Assembly (NCBI GenBank): GCA_024680915.1 | Contig: JAILBN010000101.1 | Span: 1-64,000 of the forward strand | Length of the DNA: 64,000 nt | From: Treponemataceae bacterium | Lineage (GTDB): Bacteria; Spirochaetota; Spirochaetia; Treponematales; Treponemataceae | Direction: 5' to 3' | Shown: piece by piece, positions 1-64,000 of the stretch | Layout of the letters: the number at the start of each line of letters is the position of its first letter | Position numbering within the stretch: position 1 is the first letter of the stretch | Notes under the pieces: generated by a model | The model's input: only the letters and a program-made list of their open reading frames with translations | What the model was told of the DNA's origin: nothing | The model's database searches: none | Translations under genes and position numbers: made by a program

Positions 1-11
1 CCCAAACTATT

Positions 12-1283
12 CTATTCATAAACAAACCATTTCCAGTCAGGATTAATTATATCACATCTTTTTTCAGATAGGAAAAGAGAGTCTTTATCCTCATTGGTAA
101 GTACAGAAAAATTTAGAATAGGCTCATCAATAGTAAAACAAACTTTATTATGGATAGCAATATCAAATTTTATATGGTAATCACCTTTCCCAAAAATTGA
201 CGTGTCAATCTTTAGTTGTAATAAGTGATTTCCTTTACTTGTCATTCTTTCATATTCATCATTCGAAAAGAAATCTGACGCTGAGCAGGCACATATTAAT
301 TGACCTTTACAATTATATATATCAATTGCAAAAACATATTGATAACCTGCCTGTTTAATTTCATATTTGAGCTCTAGAACAGCAATAACACCTTTCTTGT
401 ATTCGTACTGTAAAGAATTATTATATTTTAAACCTGCTGACTGTAAAAAAAGGAATTCGTTTTCTAATCCTTTATTCCAATATGGTAATTTTTGATTAAT
501 ATTTGAATCAAAGTACAAATCAACACATTTGCCTAAATCACCATTTTCGATTATCTTTCCTTTTTCAAGGAATATACCTTTATTACATAAAGAAGTAACA
601 GCTGGTATTTGATGGCTGACAAATAACACAGTTTTTCCCTGGCCTTTTGAAAGTTGATCCATTTTTCCAATAGCCTTTTTTTGAAAAGATGCATCACCTA
701 CCGCTAAAACTTCATCTGCTATTAATATCTCACAGTCCAAATGGGCGGCAACGGCAAAAGCTAATCTAACATACATCCCACTGGAATAACGTTTAACCGG
801 GGTATCAATATGTTGTTCAATTTCACTGAAAGCGATTATTTCGTCTATCTTACGATCAACTTCCTTTTTTTTCATGCCGAGGATTGCACCATTTAAATAT
901 ACGTTCTCCCGCCCCGTCAGTTCTCCATGAAAACCAGTTCCTACTTCAAGAAGACTTGCAACCCTTCCTTTAATTTTTACCTTACCATCTGTGGGAGCAG
1001 TGATGCGGCTTAGAATCTTTAAAAGTGTGGATTTACCTGCTCCATTTTTGCCAATTATACCGACCCTGTCACCTTGTTGTATTTCAAAGCTTAAATTTTT
1101 TAAAGCCCAAAAACCTTCTGCATTTCCATCATATTTATGGCTTCCAATCTGGCTGTGGCGATCCTGTTTTCCTCGTTTTAAATCCAACCATGTCTGAATA
1201 TCACGAAAAAGAGTTCCATTATTTATTACACCGAGTTTATAATATTTTGAAAGATTTTCTGCTTTTATTACAATATTGCTCAT
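12..1283 (-). CDS. wzt: Wzt-type polysaccharide ABC transporter ATPase with C-terminal glycan-binding extension
   Basis: This 423-residue protein is the ATPase of an ABC exporter that moves lipid-linked polysaccharide across the inner membrane. The N-terminal half carries Walker A (GKNGAGKS, about residue 78), the signature YSSGM and Walker B (CEILIADEVLAVGD). The loop GRVASLLEVGTGFHGELTG is typical of the KpsT/Wzt/TagH branch. Residues from about 260 onward form a beta-rich extension like the Wzt C-terminal domain, which in O-antigen systems recognises the finished chain terminus; the family level is clear but the ligand is unknown. It is the last gene of a minus-strand operon with its permease three genes upstream. 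A GAGGA Shine-Dalgarno supports the ATG. Confidence 0.92.
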   Translation of the reverse strand: MSNIVIKAENLSKYYKLGVINNGTLFRDIQTWLDLKRGKQDRHSQIGSHKYDGNAEGFWALKNLSFEIQQGDRVGIIGKNGAGKSTLLKILSRITAPTDGKVKIKGRVASLLEVGTGFHGELTGRENVYLNGAILGMKKKEVDRKIDEIIAFSEIEQHIDTPVKRYSSGMYVRLAFAVAAHLDCEILIADEVLAVGDASFQKKAIGKMDQLSKGQGKTVLFVSHQIPAVTSLCNKGIFLEKGKIIENGDLGKCVDLYFDSNINQKLPYWNKGLENEFLFLQSAGLKYNNSLQYEYKKGVIAVLELKYEIKQAGYQYVFAIDIYNCKGQLICACSASDFFSNDEYERMTSKGNHLLQLKIDTSIFGKGDYHIKFDIAIHNKVCFTIDEPILNFSVLTNEDKDSLFLSEKRCDIINPDWKWFVYE

Positions 1284-1305
1284 GTCACAGATTCCTCATA
1301 AAAAC

Positions 1306-3027
1306 TCAAATAAAATACTTTAAGCCTAAACTAAATGAATAATTATCTAAACGTCCATCTCCTCCCCACCATTGATTTTCGTAGATTGGATTTAATATTA
1401 AATTATAAACCATTCCTGCTGATATCTTAAGTTCCGGCAATACAAAATAAACACCTTCAATTCCAAATGACAATGTTGCGCGCCATTTCGTAAAATACTG
1501 ACTTTCAAGTTGTCGTATTCCATTCGAATCCAGAGCACTACTGAATATAGTTTTTGAATAGAGATAATTATTATCTGTATTAGTTCTTTGTAGAAAAAGC
1601 TTTACATTCCATTTTTTACTATAAACATCAAATCCTAAATACTGACTGTTACCACCGGTTCCGCATCCTGCACCAATCCATTGTCCTCTGTTTGTATATC
1701 CTTGTTTTATACGACCATGAGCATAAAAGGTATAAGGCCATTGGAATTGAAAATCTTGAGACATCTCCATATTGGTAAATTCAGCAGATAATCTACAAAG
1801 CATATCAGCAGGTAACTCAAAAGACTGCTCAAAACCTGCTGTCCAAACCATAGTATGGAATGGATAGCGAATTATTCCTGTCTTACCTTGAACATAATCG
1901 TCTATACCCACTTCTCCATACATCCTAAAAGAAGAATCTGGCAAAGAATAAGAAAATGAAACAGAGGCAATTTGATTTTCATCATTTTGAATTTGTTTTA
2001 AATTATCTAATGAGATAAAGAAAAGTTCTGCAAGATAGCTTAAATTAGAAAAATCCCAGTAATTGTGAAAAACTCTGTTTGCCGTAAAAACAAGGCCCTC
2101 TAAAATGGCAGGTGCAAAAGAAATTGACATAGCTGTAAGCATTGTTTCATTATTCGAATCATCATTATCAAAATAATCAGATTCTGTAAGTTTTCCTACC
2201 CAAGTTCTGGCTTCTATATCTCCAAGATACCATCCGAAATAGGGCATATAAAGGCTTGTTTTCCTTAATCCGACATCAACTTTAGGATAGGTAGGGGCAT
2301 TGTTTGAATGCATTATTGGGTTAAGCTTCGCAGGCCCCAACCAAATGGATTGAGTTCCAAAACCTATAGTAAAGGATTTCCAGGTCCAGCGTATTTCCGT
2401 ATCCCCCCAGTCGTATGTAAAAAATGGATCTTCACCGAATCTTTGAGGAGCATCAAGATATGTAACCCCAAAATACCCATATGTATCGGCTTTTCCCGCA
2501 TAAGCACTTCCGGAATATGCCGGGCTTATAAGATCAAAGGCCAAATTCTGACTGAAAGATAGCTGAGGTTTGAAAGTAGCCTCAAAGCCAAAAGCTTCAA
2601 ATCGTATTCCTGCTGTCAAGCTTGTGTTATAACCCCGGCCTTGCCATAAAGCCCCATCATTCTGTCCGTAGGGAGCCCCCGTGTTGAAGCTGTTGAACCA
2701 TTCCGGTCCGTATACCTTCATTGAAAGACTCTGTTTTATTCCATTCAGAAACCAGTTTTCCGCAGGGCTGCTATTCTGCCAAAGATTCCATGTGGTGCCC
2801 AGGTTATTCCCCTGCCAGATATGAGCAGCTTCTTCTCCAGCTTCATTTTTGTATATATTCCAGATATTGTCGCTCAAGGTCCTGTAGCCCAGGGTAGGGC
2901 TTTCTGCCAAACCCGGTAAGCTTAAGAGAGAATAATAATCCTCTTCCATGGATTTCAAAGCCTCTTGGGCAAAAAGTGATGAAAAAGAACATAGAATTGC
3001 AAGAAAAGTAATTAATTTATTTCTCAT
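1306..3027 (-). CDS. Wzi-like outer-membrane beta-barrel protein (capsule assembly family)
   Basis: A 573-residue protein with a clear signal peptide (MRNKLITFLAILCSFSSLFA, cleavage likely after FAQ). The mature part is rich in aromatic residues and alternating short hydrophobic strands, and it ends in a short strand finishing in FI, as expected for an outer-membrane barrel. Length and motifs such as the repeated Trp/Gly-rich turns resemble the capsule assembly Wzi family, an outer-membrane lectin-like barrel; this assignment is by eye. It sits between the permease and the ATPase of the polysaccharide exporter, so a role in surface polysaccharide attachment or assembly is a reasonable inference. 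A GGAG motif precedes the ATG. Confidence 0.7.
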   Translation of the reverse strand: MRNKLITFLAILCSFSSLFAQEALKSMEEDYYSLLSLPGLAESPTLGYRTLSDNIWNIYKNEAGEEAAHIWQGNNLGTTWNLWQNSSPAENWFLNGIKQSLSMKVYGPEWFNSFNTGAPYGQNDGALWQGRGYNTSLTAGIRFEAFGFEATFKPQLSFSQNLAFDLISPAYSGSAYAGKADTYGYFGVTYLDAPQRFGEDPFFTYDWGDTEIRWTWKSFTIGFGTQSIWLGPAKLNPIMHSNNAPTYPKVDVGLRKTSLYMPYFGWYLGDIEARTWVGKLTESDYFDNDDSNNETMLTAMSISFAPAILEGLVFTANRVFHNYWDFSNLSYLAELFFISLDNLKQIQNDENQIASVSFSYSLPDSSFRMYGEVGIDDYVQGKTGIIRYPFHTMVWTAGFEQSFELPADMLCRLSAEFTNMEMSQDFQFQWPYTFYAHGRIKQGYTNRGQWIGAGCGTGGNSQYLGFDVYSKKWNVKLFLQRTNTDNNYLYSKTIFSSALDSNGIRQLESQYFTKWRATLSFGIEGVYFVLPELKISAGMVYNLILNPIYENQWWGGDGRLDNYSFSLGLKYFI

Positions 3028-3054
3028 TAAAATCGATCTCCATTTTTTTAGTAT

Positions 3055-3933
3055 TCAAATAACATCCACAAAGGTTCTTTCATTTCTATTGAAAAGAATC
3101 AGTCCTAAGAAAAAAATAATTGCTGTAAAACAGATACTTCCTATTATCATTTCTGTGGGAACATAACCTGCTCCGTAAAACCAAATTCTGAAAAGCTCAA
3201 CTGGAGCACTCATGGGGTTTATATAGAAAACCCATAAGAATTGCTGAGGAGCTTCAGAAAGAGGGTAGACTATAGGGGTCGCATACATGGCCAGAGACAA
3301 TCCGAAACTAAGAAGATGGTTCAAGTCTCTGTATTTAGTAGTAAGAGCAGAAATGACCATTCCAAGGCCACAACCTAAAAGACCTATCCAGATTATAAGA
3401 AGGGGAAAAGCTGCGATCCACCAGGAAGGATGAACATTGGCTCCAACTATAAGATAATATATATAAAAAATCAGAAGGCAAGCAAACTGTATCCCCATCT
3501 TTATGATTTGTCCGATCGTTGTGGAAATGGGAACTGTCAGCCTAGGAAAATAAACTTTGCTGAACATACCTGAATTAGAAGTAAACACAGCTGCCGCACT
3601 ATTCAAAGTTCCTGTAAAGTATGTCCATAGCATGGTGCCTGCAAAATAAAAGAGAAGATATGGGACTCCATCTGTTCCTATTTCCGCAAGATTACCAAAA
3701 ATAAATGTATACATCACTGTTGAGACCAAGGGCTGGACGATGAACCATAAAGGCCCCAGAATCGTCTGTTTATAGGTTGTGGTAAAATCACGCTTAACGA
3801 AGCTAAAAACAAGATCCCTATATCGTATTATTTCCCTTATTCGTAAATCAAGAATTTTAGCTTTTGGTTGCAGAATAAGATCCCAGTTCTCATCATCCTG
3901 TGATTGTTTTCTGACCATATTCTTTTTTGCCAT
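3055..3933 (-). CDS. wzm: Wzm-type polysaccharide ABC transporter permease
   Basis: This 292-residue ABC-2 type permease is the membrane half of a polysaccharide exporter. An N-terminal amphipathic region contains RYRDLVFSFVKRDFTTTYKQ, characteristic of Wzm/TagG/KpsM permeases. It is followed by six hydrophobic segments, including FIVQPLVSTVMYTFIFGNL and the conserved LWTYFTGTL and ALTTKYRDLNH motifs. It should pair with the Wzt-like ATPase encoded two genes downstream. The ATG lies 7 nt after the end of the guanylyltransferase gene and has a GGAGA Shine-Dalgarno. The substrate is not deducible, although the adjacent GDP-mannose synthesis gene hints at a mannose-containing or mannose-derived glycan. 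Confidence 0.92.
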   Translation of the reverse strand: MAKKNMVRKQSQDDENWDLILQPKAKILDLRIREIIRYRDLVFSFVKRDFTTTYKQTILGPLWFIVQPLVSTVMYTFIFGNLAEIGTDGVPYLLFYFAGTMLWTYFTGTLNSAAAVFTSNSGMFSKVYFPRLTVPISTTIGQIIKMGIQFACLLIFYIYYLIVGANVHPSWWIAAFPLLIIWIGLLGCGLGMVISALTTKYRDLNHLLSFGLSLAMYATPIVYPLSEAPQQFLWVFYINPMSAPVELFRIWFYGAGYVPTEMIIGSICFTAIIFFLGLILFNRNERTFVDVI

Positions 3934-3940
3934 TATTTAT

Positions 3941-5053
3941 TTATTCTCCATCAATCATGTGAGCTGCATCTTTCGTTAACGAACTGCAGCCTTTTTTCAT
4001 CACGAGAACTCTATTGTTTTTTACTACAACAATCAAGTCCGACACTCCGCATAAAGCCACTGGCAAGTCAGAATATACAAAACAATTTTTACTGTCGATG
4101 TCAGCAGTTTTGCCTTGGTTATCTGAAAAAATAGAAGAGAAGGTATCCCAGGAACCGATATCCTTCCAGGAAAAAGTCGCTTTTACTGCACAAGCTCTCT
4201 TTGTTTTTTCCGCTATCCCCTTGTCTAAGGATACCTTTGGACTATGGTCATAAACCTCCTCAAGAAGGTCCCAGCTTCTCATGCAATGGAGCTGTTTTCT
4301 GATATAAATCTCAGGAGCCTGAGAGTTTTCCAGCATTGAGAAAGCTTTATATACCTCTGGTTCGTATAGCTCAAGCTCCCTGAAGAAGAAAGCTGATGAA
4401 AAGCCGAACATTCCGCTGTTCCAGAAATATCCTTGATTTATGTAATCCTTAGCTGTATCAAAATCCGGCTTTTCCTTGAACTTATCTATAAAAAATATTT
4501 GGTCGTCGGAAAAATCGCTATCAACAAAAGCTCTTCCTGGTTTTATATAGCCATATCCAGTACATGGATTTTCAGGTTTTATCGCATAGCAGACGAGATA
4601 ATCCCTGATCGCAGCCTGATAAGCTTTTTCTGTTGTTTCTATAAATGATTCAATAGGCTGTATTACATGATCACTTGTCAATACGAGGATTGTATGCTCT
4701 TCGTCAGGAAACAGCTTTTTCAGAAAGTGACAACCTAGAGCAACGGCCCCGGCTGTGTGTATGGGACGAGGCTCATTAAGAACAAAAAGCCGGTCAGAAA
4801 GCAGCTTTTTTTTTGCTTCATCACATTGTTCTAAAAGAGAAGAACATTGGCTTACAACCGTATCTGATATTTCTTTACGGGTAATTACTAGAATATGACC
4901 TGATACATTCATGCTCAAAGCTCTTTCTATAGCAGCTTGTAAAAAAGAAAGCCCCCCTTCCAAAGACATGAATTGTTTAGGGAATGCGGAACTTGAGGCA
5001 GGCCACAGCCGTTCACCAAAACCTCCTGCTAGTATTATGACGTCAGAGAACAT
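3941..5053 (-). CDS. manC: mannose-1-phosphate guanylyltransferase
   Basis: The enzyme makes GDP-mannose from mannose-1-phosphate and GTP, feeding surface glycan synthesis. The N-terminal nucleotide-binding signature is GGFGERLWPASSSAFPKQF (residues about 10-28), followed by the family motifs VLTSDHVIQP, KPENPCTGYGYIKPG and YFWNSGMFGF, and a C-terminal SWKDIGSWD. At 370 residues it has only the nucleotidyltransferase and short left-handed beta-helix part and lacks the C-terminal cupin (isomerase) domain of bifunctional ManC/AlgA proteins. It lies between a hypothetical exported protein and the export permease, with 6-7 nt gaps, so it is co-transcribed with the export genes. Confidence 0.93.
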   Translation of the reverse strand: MFSDVIILAGGFGERLWPASSSAFPKQFMSLEGGLSFLQAAIERALSMNVSGHILVITRKEISDTVVSQCSSLLEQCDEAKKKLLSDRLFVLNEPRPIHTAGAVALGCHFLKKLFPDEEHTILVLTSDHVIQPIESFIETTEKAYQAAIRDYLVCYAIKPENPCTGYGYIKPGRAFVDSDFSDDQIFFIDKFKEKPDFDTAKDYINQGYFWNSGMFGFSSAFFFRELELYEPEVYKAFSMLENSQAPEIYIRKQLHCMRSWDLLEEVYDHSPKVSLDKGIAEKTKRACAVKATFSWKDIGSWDTFSSIFSDNQGKTADIDSKNCFVYSDLPVALCGVSDLIVVVKNNRVLVMKKGCSSLTKDAAHMIDGE

Positions 5054-5059
5054 TATTCA

Positions 5060-5824
5060 TTACTCCAAAAAATTACACATATATGTACAGAAAGAAGTTA
5101 TTCTATTAATAAAGGATGTTTCAATTCTATCTTTAAGAAAAAAGATAGAGGGAGCATCAGCACCTCCTATTCCGTAGATTACCTGCCAGTTACCATAATT
5201 GAACACATAAATGTATGAAATAAGCTCTTCAGGATCAACGCAGGTAAAACCGCTGTATTTTACTTTTGATTTGTTTACACTTTTATAAAACAAATCAGTA
5301 GAAGAGCTTTCGGCAGAAACGTCTGTATTTATAATGCCGAAAGGGCTCATATCAAAATCAACATTGACAACTTCTTTATTTCCTGAAAAATACTGGGATT
5401 TTACATCTGCTGAAGAGTATAAATCAAACCATTTCTCATTGCGTACGGAATAATAGGGGATGCCTACATAATTAGATACATCCATAAGAACACCCTTCAG
5501 CATTTTCAACTCATCACTGGTCTTTGTCGTCACCGGTCTTATCTGTATTGTCTCCGCAAGATAAGATGGTTTAAGTTTTTTGAAATCAGCGATTATAACC
5601 TCAGCCTTATCAGTAACCTTGTTGAGGGAGATTTTTTTGTAATTTCCGATATTTCTTACTACTATCTCTCCGCTTGCAAGAGAAGCTTTCTCATCTTTTG
5701 TAAGCTTATCATTAAATACAGCATTTATTATTGAAGCAGGAACAGTCTCAGATATAATAGGCAGAGCTGTATGTATTAATATTATGAAAAGTAAAAAAAA
5801 CTTTCCTCTGCTGATGATTTTCAT
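5060..5824 (-). CDS. exported protein of unknown function heading the polysaccharide operon
   Basis: A 254-residue protein with an N-terminal hydrophobic segment (FFLLFIILIHTALPIISE) that looks like a signal peptide; no lipobox cysteine is visible. The rest is soluble and mixed alpha/beta, with a GVLMDVSNYVGIPYYS segment. It resembles spirochaete-restricted proteins of unknown function, but I cannot name a family with confidence. A strong Shine-Dalgarno (AAGGGGGG) precedes the ATG. It is the promoter-proximal gene of the export operon, so a periplasmic role connected to the glycan is possible but purely contextual. Confidence 0.7.
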   Translation of the reverse strand: MKIISRGKFFLLFIILIHTALPIISETVPASIINAVFNDKLTKDEKASLASGEIVVRNIGNYKKISLNKVTDKAEVIIADFKKLKPSYLAETIQIRPVTTKTSDELKMLKGVLMDVSNYVGIPYYSVRNEKWFDLYSSADVKSQYFSGNKEVVNVDFDMSPFGIINTDVSAESSSTDLFYKSVNKSKVKYSGFTCVDPEELISYIYVFNYGNWQVIYGIGGADAPSIFFLKDRIETSFINRITSFCTYMCNFLE

Positions 5825-5862
5825 ATGTCCCCCCTTAAAGGAAAATATATCGCATTTCTACT

Positions 5863-5891
5863 AACATATTTTATTCTTGATTGTAACACAA
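5863..5891 (-). promoter_or_regulatory. candidate promoter of the polysaccharide export operon
   Basis: Read on the minus strand there is TTGTGT, a 17-nt spacer and TATGTT, about 38 nt upstream of the ATG at 5824 and its AAGGGGGG Shine-Dalgarno. Spacing is ideal but both hexamers are imperfect, so this is a moderate-confidence sigma-70 promoter for the five minus-strand genes. Confidence 0.45.
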
Positions 5892-6021
5892 TAAATCCAT
5901 TTATTCAAACCGGACGACTGTATTGACTTCATCAGCTTTTTGCATCAAATAACTGGACTTTTGAGGAAAGCGTTGATAATATGGATAGTCGTGTTAAGAT
6001 AATGACAAAAACGGAGGATAT

Positions 6022-7230
6022 ATGGCAATTTCACCTGATATAAAAAAAGCAATGGAAGGTTCTTCTTTCATTAGGAAAATGTTTGAGGAAGGAATCGCTC
6101 TTAAGAAAAAATATGGTCAGGACAATGTATATGATTTCAGTATAGGAAATCCTGATCTTGAACCACCTGAAGAAGTTCTGGAAGAGATAAAAAAAGAAGC
6201 TCTATCTACTGTGAAAGCCCGCCATGGATATATGCCAAATGCAGGCTATATGGAGACCCGGCAAGCCATAGCGAAGAAAATCTCAATGGAGCAGGGTATT
6301 TCCTTGGACGGAAACAATGTCATTATGTCTGTTGGAGCCGCAGGAGCCATAAATACTGTTTTCAAGGCTATTCTATCTGCGGGTGATGAAGTTATTGTCC
6401 CAGCTCCTTATTTTGTAGAATACAGATCTTATGCTGCAAATCATGGTGGAAAGCTGATTACGGTAAAAACTAAAGAAGACTTTTCTCTTGATATTGATGC
6501 AATAAAAAATGCACTTACGGAAAAAACAGCAGCTGTACTTATAAATTCTCCAAATAACCCCACAGGAAAGGTTTATACCGATGAAGACATAAAACTTCTT
6601 GCCGCAACATTGAACGAGCATACAGATAAAACAGGACGAAGACCTTATCTTATAGCTGACGAGCCATATCGTAACATTATTTACGATGGCAGGAAGGTTT
6701 CTCCTATCTTTCAGTTTTATCCTGATTCAGTAGTAGTATCATCCTTTGCAAAGGATCTTAGTCTTCCTGGGGAAAGATTAGGTTATATTGCAGTCAATCC
6801 GGCTTGTTCTGATTCAGAAGATCTAGTCGGTGCATGTATTTACTCAACAAGGGTCCTTGGCTATGTTAACGCACCTGCTTTTTTTCAGAGAGTGATAGTA
6901 AACTGCTGGAATGCGAAGGCAGATTATTCCTCGTATGAAAACCGTAAAAATATGCTTACCTCCATCATGGATGAAGCAGGGATTACCTACGCCTCCCCCG
7001 AAGGGGCTTTCTATCTTTTTTGCAAGGTCCCTGAGAACAAGAAAGAAACAATACCAGAAGGAAAAACTTCGGACGGAGTTTTTTGCGACCACTTAAAAAA
7101 ATATAACATACTTGGAGTTCCGGGAACTGGCTTCGGCCGATCTGGATACATACGTCTTGCATACTGTACGTCAATACAGACGATAAAAGGAAGCAGGAAT
7201 GCATTTATTAAAGCTGTGCAGGAATGGTAA
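6022..7230 (+). CDS. PLP-dependent class I aminotransferase (aspartate aminotransferase-like)
   Basis: A 402-residue fold-type I aminotransferase. Visible motifs are IGNPDLEPPEEVLEEIKKEA near the N-terminus, SVGAAGAINTVFKAIL (phosphate-binding region), LINSPNNPTGKVYT, the Asp-containing LIADEPYRNIIYDG, the Schiff-base lysine in SFAKDLSLPGERLGY, and the carboxylate-binding Arg in SGYIRLAYC. It transfers amino groups between amino acids and 2-oxo acids in the cytosol; the exact substrate cannot be read from sequence. GGAGG lies 5 nt before the ATG. It is followed 37 nt later by glgA and may share its transcript. Confidence 0.9.
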   Translation: MAISPDIKKAMEGSSFIRKMFEEGIALKKKYGQDNVYDFSIGNPDLEPPEEVLEEIKKEALSTVKARHGYMPNAGYMETRQAIAKKISMEQGISLDGNNVIMSVGAAGAINTVFKAILSAGDEVIVPAPYFVEYRSYAANHGGKLITVKTKEDFSLDIDAIKNALTEKTAAVLINSPNNPTGKVYTDEDIKLLAATLNEHTDKTGRRPYLIADEPYRNIIYDGRKVSPIFQFYPDSVVVSSFAKDLSLPGERLGYIAVNPACSDSEDLVGACIYSTRVLGYVNAPAFFQRVIVNCWNAKADYSSYENRKNMLTSIMDEAGITYASPEGAFYLFCKVPENKKETIPEGKTSDGVFCDHLKKYNILGVPGTGFGRSGYIRLAYCTSIQTIKGSRNAFIKAVQEW

Positions 7231-7267
7231 CGGGATAAGCCCCTTACATAAGGCTTAAGGAGATGCT

Positions 7268-8743
7268 ATGAAGATACTTATGGTTACTGCAGAAGCTGTA
7301 CCATTTGCTAAGACAGGTGGTCTTGCAGATGCTGTCTCAGCTCTTTCAATTGAACTGGAGAAACTTGGACATGACGTAAGAATTGTTATGCCCCGATATT
7401 ACAAGATTCCTAGAAGTAATCTGAAAATCCTGGATGGACCGATGTGTGTTCATTGTGGTTCTGAAGAAATCTGGACTGCCGTTTATACCTCAGTCTTGAC
7501 AGGTTCGAAAAATATCCCGGTTTATTTTATTGATCATGAACAAAGCTTTGGCAGGGATGGTATATATGGTACTCATCAGGATCCGGATTTTTCTGATAAT
7601 CCACGCCGTTTTTCAATTTTATGTCATTCTGCCTTTCAGTTATCAAGAAAATTAGGATGGTATCCAGATATAATCCATGCTCATGATTGGTCTGCCGCTC
7701 TTGCTCCTGTATTGTTAAAATTCAATGAACGGTATCATAGTGAATTTGAAAATACTGCCAGTATTTTTACGATTCATAATCTAGGCTATCAAGGAATATA
7801 TGGAAAAAACAACTATCCTTTGCTGGGCCTTGATTGGTGCCACTTTTATTCAGCAGGCTTCGAAGATTATGATAATATAAACTTCCTGAAAGCTGGATTA
7901 GTCTCGTCTGACATGTTGACCACAGTCTCTCCCACATATGCTAAGGAAATCCAATGCTCAGAATATGGCTTCAGAATGGATGGAATCCTTAGGAACAGGG
8001 CCGGGGACCTGGAAGGAATTCTAAACGGAGTTGATACGATGGTTTGGAATCCTTCCAAGGACAAAAAGATTCCTGTAAAATATAGTGCATCTTCAATTGA
8101 GAAGAAGAAAGAGAATAAAGCTGCTTTACAAGAACAAATGGGTTTGGAAGTAAACCCTGATATTCCATTGTTCGGAATAATCACAAGGCTGGCAGATCAA
8201 AAAGGAGTTTCAGAACTGTTCGCACCTTCCTATGGCTGTGCTTATCGAATGTGTACAGAAATGAGGCTTCAGCTTGTGGTTTTAGGTTCTGGAGAACAGT
8301 GGTGTGAAAACGAATTGAACGCACTTCAAACAAAGCTTCCGAATTTCAAGGCCTATATTGGTTATAACGATGCTTTAAGTCATCTGATAGAAGCAGGAAG
8401 TGATTTCTTTCTTATGCCATCAAGATATGAGCCTTGCGGTTTGAACCAGATGTATTCATTGCTGTACGGAACACTTCCCATCGTCCGTAATACAGGAGGA
8501 CTCGCGGATACAGTTATTAATTACAACGAAACTACAGGCAAGGGAACCGGCTTCGTCTTCAACGATCTTACTCCCAACAGTATTTTCGATACAGTAGGGT
8601 GGTCTGTGTATGCATGGTATAACAAACCCGAGCATATTAAGGCTATGAAAATACGCGGAATGAAACAAAAATTCGGCTGGAATGTATCGGCAGAAAAGTA
8701 TGAGGATGTATACAAACGTGCACTCTCGAAAATCCGTTTTTAA
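7268..8743 (+). CDS. glgA: glycogen synthase (GT5, ADP-glucose type)
   Basis: This 491-residue enzyme extends alpha-1,4-glucan chains with a nucleotide sugar, normally ADP-glucose in bacteria. The N-terminal starch-synthase domain has the diagnostic AKTGGLADA loop (Lys about residue 15), HAHDWSAAL and TIHNLGYQG. The C-terminal GT1-like domain has RLADQKGV and the E-x7-E type motif YEPCGLNQMYSLLYG followed by TGGLADTV. Length matches canonical GlgA. The ATG follows a good Shine-Dalgarno (AAGGAG). Compare the divergent paralogue at 36039-37628, which lacks the KTGGL loop. Confidence 0.96.
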   Translation: MKILMVTAEAVPFAKTGGLADAVSALSIELEKLGHDVRIVMPRYYKIPRSNLKILDGPMCVHCGSEEIWTAVYTSVLTGSKNIPVYFIDHEQSFGRDGIYGTHQDPDFSDNPRRFSILCHSAFQLSRKLGWYPDIIHAHDWSAALAPVLLKFNERYHSEFENTASIFTIHNLGYQGIYGKNNYPLLGLDWCHFYSAGFEDYDNINFLKAGLVSSDMLTTVSPTYAKEIQCSEYGFRMDGILRNRAGDLEGILNGVDTMVWNPSKDKKIPVKYSASSIEKKKENKAALQEQMGLEVNPDIPLFGIITRLADQKGVSELFAPSYGCAYRMCTEMRLQLVVLGSGEQWCENELNALQTKLPNFKAYIGYNDALSHLIEAGSDFFLMPSRYEPCGLNQMYSLLYGTLPIVRNTGGLADTVINYNETTGKGTGFVFNDLTPNSIFDTVGWSVYAWYNKPEHIKAMKIRGMKQKFGWNVSAEKYEDVYKRALSKIRF

Positions 8744-8768
8744 CTCTTTTTATTGGTGATAAAATAGC

Positions 8769-8818
8769 AAAGCCTTGCCAGGAAAGTAATTATAAGCTTT
8801 CTTAGCAAGGCTTTTCTT
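8769..8818. terminator. bidirectional intrinsic terminator between glgA and the P83/100 gene
   Basis: AAAGCCTTGC (8769-8778) pairs with GCAAGGCTTT (8805-8814), and an inner GAAAG/CTTTC stem lies between. The plus strand continues into TTTTCTTAT, and the minus strand reads into a matching T-rich stretch. It lies 25 nt after the glgA stop and serves the convergent pair. Confidence 0.85.
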
Positions 8819-8824
8819 ATTTAT

Positions 8825-8859
8825 TGTCAGCTTTGCAATTCAGAGAGTGAAAGCTGACA
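8825..8859. repeat. 10-bp perfect inverted repeat 3' of the P83/100 gene
   Basis: TGTCAGCTTT (8825-8834) and AAAGCTGACA (8850-8859) form a perfect 10-bp stem with a 15-nt loop, 8 nt beyond the end of the minus-strand gene. No strong T-run follows on either strand, so it may be a 3' stabilising hairpin or a first half of the terminator at 8769-8818. Confidence 0.6.
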
Positions 8860-8867
8860 GATTATGC

Positions 8868-10607
8868 TTACCATTTCTTTTTCAATGTAGACAACTCAAG
8901 GATTACCACTGTTTCATCTGAGGTGGTAACGGAAATACCTGCATCGGTAATGATAGCCGGAGTGGATTCAAGCACACTTACATCAGATTTTGCTATCAGC
9001 TTTAACTCTTTATCATAGGAGGCAAGGACCCAGCTGTCAGAATCTTTGATAACCACATATAGAAGATCATCTTTTTCGATAAGCACAGACTTAGAGGATA
9101 CCTCTTCTTCTGTTTCTTTTATGATTTCCATATCGACGCTGTCAAGTAAAACCAATTTAACTGCCGTAGTCTGATAATCCTCGTCAGGATTCTTACCGGC
9201 TATAGCTATAAAACCGTTATCCGTAGGGATAAGTGTCCTGTTTAGAATAACTGAAACAGGAGATTCTTTTACCACATTACCATTCGCAACATCAATAAGA
9301 ACAACTGATGAATACATATTTTCAGTATCTGAGAGCTTAAGACCATATGTAGTTACGATTTTAGCTGCCCTTATAGCATCAGAGATATTCTTCTGCTGGT
9401 CATTGGCAATAGCTGTTCTTTCTATAACTGCTTCTGTCCGTTTTTTATCAGCGAAGGCTTGCTGCTCCTCCGCTTGTTCTGAAAGTTCTTCAGCTTCCTC
9501 CAGTTTTTCTTCTGCCTCTGCCTGCTTCTGTTCAGCGATTATAGTCTGGGTTTCAGCCTCTTTTTTAGCTTCCTGAGCTTGCTGCATAGTCTCTTCTTTT
9601 TTCTTCTCAGCCTGCTGAGCTTCTTGTTGCTTCTGAACAGCTTCCTGTTGTTTTACTGGATTCTGAGGATTCTGCTCAGCCTCTTTGACTGCCTGCTGAG
9701 CTTCTTCTTTCTTTTGCTCCGCGACTACAGCAGCTTGTTCTGCTTCTTTCTGAGCTTCTACGGCTTGTTGAGCCGCTTGCTCTGCAATCTTCTGAGATTC
9801 AACAGCCTCTTGCGCAGCCTGCTCTGCGATCTTCCTTGCCGCCACAGCTTCTCTTTGGGCTTCCCGGGCATCTTCTTCTGCAGAATCAGCTTCACGCTCC
9901 TTCAGATCGACCATATTTTTACGATCTTCAACCATTCTTTCATCTTCTTCTCGCATTGATTGGATCACGGATGTATCTGAAATAATAGTTGTATCTATTG
10001 TACTAAGTCCTCCATTGTCGGGATTTAAGAGAGGAATCAGTATCTGTGTTTTACCAGCCCAATCTACATAATTGACAGAAATACCTACCTTGTCAGTATC
10101 AAGCTCTGCTAAGACTTCCATCTTATATTTTGTGATAAGCTCTGCTATTTTCCCACGATATACAGCATTGTATACAGTTATGAAGGTCGCAAGGGTAGAA
10201 GCATCCGCTTCACTGTAACCATAAGCTTCTGTAAGGTAACCTGTAAGAATCAGGCGAAGGTTCTTTATATGATCGACCTCAGCTTTTTCTCCAAGTATAA
10301 GGATATCTGCATCAAGCTTATCTGTAACATCAGGAAATACAGCATGGATAAGATAATACTTCGCTTCATTTCCTGTTTCTATCCTACTATCCTTATTTTC
10401 TGCGATTACTTTTCCTAAATTCTTACCAATATTGAAAATCTGCTCTCTTGTATCTATTCTTGAATGAGGACCATAATAATTGATGAATTCTATTATGTCA
10501 GGATTTGTGACAGTGCTTTCCAATTCTTGTCTTGAAACATCAACAGCTGCTGTTGCCCCGATTATAAATATACTTGCTATTATAAATATAAGTACTGCTT
10601 TTTTCAT
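8868..10607 (-). CDS. P83/100 family coiled-coil antigen
   Basis: A 579-residue protein of the P83/100 family known from Borrelia and Treponema. The signal peptide MKKAVLIFIIASIFIIGATA begins at the ATG at 10607, which has an AGGAG Shine-Dalgarno 6 nt upstream; an in-frame upstream ATG at 10655 would put 16 charged residues before the signal and is rejected. The N-terminal third (to about residue 215) is a folded domain. Residues about 225-415 are an Ala/Glu/Gln-rich coiled coil with imperfect KIAEQAAQ/AVEAQKEAEQ repeats. The C-terminal domain is beta-rich with VVLIDVANGNVV and SWVLASYDKELKLIAKSDV segments. It is expected in the periplasm. Function is unknown in the family. Confidence 0.88.
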   Translation of the reverse strand: MKKAVLIFIIASIFIIGATAAVDVSRQELESTVTNPDIIEFINYYGPHSRIDTREQIFNIGKNLGKVIAENKDSRIETGNEAKYYLIHAVFPDVTDKLDADILILGEKAEVDHIKNLRLILTGYLTEAYGYSEADASTLATFITVYNAVYRGKIAELITKYKMEVLAELDTDKVGISVNYVDWAGKTQILIPLLNPDNGGLSTIDTTIISDTSVIQSMREEDERMVEDRKNMVDLKEREADSAEEDAREAQREAVAARKIAEQAAQEAVESQKIAEQAAQQAVEAQKEAEQAAVVAEQKKEEAQQAVKEAEQNPQNPVKQQEAVQKQQEAQQAEKKKEETMQQAQEAKKEAETQTIIAEQKQAEAEEKLEEAEELSEQAEEQQAFADKKRTEAVIERTAIANDQQKNISDAIRAAKIVTTYGLKLSDTENMYSSVVLIDVANGNVVKESPVSVILNRTLIPTDNGFIAIAGKNPDEDYQTTAVKLVLLDSVDMEIIKETEEEVSSKSVLIEKDDLLYVVIKDSDSWVLASYDKELKLIAKSDVSVLESTPAIITDAGISVTTSDETVVILELSTLKKKW

Positions 10608-10678
10608 AAATACTCCTGATACAGGTTTTATTAGTCTTATTCTATTATACCACAATCACTGAACTTTTAAAGTCTCTT

Positions 10679-12346
10679 TTATATTTGAAGTTCCATCAAA
10701 GATTTCATAATTGAGACCGCATATTCCTTTATGCTTGTACTGTAACCTGAAGACATGAATTTTACAAGTATTCTGCTGCCATAGTTCTTAAAAATATCAG
10801 CTCCGGTGAATTTACATATCGATTCTATGGAATCACAAATCTTCTTATACAAAACGTCCGAGCATGCAAAAACATGGCTTGTATTAACAAAAGTATAGAG
10901 GGCAGAAATCATATATGCATCAGGGTCATAACCGTTCTCAAGGCAATAATCCAGAGCCGCCTTTACATATGACTCATTATCAGCGTTCCGAATTATCCAG
11001 GCTATCTGTAAAGAAAAATCGTATCCTGTGAGAGCGGCATCTTTTATACATCTTAATGAAGCTATCATATCTTTCTCAAAAATAGAAGGATCTATACTGT
11101 AATTATCGGTACTCCTTATAAAGGGTTGAAGTTCTTCCATAATATCTTTGAAATCTGCCAGAATATCTTCTATGAAAATCTCCTCTTTATTACCAGTATA
11201 ACTATTATAAAATCTTGGTCTTTCAATGAAATTTCCATTGCTGGAATATTGCTTTTCTTCATCCTGCTCATTCCATGGCTTTGAAACGGATAGAATCCAA
11301 TTGTCAGTGAATTGAAGCAAAAAACCGTCTCCTGTATAATAGTATATGATTTCTCCTTTAGTTTTTCGCATGCCGCTCCATAAAAGAGTCCCGTCAGTTT
11401 TTATAATGGAGAATATCACCTCATCACTGAACTCTGTAATTGCCATGATATTGCCGGCTCCGTAATAAAGACCACCTTTCGAGAATCCGCTTGATACAGC
11501 TGTTCTGCATATTTCCCTTCCGTCCTTCGTATCGATTATTGTTATAAGTCCATTGGGATAGAGGACTGCGACAGTAGAGCCATCGATCCTTAGAATACTT
11601 GCGGCTTCCGCTTTTTCAGTTTTTATGAGCATATTGGGTATAGGCGGGGTGGCCCACAAACTTACCGCACAATTTTCTTTTACGGAACAACAACCAAAGG
11701 TACCGTCTGAGAAAAGAATCAGCACACCCTCCTCATGTTCTGCTGTAAGGACAGCTTTCCCCGAAAAAGTTATTTCCTCCAGCATATCTCCATACGGGGT
11801 AAAGCGGTATGCATAGCTTTCCTTGCCAGACTTATACGTCATACATAGTAAGGTTCCATCATTCAGAGTCAGAATCTGATCATTCGTTCCCGAAGGAATA
11901 CTCTTCTCCCAACGCTTGCTGCCTGTTACCCCGAAGCAATAAAGTGTTTTTTTTGTGCTGACAAAGATTCTCCCATCAAATCCGGCTTCAGGCCAGCCTG
12001 CAATTTCATCTTCGAAGCTGTAGTTCCAAACAAAATATCCATCTGGATTGTAAAATGAAATACTTTTATTATCGTTTGATATAGAAAGGATTATTCCATC
12101 CTTTGTTACCGTATAATTCTTTGAAGGTCGCTTTTTCAAGGGGCGTTCGTATTTCCTGTATCCATCTGTTGAGAATGTGGATATCAATCCTCCTTCAGTT
12201 AATGTAACGATCCTGTCCTTTACTTGAACTGGAGCAGCCAGAACTTTGCCACTCAAAGACAACTGTCGGAATATATCATTTGTGGCATAGAAAGGGAGAA
12301 AGAAAAAAAGCATGATAAAAACAAAAACAAATCTCCGTGTATTCAT
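10679..12346 (-). CDS. exported beta-propeller-like (PQQ/WD-type repeat) protein of unknown function
   Basis: A 555-residue protein with an N-terminal hydrophobic signal segment (FVFVFIMLFFFLPFYA). Residues about 30-350 show repeated strands of the form G.ll..t..G..lw..., for example IFVSTKKTLYCFGVTGSKRW and DGTLLWSGMRKTKGEI, as in PQQ-like or YVTN-type beta-propellers. The C-terminal 160 residues are helical. The start at 12346 overlaps the upstream methyltransferase stop as ATGA, implying translational coupling; a GTG 27 nt upstream is less likely. The protein probably sits in the periplasm or outer-membrane lipid leaflet. No catalytic motif was recognised. Confidence 0.7.
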   Translation of the reverse strand: MNTRRFVFVFIMLFFFLPFYATNDIFRQLSLSGKVLAAPVQVKDRIVTLTEGGLISTFSTDGYRKYERPLKKRPSKNYTVTKDGIILSISNDNKSISFYNPDGYFVWNYSFEDEIAGWPEAGFDGRIFVSTKKTLYCFGVTGSKRWEKSIPSGTNDQILTLNDGTLLCMTYKSGKESYAYRFTPYGDMLEEITFSGKAVLTAEHEEGVLILFSDGTFGCCSVKENCAVSLWATPPIPNMLIKTEKAEAASILRIDGSTVAVLYPNGLITIIDTKDGREICRTAVSSGFSKGGLYYGAGNIMAITEFSDEVIFSIIKTDGTLLWSGMRKTKGEIIYYYTGDGFLLQFTDNWILSVSKPWNEQDEEKQYSSNGNFIERPRFYNSYTGNKEEIFIEDILADFKDIMEELQPFIRSTDNYSIDPSIFEKDMIASLRCIKDAALTGYDFSLQIAWIIRNADNESYVKAALDYCLENGYDPDAYMISALYTFVNTSHVFACSDVLYKKICDSIESICKFTGADIFKNYGSRILVKFMSSGYSTSIKEYAVSIMKSLMELQI

Positions 12347-13572
12347 TTTTTGTTCAAATCCCTGATTTTGCACTCGAAAAGAGCAAAGCTCTCAATATGG
12401 CTGGTCTGAGGATAAAAATCAAGAAGCTTCAAGGTTTTCAACTCATAACCAGAGGCTATCAGGCTTGCAGCATCCCTTGCATGGGTGACTGGATCACAAG
12501 AGACAGAGAATATCACCAGGGGCCTGAGTTCCGCCCTGGGTTGGCAAAGCCAGCTCATCACAGGTTTTTCAATACCAGAGCGGGGTGGGTCTATTATCAC
12601 CGCGTCATATTTTTTCCGGGCTGCTTGGGTCCGGACCCAATTCTCGCCTGTCATAGCAAATACATCATGGGGAAGGAACCTAAGATTTTTATCAGCAAAA
12701 CGAAGGGCCTTCTTGTTATGTTCCACCAGTGTCGTCTTTTTGAAAGCCCTTCCCAGAAGAGCAGATAAAGTACCCACTCCGGAATACATGTCCAGAAGCT
12801 CGCCTCCTGCTCTTTTAGCTTGATCTGCATAACTATCTACGATGGGTTTTATTGACTTGACCGCTTTTTCTAAGGCATCAATATTAGATTGAAAGAATCC
12901 TCTTATATCGAAATAGATTTTTTCCCCACATATTTCAACGTAAGTCTCTTGAATACCATCAGAACAAAAATCTCGGATCACACCTTTTTTGAGACCTTTG
13001 ACACTATCAGAATCTATTGCGTCGTCATCTGAAATCTCTCCGTTAAAGACATGAAGGCGACCAAAAGAAGCTGGAAGCTTTTTTTTAATCAGAAGCTCAC
13101 GGACTTCAGGTACTGCCACGGGGCAATCTTCAAGAGCTATAATACTTTCTTGAGCTCTTTTCTTAAGACCTCCTGCATGAAACTGGAAGCGGTTTCTGTA
13201 ACCCCAATCTTTACCACTTATGACTTCTGCATTATAGACGACATCTGTTTCTGGGGATTTCTCATTAAGACGCAAGGCACGTCGAAAGCAATCCTGTAGT
13301 ATTCCCAACCTTAATTCTTTCTGGTAAAGGTCATCTGCTATCTGTAGATTACAACCGCCGCAAATTCCATAATAAGGGCAGGGCGGATTCCTCCTGTGCT
13401 CCGATTTTTCTATCAGTTTGACAATAGAACCTCTGTCATAATCTTTATGACTTTCTGTTATCTCTATATCAGCTTTTTCACCAGGAAGGAGTTGAGGAAC
13501 AAAAACTGTTTTTCCTTCAATTTTTGCCAAAGAATCTCCGCCGGAAACGATTTTCTCTGCTATAATAATCAC
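12343..13572 (-). CDS. class I SAM-dependent RNA m5U methyltransferase (TrmA/RlmD/RlmCD family)
   Basis: A roughly 409-residue RNA methyltransferase that makes 5-methyluridine in rRNA or tRNA. It has an N-terminal TRAM domain (SGGDSLAKIEGKTVFVPQLL), the Fe-S cysteines in PCPYYGICGGCNLQ, SAM motif I (LLDMYSGVGTLSALLG), IIDPPRSGIE and the catalytic Cys in FSVSCDPVTHARD. I prefer the GTG at 13572, which starts right at the TRAM domain and lies 7 nt after an extended -10 (TG-C-TATACT). The ATG at 13596 would add eight residues, has no Shine-Dalgarno and lies upstream of that -10. Target uridine is not predictable. Confidence 0.88.
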   Translation of the reverse strand: MIIIAEKIVSGGDSLAKIEGKTVFVPQLLPGEKADIEITESHKDYDRGSIVKLIEKSEHRRNPPCPYYGICGGCNLQIADDLYQKELRLGILQDCFRRALRLNEKSPETDVVYNAEVISGKDWGYRNRFQFHAGGLKKRAQESIIALEDCPVAVPEVRELLIKKKLPASFGRLHVFNGEISDDDAIDSDSVKGLKKGVIRDFCSDGIQETYVEICGEKIYFDIRGFFQSNIDALEKAVKSIKPIVDSYADQAKRAGGELLDMYSGVGTLSALLGRAFKKTTLVEHNKKALRFADKNLRFLPHDVFAMTGENWVRTQAARKKYDAVIIDPPRSGIEKPVMSWLCQPRAELRPLVIFSVSCDPVTHARDAASLIASGYELKTLKLLDFYPQTSHIESFALFECKIRDLNKK

Positions 13573-13588
13573 AAGATTTAGTATAGCA
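13558..13588. promoter_or_regulatory. divergent pair of extended -10 promoters between the RNA methyltransferase and hydrolase genes
   Basis: On the plus strand TGC-TATAAT (13558-13566) is an extended -10 that would start the alpha/beta hydrolase mRNA near 13573. On the minus strand TG-C-TATACT (TATACT is the complement of 13580-13585) lies 7 nt before the methyltransferase GTG. Neither has a convincing -35, as is usual for extended -10 promoters. Confidence 0.5.
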
Positions 13589-13609
13589 TAAAACACATGG
13601 GGGTTCTAC

Positions 13610-14533
13610 ATGAAAAAAGAAACTGTATTCGTAAAGATGGATGATGGTGCTGATATAGCTTTGCACACGTGGATTCCGGATGGGGATATAAAAGGAGTAG
13701 TCCAGCTTAGTCACGGAATGGCTGAGTTCGCCAAGCGGTATGACCGTTTCGGAACAATCCTTGCTGACCAAGGATATGTGTTCTATGCCCATGATCATAG
13801 AGGACATGGTGAAAGTGTGAAAAGCACAGAAGAACTTGGCTATCTTGCGGATAAAGATGGTTTCCAGAGGGTAGTGCTGGACCTCCGGTCAATGATAGAG
13901 AAAGCCCATACGGATTTCCCTGGTAAGAAAGTATTCTTGTTCGGCCATTCTTTCGGTTCCTTTGTCTCACAAAGCTTTATGGAACAGTTTGGTAGGGAAA
14001 TAGACGGCTGCATGCTATGCGGTTCTGCAGGTCCTCGTATTCCGCTTACTGCAGCTGGCAGCTTCTTGGCAAAAGTTATAAAATGTTTCAAAGGAGGACA
14101 TTACAGATCCACTTTCATAAACGGAATGGCATTTGGCTCTTATACAAAGCGTATAACGGATACAAAATCTCAATTTGCATGGATTTCCCGGGATTATGCA
14201 GAGCTGAAAAAATATGAGGACGATCCTTACTGCGGTTTTCTTTGTACAGTCGAATTCTTCGCTGATTTCTTCTCAGGTCTTACCGAAATAGGTAAAATTA
14301 AAAATATAAAGAAAATACCAAGGAAACTGCCGGTATACATTTTTTCCGGTGAAGAAGATCCTGTCGGAGAATATGGTCAATCAGTGGCAAAGCTGAACGA
14401 TATATACAAAAAAATCGGAATGGAAGACCTTTCCTTCAAGTTATATCCAGAGGCGAGGCATGAGCTTTTGAACGAGCTCAACCATGAAGAGGTGGAGAAA
14501 AATATTTTAGATTGGATAAAAGCAAGGACATAA
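13610..14533 (+). CDS. alpha/beta hydrolase (monoacylglycerol lipase / lysophospholipase-like)
   Basis: A 307-residue serine hydrolase with the oxyanion region LSHGMAEFAKRYDRF, the nucleophile elbow GHSFGS (about residue 110), the acid in SGEEDPVGEYG and the catalytic His in YPEARHELLNE. This order matches the Hydrolase_4/PldB group that cleaves monoacylglycerols or lysophospholipids. There is no signal peptide, so it is cytosolic. A GGGGG Shine-Dalgarno lies 6 nt before the ATG. It is transcribed away from the methyltransferase gene. The natural substrate is unknown. Confidence 0.88.
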   Translation: MKKETVFVKMDDGADIALHTWIPDGDIKGVVQLSHGMAEFAKRYDRFGTILADQGYVFYAHDHRGHGESVKSTEELGYLADKDGFQRVVLDLRSMIEKAHTDFPGKKVFLFGHSFGSFVSQSFMEQFGREIDGCMLCGSAGPRIPLTAAGSFLAKVIKCFKGGHYRSTFINGMAFGSYTKRITDTKSQFAWISRDYAELKKYEDDPYCGFLCTVEFFADFFSGLTEIGKIKNIKKIPRKLPVYIFSGEEDPVGEYGQSVAKLNDIYKKIGMEDLSFKLYPEARHELLNELNHEEVEKNILDWIKART

Positions 14534-14555
14534 AAGAAGAAAGTACAATGACATA

Positions 14556-14584
14556 TTGAACAATATATTGAAATTTTGTATCGT
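14556..14584 (+). promoter_or_regulatory. candidate promoter of pcnB (leaderless arrangement)
   Basis: TTGAAC (14556-14561), 17-nt spacer, TATCGT (14579-14584). The -10 ends 7 nt before the pcnB ATG, so the transcript would begin at or next to the start codon; no Shine-Dalgarno is present. Confidence 0.45.
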
Positions 14585-14591
14585 ATTTTAG

Positions 14592-15752
14592 ATGCTTATA
14601 CGATATTCCAATAATAAAAACGGCAAGCCTGTGAAGACTGCCGTTGTCTACACAAAAGAAGAACATTGCATTGACAGGAATAAAATAGATCCTGATGCCA
14701 TACGCATTATCGAACAGCTTAGGAATTATGGGTTCTCTGCCTACCTTGTGGGAGGAGCTGTCCGTGATCTCATAATAGGTAATGAACCCAAAGATTTTGA
14801 TATTGTTACAAATGCGACACCATCGAAGATAAAAAAGCTTTTCAGGAATTCCAGGATAATAGGAAAGAGGTTCCGACTTGTACATATCTTCTTCGGATCC
14901 AAAATATTTGAAGTAAGCACCTTTCGCTCTCTTGCAGAAGGGACCGTTGGAAACAGTTTCGGAACCATGGACGAGGATGTCCGCCGCCGTGATTTTACAC
15001 TGAACGCATTATATTATGATCCCATAAAGGAGCAGTGCATAGATTATGTAGGAGGAATCCGGGACATAAGGAAAAGAATAATCCGGCCTGTAATCCCCTT
15101 AGACAGTATTTTTATAGAGGATCCTGTAAGAATGCTTCGAGCAGTAAAATATGCGACGATGACAGGCTTCAAAATGCCCTTCCATTTGAAAAGAAAAATT
15201 TGCAAGTCTGCAAATCTCTTGTCACCCGTTTCTCCTTCAAGATTAACTGAAGAGCTGTTGAAAATCATTAACTCAGGTCACGCTTACGATATAGTCAAGC
15301 TTGCTCTTGAGACTGATGTATATATGTATTTACAACCGGCTGCCACTGCCATGATGTATGCAAAACCAGATTTCGAGAAAAAATATCTTGATCACTTGAA
15401 AGAGCTGGACGAGCTTCATCGTACTTCTCCAGATTGTAGGACAGGACAGAAATTAGTCTATCTTATATATGATTTTATAGCTGAGCTTACAGATTGGGGA
15501 AAAGAATCTCTATCTTCGGCAGCAGGAGAGCTCTATACCAGAACCTGGACTCAGTGCCGTAACTTTGTTCTGCCGATGAATCCTCAGCGTTCAGAACTTG
15601 AGTATGCCATAAGAACAGTACTGAAGAAGCTTGGTATCTCTATAAGGATTCCAAAGGACGCTTTCTCAAAAAAGAAAAGACCTGTAAGAAGCCAGCAAAC
15701 AGCGGCCTCTGAGTTAGATACAAAGCCAGCCAAAGCAGTTGCATCGATGTAG
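14592..15752 (+). CDS. pcnB: poly(A) polymerase / CCA-adding-type nucleotidyltransferase
   Basis: A 386-residue class II nucleotidyltransferase. The catalytic head is AYLVGGAVRDLIIGNEPKDF, continuing with DIVTNATPSKIKKLF, followed by the RRRDFTLNALYYDP motif and the arginine finger region EDPVRMLRAVKYA. The longer, basic C-terminal tail (KKKRPVRSQQ) and the N-terminal VVYTKEEHCIDRNKIDPDAI segment favour PcnB (mRNA 3' adenylation) over a tRNA CCA enzyme; spirochaetes can split such activities, so the call is by similarity. The ATG has no Shine-Dalgarno. Confidence 0.85.
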   Translation: MLIRYSNNKNGKPVKTAVVYTKEEHCIDRNKIDPDAIRIIEQLRNYGFSAYLVGGAVRDLIIGNEPKDFDIVTNATPSKIKKLFRNSRIIGKRFRLVHIFFGSKIFEVSTFRSLAEGTVGNSFGTMDEDVRRRDFTLNALYYDPIKEQCIDYVGGIRDIRKRIIRPVIPLDSIFIEDPVRMLRAVKYATMTGFKMPFHLKRKICKSANLLSPVSPSRLTEELLKIINSGHAYDIVKLALETDVYMYLQPAATAMMYAKPDFEKKYLDHLKELDELHRTSPDCRTGQKLVYLIYDFIAELTDWGKESLSSAAGELYTRTWTQCRNFVLPMNPQRSELEYAIRTVLKKLGISIRIPKDAFSKKKRPVRSQQTAASELDTKPAKAVASM

Positions 15753-15783
15753 CTTTTCGGTGTTTATTTATAGTATAAAATGA

Positions 15784-16638
15784 TTATTGAGTAATTTTAT
15801 CTATTATTATGCTGACTTCTTCTATCAGAATCCCGGTAAATTTTTCAATATTGTCGATTATATACTGCTGCATATTGTGAATCTTACCTGTAAGTTGAGT
15901 TCCAAAAGGAACGTCGATGGTTATAATAAATCTGTATCCCTGAGTATCCGTTTTAATAGTAAGCTTTTTTACGCGGATCTGCCCGTCATATTCGCTCACG
16001 CAATGCATAACCATCTGAGACAAAGCGGCTTCAGATATGCTTATCCGGCCTTTTTTTGAGAATTCTGGTCTGACCACTGATTTCTCAAAAATTTTGCTGT
16101 TAGGTTTGTTTTTTCTTTTTAAAAACACCTTGACTGTATTATAGAAAATCTGGGGATAGTTCCTTTTTATTTCAATGGCAGGAACAGGAATTACATGCTT
16201 TCCTTCAATGCGTCTGGTCCTTATAGCTTTGTCAATTTCTTCCTGCGTAGCTATTTCCTCAATATGTATAATTTTAGTGGGAGAGGGGAGTTGAAGCCGC
16301 ATTGCAATTTTGTTCACCATCTTTTCGGAGGTTCCAAGAATGAGGATTTTCTTTATACTCTTCATTTTTTGTAATGCTTTCGCAATATCATCTCGATGGG
16401 ATTTATCATCGAAAAGGGCGATTTTTACTGCTGCAAGGAAAGTTTTTTCTTTTTTTGCGGAACGACCGGCTATTATTTTATCATCCTGTATAAGAAGTCC
16501 GTCATCGATTATGATGTCTATTCCATATTTCTGAGCCAGGAGTTTCGCACGGAAACTTTTACCTGTACCACTTTCTCCTACAAGTGCAAATACAGTAACA
16601 CCTCTAACCCACCAGACAATGTCTTTCAACAGATTCAT
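15784..16638 (-). CDS. P-loop NTPase fused to an Asp23/Gls24-like domain
   Basis: A 284-residue two-domain protein. Residues 21-28 are a Walker A motif (GESGTGKS), and the N-terminal domain continues with IIIDDGLLIQDDKIIAGRSA and a Rossmann-like KKILILGTSEKM. Residues about 200-284 (from GRISISEAALSQMV to the end) follow the Asp23/Gls24 envelope-stress pattern, with IDVPFGTQLTGKI and the final GILIEEVSIIID. The hydrophobic opening (DIVWWVRGVTVFALVG) is part of the P-loop strand rather than a signal. Its ATG overlaps the stop of the RluD-family gene as ATGA, so translation is probably coupled. Function is unknown; a nucleotide-dependent cytosolic regulator is a guess. Confidence 0.75.
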   Translation of the reverse strand: MNLLKDIVWWVRGVTVFALVGESGTGKSFRAKLLAQKYGIDIIIDDGLLIQDDKIIAGRSAKKEKTFLAAVKIALFDDKSHRDDIAKALQKMKSIKKILILGTSEKMVNKIAMRLQLPSPTKIIHIEEIATQEEIDKAIRTRRIEGKHVIPVPAIEIKRNYPQIFYNTVKVFLKRKNKPNSKIFEKSVVRPEFSKKGRISISEAALSQMVMHCVSEYDGQIRVKKLTIKTDTQGYRFIITIDVPFGTQLTGKIHNMQQYIIDNIEKFTGILIEEVSIIIDKITQ

Positions 16639-17621
16639 ACGCTGATTATATTATAGTTAGAGATTTCATCCTGAGACAAGTGATTTTTTATAAAAAATAA
16701 TAATTTTTCAGGAATATTTGCAGTCACTGATTCCGGCAAACCTATGGAATTATCAGAGGGGAAAGTCATCCTCCAGGAGTGGAGCATAAAATGTCCATCA
16801 ATGCTTTGTGGATTCTTGCCACCATAAGCAGTATCACCGAGAAGAGGAAAGCCATGGGATGAACATTGGCATCTGATCTGATGCTTTCTTCCTGTATCGA
16901 TTTCGACAAGAGCCAGAGTAACATTCAAATTTTCATATGTACCATGAGATAAGGGGGTTACGACAGTCCTTGCTTTTTTACCATCCTGCTTGGTGATTCT
17001 AACCTTATGGAATCCGTTTTTTCCCAAGGATGGGGCTTGGTCAGAATCCCAGTCTGTTGAAATCATATCCTCAAAAAGCATTTTTTCTTTCAGCTTTCCA
17101 CAAAGGATGGCAAGGTATTCTTTCTTTACGGCATGTTTCCTGAGCAATTCTGAAAATACCAGAGCACCCTTATGATTCTGTGAGAAAACCACAAGTCCGG
17201 TTGTATGCCTGTCTATTCTATGCAAAGGCCCCGGATTGAATGACAAGGATTTCTCATCTGGAAGAAACTGACTTTTCACTATAACATCCAAGGATCTTTC
17301 ATCTCCATGAACACTTATTCCGTATGGTTTGTTAATTATCCGGACGAAGGAGTTTCTGAAAACATCTTCTATTTCTATAAAAGCTTTCGCATCTTGAGTC
17401 TTCTCACCTTCAATTGAGTCCGTGACTTTTGGTATCCGTATCTCATCGTTTTTTTTCACTCTATAATTGCAATCGGTTTTTTCCCCATTTACCCTAATGG
17501 TTCCGGTTCGTATATACTTATAAATCTTAGACATTGGACTGTTCTTAAGAAATATTCTAAGGACCCTGTCAAGCCTTCTTCCTTCGTCGTCAATTCCTGC
17601 CGTGTATTGCAAAAAATCCAT
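16635..17621 (-). CDS. RluC/RluD-family pseudouridine synthase
   Basis: A 328-residue rRNA pseudouridine synthase. The N-terminal S4 RNA-binding domain contains RRLDRVLRIFLKN and YIRTGTIRVNGEKTD. The catalytic domain has INKPYGISVHG, the catalytic Asp in GPLHRIDRHTTGLVVFSQ, and RKHQIRCQCSSHGFPLLGD. I chose the ATG at 17621, which lies directly before the S4 domain and 7 nt after a TTGACC-N17-TATTAT promoter; an upstream TTG at 17642 would lie upstream of that transcription start. The target position (RluC-type or RluD-type) cannot be assigned. Confidence 0.9.
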   Translation of the reverse strand: MDFLQYTAGIDDEGRRLDRVLRIFLKNSPMSKIYKYIRTGTIRVNGEKTDCNYRVKKNDEIRIPKVTDSIEGEKTQDAKAFIEIEDVFRNSFVRIINKPYGISVHGDERSLDVIVKSQFLPDEKSLSFNPGPLHRIDRHTTGLVVFSQNHKGALVFSELLRKHAVKKEYLAILCGKLKEKMLFEDMISTDWDSDQAPSLGKNGFHKVRITKQDGKKARTVVTPLSHGTYENLNVTLALVEIDTGRKHQIRCQCSSHGFPLLGDTAYGGKNPQSIDGHFMLHSWRMTFPSDNSIGLPESVTANIPEKLLFFIKNHLSQDEISNYNIISV

Positions 17622-17628
17622 ATTAACT

Positions 17629-17657
17629 ATAATATTTACCAAGTTATGCTAGGTCAA
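17629..17657 (-). promoter_or_regulatory. promoter of the RluD-family gene, leaderless arrangement
   Basis: On the minus strand TTGACC (complement of 17652-17657), exactly 17 nt, then TATTAT (complement of 17629-17634). The -10 ends 7 nt before the ATG at 17621. The same AT-rich block reads TATAAT on the plus strand (17628-17633), 12 nt before the DUF212 start, so two divergent promoters share their -10. Confidence 0.65.
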
Positions 17658-18128
17658 GCAAAGTTTCAGATGCAGACTCTGGTTTCGAACCCAGTTTTCT
17701 TATCACTTGTGTTCAGCTGGTTTTCTGCACAATTTATAAAAACATTGATAAAATTACTTTCTGGAAAAGTCCATTCATTAAAAGAACTTATTGAACTGAT
17801 GTTTTGGAAGACCGGTGGCATGCCTTCCAGCCATACAGCCTTAGTTATGTCTCTTTGTGTTTCGATCGGGTTTAGGAATGGAGTGACATCAGACATTTTT
17901 ATCCTTTCTGTGGCATTTGCTATTGTAGTCGTAAGAGATGCAGTAGGAGTCCGGCGTTCTAGCGGCTTGCAGACCAAGGCTCTCAATGAACTGAGCTTAC
18001 AGTTGAAATCAAAAGGAATCATAGATGATTTCGTACCTCTAAAGGAGATTCATGGTCATAAACCTGCCGAAGTCATTATGGGTTGTTTTTTAGGTGTGTT
18101 TATCGGCATAGCTTTTTCTGTCCTATAA
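17646..18128 (+). CDS. DUF212 family integral membrane protein (acid phosphatase/haloperoxidase-related)
   Basis: A 160-residue protein with several hydrophobic segments. The family signature is visible: NPVFLSLVFSWFSAQFIKT, the GGMPSSHTALVMSL block that resembles a PAP2/haloperoxidase motif, VVRDAVGVRRSSG and the C-terminal GHKPAEVIMGCFLGVFIGI. Family members are small membrane proteins of unresolved biochemical role. The start is uncertain: ATG 17646 is closest to a TATAAT at 17628, ATG 17670 is possible, and neither has a strong Shine-Dalgarno. It is followed after 10 nt by the Rnf-linked membrane protein gene. Confidence 0.85.
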   Translation: MLGQAKFQMQTLVSNPVFLSLVFSWFSAQFIKTLIKLLSGKVHSLKELIELMFWKTGGMPSSHTALVMSLCVSIGFRNGVTSDIFILSVAFAIVVVRDAVGVRRSSGLQTKALNELSLQLKSKGIIDDFVPLKEIHGHKPAEVIMGCFLGVFIGIAFSVL

Positions 18129-18138
18129 GTAAGTTTAT

Positions 18139-19563
18139 ATGAAATCGATTCTGAAGATATTTCTAATTATACTTGCCGCCTCTTTTTTTTTAATACTTGT
18201 TTTTCTTTTCCGTATTCAACCATCAATCAAAATATGGGAGCAGTACAAAGTATTTTATTTTCCTTCTGACTACTCGCTGTATAAGATAAAAACGGCGATA
18301 AATGACGAAAATCTTCTTCAAGCTATTATTTTCGAGAATCCTGATTATCATCATGCATGGGTAAACATAATGCAGGCTGAAGAAAACTATGATACTGTCC
18401 GTGATTTTTCCCAAAAATACATGAGAGATTTCTTTTTTTATGATAAAACAGGTAGTTACCGTATAATATATGTTCCTGATGATATCTCATCAGATCTCAT
18501 CAGTTCTCTAAAAGCTTCAGGCATATCCTTCGGAACCGATAGTGTGAACAAATATCCTTATCTTTATCCTATTATCTCTTTTGTTTTTCTGATTCTTCTT
18601 GCGCTTTTCGGTAAAATGTCTTTTTTTCACTCTGTTTCTGCGGTTCCTCTTATTCTCTTTACCCTCTGGTGTCCATTTTATAATTCTGCTGTGGGTGTCC
18701 TATCTGCTCTGTTTGGCTTTTATACGGCAGAGCAATATGCAGGGAAAAAATACGGAATTACCAGGACCTTTCTTAATCCTGTTGTAATCATATGTCTCCT
18801 GTTCTCCCTTTTCTCAATTACAGCAGGAGGAATAAAACTTTTACTCTTATTCCTTTCCACCCTTGTTTCATCCATCCTTCTATGGATATCTTTGGTTTGT
18901 CTGAACAAAATATCACTGTCAGCTTATCATTTCCGTTATGTTCCCATTCTTACATCCAAGTCCTTTTATCCATACAAAAGAGTAACTTTTTTTTCCATTT
19001 CAATGGTTGCGGTAGCAGCTACAGTCCTTGCCTTATTTTTCTTCCTGTCTGCCGGTATCATCAGAAGCACAGGTGAGGATGACTTGTATCTACCTTCTCC
19101 TTCAGAGTATACTGAATCTGTGGGTATAAACAGCTCATCTTATTCCGAGCTAAAGGAATTCGATTCCAGAGAGTATCCTGATACAGCAGACTTCATCGAT
19201 GAATATTGGTTGAATATACGCTCTCAGTACAGCAGACTTTCTGATAATTATTCCAGTGAGGACATAACTCCAGGAGATATAATTGCGATTCCTGTTTTTA
19301 CGGAAGATACAGATGGTATTCACAGTGAGCTTAGGACAATAGAGTCTTTTGACGATAAATTCATTGATAAATTAACTCAAGAGTTCATAGGAAATGGGGG
19401 AGCAGAACAATTTCTTTTCTCTCAGGGGAAAATGTTCTCAACAAAATATGTAAAAGCGGGAGATAGATCCCATGACTTGAATTCCGCTTTATCAATAATT
19501 TCACTCTTTGTATTATTTGTGATATTATTTATCTTAAGACTAATAAAAGGCTGTAAAAAATGA
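18139..19563 (+). CDS. integral membrane protein of unknown function heading the Rnf-like operon
   Basis: A 474-residue protein I do not recognise. It has an N-terminal membrane anchor (IFLIILAASFFLILVFLF), then an extracytoplasmic region of about 110 residues. A block of five or six hydrophobic segments follows (residues about 140-310), then a second soluble region with many acidic residues (310-440) and a final membrane segment (LFVLFVILFILRLI). Its stop overlaps the rnfC ATG as ATGA, so it is translationally coupled to the Rnf-like genes. That placement suggests an accessory subunit or assembly factor, which is inference from context only. Confidence 0.7.
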   Translation: MKSILKIFLIILAASFFLILVFLFRIQPSIKIWEQYKVFYFPSDYSLYKIKTAINDENLLQAIIFENPDYHHAWVNIMQAEENYDTVRDFSQKYMRDFFFYDKTGSYRIIYVPDDISSDLISSLKASGISFGTDSVNKYPYLYPIISFVFLILLALFGKMSFFHSVSAVPLILFTLWCPFYNSAVGVLSALFGFYTAEQYAGKKYGITRTFLNPVVIICLLFSLFSITAGGIKLLLLFLSTLVSSILLWISLVCLNKISLSAYHFRYVPILTSKSFYPYKRVTFFSISMVAVAATVLALFFFLSAGIIRSTGEDDLYLPSPSEYTESVGINSSSYSELKEFDSREYPDTADFIDEYWLNIRSQYSRLSDNYSSEDITPGDIIAIPVFTEDTDGIHSELRTIESFDDKFIDKLTQEFIGNGGAEQFLFSQGKMFSTKYVKAGDRSHDLNSALSIISLFVLFVILFILRLIKGCKK

Positions 19564-20822
19564 ACATAAAGAAAAAAATGAATATACCCTATGTTGCTTT
19601 TTCAGAAGCTGTAGACGCATATTTACCCTTATATGATTTTGTTCCCCTTAAGGATGAAGAAGGTAAGGTATGTATACAGAAAACAGCCCTTAATACTCGG
19701 GTCAGTGAAGGACAGGTCCTTGGTAAATATGATGCTTACAGTGCTTCAGTTCATTCACCGGTTCCAGGAGTTTTGAAAGAGTACAGAAGTCTGCCTATGC
19801 CGGACGGAAAAACAACGGAAGTTGCTGTGATAAAGCTTGACGGAGAGTTTTCCTTCAAAGGCAAAAAAATAAGGAACCATAGCTGGGACAATCTTTCCTC
19901 AATCGACATATGTTCTATTCTTGCCGACAATGGTGTTATAAACACTTTCGATACACCTTGCTCAATTGCCAGAGAAATATTAAATCACAATGATCATAGA
20001 TCGGGGGAAACGACCCTTGCTCTTCGTCTTTTTGATGCAGATCCAAGTTGTCGTACTGACAGCTTTATCGCTCTTAAAAAAACGAAAGAAGTCCTTGAAG
20101 GCGCGCTGATTATCGCGAAAGCTCTCTCTGCCAGTAATATTTTTGTACTCTGTGAGAAAGATATCAAGTATTATTCTTCTTTTTCATTTGACAATATGAA
20201 TTTCATACATGTTCCTTCCTCAAAGCAGGTAATGTGTGGAAAAAAGAATATAGATACCATTCTTCAAAACAACAAATATCCTTATAAAACTTCTGTCGCA
20301 ATAGACAGTTCCACAGCATTTGCCGCATATGAAGCCGTTGTCTTGCAGAAGCCTCTTCTGGAGCGCTTTATACAAGTATCTGGAGACGCGTTAAAAAACA
20401 ACGTAATGTTCAGAGTACGTATAGGGACTCCTGTCAGGAAGCTTATAGAGCAATGCGGAGGATTCAAGAAGAAGCCTTATAAAATAATCATCAACGGCCT
20501 TATAAAAGGTACTGCTATTGCCGACCCGGATACTCCTGTGACAAACATTGTTAAGTCGATTACAATCCTGTCCCGTATCTCTGTGCCAGACCAAAAACAG
20601 TCTCATTGTATACACTGTGGCAATTGTCACAGAATCTGTCCTGTACATCTGCATCCCGATGCATTCTTTGATTACTATTATTTTCATAAAGAACTTTCTG
20701 AAGCTTTTATCAATTCCTCACGTCTATGTATTCAATGCGGTCTATGTAACACCAGTTGTCCTTCAAGACTTCCTTTGTTCCAATCGATCGCTTTAATCAA
20801 AGGAACCTTAAATGAAAAATAA
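19560..20822 (+). CDS. rnfC: RnfC-like ferredoxin:NAD+ oxidoreductase subunit, glycine-rich loop missing
   Basis: In canonical Rnf, RnfC is the cytosolic NADH/FMN-binding subunit with two [4Fe-4S] clusters. This 420-residue protein keeps the N-terminal biotinyl-like fold (VSEGQVLGKYDAYSASVHSP), the VRIGTPVRKLIEQCGGF segment and both cluster motifs, CIHCGNCHRICP and CIQCGLCNTSCP. At the position of the usual glycine-rich GxGGAxFPT nucleotide/FMN loop it instead reads NGVINTFDTPCSIAREI. The usual YPQGGEKQL motif is also not visible (HVPSSKQVMCGKKN). So the family call is firm, but NADH/FMN binding is doubtful. It overlaps its neighbours by 4 and 11 nt. Confidence 0.85.
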   Translation: MNIKKKMNIPYVAFSEAVDAYLPLYDFVPLKDEEGKVCIQKTALNTRVSEGQVLGKYDAYSASVHSPVPGVLKEYRSLPMPDGKTTEVAVIKLDGEFSFKGKKIRNHSWDNLSSIDICSILADNGVINTFDTPCSIAREILNHNDHRSGETTLALRLFDADPSCRTDSFIALKKTKEVLEGALIIAKALSASNIFVLCEKDIKYYSSFSFDNMNFIHVPSSKQVMCGKKNIDTILQNNKYPYKTSVAIDSSTAFAAYEAVVLQKPLLERFIQVSGDALKNNVMFRVRIGTPVRKLIEQCGGFKKKPYKIIINGLIKGTAIADPDTPVTNIVKSITILSRISVPDQKQSHCIHCGNCHRICPVHLHPDAFFDYYYFHKELSEAFINSSRLCIQCGLCNTSCPSRLPLFQSIALIKGTLNEK

Positions 20823-21849
20823 ATATCAATTTCTGACACTAACACCTTTTTATAATTCTAAGCCCTCAATTGCTGATAGTGCGAAACTTACCCTGCTTCT
20901 TTTTGTTCCTCAGCTTGTCATCTTGTTTTTGACAAAAAGCTACAATGCTTTGATTATAATAGGAATTTCAATTTTTTCTTCCTTTGCTGCAGATTTTATA
21001 AACAATTGTCTTAAACATTCAAAGTTCAGGATTGATTTTACTGTTATTCTGCAAGGGCTTTTTATAGGTTTTTTTATACCTGAGAATTATCCGCCGGCAG
21101 TAGTTTTTTTCGTAGTCCCCGTGGTTCTGCTTCTATCTAAATATATATCAGGTGGGTTCGCTTTCTCCTGGGTCAATCCTGCTGTGCTGGCAGTACTATT
21201 TCTTTTTTTCCTTAACAGCAGTATATTCCCTCACTTTCAAATTCCTACCGAATACCTGAAGAACATAAATATCTTCTCAAACCTTCTGGGGGATGGAACC
21301 TTCTCAATACAACCTTTTGACAAGGTGGTAACTTCCTTCTTAAACAAGAATATTTTCAAATTCACTGGCTTAACCTTACCAGAAGGATACATTTCTCTTC
21401 TTTGGGATAACGGGAGCGTTATAGCTGGATTCAGATTTAATATACTCACCTTGTTCGCGACAATAATTCTCATCTCTTTTGATATGATAGACTGGTTGAT
21501 TCCCTCTGTATTCCTGATCGTATATGCTTTTTGTGTAAGAATATTCGGTACCGTACCTTTTGGGAATATTTATAATTCAGGAGATATTCTTCTTGCCCTC
21601 TGTACAAGCGGAACCTTTATCTGTGCTTTTTTCGTTTTACCATGGGCAGGAACAACACCGTCAAGCATTCCAGGTAAAATAATTTATGCAGTAATAGCAG
21701 GTCTTTTTTCTTTCCTTATTAATGGCTCCGGTACAGGTCATATTGGTTCAATGTTCGTCGTCCTGATCGTTAATATAATATCACCTTTTATTCAAATACT
21801 AGAAGATTTTTGCTATACGACTTTCTTCTTAAAGAAACAGGAGATGTAA
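20812..21849 (+). CDS. rnfD: RnfD/NqrB-like membrane subunit, flavinylation Thr not seen
   Basis: A 345-residue multi-span membrane protein with RnfD features: an N-terminal SPxx-like start (TPFYNSKPSIADSAKLTLLLF), the IDFTVILQGLFIGFFIPENYPP region, SWVNPAVLAVLFLFFL, and a C-terminal HIGSMFVVLIVNIISPFI block. Canonical RnfD carries a covalent FMN on the Thr of a D-G-V-S-G-A-T motif. The corresponding stretch here appears to be FDKVVTSFLNK, with Phe where the Thr should be (by-eye alignment). The ATG lies within the end of rnfC. Confidence 0.82.
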   Translation: MKNKYQFLTLTPFYNSKPSIADSAKLTLLLFVPQLVILFLTKSYNALIIIGISIFSSFAADFINNCLKHSKFRIDFTVILQGLFIGFFIPENYPPAVVFFVVPVVLLLSKYISGGFAFSWVNPAVLAVLFLFFLNSSIFPHFQIPTEYLKNINIFSNLLGDGTFSIQPFDKVVTSFLNKNIFKFTGLTLPEGYISLLWDNGSVIAGFRFNILTLFATIILISFDMIDWLIPSVFLIVYAFCVRIFGTVPFGNIYNSGDILLALCTSGTFICAFFVLPWAGTTPSSIPGKIIYAVIAGLFSFLINGSGTGHIGSMFVVLIVNIISPFIQILEDFCYTTFFLKKQEM

Positions 21850-21852
21850 AAG

Positions 21853-22332
21853 ATGAATAAAGAGCTTAAACTTCTTCTTCATAAATATGGAGCCTTTACA
21901 GTAATCCTTCTAGCCTTGTTTTTTATACTTGCCACAGTGACCCTGCTATCCAAAAATACATGGGAAAACAAGCTTCGTGAAAGTGTCTCCTCTGTCCTTG
22001 TTTCTAAATATGGTGATTTATATAGCGTAGACGAATATATAAATATACAGACACCTGCAATATTATCTACTGCAATATATTCAATTACAAACAAAGAAAG
22101 TAATGAGAAGGGCAAAGCCATACTGATTCGTATCACAGGGATCTCCGGTCCTACGGCAGCTGTATATACATATTTCGATGGATTTGAAAAAGGCTCCTTC
22201 GCAGGTTATGCGGCAAACACACTATTTTTATCTGGTGAAAACGGACTTGATTACAGTGCTTCTGAAACGCAGATCAACTATTACGCCCGCCGGATTCCAC
22301 AGTTAATTTCAAAAGGAATAGAAAAAGAATGA
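21853..22332 (+). CDS. rnfG: RnfG-like subunit, short, degenerate flavinylation motif
   Basis: A 159-residue protein with one N-terminal membrane segment (AFTVILLALFFILATVTLL) and an extracytoplasmic FMN-binding-type domain, shorter than typical RnfG (about 180-210). Near the C-terminus canonical RnfG has D-x-x-S-G-A-T-x-T/S, where the Thr is flavinylated. Here the stretch is GLDYSASETQINYY: a Thr is present at the same distance from the Asp, but the S-G-A context and the following Ser/Thr are lost. It has an AGGAG Shine-Dalgarno 11 nt before the ATG and overlaps the next gene by 4 nt. Confidence 0.75.
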   Translation: MNKELKLLLHKYGAFTVILLALFFILATVTLLSKNTWENKLRESVSSVLVSKYGDLYSVDEYINIQTPAILSTAIYSITNKESNEKGKAILIRITGISGPTAAVYTYFDGFEKGSFAGYAANTLFLSGENGLDYSASETQINYYARRIPQLISKGIEKE

Positions 22333-22931
22333 GAAAATCGATTTTTATGTTCACTACAGCAATACTTTGTTTTATTGTTCCTTTACCCTCCAGATTCGCA
22401 TACACATTGGTAATGCTGCTTGCAATTAATTTTATCATGCTAACAGGAACTACCCTTAAAGTTTTCATCGGAAAACTTAATTTACAGAATCTTGAACCGC
22501 TCCTTCTGATTGTTTTTATTATTTCGATGACCATACTTTTCAAACAGCTTTTAATTCTTTTTTCCCCAATAATAGCTTTCACCATCGGGTTCGTTATTTA
22601 TCTTGCCCCGGCATCTGCTTTCTTAAACGGTCACATTCTCGAGCCAAAAGAAAAATACACAGGCAATATATTTTCTATAAACATGAGAAACGCTGGGATT
22701 ATATCTGCAATAGCTTCCATAGTATCAATCATAAGGGAATTCCTTGCTTATGGGTCTTTTTCCCTTCCTTTCAGAGATGGAATACATATATATAAATATC
22801 CCTTCGTAAAAACAACAACGCTCTCTTTTTTCTTTTCGACCATATCAGGAGCTTTTGTCCTAACCGGTTTAGTATTCGCTTTTTTCGTCTTTATTAATAG
22901 AAAAATTGAGATAGCAAGGAGGAAGGATTAG
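22329..22931 (+). CDS. rnfE: RnfE/NqrD-like membrane subunit with one of two cluster cysteines
   Basis: A 200-residue protein with six hydrophobic segments, in the RnfE position of a C-D-G-E-A-B order. RnfE and RnfA normally supply two cysteines each to an intramembrane [2Fe-2S] cluster. Here a Cys is present near the first site (TTAILCFIVPLPS), but the second site, usually V-N-C-I-I-I-G-R-A-E-A-F, reads GFVIYLAPASAF with Val in place of Cys. The RDGIHIYKYPF segment corresponds to the periplasmic loop of family members. Assignment rests on length, topology, order and residual similarity. Confidence 0.7.
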   Translation: MRKSIFMFTTAILCFIVPLPSRFAYTLVMLLAINFIMLTGTTLKVFIGKLNLQNLEPLLLIVFIISMTILFKQLLILFSPIIAFTIGFVIYLAPASAFLNGHILEPKEKYTGNIFSINMRNAGIISAIASIVSIIREFLAYGSFSLPFRDGIHIYKYPFVKTTTLSFFFSTISGAFVLTGLVFAFFVFINRKIEIARRKD

Positions 22932-22934
22932 AAT

Positions 22935-23489
22935 ATGTTCCAACTTCTTCTTTTTTATACACTTGTTTCTTCCGCAGTGTTTGTTTATGGAATAGGTCTG
23001 AATAAGATAATTGTTTTTTCAAAAAAGCCTCAGGATACATTGGTTTTCCTCTCGAAAGAGCTTATCGTTATACTTCTTTCTTTATGTATTTGCTGGCCTC
23101 TGACTAGATTCATTCTTGTCCCCAATGGCCTTGTAGAATTATACCCCTTTTTCAGTTTTTTCATTATACATCTTATATCCATCGTCATTACAGAATTCTC
23201 AGCCCGTGTACTTAAAAAAAATGTGACAGGTTTTTATTTTTCATACTGTACGCTCCTTCTTGCCATAAATGAAGGCTTGACCTTTGCAAACGCCATTATC
23301 ATCGCGGTAGCATGTATTCTCGCCTTCTTTTGTATGCTTCCAATAATTTATGCGGCAAGATGGAAAATGAAAAGTAATCTGCAATATATCAGCTTTAAGG
23401 ATGGCGCCATGCTTTTTTTATGCATAGCCGTAATCCTTTTTATATTCTTTGCATTTAATGTTTCTTGGCTAAATCCTGAGGTATTCTGA
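22935..23489 (+). CDS. rnfA: RnfA/NqrE-like membrane subunit with one of two cluster cysteines
   Basis: A 184-residue, six-span membrane protein collinear with RnfA: LVSSAVFVYGIGLNKIIVFS aligns without gaps to the canonical LVNNFVLSRFLGICPFLGVS, placing Asn where the first cluster Cys should be. The second site, usually T-N-C-A-V-L-G-V-A-L, is SYCTLLLAINEGL, so that Cys is kept. Together with RnfE only two of the four expected [2Fe-2S] ligands remain. It ends in a 1-nt TGATG overlap with rnfB. Confidence 0.75.
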   Translation: MFQLLLFYTLVSSAVFVYGIGLNKIIVFSKKPQDTLVFLSKELIVILLSLCICWPLTRFILVPNGLVELYPFFSFFIIHLISIVITEFSARVLKKNVTGFYFSYCTLLLAINEGLTFANAIIIAVACILAFFCMLPIIYAARWKMKSNLQYISFKDGAMLFLCIAVILFIFFAFNVSWLNPEVF

Positions 23490-24109
23490 TGTTTATCGCA
23501 TTTCTAGTATGTGTTTTAATTATTCTTGCCGTAGGCGGCATTAGTTTTCTCTTGTTCATTTATTTTAGGTTTAATCCAGAAATGGTTTTTTCTGCAGAAG
23601 AAAAAGATTTTTTGAATAATCTTATAGAACCTTATGACAGTGACAACGGTCTTTGTGCGGTGGTGAAATGCTCTCCTGATAGAGATAATCACACAAATCT
23701 TTTGGAACATAGCGAAATGACAGATTGTCGTTTGTTCTCAGAAATCTATGGTAAAGAACAGTTTTGTAAATGGGGATGTCTGGGTTACGGAACCTGTGTC
23801 ACTTTCTGTCCCCAACAGGCTATAATTATAAAAAACGGGACAGCCGTTATAACAGAATCTTGCAATGGATGCGGAGCCTGTGTGGATCATTGTCCTCAAC
23901 ATATTATAGAACTTATTCCCAGGGAAAAAGAATATTTTGTTCAATGTTCTTTGCCAGAAGACGAGACATGCGATAATTGTTCAGTCAGCTGTACTTCATG
24001 CAGAGGCTGCAGGAAGGAAGAAACACTCACTCTTGAGATTGCAAAGAAATGTCCGAGAAAATGTATTAAAAAAATCACAAATCCTTTTTCAAAAGGCTTT
24101 AAATTATAA
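23489..24109 (+). CDS. rnfB: RnfB-like ferredoxin subunit lacking the N-terminal Fe-S motif
   Basis: A 206-residue protein with one N-terminal membrane anchor (IAFLVCVLIILAVGGISFLL). It keeps the Rnf-specific CAVVKCSPDRD, CKWGCLGYGTCVTFCP (C-x3-C-x4-C-x3-C) and the ferredoxin motif CNGCGACVDHCP, plus a Cys-rich C-terminus (CDNCSVSCTSCRGCRK). Canonical RnfB has an extra N-terminal domain with a C-G-x-C-G-x-x-x-C cluster motif between the anchor and the KCS segment. Here those segments are only about 50 residues apart, and no such motif is present. RnfB normally accepts electrons from reduced ferredoxin. Confidence 0.85.
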   Translation: MFIAFLVCVLIILAVGGISFLLFIYFRFNPEMVFSAEEKDFLNNLIEPYDSDNGLCAVVKCSPDRDNHTNLLEHSEMTDCRLFSEIYGKEQFCKWGCLGYGTCVTFCPQQAIIIKNGTAVITESCNGCGACVDHCPQHIIELIPREKEYFVQCSLPEDETCDNCSVSCTSCRGCRKEETLTLEIAKKCPRKCIKKITNPFSKGFKL

Positions 24110-24172
24110 GGATTGTGTTTTATCATTAGAGACTACGATTCTAAAGTTAAAAATTAAATTTTTGTCTTTGTA

Positions 24173-24191
24173 AGTTTCTTTAGCAGAAACT
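24173..24191 (+). repeat. small inverted repeat after rnfB
   Basis: AGTTTC (24173-24178) and GAAACT (24186-24191) could form a 6-bp hairpin just upstream of the GH57-like gene, next to an AT-rich AAAAATTAAATTTTT palindrome at about 24149-24164. No clean terminator is visible, so transcription may run from the Rnf cluster into the next gene. Confidence 0.3.
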
Positions 24192-24209
24192 AAGTGGAGT
24201 GTTTGCGTA

Positions 24210-26099
24210 ATGGAGAATATGAGTGTTTGTTTTGTACTCAGACTTGATTCTGAAGGAATACTGAATGATCACGAAGAAGAAACACAGTATCAGAATCATA
24301 TAAAACACATTCTTTCTTTTCTTTATTCTCATCAGGAGTTCTCTCTTACCATAGCGCTCTCAGGACGGAAATCTGAATGGCTTGAAAAAAAACATCCGGA
24401 GGCTATAGAACTCATTTCGGAGTTAGTCTCAAAAAAACAGGTCGAGATGGCAGGAGGAGGGTACTATGATCCTATACTTCCCTTGCTGCTCCCTGTAGAC
24501 AGAGTCGGACAGATTGAAATGCTGACGACAGCCCTTAGAAAGCTTTTCGGAAGAAAACCAAGAGGTGCATGGCTTACAAGCAGCGCTTGGGATTCATCCC
24601 TAATAACAAGCTTGAATTCCTGTGGTATGGATTATGCATTTATCGACATGTCCTTATTACTACCAGAATATCAGTTGGAATCATTCTGCTCAAAACCTGT
24701 AATAGTCGAGGAATATGGAAAAACAATAAAAATCCTTCCTCTATGCAAAAATGTGATACCTTCGAAATCTGATTCCCCGCAAGATTTCCTTTCCTCCTTC
24801 TTTAAGCTATCTGGCAACAAAAAAATAACCACGATATCCACTTTATTTATGCCTGAAGAGTTATCATTCATAATACAAAACGGTTGGATGGAGGAATTCA
24901 TTACAACTATTACCAATGAAAAGACTGTAACCTTATATACAGCGACACAATATTTAAAGAACTGTCATACATACACCAGAGCATATATACCAGCCTGTTC
25001 TATAAAAAACAGGCGTCCAGTAAAAGAAATCATCGCTAAAAATCCTGAATCCTTCAGACTATATTCCCGAATGATTCAAATTTCAAATGAAATAAATCAA
25101 TACCGTGGAGATAAAGCCAGGAAAAAGGCCGCAAGAGAGGAGCTTTGGAAAGCTCAGGAAAGAACAGCTTACTGGAACGAAAATCTCGATTTGATTGAGC
25201 AGCAGGCAATACGGCAGAAGTCTTATAATCATCTACTTATAGCTGAAAAGTTTATAAAAGAAACATCCTCTAAAACTGATATTCATCTTACATCTTTTGA
25301 CCTTGATATGGATGGAATTCAGGAATATATCTGCAGGACTCCTGTCTATAATTCTTTTCTCTCCATGGAAGGTGGGACAGTTTTTGAACTTGATGCAAGA
25401 CAAAGCTGTAGGAATTATGCAATTGTGTCCGAATGCGAAAATGGCTTATACCAAAGAAAATTTTTCACAGATTTTTTTGCCGATAAAAACTCTTTTTTCG
25501 ATCAGTATCAGAATGGAAAGCCACTTTTGAACAATCCCTTCAGGGATATTGTATATAAAGAAACAGCTTTTTACAGGTCAAGACAAGAATTACAGCTTGA
25601 GGCAGAAGGTTTTTACGGGAAAAAGCGCCAGAATATAACGCTCCGTAAAAAATTCCTTTTCTCTGATAATTCAATTCAAGTTCAATACATAATCAAAAAC
25701 AAAAGTCCGGATTACTTAAAATGTTATTTCTCAGTCGAGTCAAACCTTGCTCTTGTCGATTTCGATACAAAAAACCGTCGTATAGAAGTGATATCTTCAG
25801 ATACAAGTATAACGGCTTGTTCTAATCAATTGTTTGTGCATCAGAAGGATGTTTCCTGCTGCCAGGTATCTGACTCAAAAACCTCATCTGTATTCACCTT
25901 CGAGACCAACGAAAATGCAGGCATCTGCATATTGCCCCTTGTTTATGAAAAGAAACCTTATGCTACATGCTTTACTTTCTTTTGGAAACTAGAGATACCT
26001 GCCGGCTATGAAACAGAAAAAACACTTTTCCTTAATATACAGCAAAATACAAAAAAAGCTCTTTCCCAAAAGAAAGGTCCCTCTGCGACAAAATCATAA
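24210..26099 (+). CDS. GH57-like protein (4-alpha-glucanotransferase/amylopullulanase family) without catalytic residues
   Basis: A 629-residue protein with the GH57 architecture: an N-terminal (beta/alpha)7 region including QVEMAGGGYYDPILPLL and VGQIEMLTTALRKLFG, a helical middle, and a C-terminal beta-sandwich resembling DUF1926. The region that in active enzymes reads G-x-W-L-T-E-R-V-W-E-P (catalytic Glu) is GAWLTSSAWDSSL here, with Ser at the nucleophile. The D-G-E-K-F-G acid motif and the N-terminal H-Q-P motif are also absent. The frame is intact over its full length. It is therefore probably a pseudoenzyme that may bind glucans. GGAG about 10 nt before the ATG. Confidence 0.75.
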   Translation: MENMSVCFVLRLDSEGILNDHEEETQYQNHIKHILSFLYSHQEFSLTIALSGRKSEWLEKKHPEAIELISELVSKKQVEMAGGGYYDPILPLLLPVDRVGQIEMLTTALRKLFGRKPRGAWLTSSAWDSSLITSLNSCGMDYAFIDMSLLLPEYQLESFCSKPVIVEEYGKTIKILPLCKNVIPSKSDSPQDFLSSFFKLSGNKKITTISTLFMPEELSFIIQNGWMEEFITTITNEKTVTLYTATQYLKNCHTYTRAYIPACSIKNRRPVKEIIAKNPESFRLYSRMIQISNEINQYRGDKARKKAAREELWKAQERTAYWNENLDLIEQQAIRQKSYNHLLIAEKFIKETSSKTDIHLTSFDLDMDGIQEYICRTPVYNSFLSMEGGTVFELDARQSCRNYAIVSECENGLYQRKFFTDFFADKNSFFDQYQNGKPLLNNPFRDIVYKETAFYRSRQELQLEAEGFYGKKRQNITLRKKFLFSDNSIQVQYIIKNKSPDYLKCYFSVESNLALVDFDTKNRRIEVISSDTSITACSNQLFVHQKDVSCCQVSDSKTSSVFTFETNENAGICILPLVYEKKPYATCFTFFWKLEIPAGYETEKTLFLNIQQNTKKALSQKKGPSATKS

Positions 26100-26151
26100 A
26101 TCGGGCTTAACCACTTGCGCAGAATATAATAAGTAATTATCATATCCTATT

Positions 26152-28497
26152 ATGAATAGAAGACTTATAACCTCTGCATTACCTTATGTCAATAATGTCC
26201 CTCATTTGGGAAATTTACTTCAGGTGCTTTCTGCTGATGTGTTCGCACGATTCTGTCGCAGTCGTGGATATGATACACTCTATATATGCGGAACAGATGA
26301 ATACGGAACAGCGACAGAAACCAGGGCTCTTGAAGAACACAAGAAACCCAGGGAGCTTTGTGATTTTTATCATGCCATTCATAAAGATATTTACGAATGG
26401 TTCGGAATCAATTTTGATTATTTCGGAAGAACATCAACTCCTCAACAGACTGAAATCGTCCAGAATCTTTTCAAATTACTTGATGACCGTGGATATATAA
26501 AAGAAAACACGATCGAACAGCTTTTCTGCCCGGAATGTGAACGATTCCTGGCAGACAGGTATGTTCGTGGCACATGTCCTCATTGTGGCTATGAAGACGC
26601 AAGAGGAGATCAGTGTGAACACTGTGGCAAGCTTCTTGATCCGACAGAGCTTAAGGTTCCTCGTTGTTCTACATGCGGAGCCACACCTGTTATGAAACAG
26701 ACAAAACATCTCTACATTGATCTTCCTGGTATTCAGAAAGAATATGCTGAATGGATGAAAGAAACCTCAGAGAAAGGGCAGTGGGCCAAAAACGCAGTCC
26801 AGATGACAGAAGCCTGGATCAGGGATGGCCTTCATGAAAGGGCAATCACAAGAGATTTGAAATGGGGTATCCCAGTTCCAAAAGAAGGCTTCGAAGACAA
26901 AGTTTTTTACGTTTGGTTTGACGCTCCTATCGGATATATATCTATAACAAAAGCACTTGCAGATAAGCTTGAGAAAATTGATTCACCAGAGAAATTCGAC
27001 TGGAAAACATGGTGGCTTCCTTCCGAATCCACAGAAGAGAAAGCAAAAATACCTGTTGATTTGTTTCAGTTTATCGGTAAAGACAATATTCCCTTCCATA
27101 CTGTTATTTTCCCATCAACTTTAATTGGCTCCGGAAAAGACTGGACAAAGCTTTATCATATGTCAAGCACAGAATACATGAACTATGAGAATACTAAGTT
27201 CAGCAAATCAAAGGGTGTCGGTGTATTCGGAACAGATGCAAGAGAATCAGGTATTCCAGCTGATGTATGGCGCTTCTATATGTTTTACAACAGACCGGAA
27301 AAATCTGATTTTCAATTTATGTGGAAGGATTTCCAGGAAAAAGTGAATTCCGAGCTTGTTGGTAACCTTTGTAACCTTGTCAACAGAACGACGACTTTCG
27401 TAAGCCGTTATTATGAAGGCATAATACCAGCCGGATCCCCGGATGAAGCATTATGGTCTCAAATAAAGGCCGGAGAAAAAAAGGTCACAGACCTTCTTGA
27501 CTGGTCGGAATTAAAAGATGCTTTCCATGAGATTTTTGCTATCTCATCCATTGCAAATAAAGCATTCCAAGACGGAGAGCCTTGGAAAACTAGAAATACA
27601 GAACCGGAAAAAGCAGCCGCTCTTATCCGTGATCTTTGTTACATAATAAAAGATCTCATGATAATGATACATCCTTATATGCCCCATTACGCAGAGCGTG
27701 TGCTTGAGTTTTTCGGGAAAACAGGCTGTACAGGTAGAATCGGAAAACCAGCGGAAGAAGGCTGGCTTGGTTGGGAGGACCTTGGTAAAACAGAAGGTCT
27801 GGATAAAGTCTTAAAGACAGAAATTATCCTTAAACCGATCGATGACGCACGTATAAAAGCCTATAGAGAACAATACTCTGGCAATCAGAAGGACAGAGCT
27901 TCAAAACCAGCAGAAAAAGCAGCGAAGACTGAAAAACAGGCGCCTAAGCAGCAGAAGAAAAAGGAAGAGGTAAAAAAAGAGCCTCTTTCTCCTGAACAGC
28001 AGATAGCTTTATTTAATAATAGTATTGCTCTGAAAGTAGCAAAGATTATTGAAATAAAGAAGCATCCAGATGCAGAGAAGCTTTACATCGAAAAAATCGA
28101 TGACGGCTCCGGACAGGAACGTGTAATCTGCTCAGGACTGGTTCCGTATTTGACAGAAGAGGAGCTTCTCGGAAAACACGTCATAATTGCGGATAATCTG
28201 AAAGCACGCAAGCTGAGAGGAGTAGAAAGCCGAGGAATGCTTCTTGCGGCAGATTATCTTCTTGACGGAAAAGAGAAAGTTGAAGTTCTTGACTGCAGTT
28301 GGGCAAAACCAGGTACACCTGTTATTCTTGAAGGTTCTGATCCTGCCTTTGAGAAACCATCTGAAATTGATGCTGACACCTTCTTTGACTGTATTATTTC
28401 TGTCAAGGATAAAATAGTAGGAGTTCAAGGTAAAGCTTTCCTTGCGGATGGTAAAAAAGTAAGCACCGAATTCACAGAGAACGGGGAAGTTCATTGA
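26152..28497 (+). CDS. metG: methionyl-tRNA synthetase with C-terminal tRNA-binding domain
   Basis: A 781-residue class Ia synthetase that charges tRNA-Met. It shows SALPYVNNVPHLGN (HIGH-equivalent), the zinc-knuckle region with CPEC, CPHC, CEHC and CSTC pairs (residues about 125-182), KFSKSKG (KMSKS) near residue 350, and the helical anticodon domain. A charged Lys/Glu linker leads to a Trbp111/EMAP-II-like domain (IALKVAKIIEIKKHPDAEKL ... GMLLAADYLLD). No Shine-Dalgarno precedes the ATG; a TATAAT at 26125-26130 could give a leader of about 15 nt. Confidence 0.97.
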   Translation: MNRRLITSALPYVNNVPHLGNLLQVLSADVFARFCRSRGYDTLYICGTDEYGTATETRALEEHKKPRELCDFYHAIHKDIYEWFGINFDYFGRTSTPQQTEIVQNLFKLLDDRGYIKENTIEQLFCPECERFLADRYVRGTCPHCGYEDARGDQCEHCGKLLDPTELKVPRCSTCGATPVMKQTKHLYIDLPGIQKEYAEWMKETSEKGQWAKNAVQMTEAWIRDGLHERAITRDLKWGIPVPKEGFEDKVFYVWFDAPIGYISITKALADKLEKIDSPEKFDWKTWWLPSESTEEKAKIPVDLFQFIGKDNIPFHTVIFPSTLIGSGKDWTKLYHMSSTEYMNYENTKFSKSKGVGVFGTDARESGIPADVWRFYMFYNRPEKSDFQFMWKDFQEKVNSELVGNLCNLVNRTTTFVSRYYEGIIPAGSPDEALWSQIKAGEKKVTDLLDWSELKDAFHEIFAISSIANKAFQDGEPWKTRNTEPEKAAALIRDLCYIIKDLMIMIHPYMPHYAERVLEFFGKTGCTGRIGKPAEEGWLGWEDLGKTEGLDKVLKTEIILKPIDDARIKAYREQYSGNQKDRASKPAEKAAKTEKQAPKQQKKKEEVKKEPLSPEQQIALFNNSIALKVAKIIEIKKHPDAEKLYIEKIDDGSGQERVICSGLVPYLTEEELLGKHVIIADNLKARKLRGVESRGMLLAADYLLDGKEKVEVLDCSWAKPGTPVILEGSDPAFEKPSEIDADTFFDCIISVKDKIVGVQGKAFLADGKKVSTEFTENGEVH

Positions 28498-28531
28498 TAT
28501 TTGGTAATTGATTTCTACCAACAAAGGATGG

Positions 28532-28581
28532 GGTCAAGGCTTTTTGACTGAAGCAAGCAGAGGAAAAAGCCTTGACCTGTC
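28532..28581 (+). terminator. intrinsic terminator-like hairpin after metG
   Basis: GGTCAAGGCTTTTT (28532-28545) pairs perfectly with AAAAAGCCTTGACC (28564-28577), a 14-bp stem with an 18-nt loop. The T-run afterwards is weak (TGTCTT), but the stem is very stable. Confidence 0.75.
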
Positions 28582-28612
28582 TTAAAACAACAAGGAAATA
28601 TGCTGCTGTAGT

Positions 28613-29713
28613 ATGTATTCAATAACCTTAAAAATTGATTCGACAAACAAGAATCCCTTTCATTTTTTACAAACTGAATTCTGGGCTTCTTTTAAAGGAT
28701 TGCATGGTTGGACTCCCTTCTTTTTCGAAGCATGGGCAAAAAAAGACGACTTGACAATAGATTATAAAATAACAGTTCTTGTAAGAAAACTTAAAAGATT
28801 TATTTCCTTTGCTTATATACCATTAGGTTTAGAGCTACCAGATGAATACAGACAGATTATTTCTTATGAATCTATGGAATATTCTTTTTTGCTGGAAGAG
28901 ACTGCAAAGGAACTAAAAAAGCTTCTTCCGAAATCTGTTTTCTGCATAAGATTCGATCCTCCTGTAGAGTTCTCTACAAATGATGAGAGAGAAATATATC
29001 TCAGCATGTACAAAAAAATTAACAGTAAAAAAATAACTTTAAAAAAATCTCTTACAGACGTACAACCACCGGATACTGTGCTCTTGCCCTTGGATAAAAG
29101 TGAAGAAGAGCTGCTTGCAAAAATGAAACCCAAGTGGAGATACAATATAAGGCTGGCAGAAAAAAAAGGGGTCACTGTAAAACCTTTAGGGGCTGAAGGT
29201 ATAGATGCTTTTTATTCTGTTTTTATGGAAACTGCAGCTCGAGACAAGATCGCTGTCCATGCAAAAGATTATTACAGGAGTCTATTGGAGCTCTCTTCCA
29301 AGGGGCAGAAAATAAAGACAACCTTATATATAGCGGAACACGAGGGGGATGTTCTTGCCGGAATAATCACTCTTTTCACGGAAACGGAAGCTGTTTATCT
29401 TTATGGTGCTTCCTCTGACCATAAAAGGAATCTTATGCCGGCATACCTGCTTCAATGGACTGCTATCAAGGATGCAAAAGCCTTTGGTTCAAAAGTATAC
29501 GACTTTTATGGTATTCCTCCCACAGATGATGAGAACCATCCTATGCATGGCTTGTTCCGCTTCAAGACAGGCTTCGGGGGGAATATAGTTCATAGGGTAG
29601 GAAGCCTTGATATGCCTTTGAAAGCTGCGACATACAAGGTCTACATATTACTTGAGAAAATACGTTCTTTTTACTTTAGAAAAGTAAGGAAGCTATTGAA
29701 AAGACGAAGATAA
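28613..29713 (+). CDS. FemAB/FemX-family peptidoglycan aminoacyltransferase
   Basis: A 366-residue protein with the double-GNAT FemABX fold, which adds amino acids from aminoacyl-tRNA to the lipid II stem peptide. Seen are FLQTEFWASFKGLHGWTPFF near the N-terminus, LLAKMKPKWRYNIRLAEKKG (the family's K-x-R-x-N-x-R-x-A motif), FMETAARDKIAVHAKDYY and the C-terminal YDFYGIPPTDDENHPMHGLF. Family membership is firm; the amino acid added is not predictable. The ATG chosen is 28613; the best purine-rich stretch is about 12-15 nt upstream. Confidence 0.88.
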   Translation: MYSITLKIDSTNKNPFHFLQTEFWASFKGLHGWTPFFFEAWAKKDDLTIDYKITVLVRKLKRFISFAYIPLGLELPDEYRQIISYESMEYSFLLEETAKELKKLLPKSVFCIRFDPPVEFSTNDEREIYLSMYKKINSKKITLKKSLTDVQPPDTVLLPLDKSEEELLAKMKPKWRYNIRLAEKKGVTVKPLGAEGIDAFYSVFMETAARDKIAVHAKDYYRSLLELSSKGQKIKTTLYIAEHEGDVLAGIITLFTETEAVYLYGASSDHKRNLMPAYLLQWTAIKDAKAFGSKVYDFYGIPPTDDENHPMHGLFRFKTGFGGNIVHRVGSLDMPLKAATYKVYILLEKIRSFYFRKVRKLLKRRR

Positions 29714-29737
29714 ATCCATAAAAGTATTTATGGATTT
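29712..29737. terminator. bidirectional intrinsic terminator between convergent genes
   Basis: AAATCCATAAA (29712-29722), loop AGTA... and TTTATGGATTT (29727-29737) form a perfect 11-bp stem. It begins inside the stop codon of the FemX-like gene and ends 1 nt before the stop of the nicotinamidase gene, serving both. Confidence 0.8.
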
Positions 29738-29738
29738 A

Positions 29739-30530
29739 TTAATCCCACTTATAGTTATCAGTTTTTTCGAACTGCATACCCTTTGATTGGAATTCTTCGA
29801 TGAAATGATTTCCCGCTTCCTCAAAACCAGCGACACATGAAGTACAATCAGAAAGTACGGTTATTTTATAGGCGGGGATATAAACTATAAGATCCCTTAA
29901 GGTATTCGCGACACAATGTGACAAAGCTTCTCCTGCGACAATAATCTTGTCAGTCTCTTTAAGCTTGTCAATAAGAATGAAATTCGTACGGGTAGAGGGA
30001 TCTGTAGGATCCGGAACCTCAGCCTGTATCGCACTATAATGCTCTGTCAGAGGATTTGCCGCCTTCTTGATGAAATCAATATTCTTACCCACATTTTTTA
30101 ATTCCCAACTGTGGATGGCACTCCATACATTATCCTCAACACAGAAACCCCATGTCGCGGTCAAGCAGTGAGGAGGCCAAATCGTAAGATTATATTTACC
30201 TCTGTTTTCCAATGAAAGAAGATAATCCTCAACCTGCCTTTTCAAGGACAAATCAACAGGCAGGAATTTTTTCTCTAGATAATCGTTATAAGTAATAACA
30301 GTATAAGGAGCCGGATTATTTCCTTCCGTATCAACCCAAAAATAAGGATGGGCTATATGATAATTAGGATGACAATCAAGAGTCACATGGACAAAATCAA
30401 TTTTATCCGTATTATTTTTAACAAATGCTGCCAACCGTTTGCAATCTTCTTTTGCCCCAGGGACATACAAAGCTCCTTCCGGTGAAGCAAAATCATTCTG
30501 GGGATCAATTATAAGCAAAGAATTACTCAT
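29739..30530 (-). CDS. pncA: nicotinamidase / isochorismatase-family hydrolase
   Basis: A 263-residue cysteine hydrolase that probably converts nicotinamide to nicotinic acid for NAD salvage. The catalytic Asp lies in LLIIDPQNDF (Asp9). The D-x-H metal motif is in VTLDCHPNYHIAHPYFW. WPPHCLTATWG, the Lys of DFIKKAANPL and the nucleophile Cys in GEALSHCVANTLRD complete the set. It is about 50 residues longer than E. coli PncA. The start at the first codon of the first strand is canonical, there is no Shine-Dalgarno, and a consensus promoter ends 6 nt upstream, implying a leaderless mRNA. Confidence 0.88.
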   Translation of the reverse strand: MSNSLLIIDPQNDFASPEGALYVPGAKEDCKRLAAFVKNNTDKIDFVHVTLDCHPNYHIAHPYFWVDTEGNNPAPYTVITYNDYLEKKFLPVDLSLKRQVEDYLLSLENRGKYNLTIWPPHCLTATWGFCVEDNVWSAIHSWELKNVGKNIDFIKKAANPLTEHYSAIQAEVPDPTDPSTRTNFILIDKLKETDKIIVAGEALSHCVANTLRDLIVYIPAYKITVLSDCTSCVAGFEEAGNHFIEEFQSKGMQFEKTDNYKWD

Positions 30531-30536
30531 AGCTAG

Positions 30537-30565
30537 ATACTACATATAATAACGTCAGTTGTCAA
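30537..30565 (-). promoter_or_regulatory. near-consensus promoter of pncA, leaderless arrangement
   Basis: On the minus strand TTGACA (complement of 30560-30565), 17-nt spacer, TAGTAT (complement of 30537-30542). Only six bases (CTAGCT) separate the -10 from the ATG at 30530, so transcription should begin at the start codon. Confidence 0.8.
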
Positions 30566-30631
30566 GAAAACATTGTTGCAAGTGTATCATTATCCTCATA
30601 TTATTAAAAAATAAATTTAGAAAAAGATTAA

Positions 30632-30661
30632 TTGAATAAATAAAAGAATAAATGATATAGT
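30632..30661 (+). promoter_or_regulatory. candidate promoter of rnz, leaderless arrangement
   Basis: TTGAAT (30632-30637), 18-nt spacer, TATAGT (30656-30661), ending 7 nt before the rnz ATG. No Shine-Dalgarno is present in the seven bases TCTTCAT. The region is very AT-rich, so chance matches are possible. Confidence 0.45.
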
Positions 30662-30668
30662 TCTTCAT

Positions 30669-31595
30669 ATGAATTTAGAAGCTTTTGTATTAGGATGCGG
30701 AGGGATGATGCCACTTCCTTATCGTCATCTTACATCTGTACTTGTAAGACGTGACGGAGATCTTTTTCTTTTTGACGGAGGAGAGGGAACTCAGGTATCA
30801 TTACGCCGCTTAAATCTGAAATGGAAAAAAATAAACGCTATATTCGTCAGTCACACCCATGCCGATCATGTAACAGGACTTCCTGGTATACTGATGCTTT
30901 CTTCTCAGGTTGACAGAACAGAACCGCTATATATCTACGGACCTCCAAAAGTCGCTGAATATATTGATACAAGCAGAAAAGTCCTTGATATGTATATAAA
31001 TTATCCTATTGTCGTAAAAGAAATAACGGAGCCAGGAATTGTCTATTCCGGAGAAGATTTTTACGTAAGGTCCTTTCCCCTTAAGCATACAAAAACATGT
31101 GTAGGCTACACTCTTGAGGAATTGGAAAGACCAGGGGAATTTAATCCCGAAAAAGCAAAGGAGCTGGGGGTTCCCTGCGGACCTCTATGGTCAAAGCTGC
31201 AGCATGGTGAAACAGTGATGTCAGAAAACGGGAAACCTGTGCATCCTGAAGATGTGATGGGCAAAAACAGGTCAGGCAGAAAGGTCAGCTATGTTACTGA
31301 TACTCTATATCTACCATCAATCGCAAAGGAAGTGAAGGGATCAGATCTTTTGTTCTGCGAGGGAATGTTCACAGAGGAATTCGCAGACCAGGCAGCTGAG
31401 AAAAAACATATGACAGCAAAGCAGGCTGCAAGGATTGCCAGGGATGCGGGGGTAGGGAAAATGGCCTTGATTCATTACAGTCCTAGATATACTGATTATG
31501 AATTGAACAGCATCCTTGAAGAAGCAAAAGAGATTTTTCCCGGCACGGTATTATCCAGGGACAGGATGTCTTTCGACATTCCCTATCAGGATTAG
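30669..31595 (+). CDS. rnz: ribonuclease Z
   Basis: A 308-residue metallo-beta-lactamase-fold endonuclease that trims tRNA 3' ends. It starts with FVLGCGGMMP and the SVLVRRDGDLFLFDGGEGTQ segment, has the zinc motif SHTHADHVTGLPG (H-x-H-x-D-H), LKHTKTCVGYTLEE, the second Asp in VSYVTDT, and the terminal His in ALIHYSPRYTD. Length and motif order match RNase Z. The encoded tRNAs in this window lack a CCA end, consistent with a need for 3' trimming followed by CCA addition. The downstream ABC ATPase begins 7 nt after its stop. Confidence 0.93.
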   Translation: MNLEAFVLGCGGMMPLPYRHLTSVLVRRDGDLFLFDGGEGTQVSLRRLNLKWKKINAIFVSHTHADHVTGLPGILMLSSQVDRTEPLYIYGPPKVAEYIDTSRKVLDMYINYPIVVKEITEPGIVYSGEDFYVRSFPLKHTKTCVGYTLEELERPGEFNPEKAKELGVPCGPLWSKLQHGETVMSENGKPVHPEDVMGKNRSGRKVSYVTDTLYLPSIAKEVKGSDLLFCEGMFTEEFADQAAEKKHMTAKQAARIARDAGVGKMALIHYSPRYTDYELNSILEEAKEIFPGTVLSRDRMSFDIPYQD

Positions 31596-31602
31596 ATTTT
31601 TT

Positions 31603-32346
31603 ATGATAGAACTGAAGTCCTTCTCAAAGCAGTACGGGAAAAAAACTGTTGTAAAAGATGTGAGCTTCATATGTCCGGATCACGAAATCACAGCTTTGAT
31701 AGGAGCTAACGGAGCTGGAAAAACTACGATACTGAAAGGAATTTGCGCAATACATTATCCTTCCTCCGGAAGTATTTATGTTAACGGCTTGTCGGTAGAA
31801 GAATCGTCAGCCGAAACGAAAGGAGCTATCGGGTATGTCAGTGAGAACGCTTCTTTCCCTGAGAATTATTTCGTCATGGAATATTTAATTGAGTGTGCTG
31901 ATATTTGGGAAAAAACGGGTAAAAAGGTTCTGGAAGGGAAAAAAGCAAAGACAGAACGTATCTCTAGAATAATCGAGACTTTTTCTCTTGAAGAAGTTCT
32001 AAAAAAACGCATATACACCCTATCCAAAGGTTATAGACAAAGGTTGTCTTTTGCTCAAGCTTTTATTCATGACCCTTCGGTTCTTGTCCTTGATGAACCA
32101 GTTACAGGGTTGGATCCTCTTCAGATCTCAGAAATACGTTCCATTATTAAGAAAGCCGGAAAAACAAAAACAGTACTTATGTCCACCCATTTTATGCAGG
32201 AAGCTGAAACTATCTGCGGTAGAATAGTTTTTCTTCATGATGGACAGAAACTTGCTGAAGGCAGTATAGATGAAGTCCTAAAAAGCGCTGGTGCAGATAA
32301 TCTTGAATCTGCTTTTATTAGACTTACGAAAACGGAAATACATTGA
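31603..32346 (+). CDS. ABC transporter ATPase (GldA/CcmA-like)
   Basis: A 247-residue ABC ATPase. Walker A is GANGAGKT, the signature is LSKGYRQRL, Walker B is VLVLDEPVTGLDP and the switch His is in LMSTHFMQEAE. Together with the next gene it forms a Gld-type ABC-2 transporter, as in the gldA-gldF-gldG sets of Bacteroidetes and related sets elsewhere. The ATG at 31603 begins the domain directly and has AGG upstream; an earlier in-frame ATG at 31516 lies inside rnz and adds 29 atypical residues. Confidence 0.9.
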   Translation: MIELKSFSKQYGKKTVVKDVSFICPDHEITALIGANGAGKTTILKGICAIHYPSSGSIYVNGLSVEESSAETKGAIGYVSENASFPENYFVMEYLIECADIWEKTGKKVLEGKKAKTERISRIIETFSLEEVLKKRIYTLSKGYRQRLSFAQAFIHDPSVLVLDEPVTGLDPLQISEIRSIIKKAGKTKTVLMSTHFMQEAETICGRIVFLHDGQKLAEGSIDEVLKSAGADNLESAFIRLTKTEIH

Positions 32347-34602
32347 ATGAAAGGAAAGCTGTTCTGTTCTCTGTTAAAGAGAGATCTTTTCAAACTTATT
32401 ATTCACCCTATAGTGTATATTGCAGGCAGCATATTTGTTTTTTTCGTGAATTTCGCTTTTTTTTATCTCAGAGGCTTTTTTAATTTTGATATTGCATCAG
32501 TAGACGTCCGTCATTTATTCACCATCATCCCTTATATCTCAATACTTGTGATACCTGCAATCACTTTAGTTTCCAATGATAGAAAAAATATTGACAGAGA
32601 ATGTCTACCTGTATCCGAAACTTTACTAGTATCAGCTAGGGTTCTTTCTGTACTTATAATTTATACCATACTCCTTTTATTCACCATACCATCCGTAATG
32701 GTTCTGAATAGGTTCGGTGATATAGGCCTCCCTCAGACCATATCAGGATATATATGCATGATTCTTTATGGCATGTGTGTATCCGGTTTTTGTTCTTTTA
32801 TAAATGAAAGCCTTTCTAGCAAGACAGCCTCTTTCTTTCTTTCCTCTGTTATACTTCTCCTTCTTTCAATTTGCCATCTTCTTCCACAATATATAAGACT
32901 GCCAGCTTTTTTCCAATCCATCCTTACTTCAGTATCTGTGGCCTGGCACACAGACGCTGCCACGAAAGGAATTATAGACACAAGGGACATTGTCTTCTTT
33001 CTCTCTATTACGGTACTGTTTATTTGGCTTGGAGTAATTAAACGAGAGTCTTCAAAGAAAAAGAAAGTCTTTTTTTACAATTTTATAATCATATGTGCAG
33101 GAATCCTCACTGTAACAGCTTCCAATTTATACTATATACGCTTGGATACGACGGATGAAAAGCAATTTTCCTTATCAGAAACAGGTAAGAAAGTAATAAA
33201 TGCAATGCCCGGCCCCTTATCCATCACATATTATCTTTCACCAGAGCTAGAACCTCTATATCCTCTAATAAGAGATGTTAAAGATTACTTAAATATACTT
33301 GCATCAGAAAACAAAAACATATCAGTTCTTACGGTGGATCCTGCCGAGGCAGAAATCCAGAAGAATCTTGAAGCACTAGGGGTTATAAGCCAACAACTTC
33401 AAACAACACAAGATAATAAGACCTCTTATATAAGCGTTTATTCCTCACTTTTACTTGAATATGGCAGCAATTCTGCTGTCATTCCTTTTATACTTTCCAC
33501 TTCATCACTGGAATTTGACATACTAACAAGGATACGATCCCTTACATCAGGGACAACATCAACAGTTCTGGTCTACACAGGTAACGGACTTGAATCCGAT
33601 ACCGAATACCCATATTTGAAACCCTGGCTTCAATCGACAGGTTTTATCTGTATGGATATAAGACCAGAAGAGCTTTATGATTATAAAGTCTCTTCAAATA
33701 CCATACTTCTTGTTCTGGGCTCCTCAAAAGCTAGTCCTTCAGATGCTGCAGCCATTGAAAACTGGATGTTGAACGGGGGAAACATATTCTTTGCTCTTAA
33801 CACCAATAAGACAGACATACAAGAAACTTGGAAATCAGAGCATTCCGGAACCGATTCAATAATAGAGATGCTTGATTTCTGGGGAATAGGAATTGACAGT
33901 GGATTATGCGGAGACAATAACTCCTGTTATACGATAAGAATGTACAACTCTACAGGAAGTGATGAGAAATACATAAATTACCCGTACTGGATATATACCG
34001 ACTACAATGAGCATATAATAACAGAATCCTCACAACCTATCATGATGTATTGGAGCAGTCCTCTGTATTTCGCATCTAAGACTGAAGTGAAAGTAGAAAC
34101 ACTGGTAAAGACATCTGACAAAGCCTGGCTTATATATCCTGATGATACGGAAGGCACTTATATTACAGATCCATTTCTGATTAATAATCTGGAACATGAT
34201 AAAAAGACAGAAGGTCAGTATGTTCTAGCCGCAGCCTTAGAGGGTAAGCTTTCAGGATGCTACGACAGAAGGCTAGGTCAAGAGGTAAGGCTCGTCATAG
34301 CTGGTGATCAGTATTTTCTTTCCTCGATAGTAGAAAATACGAACAGCTTATATTCTAACATGGATTTTCTTCTATCATCGGTTTTATGGCTGAACGGGGA
34401 TGAAGACCTAATATCCATAAAGAACAAAAGCATAACTGACACATCTCTATATAAAATAAAATCAGAAGAAGACTTCTCAAAAGAAACAGCTTCCGTGAAA
34501 ATCCTTTGTTTGATAATAATGCCTCTTTCCTTTATAATAATGTATATTTTTGTATACATCATAAGGTTGAGAATTTTATCCTTCTTAGTGGGTAGAAAAT
34601 GA
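32347..34602 (+). CDS. ABC-2 permease fused to a GldG-like extracytoplasmic domain
   Basis: A 751-residue fusion. Residues 1 to about 235 contain six membrane segments of an ABC-2 permease (GldF-like), beginning LLKRDLFKLIIHPIVYIAGS. After another membrane segment (YNFIIICAGILTVTASNLYY), residues about 265-700 form a GldG/IFT52-like extracytoplasmic region. It includes FSLSETGKKVINAMPGPLSI and TYYLSPELEP, then LASENKNISVLTVDPAEAE, VLVYTGNGLESDTEYPYL and NGGNIFFALNTN. The C-terminus is a final anchor (LCLIIMPLSFIIMYIFVYII). The gene follows the ATPase stop directly and overlaps the DUF4340 gene as ATGA. The substrate is unknown; spirochaetes do not glide with Gld machinery, so the name reflects fold only. 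Confidence 0.85.
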   Translation: MKGKLFCSLLKRDLFKLIIHPIVYIAGSIFVFFVNFAFFYLRGFFNFDIASVDVRHLFTIIPYISILVIPAITLVSNDRKNIDRECLPVSETLLVSARVLSVLIIYTILLLFTIPSVMVLNRFGDIGLPQTISGYICMILYGMCVSGFCSFINESLSSKTASFFLSSVILLLLSICHLLPQYIRLPAFFQSILTSVSVAWHTDAATKGIIDTRDIVFFLSITVLFIWLGVIKRESSKKKKVFFYNFIIICAGILTVTASNLYYIRLDTTDEKQFSLSETGKKVINAMPGPLSITYYLSPELEPLYPLIRDVKDYLNILASENKNISVLTVDPAEAEIQKNLEALGVISQQLQTTQDNKTSYISVYSSLLLEYGSNSAVIPFILSTSSLEFDILTRIRSLTSGTTSTVLVYTGNGLESDTEYPYLKPWLQSTGFICMDIRPEELYDYKVSSNTILLVLGSSKASPSDAAAIENWMLNGGNIFFALNTNKTDIQETWKSEHSGTDSIIEMLDFWGIGIDSGLCGDNNSCYTIRMYNSTGSDEKYINYPYWIYTDYNEHIITESSQPIMMYWSSPLYFASKTEVKVETLVKTSDKAWLIYPDDTEGTYITDPFLINNLEHDKKTEGQYVLAAALEGKLSGCYDRRLGQEVRLVIAGDQYFLSSIVENTNSLYSNMDFLLSSVLWLNGDEDLISIKNKSITDTSLYKIKSEEDFSKETASVKILCLIIMPLSFIIMYIFVYIIRLRILSFLVGRK

Positions 34603-35573
34603 AAAAAAGAAAGATATATTTCATTATTTCTATATATTGTATTGTATTATCCATATTATGCATTGCAGGTACACTAAGAAGAGAGACAAATTTCACAGGA
34701 AGAACACTTCAAAGTGCATTGCTCAATGAAAAATACAAGTCTGCCGTTAATAAGATTCGTATTACTTTTCCCCAAGAGAATTCAAAGTTCATCTTTGAAC
34801 TGAATCTGGAAAAATCAAAGGAAGATGACTTCTGGACAGGTACTATATCTGAATCAAACAGCTTTGTCGCAGACAGAAAAACAGTTTCAAAGCTTTTTGA
34901 TATATTCTGCTCAACTCGTAATCTTATTCTCCTTTCTGAAAGCATCTCTGACTGGAACCAATTCGGACTGTCCGAGGAAGAAGCTGTTTGTATCGCATTT
35001 TACGAAAGCAAGGACGGGACAGACCTTGTTCGTTCGAAACTTTTTTTCGGCAGGAATACCACAGACTATTCAGGAGTTTATGTAAGAAACGATAAAAATC
35101 CTTATATTTATAGGGTAGAGGATAATGTATCTGCATATCTGACGGCTGATACTAAGTTTTGGTCTGATTTATCACTTTTCAGACAAGACCAAGAATCTGA
35201 CGAGACTTCTTTCATAAAGATTTCTGTCAGTATGGAAGATGATAAGGGTACTCTTACAAAAAAGAACATTTATAATGACGGAAAGGATGCTTTTTTTAAC
35301 TATACACATAAATTACTTTCCCTCAGAGGTTCAGATATAATGTTTGCACCTGCAGATTCCTTGTCCTATATGAAAAAAATCCTGGAATTGGAAATCTCAG
35401 GACAAAATTCAAGCGCATCTTCGGTGCAAGTCTTTTCCTCTGGACCTGTTTCAGATACAGACTGTCGTTTTTTCGTAAAGTACAGTTCACAAGAGGAAAT
35501 GGATATTCCGCCTTATTTCATAGAAATAAGTTCCTGGACCTACAGGAATCTTCTGCCAGATGACTTTATATGA
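34599..35573 (+). CDS. DUF4340-like membrane-anchored protein
   Basis: A 324-residue protein with one N-terminal membrane anchor (IYFIISIYCIVLSILCIAGT) followed by a soluble beta-rich region. The segment KTVSKLFDIFCSTRNLILLS, together with EEAVCIAFYESKDG and the LFFGRNTTDYSGVYVRNDKN block, matches the DUF4340 pattern that commonly accompanies GldG-like transporters. It is translationally coupled to the permease-GldG gene. It probably acts on the outer face of the inner membrane with the transporter. Confidence 0.75.
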   Translation: MKKRKIYFIISIYCIVLSILCIAGTLRRETNFTGRTLQSALLNEKYKSAVNKIRITFPQENSKFIFELNLEKSKEDDFWTGTISESNSFVADRKTVSKLFDIFCSTRNLILLSESISDWNQFGLSEEEAVCIAFYESKDGTDLVRSKLFFGRNTTDYSGVYVRNDKNPYIYRVEDNVSAYLTADTKFWSDLSLFRQDQESDETSFIKISVSMEDDKGTLTKKNIYNDGKDAFFNYTHKLLSLRGSDIMFAPADSLSYMKKILELEISGQNSSASSVQVFSSGPVSDTDCRFFVKYSSQEEMDIPPYFIEISSWTYRNLLPDDFI

Positions 35574-35596
35574 TAGAATAGGAAGGGAGCCTTTTT

Positions 35597-35911
35597 ATGT
35601 TCGGTATGTCTAATCGCATAATTCTCTTTTTGACACTCATGATGATATTCCTTGGAGCATTCTTTTTTATAGGCAACCTGAAAGGATACCAAGACGAAAC
35701 CCTCGGATTTCTTTCACTATGTATCGAATGTACCGCAATCGGCTGTATTATATTCCTTGTATATTCATTTTTCCTGATGTTTTATGCCGTCATAAAAACA
35801 AGAAAAATAAAGCTTTTCCTTTATATCTTCTTCTATTTATTCTCCGCGGCTGTTTCCATCGTCCTTCTCACAGGAGCCGCCTCAATTCAATTTCTTCAGT
35901 TTCCTTCATGA
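35597..35911 (+). CDS. small three-span membrane protein of unknown function
   Basis: A 104-residue protein with three hydrophobic segments (about residues 6-24, 36-64 and 72-97). AAGGGAG lies 8 nt before the ATG, and codon use resembles its neighbours. It is the last gene of the ABC/DUF4340 cluster (23-nt gap). I recognise no family. Confidence 0.6.
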   Translation: MFGMSNRIILFLTLMMIFLGAFFFIGNLKGYQDETLGFLSLCIECTAIGCIIFLVYSFFLMFYAVIKTRKIKLFLYIFFYLFSAAVSIVLLTGAASIQFLQFPS

Positions 35912-35930
35912 TTTCCCTTGAATTTTCTCG

Positions 35931-35959
35931 TTGACAGATTCTCTTGAACAGATTTATCA
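35931..35959 (+). promoter_or_regulatory. candidate promoter of the second glycogen synthase gene
   Basis: TTGACA (35931-35936), 17-nt spacer, TTATCA (35954-35959). The -35 is perfect and the -10 is weak. Transcription would start near 35966, giving a leader of about 73 nt that contains the hairpin at 35972-36009. Confidence 0.5.
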
Positions 35960-35971
35960 TGAGAAATCTAA

Positions 35972-36009
35972 TTCTTGAAAAACAAGCTTTCTAAGTGTTC
36001 TTTCAAGAA
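35972..36009 (+). promoter_or_regulatory. 9-bp hairpin in the 5' leader of the second glycogen synthase gene
   Basis: TTCTTGAAA (35972-35980) and TTTCAAGAA (36001-36009) are perfect inverted repeats separated by 20 nt, beginning just after the predicted transcription start and ending about 17 nt before the Shine-Dalgarno. It could be a protein-binding palindrome or a leader stem. Confidence 0.5.
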
Positions 36010-36038
36010 CCAATCGAACAGGAAAACAGGTTTAAAAA

Positions 36039-37628
36039 TTGCATAAGTTAAAGATATGGCAGATAAGCCGAGAATACGCCGGCATAGCAGAAGCTGGCGG
36101 TGTGAAGAATGTTGTATGCTCCCTTTCAGAGCGTTTGGCCGATGAAGACCATGAAGTAACTCTTTTCATTCCACTCTATGGATGTACTAATCTAGCCTCC
36201 ATAAAGGACTTTGACATAGTCTCTGATTATACTTCATACATCAATATAGCCGGAAATAATTACAAGGTATCATTCGGCTCTGCTTTTTGTGACAAAATAA
36301 AAATCATCTTTTTGATATCAACGATATTCATCGAGAAAATGAATATTTACACTTACACAGAACAAGAGGAACGTATAAATCCTTCTCATATAAGAGGACA
36401 AGGTCATCTTGATGCCTCCATACTTGAGGTTCTTTTCCAAAAATCAGTTCTTGAGTATGCTGTTCATTTTTCTCTGTACCCCGATATAATTCATTGTCAC
36501 GATGCGACCACAGCCCTCATACCTGTTTTTGCAGCAGAAATACAAAAATATAAACAATTGTATGAGAGAACACATTTTATTGTTACAATACATAATGCAG
36601 GTCCTGCCTATCATCATGAGTTTGCTACTATGAAAGAGGCAGTTAGCTATACCGGACTGACAGCCGCCATATTAGGGAAAGGAAAAAACGGTCCTGCCAT
36701 AGAACCATACCTTCTGGCCGGCTTCTATTCTTCTCTGACCACCGTTTCACCCTGGTATGCCGATGAGCTTATGAATCCTGAAGATTCGAACACTGACGGA
36801 TTGTCAAAGCTTTTTTCCATCAATAATATAAAAATAACAGGAATAACCAACGGAATAGACTATGGCAAGTACAATCCGGAAAACACAGCTATCTCCCTCC
36901 TGCCATTTCCTTTTTCTCCAGAAAAGAATATCTTTCTTGGTAAATTCAAATCAAGGGAGCTTTTCTTAGATTATTATTCCAGGAATGACACAAAGTCTAA
37001 GCTGAAAAAAAGCATTAGAACAATAAACACAGGTATTGAGCAATTCGGGTACATAGAAAACGAGAAGGGATGTGTTTTTTTCTCTTATCACGGAAGAATT
37101 GTCCAGCAAAAAGGAATTGACATATGGACAGCGGCAATTCCAACCGTCCTGAAAAAATGTCCCTATGTCCGTTTCGTTATTACAGGACAGGGGACTCCTG
37201 ATTTGGAAAGGAAACAAATCAAGCTTACAAAACAGTATCCCGGTAAGATTCTTTACTTACGAGGATATGAAAAAACTCTGGCGAGATTATGTGTTGCCAT
37301 ATCTGATTTTATTGTTCTTCCAAGCTTTTTTGAACCCTGCGGTCTGGAAGATTTCATAGCATCAATTTATGGGACGATACCTATAGCACATAAGACCGGA
37401 GGTCTTAATAAAATAATAGACAATAAGACAGGCTTCCTTTTTCAACCCAACACTTCTGAAATACTTTCTTCTTTACTGATCAAGATTGCTGACAAGAAAC
37501 ATGAGAATGAACATTTCTTTGACGACATAGCTATTGAAGCAGCACAGTACGTACATCGCTCATATTCCTGGGAAAAAGTCATTTCCGACAAATATATACC
37601 TCTTTACGAGAATATAATGAAATTATAA
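36039..37628 (+). CDS. divergent GT5 glycogen/starch synthase paralogue
   Basis: A 529-residue GT5-family protein. The N-terminal motif is IAEAGGVKNVVCSLSERL, where canonical bacterial GlgA has K-T-G-G-L-A-D-V, so the Lys that contacts the nucleotide sugar is replaced by Glu. Other family signatures are kept: IIHCHDATTALIPVF, VTIHNAGPAYHH, GRIVQQKGIDIW and FFEPCGLEDFIASIYGTIP with KTGGLNKIIDN. It starts at TTG 36039, supported by ACAGG 9 nt upstream and by the position of the first strand. It may use another donor or be regulatory. A standard GlgA is encoded at 7268-8743. Confidence 0.82.
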   Translation: MHKLKIWQISREYAGIAEAGGVKNVVCSLSERLADEDHEVTLFIPLYGCTNLASIKDFDIVSDYTSYINIAGNNYKVSFGSAFCDKIKIIFLISTIFIEKMNIYTYTEQEERINPSHIRGQGHLDASILEVLFQKSVLEYAVHFSLYPDIIHCHDATTALIPVFAAEIQKYKQLYERTHFIVTIHNAGPAYHHEFATMKEAVSYTGLTAAILGKGKNGPAIEPYLLAGFYSSLTTVSPWYADELMNPEDSNTDGLSKLFSINNIKITGITNGIDYGKYNPENTAISLLPFPFSPEKNIFLGKFKSRELFLDYYSRNDTKSKLKKSIRTINTGIEQFGYIENEKGCVFFSYHGRIVQQKGIDIWTAAIPTVLKKCPYVRFVITGQGTPDLERKQIKLTKQYPGKILYLRGYEKTLARLCVAISDFIVLPSFFEPCGLEDFIASIYGTIPIAHKTGGLNKIIDNKTGFLFQPNTSEILSSLLIKIADKKHENEHFFDDIAIEAAQYVHRSYSWEKVISDKYIPLYENIMKL

Positions 37629-37657
37629 AAAAACGGGAAAAAACATATAAAAGCCTA

Positions 37658-37686
37658 TTGACCAAAAACGAATAAGAATATATATT
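37658..37686 (+). promoter_or_regulatory. promoter of the tRNA-Thr/tRNA-Tyr operon
   Basis: TTGACC (37658-37663), exactly 17 nt, TATATT (37681-37686); start expected near 37693, 10 nt before tRNA-Thr. One of the best promoters in the window. Confidence 0.85.
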
Positions 37687-37702
37687 TCTATTCGTTCGTT
37701 AC

Positions 37703-37776
37703 GCCAACTTAGCTCAGCTGGCCAGAGCACGTGATTTGTAATCTCGGGGTCTAGGGTTCGAATCCCTAAGTTGGCT
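37703..37776 (+). tRNA. tRNA-Thr (anticodon TGT)
   Basis: A full cloverleaf of 74 nt: acceptor GCCAACT/AGTTGGC, D-stem GCTC/GAGC, anticodon loop TTTGTAA (anticodon TGT reads ACA), T-arm TAGGG-TTCGAAT-CCCTA, discriminator T. The anticodon stem CGTGA/TCTCG contains a T-T mismatch at 29:41. No CCA is encoded. Confidence 0.97.
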
Positions 37777-37791
37777 TCCGTAATGAATAAT

Positions 37792-37873
37792 GGGCAGGTT
37801 CCCGAGTGGTCAAAGGGGGCAGACTGTAAATCTGTTGGTTCCGCCTTCGAAGGTTCGAATCCTTCTCTGCCCA
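37792..37873 (+). tRNA. tRNA-Tyr (anticodon GTA)
   Basis: 82 nt with the long variable arm typical of bacterial tRNA-Tyr. Acceptor GGGCAGG/TCTGCCC (one G-T pair), anticodon loop with GTA between CAGACT-type stem arms (CAGA/TCTG), T-arm GAAGG-TTCGAAT-CCTTC, discriminator A. No CCA is encoded. Confidence 0.97.
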
Positions 37874-37875
37874 TT

Positions 37876-37910
37876 AAAAGGTGTTGATTTTTATCAACAC
37901 CTTTTTTTTT
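37876..37910 (+). terminator. intrinsic terminator of the tRNA operon
   Basis: AAAAGGTGTTGAT (37876-37888) and ATCAACACCTTTT (37893-37905) form a 13-bp stem with a TTTT loop, followed by more Ts to 37910. It begins 3 nt after tRNA-Tyr. Confidence 0.95.
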
Positions 37911-37919
37911 GGAATAAAT

Positions 37920-38369
37920 ATGTCTGAGAAGTTCTACCAAAATGGATTGCATTTCGAATGCAAACAATGCTCACATTGCTGCTGTGACGAGCCAGGATTT
38001 GTCTATCTTTCAAGGGAAGACCTGACTAGGCTGACAAAACTATTGAATCTTACAGATAAGGAATTCATAAAACAATTCTGCAGGTTCGTTCCTTTTTATG
38101 ATGGAAGCGAGGTTCTCTGTCTAAAGGAAAAAGAGAACTATGATTGTATTTTTCAGAATAAGGGCTGTTCAGTCTATAAGGCCAGGCCTGTACAATGCTC
38201 AACTTATCCTTTCTGGTCATTCATAATTAAAAACAGAGACAGCTGGGAAAATGAATCGAAAGAGTGTCCAGGGATCAATAAAGGAAGAATTCATTCAAAG
38301 GAAGAAATAGAAGAAGCTACTTTTCTTTATGAAAAAAATATCCCCTTAAGAAAGTGTGACTTTTTTTGA
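37920..38369 (+). CDS. YkgJ-family cysteine-cluster protein
   Basis: A 149-residue protein of the UPF0153/YkgJ CxxCxxCC family, thought to bind zinc or an Fe-S cluster. The signature FECKQCSHCCCDEPGFVYLS opens the protein and is followed by CIFQNKGCSVYKARPVQCST with the conserved PFW, and later a Cys in KECPGINKG. The chosen ATG at 37920 is 9 nt behind the tRNA terminator T-run with GGA before it; the in-frame ATG at 37881 lies within the terminator hairpin. Function in the family is not established. Confidence 0.85.
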   Translation: MSEKFYQNGLHFECKQCSHCCCDEPGFVYLSREDLTRLTKLLNLTDKEFIKQFCRFVPFYDGSEVLCLKEKENYDCIFQNKGCSVYKARPVQCSTYPFWSFIIKNRDSWENESKECPGINKGRIHSKEEIEEATFLYEKNIPLRKCDFF

Positions 38370-38383
38370 AAATGCTGTATAAT
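38355..38383 (+). promoter_or_regulatory. candidate promoter upstream of the MBL-mltG-dnaG-rpoD cluster
   Basis: TGTGAC (38355-38360), 17-nt spacer, TATAAT (38378-38383), giving a leader of about 70 nt before the MBL-fold gene. The -10 is perfect and the -35 poor. Confidence 0.45.
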
Positions 38384-38460
38384 AAAAGACACTTCAGTTT
38401 AATTTACATACTAGTTTTATAAAAAAGTCTTTTTTTTAAGACGGCAAGGAGAGTTTGAGA

Positions 38461-39402
38461 ATGCAGATAAGATTTTGGGGAGTAAGAGGATCCTTACCGA
38501 CTCCCCTTAGTTCTGATCAGTTGAAATCCAAGATATCCGCCATAGTCCAGAGAATTTCTCCGGCAGACTTAGAAAATGCAGATTCCAGAGAAATGTTCAT
38601 AGAGCGTCTTCCGGAATTCATTTCCTCTACAGTAGGGGGGAATACCGCTTGTGTAGAGGTAAGAAATAACGCAGGAGCGACATTTATCCTTGATGCCGGT
38701 TCCGGTATACGTTTACTAGGAAAAAAACTTGCCAAATCCACAACAAAAGTTTTTCACATTTTCATATCGCATTTCCATTGGGATCATATACAAGGTCTTC
38801 CTTTTTTCGATCCTATATATAATCCTGAAGTAGAAATTCATTTTTATTATCCAGGAGACAAAACACACGAATACCTCTCAGCACAAATGCAGTCTCCTTT
38901 TTTCCCAGTTTCCTTGGAGAACTGTACAAAAAAACTTTACTTTCATGATATTTCAAAAATAAAAAAATTAACTTTAGAAGGAACAGAAATCTCTTGGCAG
39001 AAAATGAACCACCCGGGGACATCCTACGCCTATTCTTTTTTTGAATGCGGACATAAGTTCATTTATGCCACGGATACGGAATTAAGGCAGGAAGACCTCT
39101 TGCAAAACAGTCCGGACATACAATTCTTCCGCCATGCCGACGTCCTTGTTCTGGACGCTCAATATACAGTGGAAGAAGCCTTCGTAAAAGCTAACTGGGG
39201 ACACTCATCCTTCAATCTAACTATTGATTTCTCGGTAATGCGTGATGTGAAGAACCTTTATCTCTTTCATCATGACCCCACATATAGTGATAAAAAAATC
39301 GATTCAATCTTGTCCTCTGCAAGGTGGTATCTTGACTATATCGGGAAAAAATCAAAAATGAATGTATACATTGCTTCCGAAGGAAAATGTATTGAGATAT
39401 GA
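38461..39402 (+). CDS. MBL-fold metallo-hydrolase
   Basis: A 313-residue metallo-beta-lactamase-fold protein. It opens with IRFWGVRGSLPTP, has GGNTACVEVR and FILDAGSGIRLLG, the zinc motif SHFHWDHIQGLPFFDP, YATDTE for the bridging Asp and WGHSSFN plus LFHHDPTYSD for the later histidines. This subfamily includes phosphodiesterase- or RNase Z-like hydrolases of unassigned substrate. The start is ATG 38461 with AAGGAG 9 nt upstream; a TTG two codons earlier is too close to that site. It is coupled by ATGA overlap to the next small ORF. Confidence 0.88.
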   Translation: MQIRFWGVRGSLPTPLSSDQLKSKISAIVQRISPADLENADSREMFIERLPEFISSTVGGNTACVEVRNNAGATFILDAGSGIRLLGKKLAKSTTKVFHIFISHFHWDHIQGLPFFDPIYNPEVEIHFYYPGDKTHEYLSAQMQSPFFPVSLENCTKKLYFHDISKIKKLTLEGTEISWQKMNHPGTSYAYSFFECGHKFIYATDTELRQEDLLQNSPDIQFFRHADVLVLDAQYTVEEAFVKANWGHSSFNLTIDFSVMRDVKNLYLFHHDPTYSDKKIDSILSSARWYLDYIGKKSKMNVYIASEGKCIEI

Positions 39403-39590
39403 ACAGTAACCTGACTTTTACCTATGATTTTTCAGAAGAAGAAGTAAAAGCTCTGTATCTTCTTCTAAGGAAAAATGAAGAGACGATGTCGAATAGCCTT
39501 GAAGATATGAAGTTGAGACTTGAGAATTTTATATATGATTCTATGACTATAGACGAGGTGGAGAACTTTTTTAATGAAAATCTTTCCTAA
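39399..39590 (+). CDS. small conserved-looking protein of unknown function
   Basis: A 63-residue acidic protein, probably helical, with no membrane segment. The ATG overlaps the upstream stop as ATGA, and the ORF runs 17 nt into mltG, which is tight packing that favours a real gene. I recognise no domain. It precedes the mltG-dnaG-rpoD genes. Confidence 0.55.
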   Translation: MNSNLTFTYDFSEEEVKALYLLLRKNEETMSNSLEDMKLRLENFIYDSMTIDEVENFFNENLS

Positions 39591-40611
39591 AATACTGATT
39601 GCTTTATTTGCATTGCTTATAATCGCTGCCATAGCACTTTTCCTGCTACAAGACAGGCTTATGGGGCCAGTGGCAGAAAACGAGGCTGAAATCATATCTA
39701 AAAGTATTAAAGTTCCTTCCGGCAGTAGTACGGCAGCTATAGGAAAACAGCTGGAGGAAGAGGGCTTAATTCTTTCATCCGATTTCTTTTATCTATATGC
39801 GAAAATCAAAAAGATAGGTATAAAATCCGGTATTTACCGAATAAGCAGCGGAATGACTGTCAAAGAAATCCTTTCTTTACTTGAATCAGGAAAACAAGAC
39901 TTCATATCTGTCAGTATCCCTGAAGGATATACACTAAAACAGACAGCAAAATTACTTGAAGACAAAGGTGTAATTCTTTCTGCTGCAGACTTTGAGGAAA
40001 GCTGTTCAGACAAAACTCTCCTTGCTGAATACCAAATTCCTGCGACAAATTTCGAAGGTTATCTTTTCCCGGATACATATCATTTCGATCCGGAATCCGA
40101 TTCTGACAAAGTAGTACGCATGATGGCAGATAATTTTTTTAATAAGCTATACAGTATTACTGAATACAAAGACAAATCATCTGCTGAAATATTCTATTTC
40201 GTAAGGCTGGCTTCAATTATCGAAAGGGAGTATCGAATTCCAGAAGAGGCCCCCTTGATATCGAGTGTTTTCACTAACAGACTTAATACAAGACAAAACG
40301 GACACACCATGGGGCTGTACTCATGCGCGACTGTCGTTTACATAATCACGGACATTCTGGGGAAACCACATCCTGATGTGGTTACTAAAGCAGATACTCA
40401 AATCGACAACCCTTACAATACATATAAATACGAAGGATTACCGCCAGGAGCAATCTCAAACCCTGGTTTAATAGCTTTGAACGCTGCGATAAACCCGGCT
40501 AAGACCAGATATAAATATTTCCGAGTAATTGACGAAGCGGCCGGCAGGCATACCTTCTCAGAGAATCTTGAAGAACACAATACGGTTGTTACATATTCCG
40601 TAAAAAAATAA
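39574..40611 (+). CDS. mltG: endolytic murein transglycosylase MltG
   Basis: A 345-residue YceG/MltG protein that cuts nascent glycan strands at the outer face of the inner membrane. It has an N-terminal anchor (IALFALLIIAAIALFLL), a LysM-like region (IPEGYTLKQTAKLLEDKGVI) and the catalytic Glu in FVRLASIIEREYRIPEEAPL. YNTYKYEGLPPGAISNPGL, the family signature, lies near the C-terminus. Its TAA overlaps the dnaG ATG by one base. Confidence 0.95.
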   Translation: MKIFPKILIALFALLIIAAIALFLLQDRLMGPVAENEAEIISKSIKVPSGSSTAAIGKQLEEEGLILSSDFFYLYAKIKKIGIKSGIYRISSGMTVKEILSLLESGKQDFISVSIPEGYTLKQTAKLLEDKGVILSAADFEESCSDKTLLAEYQIPATNFEGYLFPDTYHFDPESDSDKVVRMMADNFFNKLYSITEYKDKSSAEIFYFVRLASIIEREYRIPEEAPLISSVFTNRLNTRQNGHTMGLYSCATVVYIITDILGKPHPDVVTKADTQIDNPYNTYKYEGLPPGAISNPGLIALNAAINPAKTRYKYFRVIDEAAGRHTFSENLEEHNTVVTYSVKK

Positions 40612-42416
40612 TGGCCAGATTCACACGCTCTACGATAGATGAAGTCAACTCAAAATGCGACATAGTAAGCTTGATAGGGGAGTACGTGCGTCTTGAAAAA
40701 AGGGGCTCCGAATATTGGGGTTGTTGTCCCTTCCATAACGAAAAAACACCATCCTTCCATGTGGTTCCTGATAGAAAAATGTACCATTGCTTCGGTTGTG
40801 GAGCAGGAGGTTCTGCCATTTCATTTCTAATGGAAATGGAAAAAATGTCTTTCTCTGAAACCGTCCTTTCTTTGGCGAAAAAATACGGTGTTAATGTGGA
40901 ATATGAGGAAGGAGCAGCCATTCCCTCTGCACCTGAAGAAAATAAAAAGGACATGTATAAGGATTTGTACACCCGGGTCGCTGGCAGCTTCCATTATCTT
41001 CTTACATCCACGAAAGAAGGTGAATTTGCCCTGCAATACTTAAAAAGCAGGGGTGTTTCAGACGAAATTGCTGAAAAATTCTTGCTGGGCTTCGCTCCTG
41101 CGGACAGACGTTGGCTCAGACGATTCCTCAAATCAAAAAATTACAGTGACAGTTTTTTGGATGAATCTGGTTTGTTCTCTAAAAAATATAAGGAGATTTC
41201 TTTTTTTTCTAACAGGCTTATGTTCCCGATCTGCGACAAAGCCGGAAAAGTAGTCGCCTTCAGTGGCAGAATACTGGAAGGGGAAGGCCCTAAGTATCTT
41301 AACTCAGGGGATTTGATACAGTACAAAAAGGGAGAGACCCTTTTCGCCTTCAATCTGGCAAAGCAATCAATCCGTACGAACAAAGCAGTAATAATCTGCG
41401 AAGGTAACATGGACGTCATAGCTTATCACCAGGCTGGCTTGACCTGGACCGTGGCTCCTCTTGGCACGGCACTTACGGAAGATCAGCTGAAGATACTAAA
41501 ACCCTTCGCAGATACAGTATATCTTTCTTTTGATAACGATGCAGCAGGAATAAAAGCGACCAACAAAGCCATATTAATGACAAGGAAACTTGATTTCAAT
41601 GTGAGGGTCGTTACACTTTCCGGGGGAAAGGATCCTTCTGAAATTTTAAATGAACAGGGAAAAGATGTGTTGACAGAACACATAAAAAACGCTATATTAG
41701 ATAGCGATTTTTTGTTGTCAGTATTGTCTAAAAAATATAATATTGGTACACCAGAAGGCAAAGCCCGAGCTTCTCTGGATTTTTTTCAGTACGTAGATGT
41801 ACTTCCATCTGATATACAAAAAGAGTCATGTCTTGAGCAATTATGCCGGACATATCAGTTAAAACCGGAGGCAGTGAAAGCAGATTTTGAAAACCGCAGT
41901 TCGGTTCTGAAAAATATCGAGACAACAAATAGGCAGTCAGAAAAAGGCGTTGCTAATCAGGAAAAAATAAAGCTTAACGCAGAAGTTAGAGCAGTCCTGG
42001 CCGTCATTTCAAATACCGATTATTTCAACCTTATGCGGAATTCTCTCACAGCTGATGACTTTGAAGATGCCACAGCTCGTGACTTGTTTATTTCTCTGGA
42101 AGAGTGTTATAGAGATGATTCTTCTGAACCAATCAACATTTTGGAACGGTGCGAGGATATCTCGTTAAAAAGGATTATCGCAGAGACTGTCGTATCAGGC
42201 GAGTTTTCCGTAAATACAGAACAAGCTGTGAAAGACAGCATACGCCTTATAAAATACAATAGTCTATGTCGAAAAAGAGAGCGGATTCTAAACCGCATAA
42301 GGCAAGCCTCATCCGCATCCGATACTTTGGATACAAAGACGACTCTAGATACTCTAGTAGCAGAGAAAATGAATATCGATACTGAATTGAAACGAATAAA
42401 GGATGCAAACGAATGA
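40611..42416 (+). CDS. dnaG: DNA primase
   Basis: A 601-residue primase that makes RNA primers at the replication fork. Seen are the N-terminal zinc-binding motif ([20 protein letters not shown] followed by HCFGCG), the RNA polymerase core with [13 protein letters not shown], the TOPRIM site [20 protein letters not shown] with [10 protein letters not shown], and a helical C-terminal DnaB-interacting region. It is coupled to rpoD by an ATGA overlap, forming the conserved dnaG-rpoD macromolecular-synthesis pair. Confidence 0.97.
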
Positions 42417-44182
42417 CGGATCAAGAACTAGATCCAGTAGTAACTAAAATTCTTGAATATGCGAAAGAAAAGAAGTGTCTCACATGGGATGAGTTGAACA
42501 CACTCGTTCCGGAAGAAATCATTAATTCCGACAAAATGGATGGAATCCTTGTTCTTCTTGAAAAGAATAATATCCAGCTCATTGAGGATGATTCCCAACT
42601 GGATGACATGGATGATGATGACATTCCTATGCAGCAGGAAGAAGCTCAGGAGCAGCAGGAAGAGCATTCTAGGAAGCAGCTTGTCTACAATGAGAAAGAT
42701 TCAAATGGAGACGACCCCATACGGTTGTACCTCCGGGAGATAGGAAAGGAGCACCTGCTCACAGCAGAACAGGAAGTCATCCTTTCTAAACGCATGGAAA
42801 ACGGTGAGAACATAATCAAAAATGTTATTAAGAATTCAGGTATGATGATTCCGGAATTCTTTGCTGTCGCACAAAAGGCATTCTCACGAATTGATCCCCA
42901 TGAGGCAGGTAAACCTCGGAAAGAGATAAATGAAGAGATGGCAGAAAAACGAAGGCTTAGAACATGCTACAGTGATGTTCTGAAACAGGTTCTGCCGGAT
43001 ATGAAGCAATATATACAACTGAAAAAACAGCTGTATGAAGCGGATCAGACACAGAATATTTTTGAGGATGCCTCCTTACTTGAGTTACGCAACAAGATTC
43101 TTCCCGTACTGCAGACTATTAATATACAATCCGAAGAAATAGAACGTTTTTCCGACAGGTTCATTGATGCCACCAAGAGGATAAACGAATACCGCCACAA
43201 GCAAGACCGAAAAGCAAAAGAACTCCGCATCTCTGATTTCAGTACCTTGAGAAGTCTTGGAAAGAGGATGGCTATAAAATCCGAGCGTATAAAGCTTGAG
43301 AATGAGCTGGGAATGCCCGCTGATGAAATCAGAGAAATCTACACTCAGATTCAAAAAATAGACCGCAAGCTGAGACGCCTTGAATATGAATTCGAGAACG
43401 ACATTTCAGAGATTCTTTCCATGGCCCATGAGATACAACGGGGCAGAAGGATGATGGAGGATGCCAAAAACAAACTCATAAGTGCAAACTTAAGGCTTGT
43501 CGTGTCCATCGCAAAAAAATATACAAATCGTGGTCTTCAGCTTTTTGATTTGATTCAGGAAGGAAACATAGGGCTTATAAAGGCTGTAGAGAAGTTTGAG
43601 TATAGGAAAGGTTATAAGTTCTCAACCTACGCGACATGGTGGATAAGACAGGCTATAACCAGGAGTATTTCTGATCAGGCAAGGACAATTCGTGTTCCTG
43701 TCCATATGATCGAGCAGATTAATAAGGTTGTCCGGGAATCAAGACAGCTTGTTCAGAGACTGGGTAGGGAACCCACTGACGAAGAGGTAGCAGAACAACT
43801 TGGCTGGCCAGTATCCAGGGTCAAACAAGTGAAAAATGTCGCCCGTGAGCCTATATCCCTGGAGACACCTATCGGAGAAGAGGAAGATTCTTTGCTCGGT
43901 GATTTTATAGAGGATAAGGAAGTAGAGAATCCAGCGGTGCAGACTTCTTACCGACTCCTTCAAGAACAACTAAAAACAGTGCTTTCGACACTCCCCCCAA
44001 GAGAACAGGAAGTTCTGAAAATGAGGTTCGGGCTTGAGGACGGTTATTCCCTTACATTGGAAGAAGTTGGACTTTACTTTAATGTCACCAGGGAACGTAT
44101 CCGTCAGATAGAGGCAAAGGCCTTGCGTAGGCTTAGACACCCTAGACGGTCAAGCGGATTGCGTGATTATATAGACATTTAG
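42413..44182 (+). CDS. rpoD: principal RNA polymerase sigma factor RpoD
   Basis: A 589-residue sigma-70. It has the 1.1 region, an acidic stretch (residues about 58-80), region 1.2 ([20 protein letters not shown]), a non-conserved insert, then region 2 ([40 protein letters not shown]), region 3 and region 4 ([19 protein letters not shown] and the helix-turn-helix [18 protein letters not shown]). It should recognise the TTGACA/TATAAT promoters seen across the window. Confidence 0.98.
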
Positions 44183-44278
44183 AAAATTATAGTATATAAA
44201 AGTAAGAGTTGAAGTGTTTGTTACATTTCAGTCTTGTTTTTTAGAATTTGCTATTATAATTGAAAGAGGTATAAACAC

Positions 44279-45151
44279 ATGGAAATGACTGAAGTATTTG
44301 ACAGACTGAAATCTTTACAAGATGTTCTGTCTGAAAAGTATTCTTTAGAAAAAAAAATAGATGAATCACCAAAAAAACTCTCAGTTCAGGATGAGCTGCT
44401 CGATAAGCTTAAAAGAGAATACATCGAGAAACATGCTGTCTATGAAACTGTAAAATCTACGGTTGCAAAACTGAAAACAGATCTCGCCGAAGCAGAGGCC
44501 GCCAGGGAACGTGGTGAAAAAGGTATGGATTCCATAACGACCCATCGCGAGTATGAGGCCCTTCAGAAAGAGATTGATGATGCGACCCAGCTTGAGCAAC
44601 AGATTCGTAAAGAACTTCAGAAAGAAGAGAAAAATCTTGCAGGTCTTGACGAAGGACTGAAGCAGGATGAACAGCTTATAAACAGCCAGGAAGAGGAGCT
44701 TAATTCTGGAAGAGCTTCTCTTGAGCATGAAATCGAAGAATATAAGACAGAGTTGGAAAACCTGAAAAAGCAAGAGGCAGAACTGAACAAGGATATCGAT
44801 CCTGATATCATTTTCAAATTTGAACGTATCATAAAGAGCAAACAGGGAAAAGGTATTGTAGCTGTGAAAGGCAATGTTTGTGATGGCTGCCATATGATTC
44901 TTCCCGCTCAATTTGCTAATGAAGTCCACAATGGTGAGAAAATTGTGTTCTGTCCTTATTGCAGCCGTATTCTTTTCTATCAGGAAGTGGAGGAAGGTGA
45001 GACCGAATACTTCCACCTGGATGACACAGGAAGCCTTTCTGACATCGATGATGCTTTTGATGAGGATGAAGATAGCGAATACGAAGATAATTCTGAAATG
45101 TCTGACCGTGATGACAGCGATGACATGAAGAATCTTGATGATTTTGATTAA
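44279..45151 (+). CDS. coiled-coil C4 zinc-ribbon protein (DUF164-type) with acidic tail
   Basis: A 290-residue protein with a long coiled coil (residues about 1-180, with THREYEALQKEIDDATQLEQ) and a C-terminal zinc ribbon (CDGCHMILP ... CPYCSRILFY). The last 50 residues are almost entirely acidic and end in MSDRDDSDDMKNLDDFD. Family members are widespread and poorly characterised; some are implicated in cell envelope or motility functions elsewhere. AGAGG lies 9 nt before the ATG. The gene lies immediately upstream of RNase P RNA. Confidence 0.85.
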   Translation: MEMTEVFDRLKSLQDVLSEKYSLEKKIDESPKKLSVQDELLDKLKREYIEKHAVYETVKSTVAKLKTDLAEAEAARERGEKGMDSITTHREYEALQKEIDDATQLEQQIRKELQKEEKNLAGLDEGLKQDEQLINSQEEELNSGRASLEHEIEEYKTELENLKKQEAELNKDIDPDIIFKFERIIKSKQGKGIVAVKGNVCDGCHMILPAQFANEVHNGEKIVFCPYCSRILFYQEVEEGETEYFHLDDTGSLSDIDDAFDEDEDSEYEDNSEMSDRDDSDDMKNLDDFD

Positions 45152-45159
45152 TACAGGGG

Positions 45160-45502
45160 CAACAAAACCGTATTCATACTTTGAATTCTCAATTTATGAA
45201 TGAGGAAAGTCCGGGCTCCTTCGGAAAAGATGCCGGATAATAACCGGGCAGGAGTAATCCTGACAGAAAGTGCCACAGAGAATATACCGCCTGTATAGGT
45301 AAGGGTGAAAAGGCGAGGTAAGAGCTCACCGGGTTTCCGGTAACGGGAACCGCAAGGTAAACCTCATCTGGAGCAAGGACAAGCAGTAACGTTTAGACCG
45401 ATATGTACCAAGGTTTCGGCTTGCCGTCATCTATGGTACAGCGTTACGGGTAGTCCGCTGGATATGCGGTGTGAGTCGCATACAGGATAGATGGTTTTGC
45501 AT
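45160..45502 (+). ncRNA. rnpB: RNase P RNA
   Basis: The conserved 5' block GAGGAAAGTCCGGGCTCC (about 45200-45218) and the 3' block with GTGAGTCGCATACAGGATAGATG are present, along with ACAGAAAGTGCCACAGAGAA and GGTAAGGGTGAAAAGGCG. The terminal helix P1 can form between CAAAACC (45163-45169) and GGTTTTG (45493-45499). It looks like a bacterial type A RNA. Boundaries are approximate to a few nt. No strong own promoter is visible; the RNA starts 9 nt after the zinc-ribbon gene stop and may be processed from that transcript. Confidence 0.95.
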
Positions 45503-45563
45503 TTTTCAACTGAAAGATGTGACAGAACCCGGCTTATTATTGCCTCTGTTTTTCTTTTTTTTC

Positions 45564-45591
45564 GAAAACAGGTCTATGATCCTGTTTTCTT
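45564..45591 (+). terminator. hairpin after rnpB
   Basis: GAAAACAGG (45564-45572) pairs with CCTGTTTTC (45581-45589), a 9-bp stem, followed only by TT-AATTCTC. It lies about 60 nt after the RNA 3' end and 22 nt before the next CDS. Confidence 0.5.
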
Positions 45592-45613
45592 AATTCTCGT
45601 GGGGTGGGGAACA

Positions 45614-46564
45614 ATGAAGGACAGGGCGTCATTTCAGACATCTGTTGTAAAAAGAAAACATTTCTCCCTAAGAAAACTGATATTTTCAGTTTTGATAGTC
45701 ATTGTTACTATTGCTGTCCTTTTTTTTGGTATCCGCTTCCTTTTGTCGAAATATGCTGATTATCCGACGCTTTCAAAAGTCTATGACGCTTGGGATAAAC
45801 AGGATTACCAGCTTGTCCGCGATTTAACTGATAAACTTATAATAAACAACCCCTCAGATGGAACTGCTTGGGCATACAAGGGTTACTCGCTTTTCTTCAT
45901 GTCTGTTTCTGACAATGATACGGCAACAGCCCGTGTCTTTCTTGAAGATGCAATCGTTGCTTTAAGGATGGCTCTAAGAAATGCTCCGGCAACCTTGAAG
46001 CCGCAGGTCCAATATGTTCTTGGGAAAGCATATTTTCATAAAAATTTTCTTTCTGCCTATCACTATTATTCCGATCTTGCTGTATACTATCTAACAGAAG
46101 CAGAAAAAAGCGGAATTGCTGCTGATGACATACCTGAGTATTTAGGCTTGTGCTACGCACAGCTGTCTATGCCAGAAGAAAGCATCGCAGCATTTTCCGA
46201 AGCTCTTTTTATCAATGATACTGATGAGCTTCGTTTCGCAATCGCAGAACAATATATAAAAAATGAACAGACGGAAATTGCGAAACAATATCTTTTCAGG
46301 ATAAAATCAAATACGGCTGATGAGATGCTGCAGTTAAAAGCATGTATGCTTCTTGCCGATATATATTTGAATGAAGAGAGCTATACAGATGCTTACAATG
46401 AATATCAATTTATTTTGGAAAAAAATCCAAATAATGCTGACGCATACTATGGAATTGGTATAATATATGAGAAGCAAGGTGATACAGCAAAAGCCAGAGC
46501 AGAATGGAGAAAAGCCTTGAAAATCCAGGGTAATCATAAGGGTGCTCTGTCCAAGCTCGGATGA
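45614..46564 (+). CDS. membrane-anchored TPR protein
   Basis: A 316-residue protein with one N-terminal membrane segment (LIFSVLIVIVTIAVLFFGIRFL) and at least five tetratricopeptide-like repeats, for example DIPEYLGLCYAQLSMPEESI and ADAYYGIGIIYEKQGDTAKA. It probably faces the periplasm as a protein-interaction scaffold. The chosen ATG at 45614 has GGGGA 4 nt upstream; a longer reading to 45491 would overlap RNase P RNA. It is directly upstream of the mre operon. Confidence 0.8.
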   Translation: MKDRASFQTSVVKRKHFSLRKLIFSVLIVIVTIAVLFFGIRFLLSKYADYPTLSKVYDAWDKQDYQLVRDLTDKLIINNPSDGTAWAYKGYSLFFMSVSDNDTATARVFLEDAIVALRMALRNAPATLKPQVQYVLGKAYFHKNFLSAYHYYSDLAVYYLTEAEKSGIAADDIPEYLGLCYAQLSMPEESIAAFSEALFINDTDELRFAIAEQYIKNEQTEIAKQYLFRIKSNTADEMLQLKACMLLADIYLNEESYTDAYNEYQFILEKNPNNADAYYGIGIIYEKQGDTAKARAEWRKALKIQGNHKGALSKLG

Positions 46565-46609
46565 CATGAAATGCTGAAAGGCATATGATATAAACAAAAG
46601 GGGATAAAA

Positions 46610-47656
46610 GTGGGATTTCTTGATAGGTTTTCAACTGATATTGGAATAGATTTAGGAACATGTAATACACTTATATATGTAAGAAATAAGGGTATTCTTA
46701 TTAACGAGCCCTCTGTAGTCGCTGTTGAACGAGGTACAAAGAACGTAGTTGCCGTAGGTGCGGAAGCAAAACGTATGCTATGGAAAACTCCTGGTGATAT
46801 TCTTGCAATCCGTCCTATGGCTGATGGTGTTATAGCGGATCTTGACAGCACTGAAAAAATGATCCGTTATTTCATCTCTAAAATAATACCAAAACATAAG
46901 CTTATCAAGTCGATGAGAATGAAAATCGGAATTCCCAGTTGTATCACTGATGTTGAGAAAAGAGCTGTTCAGGAAGCTGCCCTTAAATCAGGAGCTAAGG
47001 AAGTCCAGGTTATAGAAGAGTCTTTGGCGGCTGCTATCGGAGCCCAGATTCCTATTCATGAACCTGCAGGTCATATGGTTTGTGATATAGGTGGAGGAAC
47101 CACAGAAGTTTCGGTGATATCTTTGGGCGGAATGGTAGTGACCAGTGCTATCCGTTTGGGAGGCGACGAGTTTGACGAGGCTATCATAAAGCATGTCAGA
47201 AGTGTCCACAACCTTATTATCGGACAGCAGACAGCTGAACGCCTGAAAATCGAGATTGGCAATGCCTGTCAGCCCACCCAGGACATAAAGACAGAAAAAA
47301 TGGAAATAAAAGGTGGTGATGCCATAACAGGTCTTCCTCGCCGTCTTGAAATAGATTCTGTAGAAGTAAGGGAAGCCTTGAAGGATCCTGTCACCCAGAT
47401 TGTTGAAGAAATAAAAAGAACTCTGGCTAAAACACCTCCGGAACTCGCTGCGGATATTGTTGAGCGGGGAATTGTTATGACAGGAGGAGGCTCTCTCTTA
47501 AAGGGACTGCCCGCTCTTATCCAGAAAGAAACAGGAGTTCCTGTATTCTTAGCCGAGAAGCCTTTGGAAAGTGTGGCTATCGGGGCCGGTCAGGCATTTG
47601 AATTATTCCGCGATATGTCATCGGATCGTAGTATTTATGATAATTTAAATAACTGA
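46610..47656 (+). CDS. mreB: rod-shape actin homologue MreB
   Basis: A 348-residue actin-like ATPase organising lateral cell-wall synthesis under the inner membrane. Phosphate 1 is [16 protein letters not shown], phosphate 2 is [20 protein letters not shown], and the adenosine motif is [14 protein letters not shown]. The start is GTG with AAAGGGG 6-8 nt upstream. First gene of mreBCD-mrdA-mrdB, transcribed in the order of the elongasome. Confidence 0.98.
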
Positions 47657-47664
47657 CATCCAAT

Positions 47665-48525
47665 ATGGCAGATAGAAACCGCAGAAAAACACTGAAAAAT
47701 CCTCTCCTTTTCTTGATTTTGTATGTATTTGTCGGGGGTTTTCTGCTCGCGATGTCATCAGGCAGTTTTGTCATAAACTTCAAGGAATTGGCATTCTCGG
47801 CAATATCTTCTGTACAAAGAGGTGTTAATTCTGTCTATACAGGAATAACAAACTTTTTTTCTTCTGTCGCGGAACTCGCTCAGCTGAAAAAAGACTACGA
47901 GTTACTCACCGAGAAGCTTGAAGATTACAAATACCTGCAAAGAAATAATGTTGAGATACGAAAAGAAAATGAAAGATTAAAGGAACTTCTGGATTATACA
48001 GAAACCTTGCCTTATGATTACTGCACAGCACAAATCATAGCAAGGGATCCCAATGCAAACTATTCAAGCATAACAATAAACAAAGGAAGCAAAGATGGGA
48101 TAGGTAAAGGAATGCCTGTGATAGCCGTTCAGAACGGGAGTGTAGGTCTGGTCGGAAAGATTATTTCAGTTGGTCCTTATACAAGCATGATACTTCCCAT
48201 ATATGATTACCAATGCAATATTTCTGCAAAAATAGAAAAGACACGAGATATAGGGATTGTCTCCGGCAATGGATACAACATCGACTATCTTACTATGAGC
48301 TATATAAAAAAGCGTGTAATCGATGAGATTCAATACGGGGACGTAATTGTAACATCAGGCGAGAACGACAATTACATGAAAGATATTCCCATAGGAACTA
48401 TCTCATATTTTTCTCCCCTCGATTACGATAATTCCTTGGAGCTTCAAATTGTTCCTGTCATTGACTTCAACAGACTGGAGAACGTTATAGTTGCGAATTT
48501 TAAAAATCTTGCGATTATGGATTAA
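47665..48525 (+). CDS. mreC: rod-shape protein MreC
   Basis: A 286-residue elongasome protein with an N-terminal membrane segment (LLFLILYVFVGGFLLAMSSG), a coiled coil (residues about 65-105) and the periplasmic double beta-barrel with ITINKGSKDGIGKGMPVIA and GLVGKIISVGPYTSMILPI. MreC scaffolds MreB to PBP2 and RodA. Gap to mreB is 8 nt. Confidence 0.94.
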   Translation: MADRNRRKTLKNPLLFLILYVFVGGFLLAMSSGSFVINFKELAFSAISSVQRGVNSVYTGITNFFSSVAELAQLKKDYELLTEKLEDYKYLQRNNVEIRKENERLKELLDYTETLPYDYCTAQIIARDPNANYSSITINKGSKDGIGKGMPVIAVQNGSVGLVGKIISVGPYTSMILPIYDYQCNISAKIEKTRDIGIVSGNGYNIDYLTMSYIKKRVIDEIQYGDVIVTSGENDNYMKDIPIGTISYFSPLDYDNSLELQIVPVIDFNRLENVIVANFKNLAIMD

Positions 48526-48531
48526 TGGCAT

Positions 48532-49065
48532 ATGAAAACCTTTTTGACTTGTTTTCTTTTTATTTTTTCTTTTCTCTTCTTTGAGACCGCAATTCTTACT
48601 AATATAGTTTTTCTACCTGTTATTCCTGACTTATTGCTCCTTTTCACAGTCTATGTTTCTATACATAGAGGTTCCTTGATAGGGGAGACGACAGGCTTCT
48701 TCTCAGGATTTTTCCTTGATGTATTGAGTGCCTCTCCATTAGGTCTGAACGCTTTGCTTCGTACCTTTTTAGGATTTTTCGGCGGGCTATTCTTCCTGAT
48801 ACTCAATACAAACGGTTTCTTCATTCCTTTTTTCCTTGGTATCAGTGCAACATTAGTAAAGGCCCTATGGCAGCAGATTATTTCTTTTTTCTTCCCGAAC
48901 ATAGTATACACCTACGATTTTCTTAGTGTTAACGTATGGCTTGAATGTTTAATCAACGGGTTATTGGCACCTGTTCTATTTTTTCTTTTCTCTAGGTTCC
49001 ATTCTTTATCTGAAGATCCTGCGGAAACGATAAAGAATTCTACGCGTAAAATGAATAAGGTATAA
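48532..49065 (+). CDS. mreD: rod-shape protein MreD
   Basis: A 177-residue protein with about five membrane segments, the PDLLLLFTVYVSIHRGSLIG motif and GFFSGFFLDVLSASPLGLNA, both typical of MreD. It is the integral membrane member of the MreBCD set and lies 6 nt after mreC. Confidence 0.9.
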   Translation: MKTFLTCFLFIFSFLFFETAILTNIVFLPVIPDLLLLFTVYVSIHRGSLIGETTGFFSGFFLDVLSASPLGLNALLRTFLGFFGGLFFLILNTNGFFIPFFLGISATLVKALWQQIISFFFPNIVYTYDFLSVNVWLECLINGLLAPVLFFLFSRFHSLSEDPAETIKNSTRKMNKV

Positions 49066-49070
49066 TTGAT

Positions 49071-50963
49071 ATGCTGAAAGTAATCCGTGCAACAGACTTA
49101 CAGAACCAGATAGGAAGTACAGGAAAGAAAAAAGACAAACTGTTTATAATTTCAATTATTGTCCTGGTCTCTTTCGTATTCTATCTACTCATCCTTTTTA
49201 AGATGCAGGTGGTGGAGGGAGCTGGATACAGGATGGAGTCAACGCTTGTAGCCCAGCGTACAAAAACTCTTCCTGCACAAAGAGGTGAGATTTACGACAG
49301 AAAAGCAGATTTACCAATAGTCAATAATATTGATTCCTTCGCAGTAGATATAGTTCCAGGGGAAACCGGGAATAAATATGACAGTGTAACAGCTCGTCTT
49401 GCCCAATATTTAGGAATGAGCAAGACAGAAATCGATAAAAAAATTCCGGTTTCCATGAGAAGCACATATACAGCTTATCAGATTAAATCAAATGTATCCT
49501 TCGAAGAAATCAACAATATTGCCGAGAATATCACTGATCTTCCAGGAGTCTCGTGGAGATCAAAGCCTTTACGGTATTATACTGAAACCAAATCCCTCTC
49601 CCATGTTATAGGATATGTAGGTGATATCGGGCCAGAAGAGCTTAAAGTTTTGTATAACAAAGGATATACAGGAACAAGTATCATAGGCAAAGCAGGAATA
49701 GAAAGCCAATATGATGAGCTGCTTCAAGGGACATCAGGTATTGAATACAGAACAGTCGATGTAAAGGGAAGGAATCTTTCCAATGCTCCTGTGACAAAAA
49801 CTCCTGAAATGGGGAAAAACCTTGTTCTGACCATAGATTTAACTACACAGCATCTTGTTGAGGATGCACTTGGAGAGAGGATAGGAGCAGCCGTAGTTTT
49901 AAAACCCTCTACGGGAGAAGTCCTTGCTATGGCATCCTATCCTTATTATGACGCTAACCTTTACAGCTCCAGACCGGATGCAGCAGAGCTAAAAAAGCTT
50001 GAAAGCAATCCTAACTCTCCCTTTTTGAATCGTGCTGTAAACGCTGCTTATCCACCCGCTTCAACTTTCAAAGTCATTATGACAACTGCTCTTCTTTGCG
50101 AAAAGACTTTCCCAGCTGATCAAACGATAGAATGTACGGGAATAATGAATTACGGCGGCCGCTCATGGAAATGCCATATTTATGAGAAAGGAACCCATGG
50201 AGCACTTGATCTGAAAAACGCCCTTGCCCAGTCATGTAATATTTATTTCTGGACTATAGGTCGCGATTATCTTGGTGTGGATAGAATATCTTCCTATGCA
50301 AATGATTTTGGTTACGGACTACCTCTTGGAATAGACCTTCCTGTATCAAATGATGGTTTCGTTCCGACTTCTCAATGGAAGGAACGACGATATCATCAGA
50401 AATGGATGGACGGAGACACAATGAATATGTCCATAGGGCAGAGCGACACGCTTGTCACACCTCTTCATGTCGCAGATATGATGTCAATGATAGTAAATGA
50501 GGGAGTTATATATAAACCACATTTATTGAAAGAGATAAGGGATCCTGCGACAAATGAGATTATAGAGTCAATAGAACCAGAACCAATGTACACCATGGAC
50601 CTGGATACAAGTATCTGGAAGGAAGTAAAAACAGACCTTCGCTATATGATTACCGATGGTTCTGCCCAATATCCTTTGACAAATAAGATAGTCCAAATCG
50701 CCGGGAAAACAGGAACCGCAGAGGTAAGCGGATATACAGACAGCTGGCATTCATGGTTTGTCGGCTATGGTCCATATGATGGGGAGCCAGAGGATGCTGT
50801 AGTAGTTGTCGTGCTTGTCGAGGCGGCAAATAAGTGGGAATGGTGGGCTCCCTATGCCTCAAATATAATATTCCAGGGAATTTTCGCGAATCAGACTTAT
50901 GATGAAGCCGTGAAAGCATTACATTTCACAAATATCGCAAAACCAACAGGACGTCAGGAATAA
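49071..50963 (+). CDS. mrdA: penicillin-binding protein 2 (elongation transpeptidase)
   Basis: A 630-residue class B PBP. N-terminal anchor (FIISIIVLVSFVFYLLILF), dimerisation domain with RGEIYDRKADLP, and the transpeptidase with S-x-x-K as PPASTFKVIM, S-x-N as SCNIYFW and KTGTAE. It cross-links peptidoglycan for rod elongation together with RodA, encoded 2 nt downstream. Confidence 0.96.
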   Translation: MLKVIRATDLQNQIGSTGKKKDKLFIISIIVLVSFVFYLLILFKMQVVEGAGYRMESTLVAQRTKTLPAQRGEIYDRKADLPIVNNIDSFAVDIVPGETGNKYDSVTARLAQYLGMSKTEIDKKIPVSMRSTYTAYQIKSNVSFEEINNIAENITDLPGVSWRSKPLRYYTETKSLSHVIGYVGDIGPEELKVLYNKGYTGTSIIGKAGIESQYDELLQGTSGIEYRTVDVKGRNLSNAPVTKTPEMGKNLVLTIDLTTQHLVEDALGERIGAAVVLKPSTGEVLAMASYPYYDANLYSSRPDAAELKKLESNPNSPFLNRAVNAAYPPASTFKVIMTTALLCEKTFPADQTIECTGIMNYGGRSWKCHIYEKGTHGALDLKNALAQSCNIYFWTIGRDYLGVDRISSYANDFGYGLPLGIDLPVSNDGFVPTSQWKERRYHQKWMDGDTMNMSIGQSDTLVTPLHVADMMSMIVNEGVIYKPHLLKEIRDPATNEIIESIEPEPMYTMDLDTSIWKEVKTDLRYMITDGSAQYPLTNKIVQIAGKTGTAEVSGYTDSWHSWFVGYGPYDGEPEDAVVVVVLVEAANKWEWWAPYASNIIFQGIFANQTYDEAVKALHFTNIAKPTGRQE

Positions 50964-50964
50964 T

Positions 50965-52284
50965 ATGAAATTACGTTTTTTCGAGCATTTTGACTTACTT
51001 TTGTTAATCCCTGTTCTCATTTTGATAACCATAGGCGTTTTTTTTATTTATTCTTCGCGTATCGATTCAAGTGGCGTATTGGTTTCTGATGAGTACATAA
51101 AGCAGATTATATTCGCTTCCACAGGATTACTTCTCATGGTTGCCTTCGCTCTATTTGATTACAGACGATTTGAAAGAATCTCTAAATATTTTTTCTTTGC
51201 TCTTCTTGCTGTCCTTTTGTATACTCTGTTTTTCGGGAAAAGAGTCAACGGGGCAAGATCTTGGATTGGTTTCGGAAACACAGGAGTCCAACCATCAGAA
51301 CTAGGAAAAATACCTTTTTTACTTTTTTTTGGTTACATGCTTGAAAAAACAGAACAGATGAGTTCTCTAAAACGGTTTCTTCTTCTTTGTTTGGTTTTGG
51401 CTTGCCCTGTTTTTCTGATTCTTCTTCAGCCAGACCTAGGAACAGCCAGCGTTTATATACCTATCTTCATTGTAATGTGCTTCGTTGCAGGTATACCAGT
51501 GCGATACCTGCTGCTTTGCGGCATAACAGCAATGCTGATGATTATATTCACTGTACTCCCCAGCGTTGAGGAAATGATTCTGAAAAGAACTCTGCCCATC
51601 CTGGCTGTTCTTCGTGATACGAAATTACGACTTATAGTTATTGGTGCGGTAGGTTCCATTTGTATTTTAAGTTTGTTTGGATACGTGTTTTTCAAGAAAA
51701 GATATTTCTACTGGATAGCTTACATCTCAGGTATTTTTTCCATTGCCTTGATTCTTGCAATACCGGCCGGCAAAGTATTGAAGCAATATCAAATTGAAAG
51801 GCTCATTATTTTTCTTGAGCCTGACATAGATCCTTTGGGAGCAGGATGGAATATCATCCAATCAAAGCGAGCTATAGGCTCTGGAAATCTTTTCGGACAG
51901 GGCTTCCTAAAGGGAACGCTAAGTCACCTCCGTTACCTGCCTCAGCAAAGCACAGATTTTATTTTCAGCATTATCTCTGAAGAATGGGGATTTGTCGGTG
52001 GTTTTATAGTATTCTCTATGTACATAACCATAATATTACGTATTGCTTTCATAATAAAGAACACAACAAGCGTATATGGATATTACGTCGCAGCAGGCAT
52101 TATGTTCATGTTTTTCTATCATTTTATAGTCAACGTCGGAATGGCAATGGGAATAATGCCGATCACAGGAATACCTCTTCTTTTTCTGTCATATGGTGGT
52201 TCACACTTGTGGACATCTATGATAGCCATAGGTATCCTAATGAGTATCAACTACAGGCGTCTCGATTTCAACACAGCATTCTGA
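50965..52284 (+). CDS. mrdB: RodA peptidoglycan glycosyltransferase (SEDS family)
   Basis: A 439-residue SEDS protein with about ten membrane segments. Signatures include GKRVNGARSWIGFGNTGVQP, SELGKIPFLLFFGY, LQPDLGTASVYIPIFIVMCF, AIGSGNLFGQGFLKGTLSHL, the catalytic-loop region EEWGFVGG and GIPLLFLSYGGSHLW. It polymerises lipid II for sidewall synthesis with PBP2. Confidence 0.96.
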   Translation: MKLRFFEHFDLLLLIPVLILITIGVFFIYSSRIDSSGVLVSDEYIKQIIFASTGLLLMVAFALFDYRRFERISKYFFFALLAVLLYTLFFGKRVNGARSWIGFGNTGVQPSELGKIPFLLFFGYMLEKTEQMSSLKRFLLLCLVLACPVFLILLQPDLGTASVYIPIFIVMCFVAGIPVRYLLLCGITAMLMIIFTVLPSVEEMILKRTLPILAVLRDTKLRLIVIGAVGSICILSLFGYVFFKKRYFYWIAYISGIFSIALILAIPAGKVLKQYQIERLIIFLEPDIDPLGAGWNIIQSKRAIGSGNLFGQGFLKGTLSHLRYLPQQSTDFIFSIISEEWGFVGGFIVFSMYITIILRIAFIIKNTTSVYGYYVAAGIMFMFFYHFIVNVGMAMGIMPITGIPLLFLSYGGSHLWTSMIAIGILMSINYRRLDFNTAF

Positions 52285-52313
52285 TTATCAGAGATGACTT
52301 TTCGGAGTAAAAA

Positions 52314-54905
52314 ATGACTCACATTAATCCATTAGAAGTTTTCGGAGACTCTCTGCTTGATGTACAAAATCCTTTAAGATATTTGGGAGGTGAATACGGA
52401 CAGACTGTAAAAAATGATGACATCCCTTTCACCTTTATAATGGCTTTTCCTGATTTATATGAAATCGGAATGAGCAATCAAGCAGTTCATATTCTTTATA
52501 ACGGTTTGAACAAAAGTTCGAGAATCCGTTGCGAGCGTGTTTTTACACCAGATACAGATTTTGAGCAGCTGCTGAAGGAAAAGAATGTCGGCCTTTTTTC
52601 TTTGGAGACAGGAATACCAATAAAAGAAGCTGACTGTATTGGTTTTTCCATAGGTTACGAGCTGGGTCTTACAGGAGTATTCACTATACTGGAATCTGGT
52701 CAGATCCCTGCATTAAAAAAGGAAAGAGATGATTCTCATCCTATACTTATTGCAGGTGGTTGTGGTGTAACGAACCCGGCACCCTTTACGGACTTTTTGG
52801 ATGCTGTTTTCATAGGAGAGGCAGAGGATGAGTTTTACAAGCTTTTTGAAGAATTAGCTCAGAAAAAACAAGAGGGATACTCAAAGAAAGAGCTCTTGAG
52901 ACTACTTTCTGAAAACAAGCATGTTTGGGTGCCCGGGAAAAAAGCTGAAAAAGCTTTTGATAAGCAGTTCGGACAGTATCTACCTGAAAAAAACTTTTAT
53001 CCAGTCCCAACAATAAAACCTGTTCAAAATCATGGCGTAATAGAGATTATGAGGGGCTGTCCAAACGGCTGCCGTTTCTGTCATGCAGGAATATACTACA
53101 GGCCCCAAAGAGTGAAAAACCCTAAGTTTATACTACAAGAGGCTGAAGCTCTTGTAAAAGAGGGCGGATTCAGGGAAATAAGCCTAACATCCCTTTCCTC
53201 AGGGGATTTTCCGTATATTGACAGGCTTTTAGATATTCTTACAAAAAAGTTTTCCAGCGCAAATGTTTCTTTCCAGCTTCCTTCCCTGAAAGTGAACAGT
53301 TTTACATTGCCTCTTTTGGAAAAAATCTCTGAAGTACGTAAAAGTGGTCTTACCTTTGCGGTAGAGACTCCATCGGAAGCATGGCAATTATCCGTAAATA
53401 AAGAAGTCTATACGACAAAGCTTGTGGAAATAATAGAGGAAGCAAAAAAAAGAGGATGGAACAAAGCCAAGTTCTATTTCATGATAGGACTTCCTCCTGC
53501 AAACGATGAAAGACACAAAAGCAAGCAGAATAATCCAAAAACCGAGGAGCAGGAAATCGTTGATTTTCTGCTTGAGATACAAGAAAGAACACACATCCAA
53601 TGCTCTGTGAATGTCGGTACCTTTATTCCCAAGCCTCATACCCCCTACGAAAGGGTGAGACAACTGACAATGGAAGAATCCAGACAGAAAATGGATTTTA
53701 TCCACAAATCACTTCCAAGAGGAAGGTTCAAGGTAAGTACTCACGATGAATTTGTCTCTTTCGTTGAAGGAATCATTTCCAGAGGGGACAAGCGTTCAGG
53801 TCATCTTTTCTATTCTGCTTTTAAAAAAGGCTGCAGGCTTGATGCTTGGGAAGACCATATGAGAAAGGATTTATGGGAAGAAGCCATAAAAGAATCGGAT
53901 TGGAACGTGGAGCAGGAAGTTACGAGAGAACGTGGGGATGAGGAGATTTTACCCTGGAATGATATAAGCCTGGGAGCGGGGCCGGTTTTCTTTAAAAGAG
54001 AATTCCAAAAATCAGTTAATCAAGAAATGACATCTCCCTGTTCTGAACACTGCAAAGCTCCATGCGGTGTATGTAATGTACAGAAAAATATACATGTTAA
54101 CACTGGTAAAACAGAAGAAGAATTCGACACCCTGCCAGAAGAGCTGAAGAACAGCTGCATAACGACTATTCCCATACGAGAAAACAATATACCTCTTCTG
54201 TACAGAGTTATATTCTCTTTCAGAAAGAGTAATGAAGCCCAATTTGTTCCACATCTGGCCATGCAGGAAATGCTTCACAAAACCTTCCTAAGGGCAGAGC
54301 TTCCTGTTATTTTCACAGACGGTTTCAATCCTGTTCCCAGGATGGAACTGGCGACCTGCCTTTCATTAGGCATAGAAAGTCTGGATGAAATAGGCTCCTG
54401 CCTTTTGCGCACAGAGGTTAGTCAATACGATTTCCAAGAAAGAATGAATAAATTTCTACCAAAGAATTTTGAGATAAATAAATGCATCATATATCCTGTG
54501 ACCAGAAAGAAAAAAAGAGTCTCTCTCGCGACACAGCTGTATGGTTCCCGATACATCTATAACTTTACAGATAAGTACAAAAAGAAAGCAGATGATTTTT
54601 TCAAAAGCGACAATTTCAAAGGCTTGAAAGATAAATATGGCATTCAAGAGAGCCGACAAGATGAGGGAATCTACTCAGTAGAGGCGAGCTTTCAAGGTGA
54701 CAGACCCCTAAGGGATGCAATCGCTGACTTTTTTGGAAATAAAATACATAAGGTCATCCATATCAAAAAGATTAAAACACTAGCAAAGAATGAGCACGGA
54801 GAAGCCCTTGATTATTTTGACAGGTTCTCTTATCTTGCCTCTCTTCACAATGTCTATTTGGCTAAGGCTTATAAGGAACTTGAGATTTTTGACGCAGAAA
54901 GCTGA
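52314..54905 (+). CDS. B12-binding-like radical SAM protein (TIGR03960) fused to DUF2344
   Basis: An 863-residue fusion. Residues about 40-200 form a cobalamin-binding-like Rossmann domain (IGFSIGYELG, LIAGGCGVTNPAPFTDFLDA). The radical SAM core has MRGCPNGCRFCHAGIYYRPQ (C-x3-C-x2-C). After residue 570 there is a Cys/His cluster (CSEHCKAPCGVCN). The C-terminal 230 residues are the DUF2344/TIGR03936 domain (FSFRKSNEAQFVPHLAMQEM, TDGFNPVPRMELA). In many bacteria these parts are adjacent to RNase G. Substrate is unknown. GGAG about 6 nt before the ATG. Confidence 0.9.
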   Translation: MTHINPLEVFGDSLLDVQNPLRYLGGEYGQTVKNDDIPFTFIMAFPDLYEIGMSNQAVHILYNGLNKSSRIRCERVFTPDTDFEQLLKEKNVGLFSLETGIPIKEADCIGFSIGYELGLTGVFTILESGQIPALKKERDDSHPILIAGGCGVTNPAPFTDFLDAVFIGEAEDEFYKLFEELAQKKQEGYSKKELLRLLSENKHVWVPGKKAEKAFDKQFGQYLPEKNFYPVPTIKPVQNHGVIEIMRGCPNGCRFCHAGIYYRPQRVKNPKFILQEAEALVKEGGFREISLTSLSSGDFPYIDRLLDILTKKFSSANVSFQLPSLKVNSFTLPLLEKISEVRKSGLTFAVETPSEAWQLSVNKEVYTTKLVEIIEEAKKRGWNKAKFYFMIGLPPANDERHKSKQNNPKTEEQEIVDFLLEIQERTHIQCSVNVGTFIPKPHTPYERVRQLTMEESRQKMDFIHKSLPRGRFKVSTHDEFVSFVEGIISRGDKRSGHLFYSAFKKGCRLDAWEDHMRKDLWEEAIKESDWNVEQEVTRERGDEEILPWNDISLGAGPVFFKREFQKSVNQEMTSPCSEHCKAPCGVCNVQKNIHVNTGKTEEEFDTLPEELKNSCITTIPIRENNIPLLYRVIFSFRKSNEAQFVPHLAMQEMLHKTFLRAELPVIFTDGFNPVPRMELATCLSLGIESLDEIGSCLLRTEVSQYDFQERMNKFLPKNFEINKCIIYPVTRKKKRVSLATQLYGSRYIYNFTDKYKKKADDFFKSDNFKGLKDKYGIQESRQDEGIYSVEASFQGDRPLRDAIADFFGNKIHKVIHIKKIKTLAKNEHGEALDYFDRFSYLASLHNVYLAKAYKELEIFDAES

Positions 54906-54911
54906 TCCATA

Positions 54912-54940
54912 TTGACAAAAAAAAACAGTAGTGATTTAAT
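54912..54940 (+). promoter_or_regulatory. promoter of the aro operon
   Basis: TTGACA (54912-54917), exactly 17 nt, TTTAAT (54935-54940). Transcription would begin near 54947, giving a leader of about 200 nt before the DAHP synthase gene that contains the leader peptide and terminator described below. Confidence 0.8.
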
Positions 54941-54968
54941 AAGCACAGTTTTTAGGACATTAAAACGA

Positions 54969-55040
54969 ATGACATTTAACTTTTATTACGACACATTTTA
55001 CTTTTACTCATTTTATTATTACTCAGACAGTGGGTTTTAA
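54969..55040 (+). CDS. Phe/Tyr-rich attenuator leader peptide of the aro operon
   Basis: A 24-codon ORF (23 residues plus TAA) starting with ATG at 54969, with AGGA about 11 nt upstream. Six residues are Phe and seven are Tyr, so 13 of 23 are the end products of the downstream pathway; runs such as FYFYSFYYY occupy the middle. No Trp codon is present. The composition, the position between a strong promoter and an intrinsic terminator, and the downstream genes match classical ribosome-stalling attenuators such as those of enterobacterial pheA, pheST and trp. I infer that shortage of charged tRNA-Phe or tRNA-Tyr stalls the ribosome here. Confidence 0.88.
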   Translation: MTFNFYYDTFYFYSFYYYSDSGF

Positions 55041-55105
55041 AGTGATTGGTGTGTATTAAAGTTACTTGTTAGTAAACTATAAGAAAAGAAACCGCACGGT
55101 CACTT
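55040..55105 (+). promoter_or_regulatory. candidate antiterminator pairing of the aro attenuator
   Basis: AAGTGATTG (55040-55048, beginning at the last base of the leader stop codon) can pair over 9 bp, two of them G-U, with CGGTCACTT (55097-55105), which is part of the terminator stem and loop. A ribosome at the leader stop would cover the first strand and let the terminator form. A ribosome stalled earlier on Phe/Tyr codons would leave it free. Confidence 0.6.
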
Positions 55106-55124
55106 CCGGGCGGTTTTTTTTTTG
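55090..55124 (+). terminator. attenuator terminator before the DAHP synthase gene
   Basis: AACCGC (55090-55095) pairs with GCGGTT (55110-55115), and CGG/CCG extends the stem inside. Nine or ten Ts follow (from 55114). It lies only about 25 nt before the DAHP synthase ATG and far from the previous gene, so it regulates the operon rather than ending the upstream one. Confidence 0.93.
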
Positions 55125-55148
55125 CAAAAGGTTAAAAGAGGTGTTTTT

Positions 55149-56147
55149 ATGATAGCAGTCATTAAATCCGGAGTCAGTCAGGAGCAGATCAACAATCTTA
55201 TAGAGTGGTTTAAAACTCAAGGTCTGAAAGTTCATATATCAGAAGGTGAGTTCAAGACAGTACTTGGACTTGTAGGTGACACGACAAAGGTCGACATAGA
55301 TCTGCTCAAAGGACTTGATATTATCGAATCCGTGACACGTATTACGGAACCCTTCAAAAAGGCAAATCGTAAATTCCATCCTGATGACACAATTGTGGAT
55401 GTAAACGGAGTAAAAATCGGAGGTGGAAATTTCGCTCTGATTGCTGGTCCTTGCTCTGTGGAAAGCAAGGACCAGATTATCGAAATAGCAAAGGCTGTAA
55501 AAGCTTCCGGTGCTAAACTTCTGCGGGGGGGAGCCTTCAAACCCAGGACTTCACCCTATGACTTCCAGGGACTAAAGGCAGAAGGCCTTGAGCTTCTTCT
55601 TGAAGCCAAAAAGGCCACAGGGATGCCCATCGTAACAGAAATTATGAGTCCAGATCACATACCACTCTTTGAGAACGTGGACTTGATACAGGTAGGTGCC
55701 CGCAACATGCAGAACTTCGAGCTATTGAAGGCACTTGGAAAACTGGACAAACCGATTCTCCTGAAAAGAGGTCTTGCAAATACCATGAAAGAGTTTCTCA
55801 TGAGTGCTGAATATATTATGGCAGGCGGAAACGAAAAGGTTATCCTTTGCGAAAGAGGTATTAGGACCTACGAGACATACACCCGCAATACTCTTGACCT
55901 TTCTGCAGTACCCATGCTCCATGAGCTTACCCATCTTCCCGTAATAGTAGATCCCTCCCATGCGACAGGAATCGCAAGGATGGTAAAACCTATGGCTATG
56001 GCGGCAGCGGCCTGTGGCTCCGACGGAATCATGATAGAAGTACACAACAATCCTCCCATGGCTCTTTGTGATGGTGCCCAGTCTCTTACTCCTGAACAGT
56101 TCGACGATGTTGCAGAACGAGTTAAGAAAATCCGGGAGGTGATTTAA
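55149..56147 (+). CDS. aroF: DAHP synthase (type I-beta, with N-terminal regulatory ferredoxin-like domain)
   Basis: A 332-residue 3-deoxy-7-phosphoheptulonate synthase, the first step of the shikimate pathway. Residues 1 to about 70 form the ferredoxin-like domain that in Thermotoga-type enzymes mediates Tyr/Phe feedback. The barrel shows FALIAGPCSVESKDQIIEIA, LRGGAFKPRTSPYDFQGL, QVGARNMQNFELLKALG, LLKRGLANTMKEFL and VIVDPSHATG. The start at 55149 (with AGAGG 7 nt before it) is preferred over an in-frame start at 55122, which would lie in the terminator T-run. Confidence 0.96.
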   Translation: MIAVIKSGVSQEQINNLIEWFKTQGLKVHISEGEFKTVLGLVGDTTKVDIDLLKGLDIIESVTRITEPFKKANRKFHPDDTIVDVNGVKIGGGNFALIAGPCSVESKDQIIEIAKAVKASGAKLLRGGAFKPRTSPYDFQGLKAEGLELLLEAKKATGMPIVTEIMSPDHIPLFENVDLIQVGARNMQNFELLKALGKLDKPILLKRGLANTMKEFLMSAEYIMAGGNEKVILCERGIRTYETYTRNTLDLSAVPMLHELTHLPVIVDPSHATGIARMVKPMAMAAAACGSDGIMIEVHNNPPMALCDGAQSLTPEQFDDVAERVKKIREVI

Positions 56148-56993
56148 TTGACCATCGGTATAGTCGGGCTCGGTCTAATAGGAGCCTCTTTCGCAAAAGC
56201 ATACAAAGAAGCAGGCTGGAAAGTCCTGGTTCATGACAGGGATAGCTCTGCTGTCCTCATGGGGAAAATAGCAGGCTTCGTGGATGACGAGCTTGTCGAG
56301 AGTGGAAAAGAAGGATGCAGTCTTAAGGACTGTGATCTGGTCCTTATTTGTGTATACCCACAAGGAACTATAGATTACGTTAAGAAGAATGCTCTTCATT
56401 TCCGCAAGGGAGGTCTGGTCATGGATTCAGGCGGAATAAAAAGGGCGGTATGCGACGAATGCTTCAAGATTGCTGACAAAAACGGCTTCCTTTTTATTGG
56501 TGCCCACCCAATGGCCGGCAATAAGTACTCAGGATTGAAACATTCCAGGGCAACCCTTTTCAAAGGAGCCCCTCTGGTCATTGTCCCCCCGAAATTCGAC
56601 GATATGAAGATTCTTGACAGAGTAAAGGAGATAATGGCTCCTGCTCAGTTCGGCAGCTTCTGTCTTTCCCATGCAGACAAACATGACCAGCAGATTGCAT
56701 TCACATCTCAGTTGGCCCATGTGGTCTCAAACGCCTACGTAAAAAGCCCTACAGCAACGGAACACCACGGCTTCTCTGCAGGCAGCTACAAGGATCTTAC
56801 GCGGGTCGCATGCCTTAATGCCAACATGTGGTCTGAATTATTCCTTGAGAACAAGGATAATCTTATAAAAGAAATAGATAATCTTATCTCTGAGCTTTCA
56901 AAATACAAAGAAGCTATGATAAAAGACGACAGAAATTGTCTTGAGCAGCTTTTGGAAGATGGAAGTAAGAGAAAGACAGAGCTTGACGGATAG
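56148..56993 (+). CDS. tyrA: prephenate dehydrogenase
   Basis: A 281-residue enzyme that oxidatively decarboxylates prephenate towards tyrosine. Rossmann motif IGIVGLGLIGASFAKAYKEA at the N-terminus, CVYPQGTIDYVKKN, the substrate-binding GAHPMAGNKYSGLKHS and a C-terminal helical dimer domain. It starts at TTG 56148, directly after the aroF stop, with a strong GGGAGGTG Shine-Dalgarno inside the end of aroF. Arogenate versus prephenate specificity cannot be decided. Confidence 0.92.
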   Translation: MTIGIVGLGLIGASFAKAYKEAGWKVLVHDRDSSAVLMGKIAGFVDDELVESGKEGCSLKDCDLVLICVYPQGTIDYVKKNALHFRKGGLVMDSGGIKRAVCDECFKIADKNGFLFIGAHPMAGNKYSGLKHSRATLFKGAPLVIVPPKFDDMKILDRVKEIMAPAQFGSFCLSHADKHDQQIAFTSQLAHVVSNAYVKSPTATEHHGFSAGSYKDLTRVACLNANMWSELFLENKDNLIKEIDNLISELSKYKEAMIKDDRNCLEQLLEDGSKRKTELDG

Positions 56994-57010
56994 AAGGGAG
57001 TAAAATAATC

Positions 57011-58036
57011 ATGGAAACAATCTGCGTAAAAGTCACAAATGAGTATAAGGTTCTTGTGGGTGGAGGGCTGCTGAAAAAGTCAGGAAGCCTGATAAAAGAA
57101 ACAGACAATAAAATACAGAAAGTCCTTGTAGTTACAGATACAAATGTACACAAGCTTTATATGTCAGAACTTAAGGCATCATTGGAAGCCTCCGGCTTTG
57201 AATTTTTTGAATTTGTTTTTGAAAGCGGTGAACAGAGTAAAAACCTGGAAACTGTATCTAAAATACTTTCAGAACTGGCTGACAAGACTTTTACGCGGAC
57301 AGACGCAGTCATAGCCCTGGGAGGAGGGGTGGCCACTGACATAGCAGGCTTCGCCGCATCAATTTTTCTCCGGGGGATCAAGGTTTATCAGATACCCACA
57401 TCCCTCCTTGCCCAAGTGGATGCCTCTGTGGGCGGGAAAACAGGTGTAGACCTCCCGCAGGGCAAGAACCTGGTGGGTTCTTTTTATCAGCCATCCCTTG
57501 TAATAATAGATACAGACCTTTTAGCCTCACTTGATGACATTCTATTCACCGAAGGCATGGCTGAGGTCATAAAATATGCCTTCATAAGTGATGAAAAACT
57601 GTACTATGCTTTGCAAAAAAAGGTCACGAAAAAATCTCCTGAGCTTGTCCAAATCGTATCTGAATGCATCAGAATAAAGGCTGACATAGTCTCTAAAGAT
57701 GAGAAGGACAATGGTCCCAGGCAGATACTGAACTTTGGTCATACCATAGGCCATGTCATAGAAAAGCTCAGCAATTATAGGGTCTCCCATGGCTTCGCTG
57801 TGGCCAAAGGTATGGAAAGAATCTCCAGGAACAGCAGAATTCACGAGGAAATAGTCAAGCTCCTGAAAATCTATAATCTTCCCACAGACGATCCAATTTC
57901 AGCCCAGGAGATTATAAAAGGAGTTATGAACGACAAGAAAAAGCGGGGAGGAACCATTACCATAGCATTCGTAGATCAGATAGGTCATTGTGATCTCAGG
58001 ACCATGAGCTTAGAAGAATTCGGAACTTACCTATGA
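57011..58036 (+). CDS. aroB: 3-dehydroquinate synthase
   Basis: A 341-residue enzyme closing the DAHP ring. Motifs are VVTDTNVHKLY, ESGEQSKNLETVSKILSEL, ALGGGVATDIAGFAASIFLR, IPTSLLAQVDASVGGKTGVD, GLAEVIKYA-like GMAEVIKYAF, and the zinc His ligands in LNFGHTIGHVIE. GAAGGGAG precedes the ATG. It overlaps aroA by 4 nt. Confidence 0.96.
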   Translation: METICVKVTNEYKVLVGGGLLKKSGSLIKETDNKIQKVLVVTDTNVHKLYMSELKASLEASGFEFFEFVFESGEQSKNLETVSKILSELADKTFTRTDAVIALGGGVATDIAGFAASIFLRGIKVYQIPTSLLAQVDASVGGKTGVDLPQGKNLVGSFYQPSLVIIDTDLLASLDDILFTEGMAEVIKYAFISDEKLYYALQKKVTKKSPELVQIVSECIRIKADIVSKDEKDNGPRQILNFGHTIGHVIEKLSNYRVSHGFAVAKGMERISRNSRIHEEIVKLLKIYNLPTDDPISAQEIIKGVMNDKKKRGGTITIAFVDQIGHCDLRTMSLEEFGTYL

Positions 58037-59349
58037 ATTACGCCATAAACATATCCTCCTTAAATTTGGAATGCGATGTTGTTCCGTCAAAATCTGTAGT
58101 TCACAGGCAGCTTATAATAGCCTTCCTTTCTGATACTCTTAAGGACAAGTCTGATACAAACATGATCTCACAGATAATAGAAGCAGCCTCTAGCGACAAT
58201 GATGACATAAGGGCGACAAAAGCATGTCTGAAGGCTTTGTATGAGGCAGACAAAGAGCCGGAAAATAAGGATATATTAATGCCTTGCAAGGAAAGCGGCT
58301 CCACCTTAAGATTCATGCTGAGCGTCGGTACAGCATATCTCAACTATATGGGACTTTCCCAAAGCAAGCGCCTTGTATTCTTACCAGAAGGGCGATTAAT
58401 AGACCGTCCCCAGGACCAGCTTATTGACTGCCTGGCTGGGCGGGGAATAAAGGTGGAGATAAATAAAGAAGAAGGGAAAATAACAGCATACGGAACACTG
58501 ACAAAAGGCACTTTTGAGATTCAGGGAAATATTTCATCCCAATACATATCCGGGCTTATAATGGCTCTTATCTTGCTGCCAGACTATTCCGTACATCTGC
58601 AGGGACCTTTGGAATCAAAAGGATATTTTGAACTTACGATAAATACCCTAGAGAAAAAACACTTCAAGGTCCTAGAAAAGGATAAGGTATTCTCCTTAAA
58701 GCCAGAAAGGCTTGAGAAAGCAGATCATCAAACAGTCCAAGCCGAAGGAGACTGGTCCAGTGCTGCTTTCTTACTTTGCCTTGGGGCTTTAGCAGAAAAA
58801 TCAAGGGTAAAGCTTGGTAACTTGGACAAAAATTCAAGCCAAAAAGACAAGGTAGTGATAGATATTCTTGATGAGTTGGGCATACATACAAGGTGGGAGG
58901 ATGCTTGTGCGGTTCTTGAGGAAGACTGCTTCAGGGACCACAAGCAGGAAAGCAGAAAAACACTCCAGCTGGATGCCTCCGATTATCCAGATATAGTACC
59001 TTATATAGCTGTTGTGGCCGCAGCCTACGCAAAAGAAACACGTATAAGTAATATCGACCGCTTACGATACAAAGAATGCGACAGAGTCAAGGCTACAATC
59101 GACGCATTGGCAGCTGCAGGGGTAGACGCAGTAGAGCAGAATAGTGTACTCATAATAAAAGGCAAAAATCAATCAGAAATACGATGCGACACAATATCCA
59201 TACAGACCTTTTCTGACCACAGAATTGCCATGATGGCATGTCTTATTGCCGCATGGACAAAAAAAACTGTATTCATAGATAATAAAGACTGTGTGAACAA
59301 ATCATTTCCCAGACTTTTTGAACTGCTGGATGAATCAAAGAAAGCCTGA
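58033..59349 (+). CDS. aroA: EPSP synthase (3-phosphoshikimate 1-carboxyvinyltransferase)
   Basis: A 438-residue EPSP synthase. The N-terminal VPSKSVVHRQLIIAFLSD contains the catalytic Lys. ESGSTLRFMLSVG replaces the common G-N-S-G-T-T-x-R loop, and LPEGRLIDRPQDQLIDCL, SQYISGLIMALILL, SDYPDIVPYIAVVAAAYAKE, RLRYKECDRVKATIDALAA and FSDHRIAMMACLIA follow. It is translationally coupled to aroB by ATGA. Confidence 0.95.
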   Translation: MNYAINISSLNLECDVVPSKSVVHRQLIIAFLSDTLKDKSDTNMISQIIEAASSDNDDIRATKACLKALYEADKEPENKDILMPCKESGSTLRFMLSVGTAYLNYMGLSQSKRLVFLPEGRLIDRPQDQLIDCLAGRGIKVEINKEEGKITAYGTLTKGTFEIQGNISSQYISGLIMALILLPDYSVHLQGPLESKGYFELTINTLEKKHFKVLEKDKVFSLKPERLEKADHQTVQAEGDWSSAAFLLCLGALAEKSRVKLGNLDKNSSQKDKVVIDILDELGIHTRWEDACAVLEEDCFRDHKQESRKTLQLDASDYPDIVPYIAVVAAAYAKETRISNIDRLRYKECDRVKATIDALAAAGVDAVEQNSVLIIKGKNQSEIRCDTISIQTFSDHRIAMMACLIAAWTKKTVFIDNKDCVNKSFPRLFELLDESKKA

Positions 59350-59365
59350 GAACAAGGGGAAGAAA

Positions 59366-60472
59366 ATGTCAGAATATAACTGGTATAAGGGTGATAAACT
59401 GAAAATCGGTATCTATGGAGAATCCCATAGTCAAAGCATAGGAGTCCGTATGGAAGGCTTACCATACAGTAAGCTGGACAAGGAAGGACTGGCCACTTTT
59501 ATGAAACGCCGTGCCCCTGGGCAGAATGACTGGTCCACACCTAGAAAAGAGTCTGACCAAGTGATAGTTGATGTACTGGAAGAAAATCTGTTTGAGGCTC
59601 ATATCCTAAATACCAACATCAAGCCCCATGATTATTCAAATCTGCTTAGAACCCCTCGGCCATCCCACGCTGACTTCACAGCCCGCCTGAAATACGGAGA
59701 ATCCTTCAACTCCTCAGGCGGGGGTGCTTTTTCGGGCCGCCTTACAGCCCCCTTGTGCGCAGCAGGCTTTCTTGCCATGTCCTACCTTGGGGAGAAGGGC
59801 ATTCGTATAAGCTCCCATATTAAATCTATCGCAGGAATAAAGGACAATTCTTATGAAGACAATTTCCTTGAAACAGACACAAAAGAAGCTCTAAATAGAG
59901 AAAAGGTCTTTTTAGGAGCCTTGCACAAGGTTTCGTCAAAGCGTTTCCCAGTGATTGAAGACAAGCAGGGAGAGCTTATGAGACAAAGGATAGCAGAGGC
60001 CAGGGCAGACAATGATTCTGTGGGAGGAGAGATCGAAGTTGTCATAGAAGGCTTTCCTGCTGGTATAGGTGGGCCCATATTCCAAGGAATAGAAGGACGA
60101 ATCGCCTCTATTTGCTTTGCCGTTCCCGCATGCAAGGGAGTCGAATTCGGAAATGGTTTTGCAGCTGCTTCCCTCAGAGGCTCCCAAAACAATGACAGCC
60201 TACAGTATGTGGATGGAGAGCTTAGGCTTGCAAGCAACAGGAGCGGAGGTATTCTTGGAGGTATAAGTGTAGGTGGAAGTGTTGCTCCCATAGTTTTTTC
60301 AGTAGCAGTAAAACCTACACCAACCATAGCAAAGGAACAGGCCACAGTGGACTTAGAAAGGAAAGAGAATACCACAGTAAAAGCGCAGGGACGTCATGAT
60401 CCTTGTATAGTTCCCAGGGCAGTTCCAGTTTATGAAGCAGTAGCAGCTCTGGCACTTGCAGATATTCTATAA
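59366..60472 (+). CDS. aroC: chorismate synthase
   Basis: A 368-residue FMN-dependent enzyme that makes chorismate. GESHSQSIGVRMEGLP near the N-terminus, KRRAPGQNDWSTPRKESDQV, RPSHADFTARLKYG, SSGGGAFSGRLTAPLCAAGF and the C-terminal GRHDPCIVPRAVPVYEAVAA are all diagnostic. The ATG at 59366 has AAGGGGA upstream; an earlier in-frame start at 59318 lies inside aroA. Confidence 0.96.
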   Translation: MSEYNWYKGDKLKIGIYGESHSQSIGVRMEGLPYSKLDKEGLATFMKRRAPGQNDWSTPRKESDQVIVDVLEENLFEAHILNTNIKPHDYSNLLRTPRPSHADFTARLKYGESFNSSGGGAFSGRLTAPLCAAGFLAMSYLGEKGIRISSHIKSIAGIKDNSYEDNFLETDTKEALNREKVFLGALHKVSSKRFPVIEDKQGELMRQRIAEARADNDSVGGEIEVVIEGFPAGIGGPIFQGIEGRIASICFAVPACKGVEFGNGFAAASLRGSQNNDSLQYVDGELRLASNRSGGILGGISVGGSVAPIVFSVAVKPTPTIAKEQATVDLERKENTTVKAQGRHDPCIVPRAVPVYEAVAALALADIL

Positions 60473-60482
60473 GGAAAGAAAT

Positions 60483-60812
60483 ATGGAAAGGGAAGAAGAG
60501 CTAAAAGCTCAAAAGGATGCAAAGCTTAAAGCACAAAAAGATGCAAAGCTTAAAGCATTACGATTAGAGATGGACAAAGCTGATGAGGCACTTTTGAAGG
60601 CACTGGCGGAAAGAATGCTGGTGGCTGAAAAAATTGGTCTATTGAAAAAAGAAAGCGGTAAAAATGTTCTTGATGCTAAAAGAGAAAAAGAAAAGCTTGA
60701 GGCAATCCGAGAGAAAGCAGATGAAAGGTCAAAACCTTATATTGAAAAGATTTATTCTGTTTTATTTGAAGCATCAAGAGATTTACAAATCAAGGTGGCA
60801 GAAAAAAAATGA
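60483..60812 (+). CDS. chorismate mutase (AroQ class) with duplicated N-terminal octapeptide
   Basis: A 109-residue helical protein. RLEMDKADEALLKALAERML followed by VAEKIGLLKKESG fits helix 1 of AroQ-class mutases, with the catalytic Arg/Lys pattern and DAKREKEKLEAIRE afterwards. The first 25 residues carry two copies of KAQKDAKL encoded by a 24-bp tandem repeat. The enzyme would turn chorismate to prephenate for TyrA. AAGGAAAG lies 5 nt before the ATG. Operon position supports the call. Confidence 0.85.
   Translation: MEREEELKAQKDAKLKAQKDAKLKALRLEMDKADEALLKALAERMLVAEKIGLLKKESGKNVLDAKREKEKLEAIREKADERSKPYIEKIYSVLFEASRDLQIKVAEKK
60507..60554 (+). repeat. 24-bp tandem duplication in the chorismate mutase gene
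   Basis: Unit 1 (60507-60530) and unit 2 (60531-60554) differ at two positions only and keep the reading frame, duplicating eight residues near the N-terminus. Confidence 0.9.
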
Positions 60813-62080
60813 AATTCGGCGTCCTAGGAAAAAGTCTTCCTCATTCATATTCACCCAGAATCCATAAGGAATTCGCTGATTACGATTATACTATCCTTGA
60901 AAGAAATGAAGAAGAAGTAAAAGCAATTTTTGAAGGAAAAGAAAAGCTGGATGGCTTCAATGTAACTATTCCTTATAAAAAGCTGGCAAAGGAATTGTGC
61001 AGCGAGCTTTCTCCAGAAGCGGAAGAAATCGGTGCAGTGAATACTGTAATAGCCTTAAAGGACGGTACTTTCAAGGGCTTCAACACTGATGTGTATGGTT
61101 TCGTATACATGTTGAGACACGCAGAAATTGAAGTAAAAGGCAAGCACTGCCTGATTCTGGGTACAGGAGGTGCAAGCGCTGCGGTGAAATATGCCCTTGG
61201 CCAGCTGGGAGCCGCGTCTATAAATCATTGCTCCCGTACAGGAGAAATCAATTACGGCAATGTTTATGCTGTCGCAAAAGCCAGTGAAATTATCGTAAAC
61301 ACCACACCTGTGGGAATGTATCCTGATGTAGATATTAATCCCATTGACCTGTCTGAATTTCCAAAGCTTTATGCAGCAGCGGATGTAATTTACAATCCAT
61401 CCAGAACACGTTTTCTGGAGCAAGCAGAAAAGCTAGGTGTGAGGCATGCAGGAGGATTAATCATGCTTGTAGCACAGGCTTACAAGGCTTGCATCGTATT
61501 CAGAGGAGGGGATTTTTCACTTGAGTCCACCGGGGACAAAGAGAATCAACTAATAGAGAAAGTGACCCAGCTTCTGGAAGCTGAAATGAGAAACATAACC
61601 CTTGTGGGAATGCCCGGGTCCGGTAAATCTACTATCGGAAAAAGAATTTCTGAAGCCCTGAATCGTAATCTCATAGACCTCGACGATGAGTTCTTCAATG
61701 AATACGGTCAAAAGCCGGCAGATATAATATCCAACAAGGGTGAAGCTGTCTTCAGAGAAATGGAGACCGATTTGGCAAAAAAAATACTGCCTAAATCCGG
61801 TCTTGTAATCTCAACCGGTGGCGGTATAGTAACAAAAAAAGAAAACTTTTTTTACTTACGAACAAATTCAAAGGTTATCTACATAAAGCGTCCTTTAGAA
61901 ACATTAAAAAAGCAGAATGTCTCAAACAGGCCCTTATCCAGCAGCATCGGTGTTGAAAAGCTTTACGAACAAAGAGCAAAGCTCTATGAAGCTGTCAGTG
62001 ATGAAATCTGGAATCTTCCTGATTATACGGCCGGAGATGCTCTTATATCTTCATTTATAAAGAATTTAAAGGAGAAATGA
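60809..62080 (+). CDS. bifunctional shikimate dehydrogenase / shikimate kinase (AroE-AroK fusion)
   Basis: A 423-residue fusion. Residues 1 to about 255 are AroE: FGVLGKSLPHSYSPRIHKEF, GFNVTIPYKK with the catalytic Lys, GAVNTVI, FNTDVYGF, the NADP loop LILGTGGASAAVKYALG and NTTPVGMYP. From about residue 260 (MRNITLVGMPGSGKSTIGKR, Walker A 267-274) it is AroK, with LIDLDDEFFNEYG, VFREMETDLA, VISTGGGIV and SNRPL. It catalyses two consecutive-branch steps, dehydroshikimate reduction and shikimate phosphorylation. It overlaps the mutase gene by 4 nt. The junction is in frame with no sign of frameshift. Confidence 0.95.
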   Translation: MKFGVLGKSLPHSYSPRIHKEFADYDYTILERNEEEVKAIFEGKEKLDGFNVTIPYKKLAKELCSELSPEAEEIGAVNTVIALKDGTFKGFNTDVYGFVYMLRHAEIEVKGKHCLILGTGGASAAVKYALGQLGAASINHCSRTGEINYGNVYAVAKASEIIVNTTPVGMYPDVDINPIDLSEFPKLYAAADVIYNPSRTRFLEQAEKLGVRHAGGLIMLVAQAYKACIVFRGGDFSLESTGDKENQLIEKVTQLLEAEMRNITLVGMPGSGKSTIGKRISEALNRNLIDLDDEFFNEYGQKPADIISNKGEAVFREMETDLAKKILPKSGLVISTGGGIVTKKENFFYLRTNSKVIYIKRPLETLKKQNVSNRPLSSSIGVEKLYEQRAKLYEAVSDEIWNLPDYTAGDALISSFIKNLKEK

Positions 62081-62084
62081 TTTT

Positions 62085-62549
62085 ATGTTTAATTTTTTAG
62101 TTCTTAACGGACCAAACCTAAATATGTTGGGTATCCGGGAACCGTCAATATACGGCAGCAAAACCTACAAAGACTTGATTGACATGATAAAAAAACACTG
62201 CGATGAACTCTCCATCAATGTAGAATGTTTGCAGAGCAATTCCGAAGGCGGCTTGATTGATATCATCCAAAAAGCTTATTTCGATAAAATCGATGGAATT
62301 ATTTTCAATCCAGGTGGATACACGCATACATCAGTGGCCATTCTAGATGCGCTTAAAGCTGTAAATATACCCACGGTCGAAGTACATATTTCAGAAGTAT
62401 CTGAACGGGAACCTTTCCGAAAACTGTCTTATGTCTCATATTTTGCCTGCAAGACAATAACTGGTCACGGACTCAAGGGGTATATTGAAGCCATAGATTT
62501 CCTTTATTTGCTTCTCAAAAATAAAAAAAATCCTCACCATGACCTCTGA
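62085..62549 (+). CDS. aroQ: type II 3-dehydroquinate dehydratase
   Basis: A 154-residue enzyme that makes 3-dehydroshikimate. LNGPNLNMLGIREPSIYG (with the catalytic Tyr loop), CLQSNSEGGLIDIIQKAYF, IIFNPGGYTHTSVAILDAL and VEVHISEVSEREPFRK are diagnostic. It is the last gene of the aro operon, 4 nt after aroEK. No convincing terminator hairpin is seen in the 130 nt that follow. Confidence 0.96.
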   Translation: MFNFLVLNGPNLNMLGIREPSIYGSKTYKDLIDMIKKHCDELSINVECLQSNSEGGLIDIIQKAYFDKIDGIIFNPGGYTHTSVAILDALKAVNIPTVEVHISEVSEREPFRKLSYVSYFACKTITGHGLKGYIEAIDFLYLLLKNKKNPHHDL

Positions 62550-62679
62550 GAAGGGCAAACATCAGCTTTCAATAATAAAAATAAGTATCTTTTTTTTACT
62601 TCCGATAATATATATTCTGTCTACCACAGCATATAGAAATTCATTTTTTTTAGGGCTTTGTAACCATCTATCTATATAT

Positions 62680-63519
62680 TTATTCTATTCTTTCAGGCTT
62701 TCCCGTCAATAATATCCTGAGATTCAGCTTAACATAAGCACATATTTCCCGGACATAATTATGTAGAATATAAATAGCCGGACAAGGCGCTGATATTCCC
62801 TTTATGTCAGAAAAACCCATGCGATAAGCCAGTCTCTCAGCTCGACGCAAATGGAAACGACTGGTTACGATTACTGTAGTAGCATCAAGAATATTCCGGA
62901 GACTTATTCCTTTATAAGACGCAAGCAATTCGCAACTAAACTGAAAATTCTGAATAGTATCAAGGGCCTTGTCTTCCACCAATATCCGGTCAGCCTCAAC
63001 CCCAGCAGCTACAAGCTGTTTTTTCAGCTCTGGAGCCTCAGCATACGGGAGCCAGTCAAGCTTGCCCCCAGTGACCACACAAAGGCAACCAGGATGTTCA
63101 TTCAGATACTCTGCAGCTGCTTCAACCCGTCTTAATACAGTTGCAGGCAAGCTTCCGTCCTTGCTTATTCCACCACCAAGAAGGATAAGATGTTCAGCCT
63201 CCTCATCAACAGAAGCTTCTACAGGATTCAATATAAAGACCAGATTTAATATAGAAATAGAAATAGCTATAGAGAAAAGACCTATAACTATGATTTTTAT
63301 CCATTTTTTCCATATACTAAAAAAGGAATGCCCCTTTCTCAGCCTGTATATACCCACAAAAACAAGATAGGCTCCTAAGACAGACCAGATATGGGTGAAG
63401 GAAGTAAGATTATCCATGAAGGTTCCCGGATTCAGAAGAATCAAGGTCAAATCATAGCCTATACTGATTATTCCTAATAGTATTAAAAATATGCCCATAA
63501 ATCCCTGCATTTTTTTCAT
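62680..63519 (-). CDS. YdcF/ElyC-family (DUF218) membrane protein
   Basis: A 279-residue protein with three N-terminal membrane segments (residues about 8-27, 40-58 and 75-98) and a C-terminal DUF218 domain. The domain shows HLILLGGGISKDGSLPATVL, CLCVVTGGKLDWLPYAEAP, DKALDTIQNFQFSCELL and VIVTSRFHLRRAERLAYRMG. Relatives (ElyC, SanA, YdcF) affect envelope or peptidoglycan precursor metabolism. The start lies 12 nt after the end of mfd, so it probably shares its transcript. Confidence 0.88.
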   Translation of the reverse strand: MKKMQGFMGIFLILLGIISIGYDLTLILLNPGTFMDNLTSFTHIWSVLGAYLVFVGIYRLRKGHSFFSIWKKWIKIIVIGLFSIAISISILNLVFILNPVEASVDEEAEHLILLGGGISKDGSLPATVLRRVEAAAEYLNEHPGCLCVVTGGKLDWLPYAEAPELKKQLVAAGVEADRILVEDKALDTIQNFQFSCELLASYKGISLRNILDATTVIVTSRFHLRRAERLAYRMGFSDIKGISAPCPAIYILHNYVREICAYVKLNLRILLTGKPERIE

Positions 63520-63531
63520 TCTGAGAGCCTA

Positions 63532-64000
63532 TTACACCAAAAGAGTCTCCAGCTTTTCCCTGATGAAAATGCTTTTCTCTTTCAAACCTATTTTTCCTGT
63601 CATCATGATTAGAACATTAGGCTTCATAGGATCAAGCTTCACAGCTCCACCGCTCTCTTTTATCAGTCTGAGGACTTTATCCACATTGATTTTTGAGACC
63701 TGGGCGAACTCTATCTGAACTCTTCCAGCCCTTTCCTTCAATACCGCGATATCAAGCTTCCTGCAGATTATACGTATCTCCGCCAATGCAAGCAGACTGT
63801 ATACCTCATCTGGAATAGGACCGAACCTGTCCTCCAGCTCGCTGTATACACGCTCCAATTCACCTTTCGTGGATACGGCAGCGATTTTCTTGTATATCTC
63901 CATTTTAGTCTGAGAATTCTTTATATAGGAATCTGGAATAAAGCCTGTATACTCAAGCTCAAGCAGCACTTCATTCTCAGGTTCGTAATGCTCATCAGAA
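63532..64000 (-). CDS. mfd: transcription-repair coupling factor, C-terminal part (cut by window edge)
   Basis: The reading frame stays open to position 64000, so this is the 3' end (about 156 codons) of a longer gene whose 5' part lies outside. The segment LEYTGFIPDSYIKNSQTKME with IYKKIAA, ELEDRFGPIPDEVYSLLALA and EIRIICRKLDI match the TRCF C-terminal domain of Mfd, which controls interaction with UvrA. Nothing in the visible part suggests damage. Confidence 0.9.
   Translation of the reverse strand, partial: SDEHYEPENEVLLELEYTGFIPDSYIKNSQTKMEIYKKIAAVSTKGELERVYSELEDRFGPIPDEVYSLLALAEIRIICRKLDIAVLKERAGRVQIEFAQVSKINVDKVLRLIKESGGAVKLDPMKPNVLIMMTGKIGLKEKSIFIREKLETLLV

Follow-up and report, generated by a model that had tools for sequence, protein, structure and literature searches.

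Why would a bacterial family keep an operon for an Rnf complex in which nearly every place for attaching a cofactor has gone? Rnf normally passes electrons across the membrane and pumps ions. The locus that raises the question lies in a 64,000-nt stretch of DNA from a Treponemataceae bacterium (GCA_024680915.1, contig JAILBN010000101.1, positions 1-64,000, forward strand), here called the window, where an Rnf-like operon in the order C-D-G-E-A-B occupies 19560-24109; all features described below are on the plus strand. Six Rnf subunit homologues are recognisable in this one operon from Pfam and TIGRFAM matches, orthologue profiles and the fold of RnfG, with orthology taken from synteny and the tree. 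They are an RnfC-like subunit of 420 aa (19560..20822; TIGR01945 E=7e-55, below cut-off; orthologue profile against 7zc6_C E=3e-75), an RnfD-like subunit of 345 aa (20812..21849; PF03116 E=3e-38; orthologue profile against 9eri_D E=5e-30), a shortened RnfG-like subunit of 159 aa (21853..22332; no FMN_bind match), RnfE-like and RnfA-like subunits of 200 and 184 aa (22329..22931 and 22935..23489; no PF02508 match in either) and a shortened RnfB-like subunit of 206 aa (23489..24109). The first gene of the unit encodes a 474-aa membrane protein, P0 (18139..19563), with a 4-base overlap with rnfC, and the conserved downstream flank is a gene for a GH57-family glycoside hydrolase or glucanotransferase (H; 24210..26099). 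A preliminary description had assigned the second and third of the Rnf frames to RnfD and RnfG, and both assignments hold.

The same description held that the flavinylation motifs of RnfD and RnfG are lost or degenerate, so that neither subunit would be a normal ApbE substrate. This is well supported: the motif is present at the attachment site of RnfD in 0/47 orthologous family loci and in RnfG in 0/46, and ApbE recognises D-x-x-[ST]-G-A-[ST] (PMC12052999), a pattern found in neither subunit of the stripped operon. In the window RnfD, the motif SGATP aligns with TEYLKNI (21247..21267), SGAT itself falling on residues ~149-152. The true flavin site is thus ~20-25 residues upstream of FDKVVTSFLNK (residues 169-179; 21316..21348), the stretch previously read as the degenerate site. 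That reading does not stand, because in intermediate spirochaete homologues, which have an intact SGATP, the same conserved D-xxx-T-xxx-N element (e.g. FDRSVTDFLNR) comes ~25-35 residues after it. A realignment that restores the RnfD motif is ruled out, since matches to [ST][GSA]A[ST] occur in three family RnfD, far from the site. The riboflavin pocket gives a mixed picture. Asn122, within SWVNP (21166..21180), is the counterpart of the riboflavin-binding Asn123 of A. woodii, and Trp278, within VLPWAGTTP (21634..21660), stands at the place of its riboflavin-binding Asp249; among 47 family RnfD the Asn is found in 43 and the Asp in 10, with Trp at the latter place in 25, the window included. 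The frame matches PF03116 only and is not fused to an NAD-binding PF00175 domain.

RnfG is shorter by ~20 residues and the entire motif region is gone. The stretch LDYSASETQINYY (22246..22284), directly before the C-terminal helix, does occupy the homologous place, as first proposed, but the residue that had seemed to keep its spacing, Thr139, already differs among members of the genus (T, T, T, R, S, K, A). The AF2 model retains the RnfG fold and is closest to RnfG; by Foldseek alone, RnfG has no significant match. Could ApbE still flavinylate either protein at an unusual site, such as RnfD Thr174 or RnfG Thr139? Conservation of Thr174 in >90% of aligned family RnfD would suit such a site. 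We consider it extremely improbable, given that the Thr174 element coexists with an intact SGAT in the intermediates and is kept in genomes that lack ApbE, that T. pallidum RnfD has Arg at this position, that RnfG Thr139 is not conserved, and that the recognition pattern of ApbE is as given above.

The loss of cofactor sites is real and, judged from the alignments, wider than first noted, extending to RnfC, RnfA and RnfE. In RnfC, GVINTFDTPCSI (19932..19967) stands where canonical RnfC has its FMN/NADH loop, GMGGAAFPTH, and the loop signature GxGGAxFP, present in canonical Rnf, is found in 0/47 family loci. By contrast, both RnfC [4Fe-4S] motifs, CIHCGNCHRIC (20607..20639) and CIQCGLCNTSC (20727..20759), are intact in the window, as are the corresponding motifs in all 47 loci. 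At most one of the four intramembrane [2Fe-2S] cysteines of RnfA and RnfE is aligned in any family locus: the window RnfE has Cys14 at the first ligand place and a replaced second ligand (LAPASAFL), and the window RnfA has a replaced first ligand (YGIGLNK), with a Cys at the second ligand place or close to it (SYCTLLL). RnfB keeps two recognisable [4Fe-4S] motifs in the window (CKWGCLGYGTC and CNGCGACVDHC) and is weak or absent in about one third of family loci. It is very likely, from these sequences, that the complex has lost most of its cofactor sites and kept the RnfC cluster motifs, and that, extrapolating from the known Rnf mechanism, it would undergo neither ApbE flavinylation nor ferredoxin/flavodoxin:NAD+ oxidoreduction by the U-route.

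Because an RnfE ligand Cys, an RnfA Cys and the RnfD Asn (43/47) persist, a cryptic [2Fe-2S] cluster or non-covalently bound flavins may be present. A cryptic Rnf that is still an electron-driven ion pump, working through non-covalent flavins or unrecognised ligands, an arrangement that the published T. pallidum model presupposes, would be in keeping with that riboflavin Asn, with the invariant RnfC clusters, with purifying selection on the A/E/D/G set, and with its being the sole Rnf of T. pallidum, for which a flavin-based membrane energiser has been proposed (PMC7512555, PMC11717252). Such a pump nevertheless appears unlikely when set against the missing motif region of RnfG, the family-wide disappearance of the RnfC NADH/FMN loop and the scarcity of [2Fe-2S] cysteines. 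In the Rnf of A. woodii, mutating the RnfA/RnfE [2Fe-2S] cysteines, the FMN Thr of RnfG or the riboflavin residues of RnfD abolishes activity, so that even single losses are inactivating (PMC11889175).

The stripped operon is widespread. A strong RnfD of this atypical kind is found in 132 of 140 Treponemataceae genomes, the 8 without it all being <88% complete. Most family genomes carry both a canonical and a stripped Rnf, the window genome among them, with a second, canonical Rnf elsewhere whose motifs are intact. The search for apbE in the rest of this genome, as the preliminary description had advised, returned one ApbE (C20), along with other likely ApbE targets with intact motifs, and a host without ApbE is thereby ruled out. 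Coexistence of the two types would fit the stripped proteins serving as alternative subunits, combining with the cell's own canonical Rnf into a regulatory or hybrid complex. This idea, already weakened, is now quite improbable: canonical RnfA/E are missing in 17 of 145 genomes, several of them 97-99% complete, and there the stripped operon is the only Rnf. Nor does the operon depend on an ApbE in the same genome. No ApbE is detected in 6 genomes, 5 of which are at least 93% complete, and these 5 are without canonical Rnf and keep the stripped operon (ApbE absence versus canonical Rnf absence, Fisher p=7e-5, uncorrected for kinship).

Among the 17 genomes is that of Treponema pallidum (G025, identified through its ApbE matching 4IFU), 1.14 Mb in size. 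The preliminary description had set the window apart from this species, reported there to flavinylate an Rnf subunit. That contrast falls away: the only Rnf of T. pallidum is the same stripped operon, and the listed flavinylated protein of the species, the periplasmic lipoprotein TP_0171, lies outside it (PMC12052999).

Misassembly, frameshift and pseudogene formation are ruled out, as the frames are intact and orthologous operons occur in many genomes. Cofactor sites are lost progressively along the tree, which could also mark a functionless, decaying relic, but frames and gene order are intact in nearly all genomes, purifying selection on the stripped operon is strong (pN 0.11-0.27 versus pS 0.69-0.86, pS being near saturation), every member of the RnfA/E/D/G membrane set is retained under it, and the operon survives in the small genome of T. 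pallidum; we give decay hardly any weight. Since nearly all cofactor attachment points are lost and yet the operon is under selection, it probably has a role other than the textbook one.

The syntenic locus in other Spirochaetales holds a canonical Rnf, and intermediates at that locus have lost cofactor sites stepwise; the stripped operon is therefore the inherited spirochaete Rnf. In the RnfC tree, stripped loci branch within the canonical Rnf found at that syntenic locus (100/99), the intermediates falling in order, and lie apart from the canonical Treponema Rnf (100/100). The main clades of the RnfD tree agree, with the order of intermediates unresolved (f1+f5+f3-like 53, L109 not placed). 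We somewhat favour the view that a vertically inherited Spirochaetales Rnf had its transmembrane electron path removed stepwise and was retained for another role. The chances are about even that the treponemes, T. pallidum included, have in this way turned an ion-pumping ancestor into a complex without a transmembrane electron path, left with the cytosolic clusters of RnfC only.

As to what that role might be, we tentatively suggest a repurposed, cytosol-facing and redox-responsive membrane complex. Electrons would pass between the RnfC clusters and a soluble carrier, or RnfB where it is kept, and might reach as far as riboflavin in RnfD. The redox state of the RnfC clusters would then gate or organise a membrane platform of RnfA, RnfE, RnfD and RnfG without pumping, joined by the RND-like P0 where present. 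P0 occupies the same place across Spirochaetales, beside both canonical and stripped loci; in T. pallidum, where C-D-G-E-A are present, it is not detected. With RnfB, the natural donor, weak or missing in about a third of loci and P0 undetected in that species, neither is essential to the proposed role. In a different arrangement, the Rnf membrane subunits would be a non-redox scaffold or conduit for P0 in a structural or transport complex, the RnfC clusters being structural. The overlap of the P0 frame with rnfC and its constant position speak for this, as does the AF2 model of P0, which aligns best with RND-superfamily chains (top VIA matches, Z ~8); however, that Z is the level of a common arrangement, and by Foldseek the best E is 0.025, not significant. 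Moreover, P0 also adjoins fully canonical Rnf and goes undetected in T. pallidum, and the invariant RnfC cluster cysteines argue for redox use when the homologous NqrA manages without clusters (PMC4014512). We rate a P0 scaffold as improbable as a cryptic pump.

If the treponeme complex does lack that electron path, it would represent a new functional class among complexes derived from Rnf, whether as a redox-responsive gate, a channel or a platform for assembly, and what is presumed to be a flavin-based respiratory pump in the syphilis spirochete would be no such pump. The published model, in which a flavin-dependent flavodoxin:NAD+ Rnf pump is central to T. pallidum energy metabolism (PMC7512555, PMC11717252), would need revision. 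The energy metabolism of this organism is an unsettled question on which the stripped Rnf bears, and since its only Rnf genes belong to the site-stripped family, the flavin-pump model is directly testable. Between canonical and fully stripped forms, the locus also provides a natural series in which to ask in what sequence a redox pump can shed its cofactors and what uses its membrane core may still have. No Rnf without all these sites was found described in the openly (CC-)licensed literature, which is weak evidence.

Compared with the Rnf complexes of known structure (A. woodii, C. tetanomorphum, A. vinelandii), the stripped operon shares the subunit set and order, RnfC and RnfD homology, the RnfG fold and the two RnfC [4Fe-4S] clusters, but has no RnfC FMN/NADH loop, no covalent-FMN motifs in RnfD or RnfG, few of the RnfA/E [2Fe-2S] ligands and a short or missing RnfB. 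With Na+-NQR it has in common a homologous membrane core and, as in NqrA, the absence of an NADH/FMN site; unlike Na+-NQR, it is without NqrF and keeps the RnfC clusters that NqrA lacks, whereas NqrB and NqrC keep covalent FMN. The Nqr/Rnf-like two-subunit systems (PMC8238504, PMC11334425) likewise have an RnfD/NqrB-type subunit without the flavinylation Thr, yet their RnfG/NqrC-type subunit is still flavinylated and they carry an additional NAD-binding domain, whereas the stripped operon has all six subunits and has lost the RnfG site too. As for the noncanonical flavin-based RNF proposed for T. pallidum (PMC7512555, PMC11717252), the stripped operon is the only Rnf in that genome, and its sequence lacks the sites that a flavin-dependent flavodoxin:NAD+ pump is known to require.

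On the + strand of the window, seven tightly packed genes, several overlapping by a few bases, run from a membrane protein gene, P0 (18139-19563), through rnfC (19560-20822), rnfD (20812-21849), rnfG (21853-22332), rnfE (22329-22931) and rnfA (22935-23489) to rnfB (23489-24109), and a GH57-family gene (24210-26099) follows on the same strand. The C and D products are recognised by their NCBIfam profiles, though below cut-off (RnfC against TIGR01945, 186 bits, cut-off 246; RnfD against TIGR01946, 74.5 bits, cut-off 207), and the Pfam Rnf families gave no match to RnfG, RnfE or RnfA. Because orthologue profiles of RnfC and RnfD match solved structures (7zc6, E=3e-75; 9eri, E=5e-30), and because RnfG, modelled with AF2 at pLDDT 90, finds its best structural alignments (Z 5-6) among the RnfG chains of A. 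woodii, C. tetanomorphum and A. vinelandii, these are genuine, highly divergent Rnf subunits.

The flavinylation motif is absent from both RnfD and RnfG, as the preliminary description had claimed, but its reading of the individual residues needs revision. The RnfG stretch does lie at the homologous place; Thr139 is not a maintained acceptor, since the position reads T, T, T, R, S, K and A in seven members of the genus. In RnfD, FDKVVTSFLNK had been mistaken for the degenerate site: in spirochaete intermediates the same element (FDRSVTDFLNR) follows an intact SGATP by 25-35 residues, and their SGAT aligns with window residues 149-152. Thr174 within this element is conserved, and it is an unlikely ApbE acceptor because it is retained in genomes lacking ApbE and is replaced by Arg in T. 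pallidum.

The loss is also wider than first described. Across 47 Treponemataceae-family loci, the window among them, the RnfC FMN/NADH loop (canonical GMGGAAFP) is missing in every one, and at most one of the four Cys ligands of the intramembrane [2Fe-2S] cluster aligns in any; the window keeps RnfE Cys14 and has a further Cys in RnfA that falls on or close to the second ligand site there. All eight Cys of the two RnfC [4Fe-4S] clusters are present in 47/47 loci, and 43/47 retain the Asn of the RnfD riboflavin pocket. Roughly one locus in three (L042, L044, L048, L049, L051, L052, L054, L057, L058, L062, L068, L071-L073 and L075) has a weak match to RnfB or none, so that this subunit, where electrons enter, is dispensable in many treponemes. 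A. woodii Rnf becomes inactive when the Cys ligands of the A/E cluster, the FMN-bearing Thr of RnfG or the riboflavin residues are mutated (PMC11889175); given these mutants and the sites predicted to be lost, a conventional U-shaped electron path is very unlikely. Cofactor loss was read from sequence motifs, which leaves room for non-covalent replacements of the lost cofactors and so for a cryptic pump, one of two main rivals to the reading that we favour below.

The 3.15 Mb window genome also encodes a complete canonical Rnf on another contig, with RnfD SDAVSGATPL, RnfG DFDAISGATIT, RnfC GMGGAAFP and all [2Fe-2S] Cys. A search for apbE, suggested in the preliminary description, found one copy, on a third contig. 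Two fumarate-reductase-like flavoproteins (L009:760-3351 and L010:2344-4140), with one or two FMN_bind domains and intact SGAT, are likely ApbE clients. With intact motifs in these proteins and in the canonical Rnf, ApbE has clients other than the stripped operon.

Atypical RnfD was found in 132 of 140 Treponemataceae genomes (profile search, E ~1e-30 or better), the other eight all being <88% complete. Canonical RnfA/E is lacking in 17/145 genomes, several of them 97-99% complete, and ApbE in six, though absence from draft genomes may reflect incompleteness. Five ApbE-less genomes from three genera, at least 93% complete, also lack canonical Rnf, and all keep the stripped operon; the two absences are associated (Fisher p=7e-5, uncorrected for kinship). 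Among close relatives pN (0.11-0.27) lies far below a near-saturated pS (0.69-0.86), and all operon genes are thus under purifying selection.

P0 and the GH57 gene mark the same locus throughout Spirochaetales. Twenty-one loci of other Spirochaetales have, between these two genes or next to them, an Rnf that keeps the RnfC loop and, where the sites were readable, the four [2Fe-2S] Cys and, with one exception, an RnfG motif. P0, family-wide before rnfC, neighbours canonical and stripped Rnf alike, and the structures that best match its AF2 model (Z ~8) all belong to the RND superfamily (Patched, MmpL5, AdeJ, SecDF). The GH57/4-alpha-glucanotransferase-like gene keeps its place downstream of this Rnf locus throughout Spirochaetales.

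Intermediates exist: L109 has lost only the RnfC loop among the sites checked; L134, L149 and L162 have lost the loop and kept RnfD DGLA[GA]ATP and the four Cys; the L101/L102/L108 group is mixed; and in the related families f1 (Treponemataceae) and f5 none of these sites is left. A careful IQ-TREE analysis of RnfC (bootstrap/SH-aLRT) joins f1 and f5 (99/98), then successively an f3-like group (100/99), L109 (100/99) and the L134 group (90/82), within a clade of the whole locus (100/99) separate from canonical Treponema Rnf (100/100), which supports nesting of the stripped loci within canonical Rnf of the same locus. In the RnfD tree the locus clade (100) and f1+f5 (99) are recovered again, but the order of the intermediates is not. 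The order of loss differed among lineages, since the side branches L131, L133 and L140 lost the [2Fe-2S] Cys and kept the RnfD motif; the clade that they form with L155 retains [ST]A[AS]TP in RnfD and has lost the RnfA/E ligands.

That the stripped complex is non-flavinylated and has neither an NADH site nor a conventional transmembrane electron path, yet is functional, is well supported. The retained redox part would be the cytosol-facing RnfC, with RnfB where present; electrons may perhaps reach riboflavin in RnfD, and the membrane core A/E/D/G may be kept for roles other than electron carriage. Our favoured reading, a tentative one, is a redox-responsive gate or platform; its second main rival casts the complex as a scaffold or transport partner of the RND-like P0.

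One genome compared, a single contig of 1,139,633 bases, belongs to T. pallidum or to a relative nearly identical to it, as its ApbE matches solved T. pallidum TP0796 (4IFU) over the full 295 residues searched (E=7e-195). No PF02508 protein is encoded there, and the sole Rnf operon is of the stripped type, C-D-G-E-A, with both [4Fe-4S] motifs in RnfC and neither RnfB nor P0 detected. The divergent PAP2 (DUF212) gene that precedes the operon in the window (17607-18128) also occurs in this genome, where it adjoins rnfC (L037:8525-9067). A noncanonical flavin-dependent RNF pump (flavodoxin:NAD+) has been proposed for T. pallidum (PMC7512555; PMC11717252); judged by its motifs, the Rnf of this genome does not offer the sites known to be needed by such a pump. 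The contrast that had been drawn with T. pallidum, as a species that flavinylates an Rnf subunit, falls away: its only Rnf is itself stripped, and the flavinylated protein named in review is the lipoprotein TP_0171 (PMC12052999).

Follow-up and report, generated by a model that had tools for sequence, protein, structure and literature searches.

Rnf ranks among the chief complexes by which anaerobes conserve energy, and sequence motifs of its subunits are assigned to its cofactors (flavin, NADH, [2Fe-2S] and Fe-S). In Treponema pallidum, a flavoprotein encoded elsewhere has reportedly been proposed to stand in for the RnfG subunit. The excerpts of two papers on this organism describe its Rnf as a noncanonical flavodoxin-driven pump with a proposed flavodoxin:NAD role (PMC7512555) and tp0151 as rnfD of an ion-gradient-generating complex (PMC11371664). 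The other described system of relevance here is the GH57 4-alpha-glucanotransferase of Thermococcus litoralis (PDB 1k1w, 1k1x and 1k1y). GH57 proteins lacking the catalytic residues are already known as a '4AGT-like' group of 63 sequences (Martinovicova and Janecek 2018, PMC6037648); the excerpts of that paper contain no mention of Rnf or of gene neighbourhood.

We analyzed a window of 64,000 nucleotides, which is the whole stretch of Treponemataceae DNA presented above, where a GH57-like gene starts around 100 bp after the rnfB gene of an Rnf-type cluster (Table 1). A sequence-only reading had described the product as a full-length GH57-like pseudoenzyme directly downstream of an Rnf-like cluster, with the fold and the C-terminal beta-sandwich kept over 629 residues, and had suggested structural superposition and dN/dS across relatives as checks. 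The analysis confirms this description. The frame is open, contains no internal stops and is single-copy in the window's genome. Its product matches the full three-domain set of the 4-alpha-glucanotransferases, with scores above the curated cut-offs in all cases: PF03065 (E 2.8e-25, 89.7 bits versus 21.2), PF09094 (E 1.1e-6, 29.5 bits versus 27) and PF09095 (E 1.2e-16, 61.6 bits versus 22). A profile built from 110 relatives matches 1k1w over its full length (E 1.4e-112). AlphaFold2 models the protein with high confidence (mean pLDDT 92.9, pTM 0.92), and the model superposes on 1k1x/1k1w with a Z of 33.6 over 559 residues (3.4 A, 22% identity). Since the best structural match of the model is 1k1x/1k1w (Foldseek E 4.4e-43), the 4-alpha-glucanotransferase fold is, as predicted, retained across all three domains. 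No signal sequence was seen by eye in the protein.

Table 1. Features of the Rnf-type cluster and of the GH57-like gene in the window
Feature	Positions	Strand	Basis
orf474, conserved protein of no assigned family, head of the cluster	18139..19563	+	neighbourhood comparison
RnfC-like subunit; ferredoxin-type Fe-S motifs kept, GxGGxxFP absent	19560..20822	+	NCBIfam/Pfam, motif count
RnfD-like subunit	20812..21849	+	PF03116, E 3.4e-38
RnfG-position protein	21853..22332	+	no significant Pfam/NCBIfam match
RnfE-position protein	22329..22931	+	no Pfam/NCBIfam match
RnfA-position protein	22935..23489	+	TIGR01943 only at E 0.17
RnfB-like protein; ferredoxin-type clusters kept, GANCGxCG lost	23489..24109	+	motif count
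GH57 4-alpha-glucanotransferase-like protein without catalytic dyad, 629 aa	24210..26099	+	frame, Pfam, AlphaFold2 model
Place of the HNHQP motif, residues 11-15 = RLDSE (lost)	24240..24254	+	alignment to 1k1w
PF03065 Glyco_hydro_57 match	24279..24650	+	residues 24-147
E79, cleft motif 2, retained (E 132/138, D 6/138)	24444..24446	+	alignment
Motif 3, residues 122-129 = LTSSAWDS; nucleophile Glu replaced by Ser124; Trp127 invariant (138/138)	24573..24596	+	alignment
Place of the acid/base Asp214 = Met214, right after strand 208-213	24849..24851	+	alignment, model
D301-K302-x-R304-K305-K306, near-invariant lineage motif absent from 1k1w	25110..25127	+	alignment
DxDxDG loop, residues 364-369 (D364 in 138/138)	25299..25316	+	alignment
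PF09095 C-terminal domain, best stretch residues 414-577	25449..25940	+	mutarotase-like beta-sandwich

An active 4-alpha-glucanotransferase carries a nucleophile Glu in motif 3, a proton donor Asp in motif 4 and an HQP motif in CSR-1, and the window protein has none of the three. The earlier reading had named the same three losses, and the alignment to 1k1w bears them out: LTERVWQP reads LTSSAWDS (Glu123 of 1k1w corresponds to Ser124), the DDGEKFG segment reads FMPEELS, and HNHQP gives way to RLDSE. The alignment at motif 3 is firm because the Trp three residues past the nucleophile is identical in all 138 relatives. The acid position (Met214) aligns in a gappier stretch and is less sure than motif 3, although the model strand that precedes it ends where expected. 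When 615 columns of the 138 relatives are ranked by entropy, the Glu and Asp columns fall at the 64th and 60th percentiles, respectively, and Q77, E79 and W127 of the window protein at the 0-3rd. Motif 2 (Q77, E79 and GGG[FY]) is almost invariant. Within the window's family, the equivalents of H11, H13, W120, D214, D354 and the His of DAYWHG range from the 36th to the 89th percentile, so that most sugar-site positions are variable, with E79 as the exception. The sequence-only reading had named a substitute acidic pair in the cleft as the finding that would speak against a pseudoenzyme. We rejected this candidate, as the alignment shows no conserved acidic replacement at the acid position or the two residues following it; the commonest residues there are S, P or E, none of them in more than 26 of the 59 members of the window's family.

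Relatives of the GH57-like protein are nearly universal in the family. At E <= 0.001 we detected them in 183 of 195 family genomes; for the order the figure is 142 of 146 and for the class 103 of 118, the window's genome being counted each time. A single-protein search, which reaches close relatives only, had returned just one. In a sample of the phylum, 21 of 60 genomes match, six of them within the class, and the rest of the matches are weaker and of another kind. The loci compared below were picked from the match lists, best matches first and then contiguous genomes, and the residue counts therefore describe this chosen set. Duplicate loci of one gene and the fragment L019 were removed before counting, as were rows above about 62% identity from the structure alignment and above 55-72% identity from the trees. 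The catalytic Glu is kept in 42 of the 138 aligned relatives, the Asp in 30 and both in 13. Retention of Glu amounts to 5/59 in the window's family, 16/39 in the order's other families and 21/40 in the class's other families, and that of Asp to 7/59, 10/39 and 13/40. At the Glu position, the window's family alone displays A, S, G, E, Y, H, Q, C, D, N, R and K.

We compared these proteins with other GH57 types. All 11 canonical homologues from the phylum's other classes (L199-L209) keep HQP, Glu and D-D-G-E-K, and nine of them together with 1k1w split from the class's proteins at an SH-aLRT of 100. L210-L212 (66-94 bits) belong to another GH57 type and were excluded from these controls, and the weak phylum matches in G445 and G457 and the second one in G450 lie outside the fetched set. 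No Rnf cluster was found near the 11 canonical homologues, the sole Rnf-type hit in their neighbourhoods being that of the RnfC profile to a 705-aa protein in three of them (22-23 bits). Outside the window's family, the branching-enzyme-type GH57 of the class keeps Glu in 11 of 13 loci and Asp likewise in 11. In the window's family, this second GH57 has lost the dyad wholly or partly in all five members compared (L004, on contig C17 of the window's genome, L062, L063, L175 and L176). Because the canonical controls keep Glu and Asp and the branching-enzyme type elsewhere mostly does so, dyad loss is specific to the lineage of the window protein, except for this second GH57 of the window's family.

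The gene that has lost its catalytic residues is under purifying selection. We restricted pairwise dN/dS to the six pairs with dS under 1, where it ranges from 0.061 to 0.100; the four pairs without dyad span this same range, and the pairs with the dyad in both members or in one member give 0.097 and 0.093, respectively. In three full-locus comparisons, two of which reuse genome pairs of the six-pair set, dN/dS is 0.061, 0.066 and 0.080 for the GH57-like gene and lies between 0.05 and 0.24 for orf474 and the Rnf-type genes. We masked the two trait columns and built quick trees, on which the state at the Glu position changes at least 15 times among 118 rows and at least 16 times among 122 rows, the second analysis having been done after dropping five long-branch rows. 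Most of these changes should be losses because a chance regain of the catalytic Glu is unlikely; many deep forks are open, so that the direction is inferred. Dyad loss thus recurs in a gene under purifying selection. Together with intact frames throughout the class and the unremarkable entropy of the catalytic columns, these figures favor the selected non-catalytic role that the sequence-only reading had put forward.

The GH57-like gene is tightly associated with Rnf genes, as would be expected of an Rnf subunit or assembly factor. In 79 of the 92 loci with at least 7 kb of upstream sequence, both RnfC and RnfD precede the gene on its own strand (18/22 in the family, 28/33 in the rest of the order and 33/37 in the rest of the class). 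In the 119 loci where an Rnf-type ORF lies a short way upstream, the distance to it has a median of 26 bp; it is at most 150 bp in 110 loci and negative, that is, an overlap, in 24. From the window to G020, a complete genome of 1,139,633 bp that we take to be Treponema pallidum, the gene order RluA - DUF212 - orf474 - RnfC-D-G-E-A-B - GH57 comes back repeatedly, although in some genomes certain parts are absent or have diverged too far to be scored; in G020 itself, orf474 and RnfB were not found. orf474 encodes a hydrophobic protein that is conserved within the family and gives weak matches across the class. Within the rnfB-GH57 gap of the window, we found no terminator-like site, only short A+T-rich inverted repeats and one 9-of-12 promoter-like match (24098-24126), in a region with six such matches compared with a mean of 9.5 after shuffling.

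The 13 loci without Rnf linkage offer a mixed picture. Four of them (L036, L037, L125 and L126) belong to one genus. In three of these genomes and a fourth one of the genus (G064, G050, G070 and G057), the GH57 gene has left the Rnf locus and an Rnf cluster of the same divergent type persists elsewhere in the genome. In another four (L145, L146, L157 and L159), RnfC matches occur elsewhere in the genome. The remaining five form a clade (L100, L106, L107, L119 and L120) that has DUF212 near the GH57 gene and has lost the linked Rnf; its GH57 proteins keep Glu in five of five and Asp in four of five, only weak RnfC matches are found elsewhere, which in the one genome read (G205) belong to a canonical cluster. 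Considering whole genomes, all 18 tested genomes with the GH57-like gene have an RnfC match. Of 10 genomes without the gene, four lack RnfC (G301, G341, G360 and G389), two small ones have a weak match (G311 and G333), and four have an RnfC match yet no GH57-like gene (G306, G313, G357 and G390, with completeness of 89% for G313, 64% for G357 and 79% for G390). In mirror-tree comparisons, on which we do not rely because distances are near saturation, the correlation of GH57 with RnfC and RnfD is 0.70-0.79 and above that of other neighbours in three of four locus sets; in the fourth (44 loci, also near saturation), the KH gene reaches 0.55 versus 0.42 and 0.39 for RnfC and RnfD. In one locus (G043:C1:872737-873896), RnfC of the stripped cluster described below is split over two frames and the GH57 gene is intact.

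The linked Rnf genes are themselves divergent. RnfC and RnfD of the window are recognisable but score under the curated NCBIfam cut-offs, and none of the proteins at the G, E and A positions has a significant match in Pfam or NCBIfam. We counted motifs as simple patterns, which altered motifs can escape, over the linked-cluster loci of the family (18), the rest of the order (30) and the rest of the class (34). GxGGxxFP of RnfC and GANCGxCG of RnfB are both absent from the family (0/18) and from the rest of the order (0/30), and occur in 23/34 and 12/34 loci of the rest of the class, respectively. LGxCP of RnfA/E occurs in 3/18, 4/30 and 27/34 loci, and the flavinylation-type motif [ST]GA[TS] in 0/18, 10/30 and 22/34. 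The ferredoxin-type CxxCxxxCP is instead found in every linked-cluster locus of all three groups. Judged by these patterns, the linked cluster of the order would be a stripped paralogue, apparently devoid of most recognisable flavin, NADH and [2Fe-2S] motifs and still endowed with ferredoxin-type Fe-S motifs. A second Rnf cluster of the window's genome, on contig C5 (L213, G000:C5:17000-30000), is canonical, with GMGGAAFP, GANCGGCGY and SGAT in RnfD and RnfG. G020 has a stripped Rnf-type cluster accompanied by the dead GH57 gene (L034, G020:C1:160000-179500), and because it shows no match at all to PF02508, it seems to retain only the stripped kind.

The genes that most often stay with the GH57-like gene are those of Rnf, and for this reason we propose that its product is a non-catalytic accessory or assembly subunit of the Rnf-type complex, to which we assign a probability slightly below one half; the physical association is inferred. 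The proposal starts from what is established here, namely the fold, the dyad loss and its repetition, the purifying selection, the tight and ancient operon linkage and the joint retention in the genus with separated loci. A GH57 4-alpha-glucanotransferase gene would have joined the end of the Rnf operon in an ancestor of the class. Its product, presumably a cytoplasmic non-catalytic protein, may assist the membrane complex from the cytoplasmic side, as an accessory or docking subunit or in assembly, in putative contact with the region of RnfB and RnfC, and would no longer process glucan. The role would be exerted through binding, because fold, locus and rate constraint are kept while the chemistry is free to vanish. 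Several observations weigh against the proposal. The five-locus clade keeps the gene without linked Rnf, perhaps as an enzyme; four genomes have RnfC without the gene, although three of them are only 64-89% complete; the mirror-tree signal is mixed, with the fourth set following the KH gene better than RnfC and RnfD; expression alone can keep operon neighbours together; and the conserved E79 and motif-2 loop could mean that a ligand site is retained.

The gene could also have a different meaning altogether. Drifting catalytic residues are what a decaying gene heading for loss would display, yet we rejected this explanation, which is scarcely credible in view of a dN/dS of 0.06-0.10, a near-universal intact presence in the family and an intact frame even in the 1.14 Mb genome. 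Alternatively, the protein may still be catalytic, using different residues or acting on a different substrate, in which case it would be wrong to call it dead. The 13 relatives with both Glu and Asp, including four of the five loci of the clade without linked Rnf, agree with this idea, as does the retention of E79 in all groups. It is nonetheless unlikely: the twelve residues found at the Glu position in the window's family fit no single alternative chemistry, a conserved acidic replacement near the Asp position is absent, and the Glu state changes at least 15 times amid steady constraint elsewhere in the protein. Co-expression with Rnf may also hide an unrelated housekeeping role, since MetG and FemX genes are neighbours too in many loci of the order and the gene persists where linked Rnf is lost. 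Against this improbable option, linkage to Rnf extends through the class, to 33 of the 37 loci from beyond the order, whose listed neighbours include neither MetG nor FemX, and the gene often overlaps the nearest Rnf gene or lies a few bases from it.

The sequence-only reading suggested glucan sensing in an organism with two glycogen synthases. The two synthases are indeed present, as PF08323 matches the window (contig C32) at 7271-7996 (267 bits) and 36051-36791 (107 bits). In an adapted form of this idea, the dead cleft would bind alpha-glucan and signal the glycogen status to Rnf. The near-invariance of motif 2 and the preserved glucan-enzyme fold and C-terminal sandwich speak for it. Other data disagree with it. 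Most of the sugar-site residues vary in the window's family, and among 31 genomes searched, PF08323 is absent from G020, G303, G311 and G333, the first two of which keep the GH57-like gene adjoining Rnf genes (in G303, PF02508 matches at C57:13636-14801 and the GH57-like gene lies at C57:11445-12698). Given these two genomes and the joint presence and absence with RnfC, the gene tracks Rnf better than glycogen synthesis. Glucan sensing is therefore weakened and poorly supported, and a glycogen-binding regulator appears a rather unlikely alternative to an Rnf accessory subunit. Overall, the non-catalytic role of the earlier interpretation is supported and its sensing function is not; the deep conservation of the link to Rnf had escaped it.

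The accessory reading can be extended, on motif patterns and with considerable doubt, to the whole assembly: in the order that holds Treponema, the stripped Rnf paralogue, the dead GH57 protein and the membrane protein of no assigned family might form a conserved membrane complex other than the canonical ferredoxin/flavodoxin:NAD pump. If this were true, the energy-conserving RNF pump proposed for the 1.14 Mb syphilis-type genome, which seems to keep only the stripped version, would need rethinking. Pseudoenzymes usually arise from duplicated copies in one lineage. Here, by contrast, a single gene at one ancient locus has lost its catalytic residues repeatedly across a bacterial class, while keeping purifying selection and its attachment to an electron-transport operon. 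It represents a defined candidate for an unrecognised Rnf accessory factor. It also bears on the energy supply of T. pallidum, as the linked Rnf of treponemes lacks recognisable cofactor sites and the excerpts of PMC7512555 propose a flavodoxin:NAD pump role for it.

A literature search returned no papers on tp0149 or tp0147. Among the papers listed for GH57 in Treponema and for Rnf with 4-alpha-glucanotransferases, glycoside hydrolase pseudoenzymes or extra spirochaete subunits, none describes the link of the GH57-like gene to Rnf in its title or at the beginning of its abstract. What we consider new is the linkage to Rnf and how deep it goes, together with the recurrent dyad losses and the concurrent stripping of the linked Rnf genes. 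The pseudoenzyme itself adds a member to a group already described, because the 629-aa window protein fits the description of the '4AGT-like' proteins in the excerpts of PMC6037648. The same excerpts describe 'GBE like' branching-enzyme-like proteins, a separate GH57 subfamily of about 520-550 aa, with which we compare the second GH57 (L004) and the four family members that also lack the dyad and are encoded elsewhere in the genome.

With the 4-alpha-glucanotransferase of T. litoralis, the window protein has in common the full-length three-domain architecture, the fold, motif 2 and the DxDxDG loop. It differs in lacking HNHQP, the nucleophile Glu, the acid Asp and the Asp and His of DAYWHG, in adding DKxRKK and other lineage-specific invariants, and in residing in an Rnf operon. 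Among the structural matches of its C-terminal domain (residues 357-614) are chains of the chloroplast NDH supercomplex (9grx_2, Z 20.2; 7wff_b, Z 19.7), which we take to be PnsB2. According to excerpts of the respective papers, PnsB2 is a subunit and its paralogue NDF5 an assembly factor of chloroplast NDH (PMC8211685), which receives electrons from ferredoxin (PMC12170339). These plant proteins are thus accessory components of an ion-pumping complex that depends on ferredoxin, one as a subunit and the other in assembly, and the matched chains share the mutarotase-type sandwich with this domain of the window protein. Only one domain is in common and the plant complex is unrelated to Rnf, so that PnsB2 and NDF5 may be regarded as a precedent for an accessory role by analogy at the level of the fold, rather than by membership.
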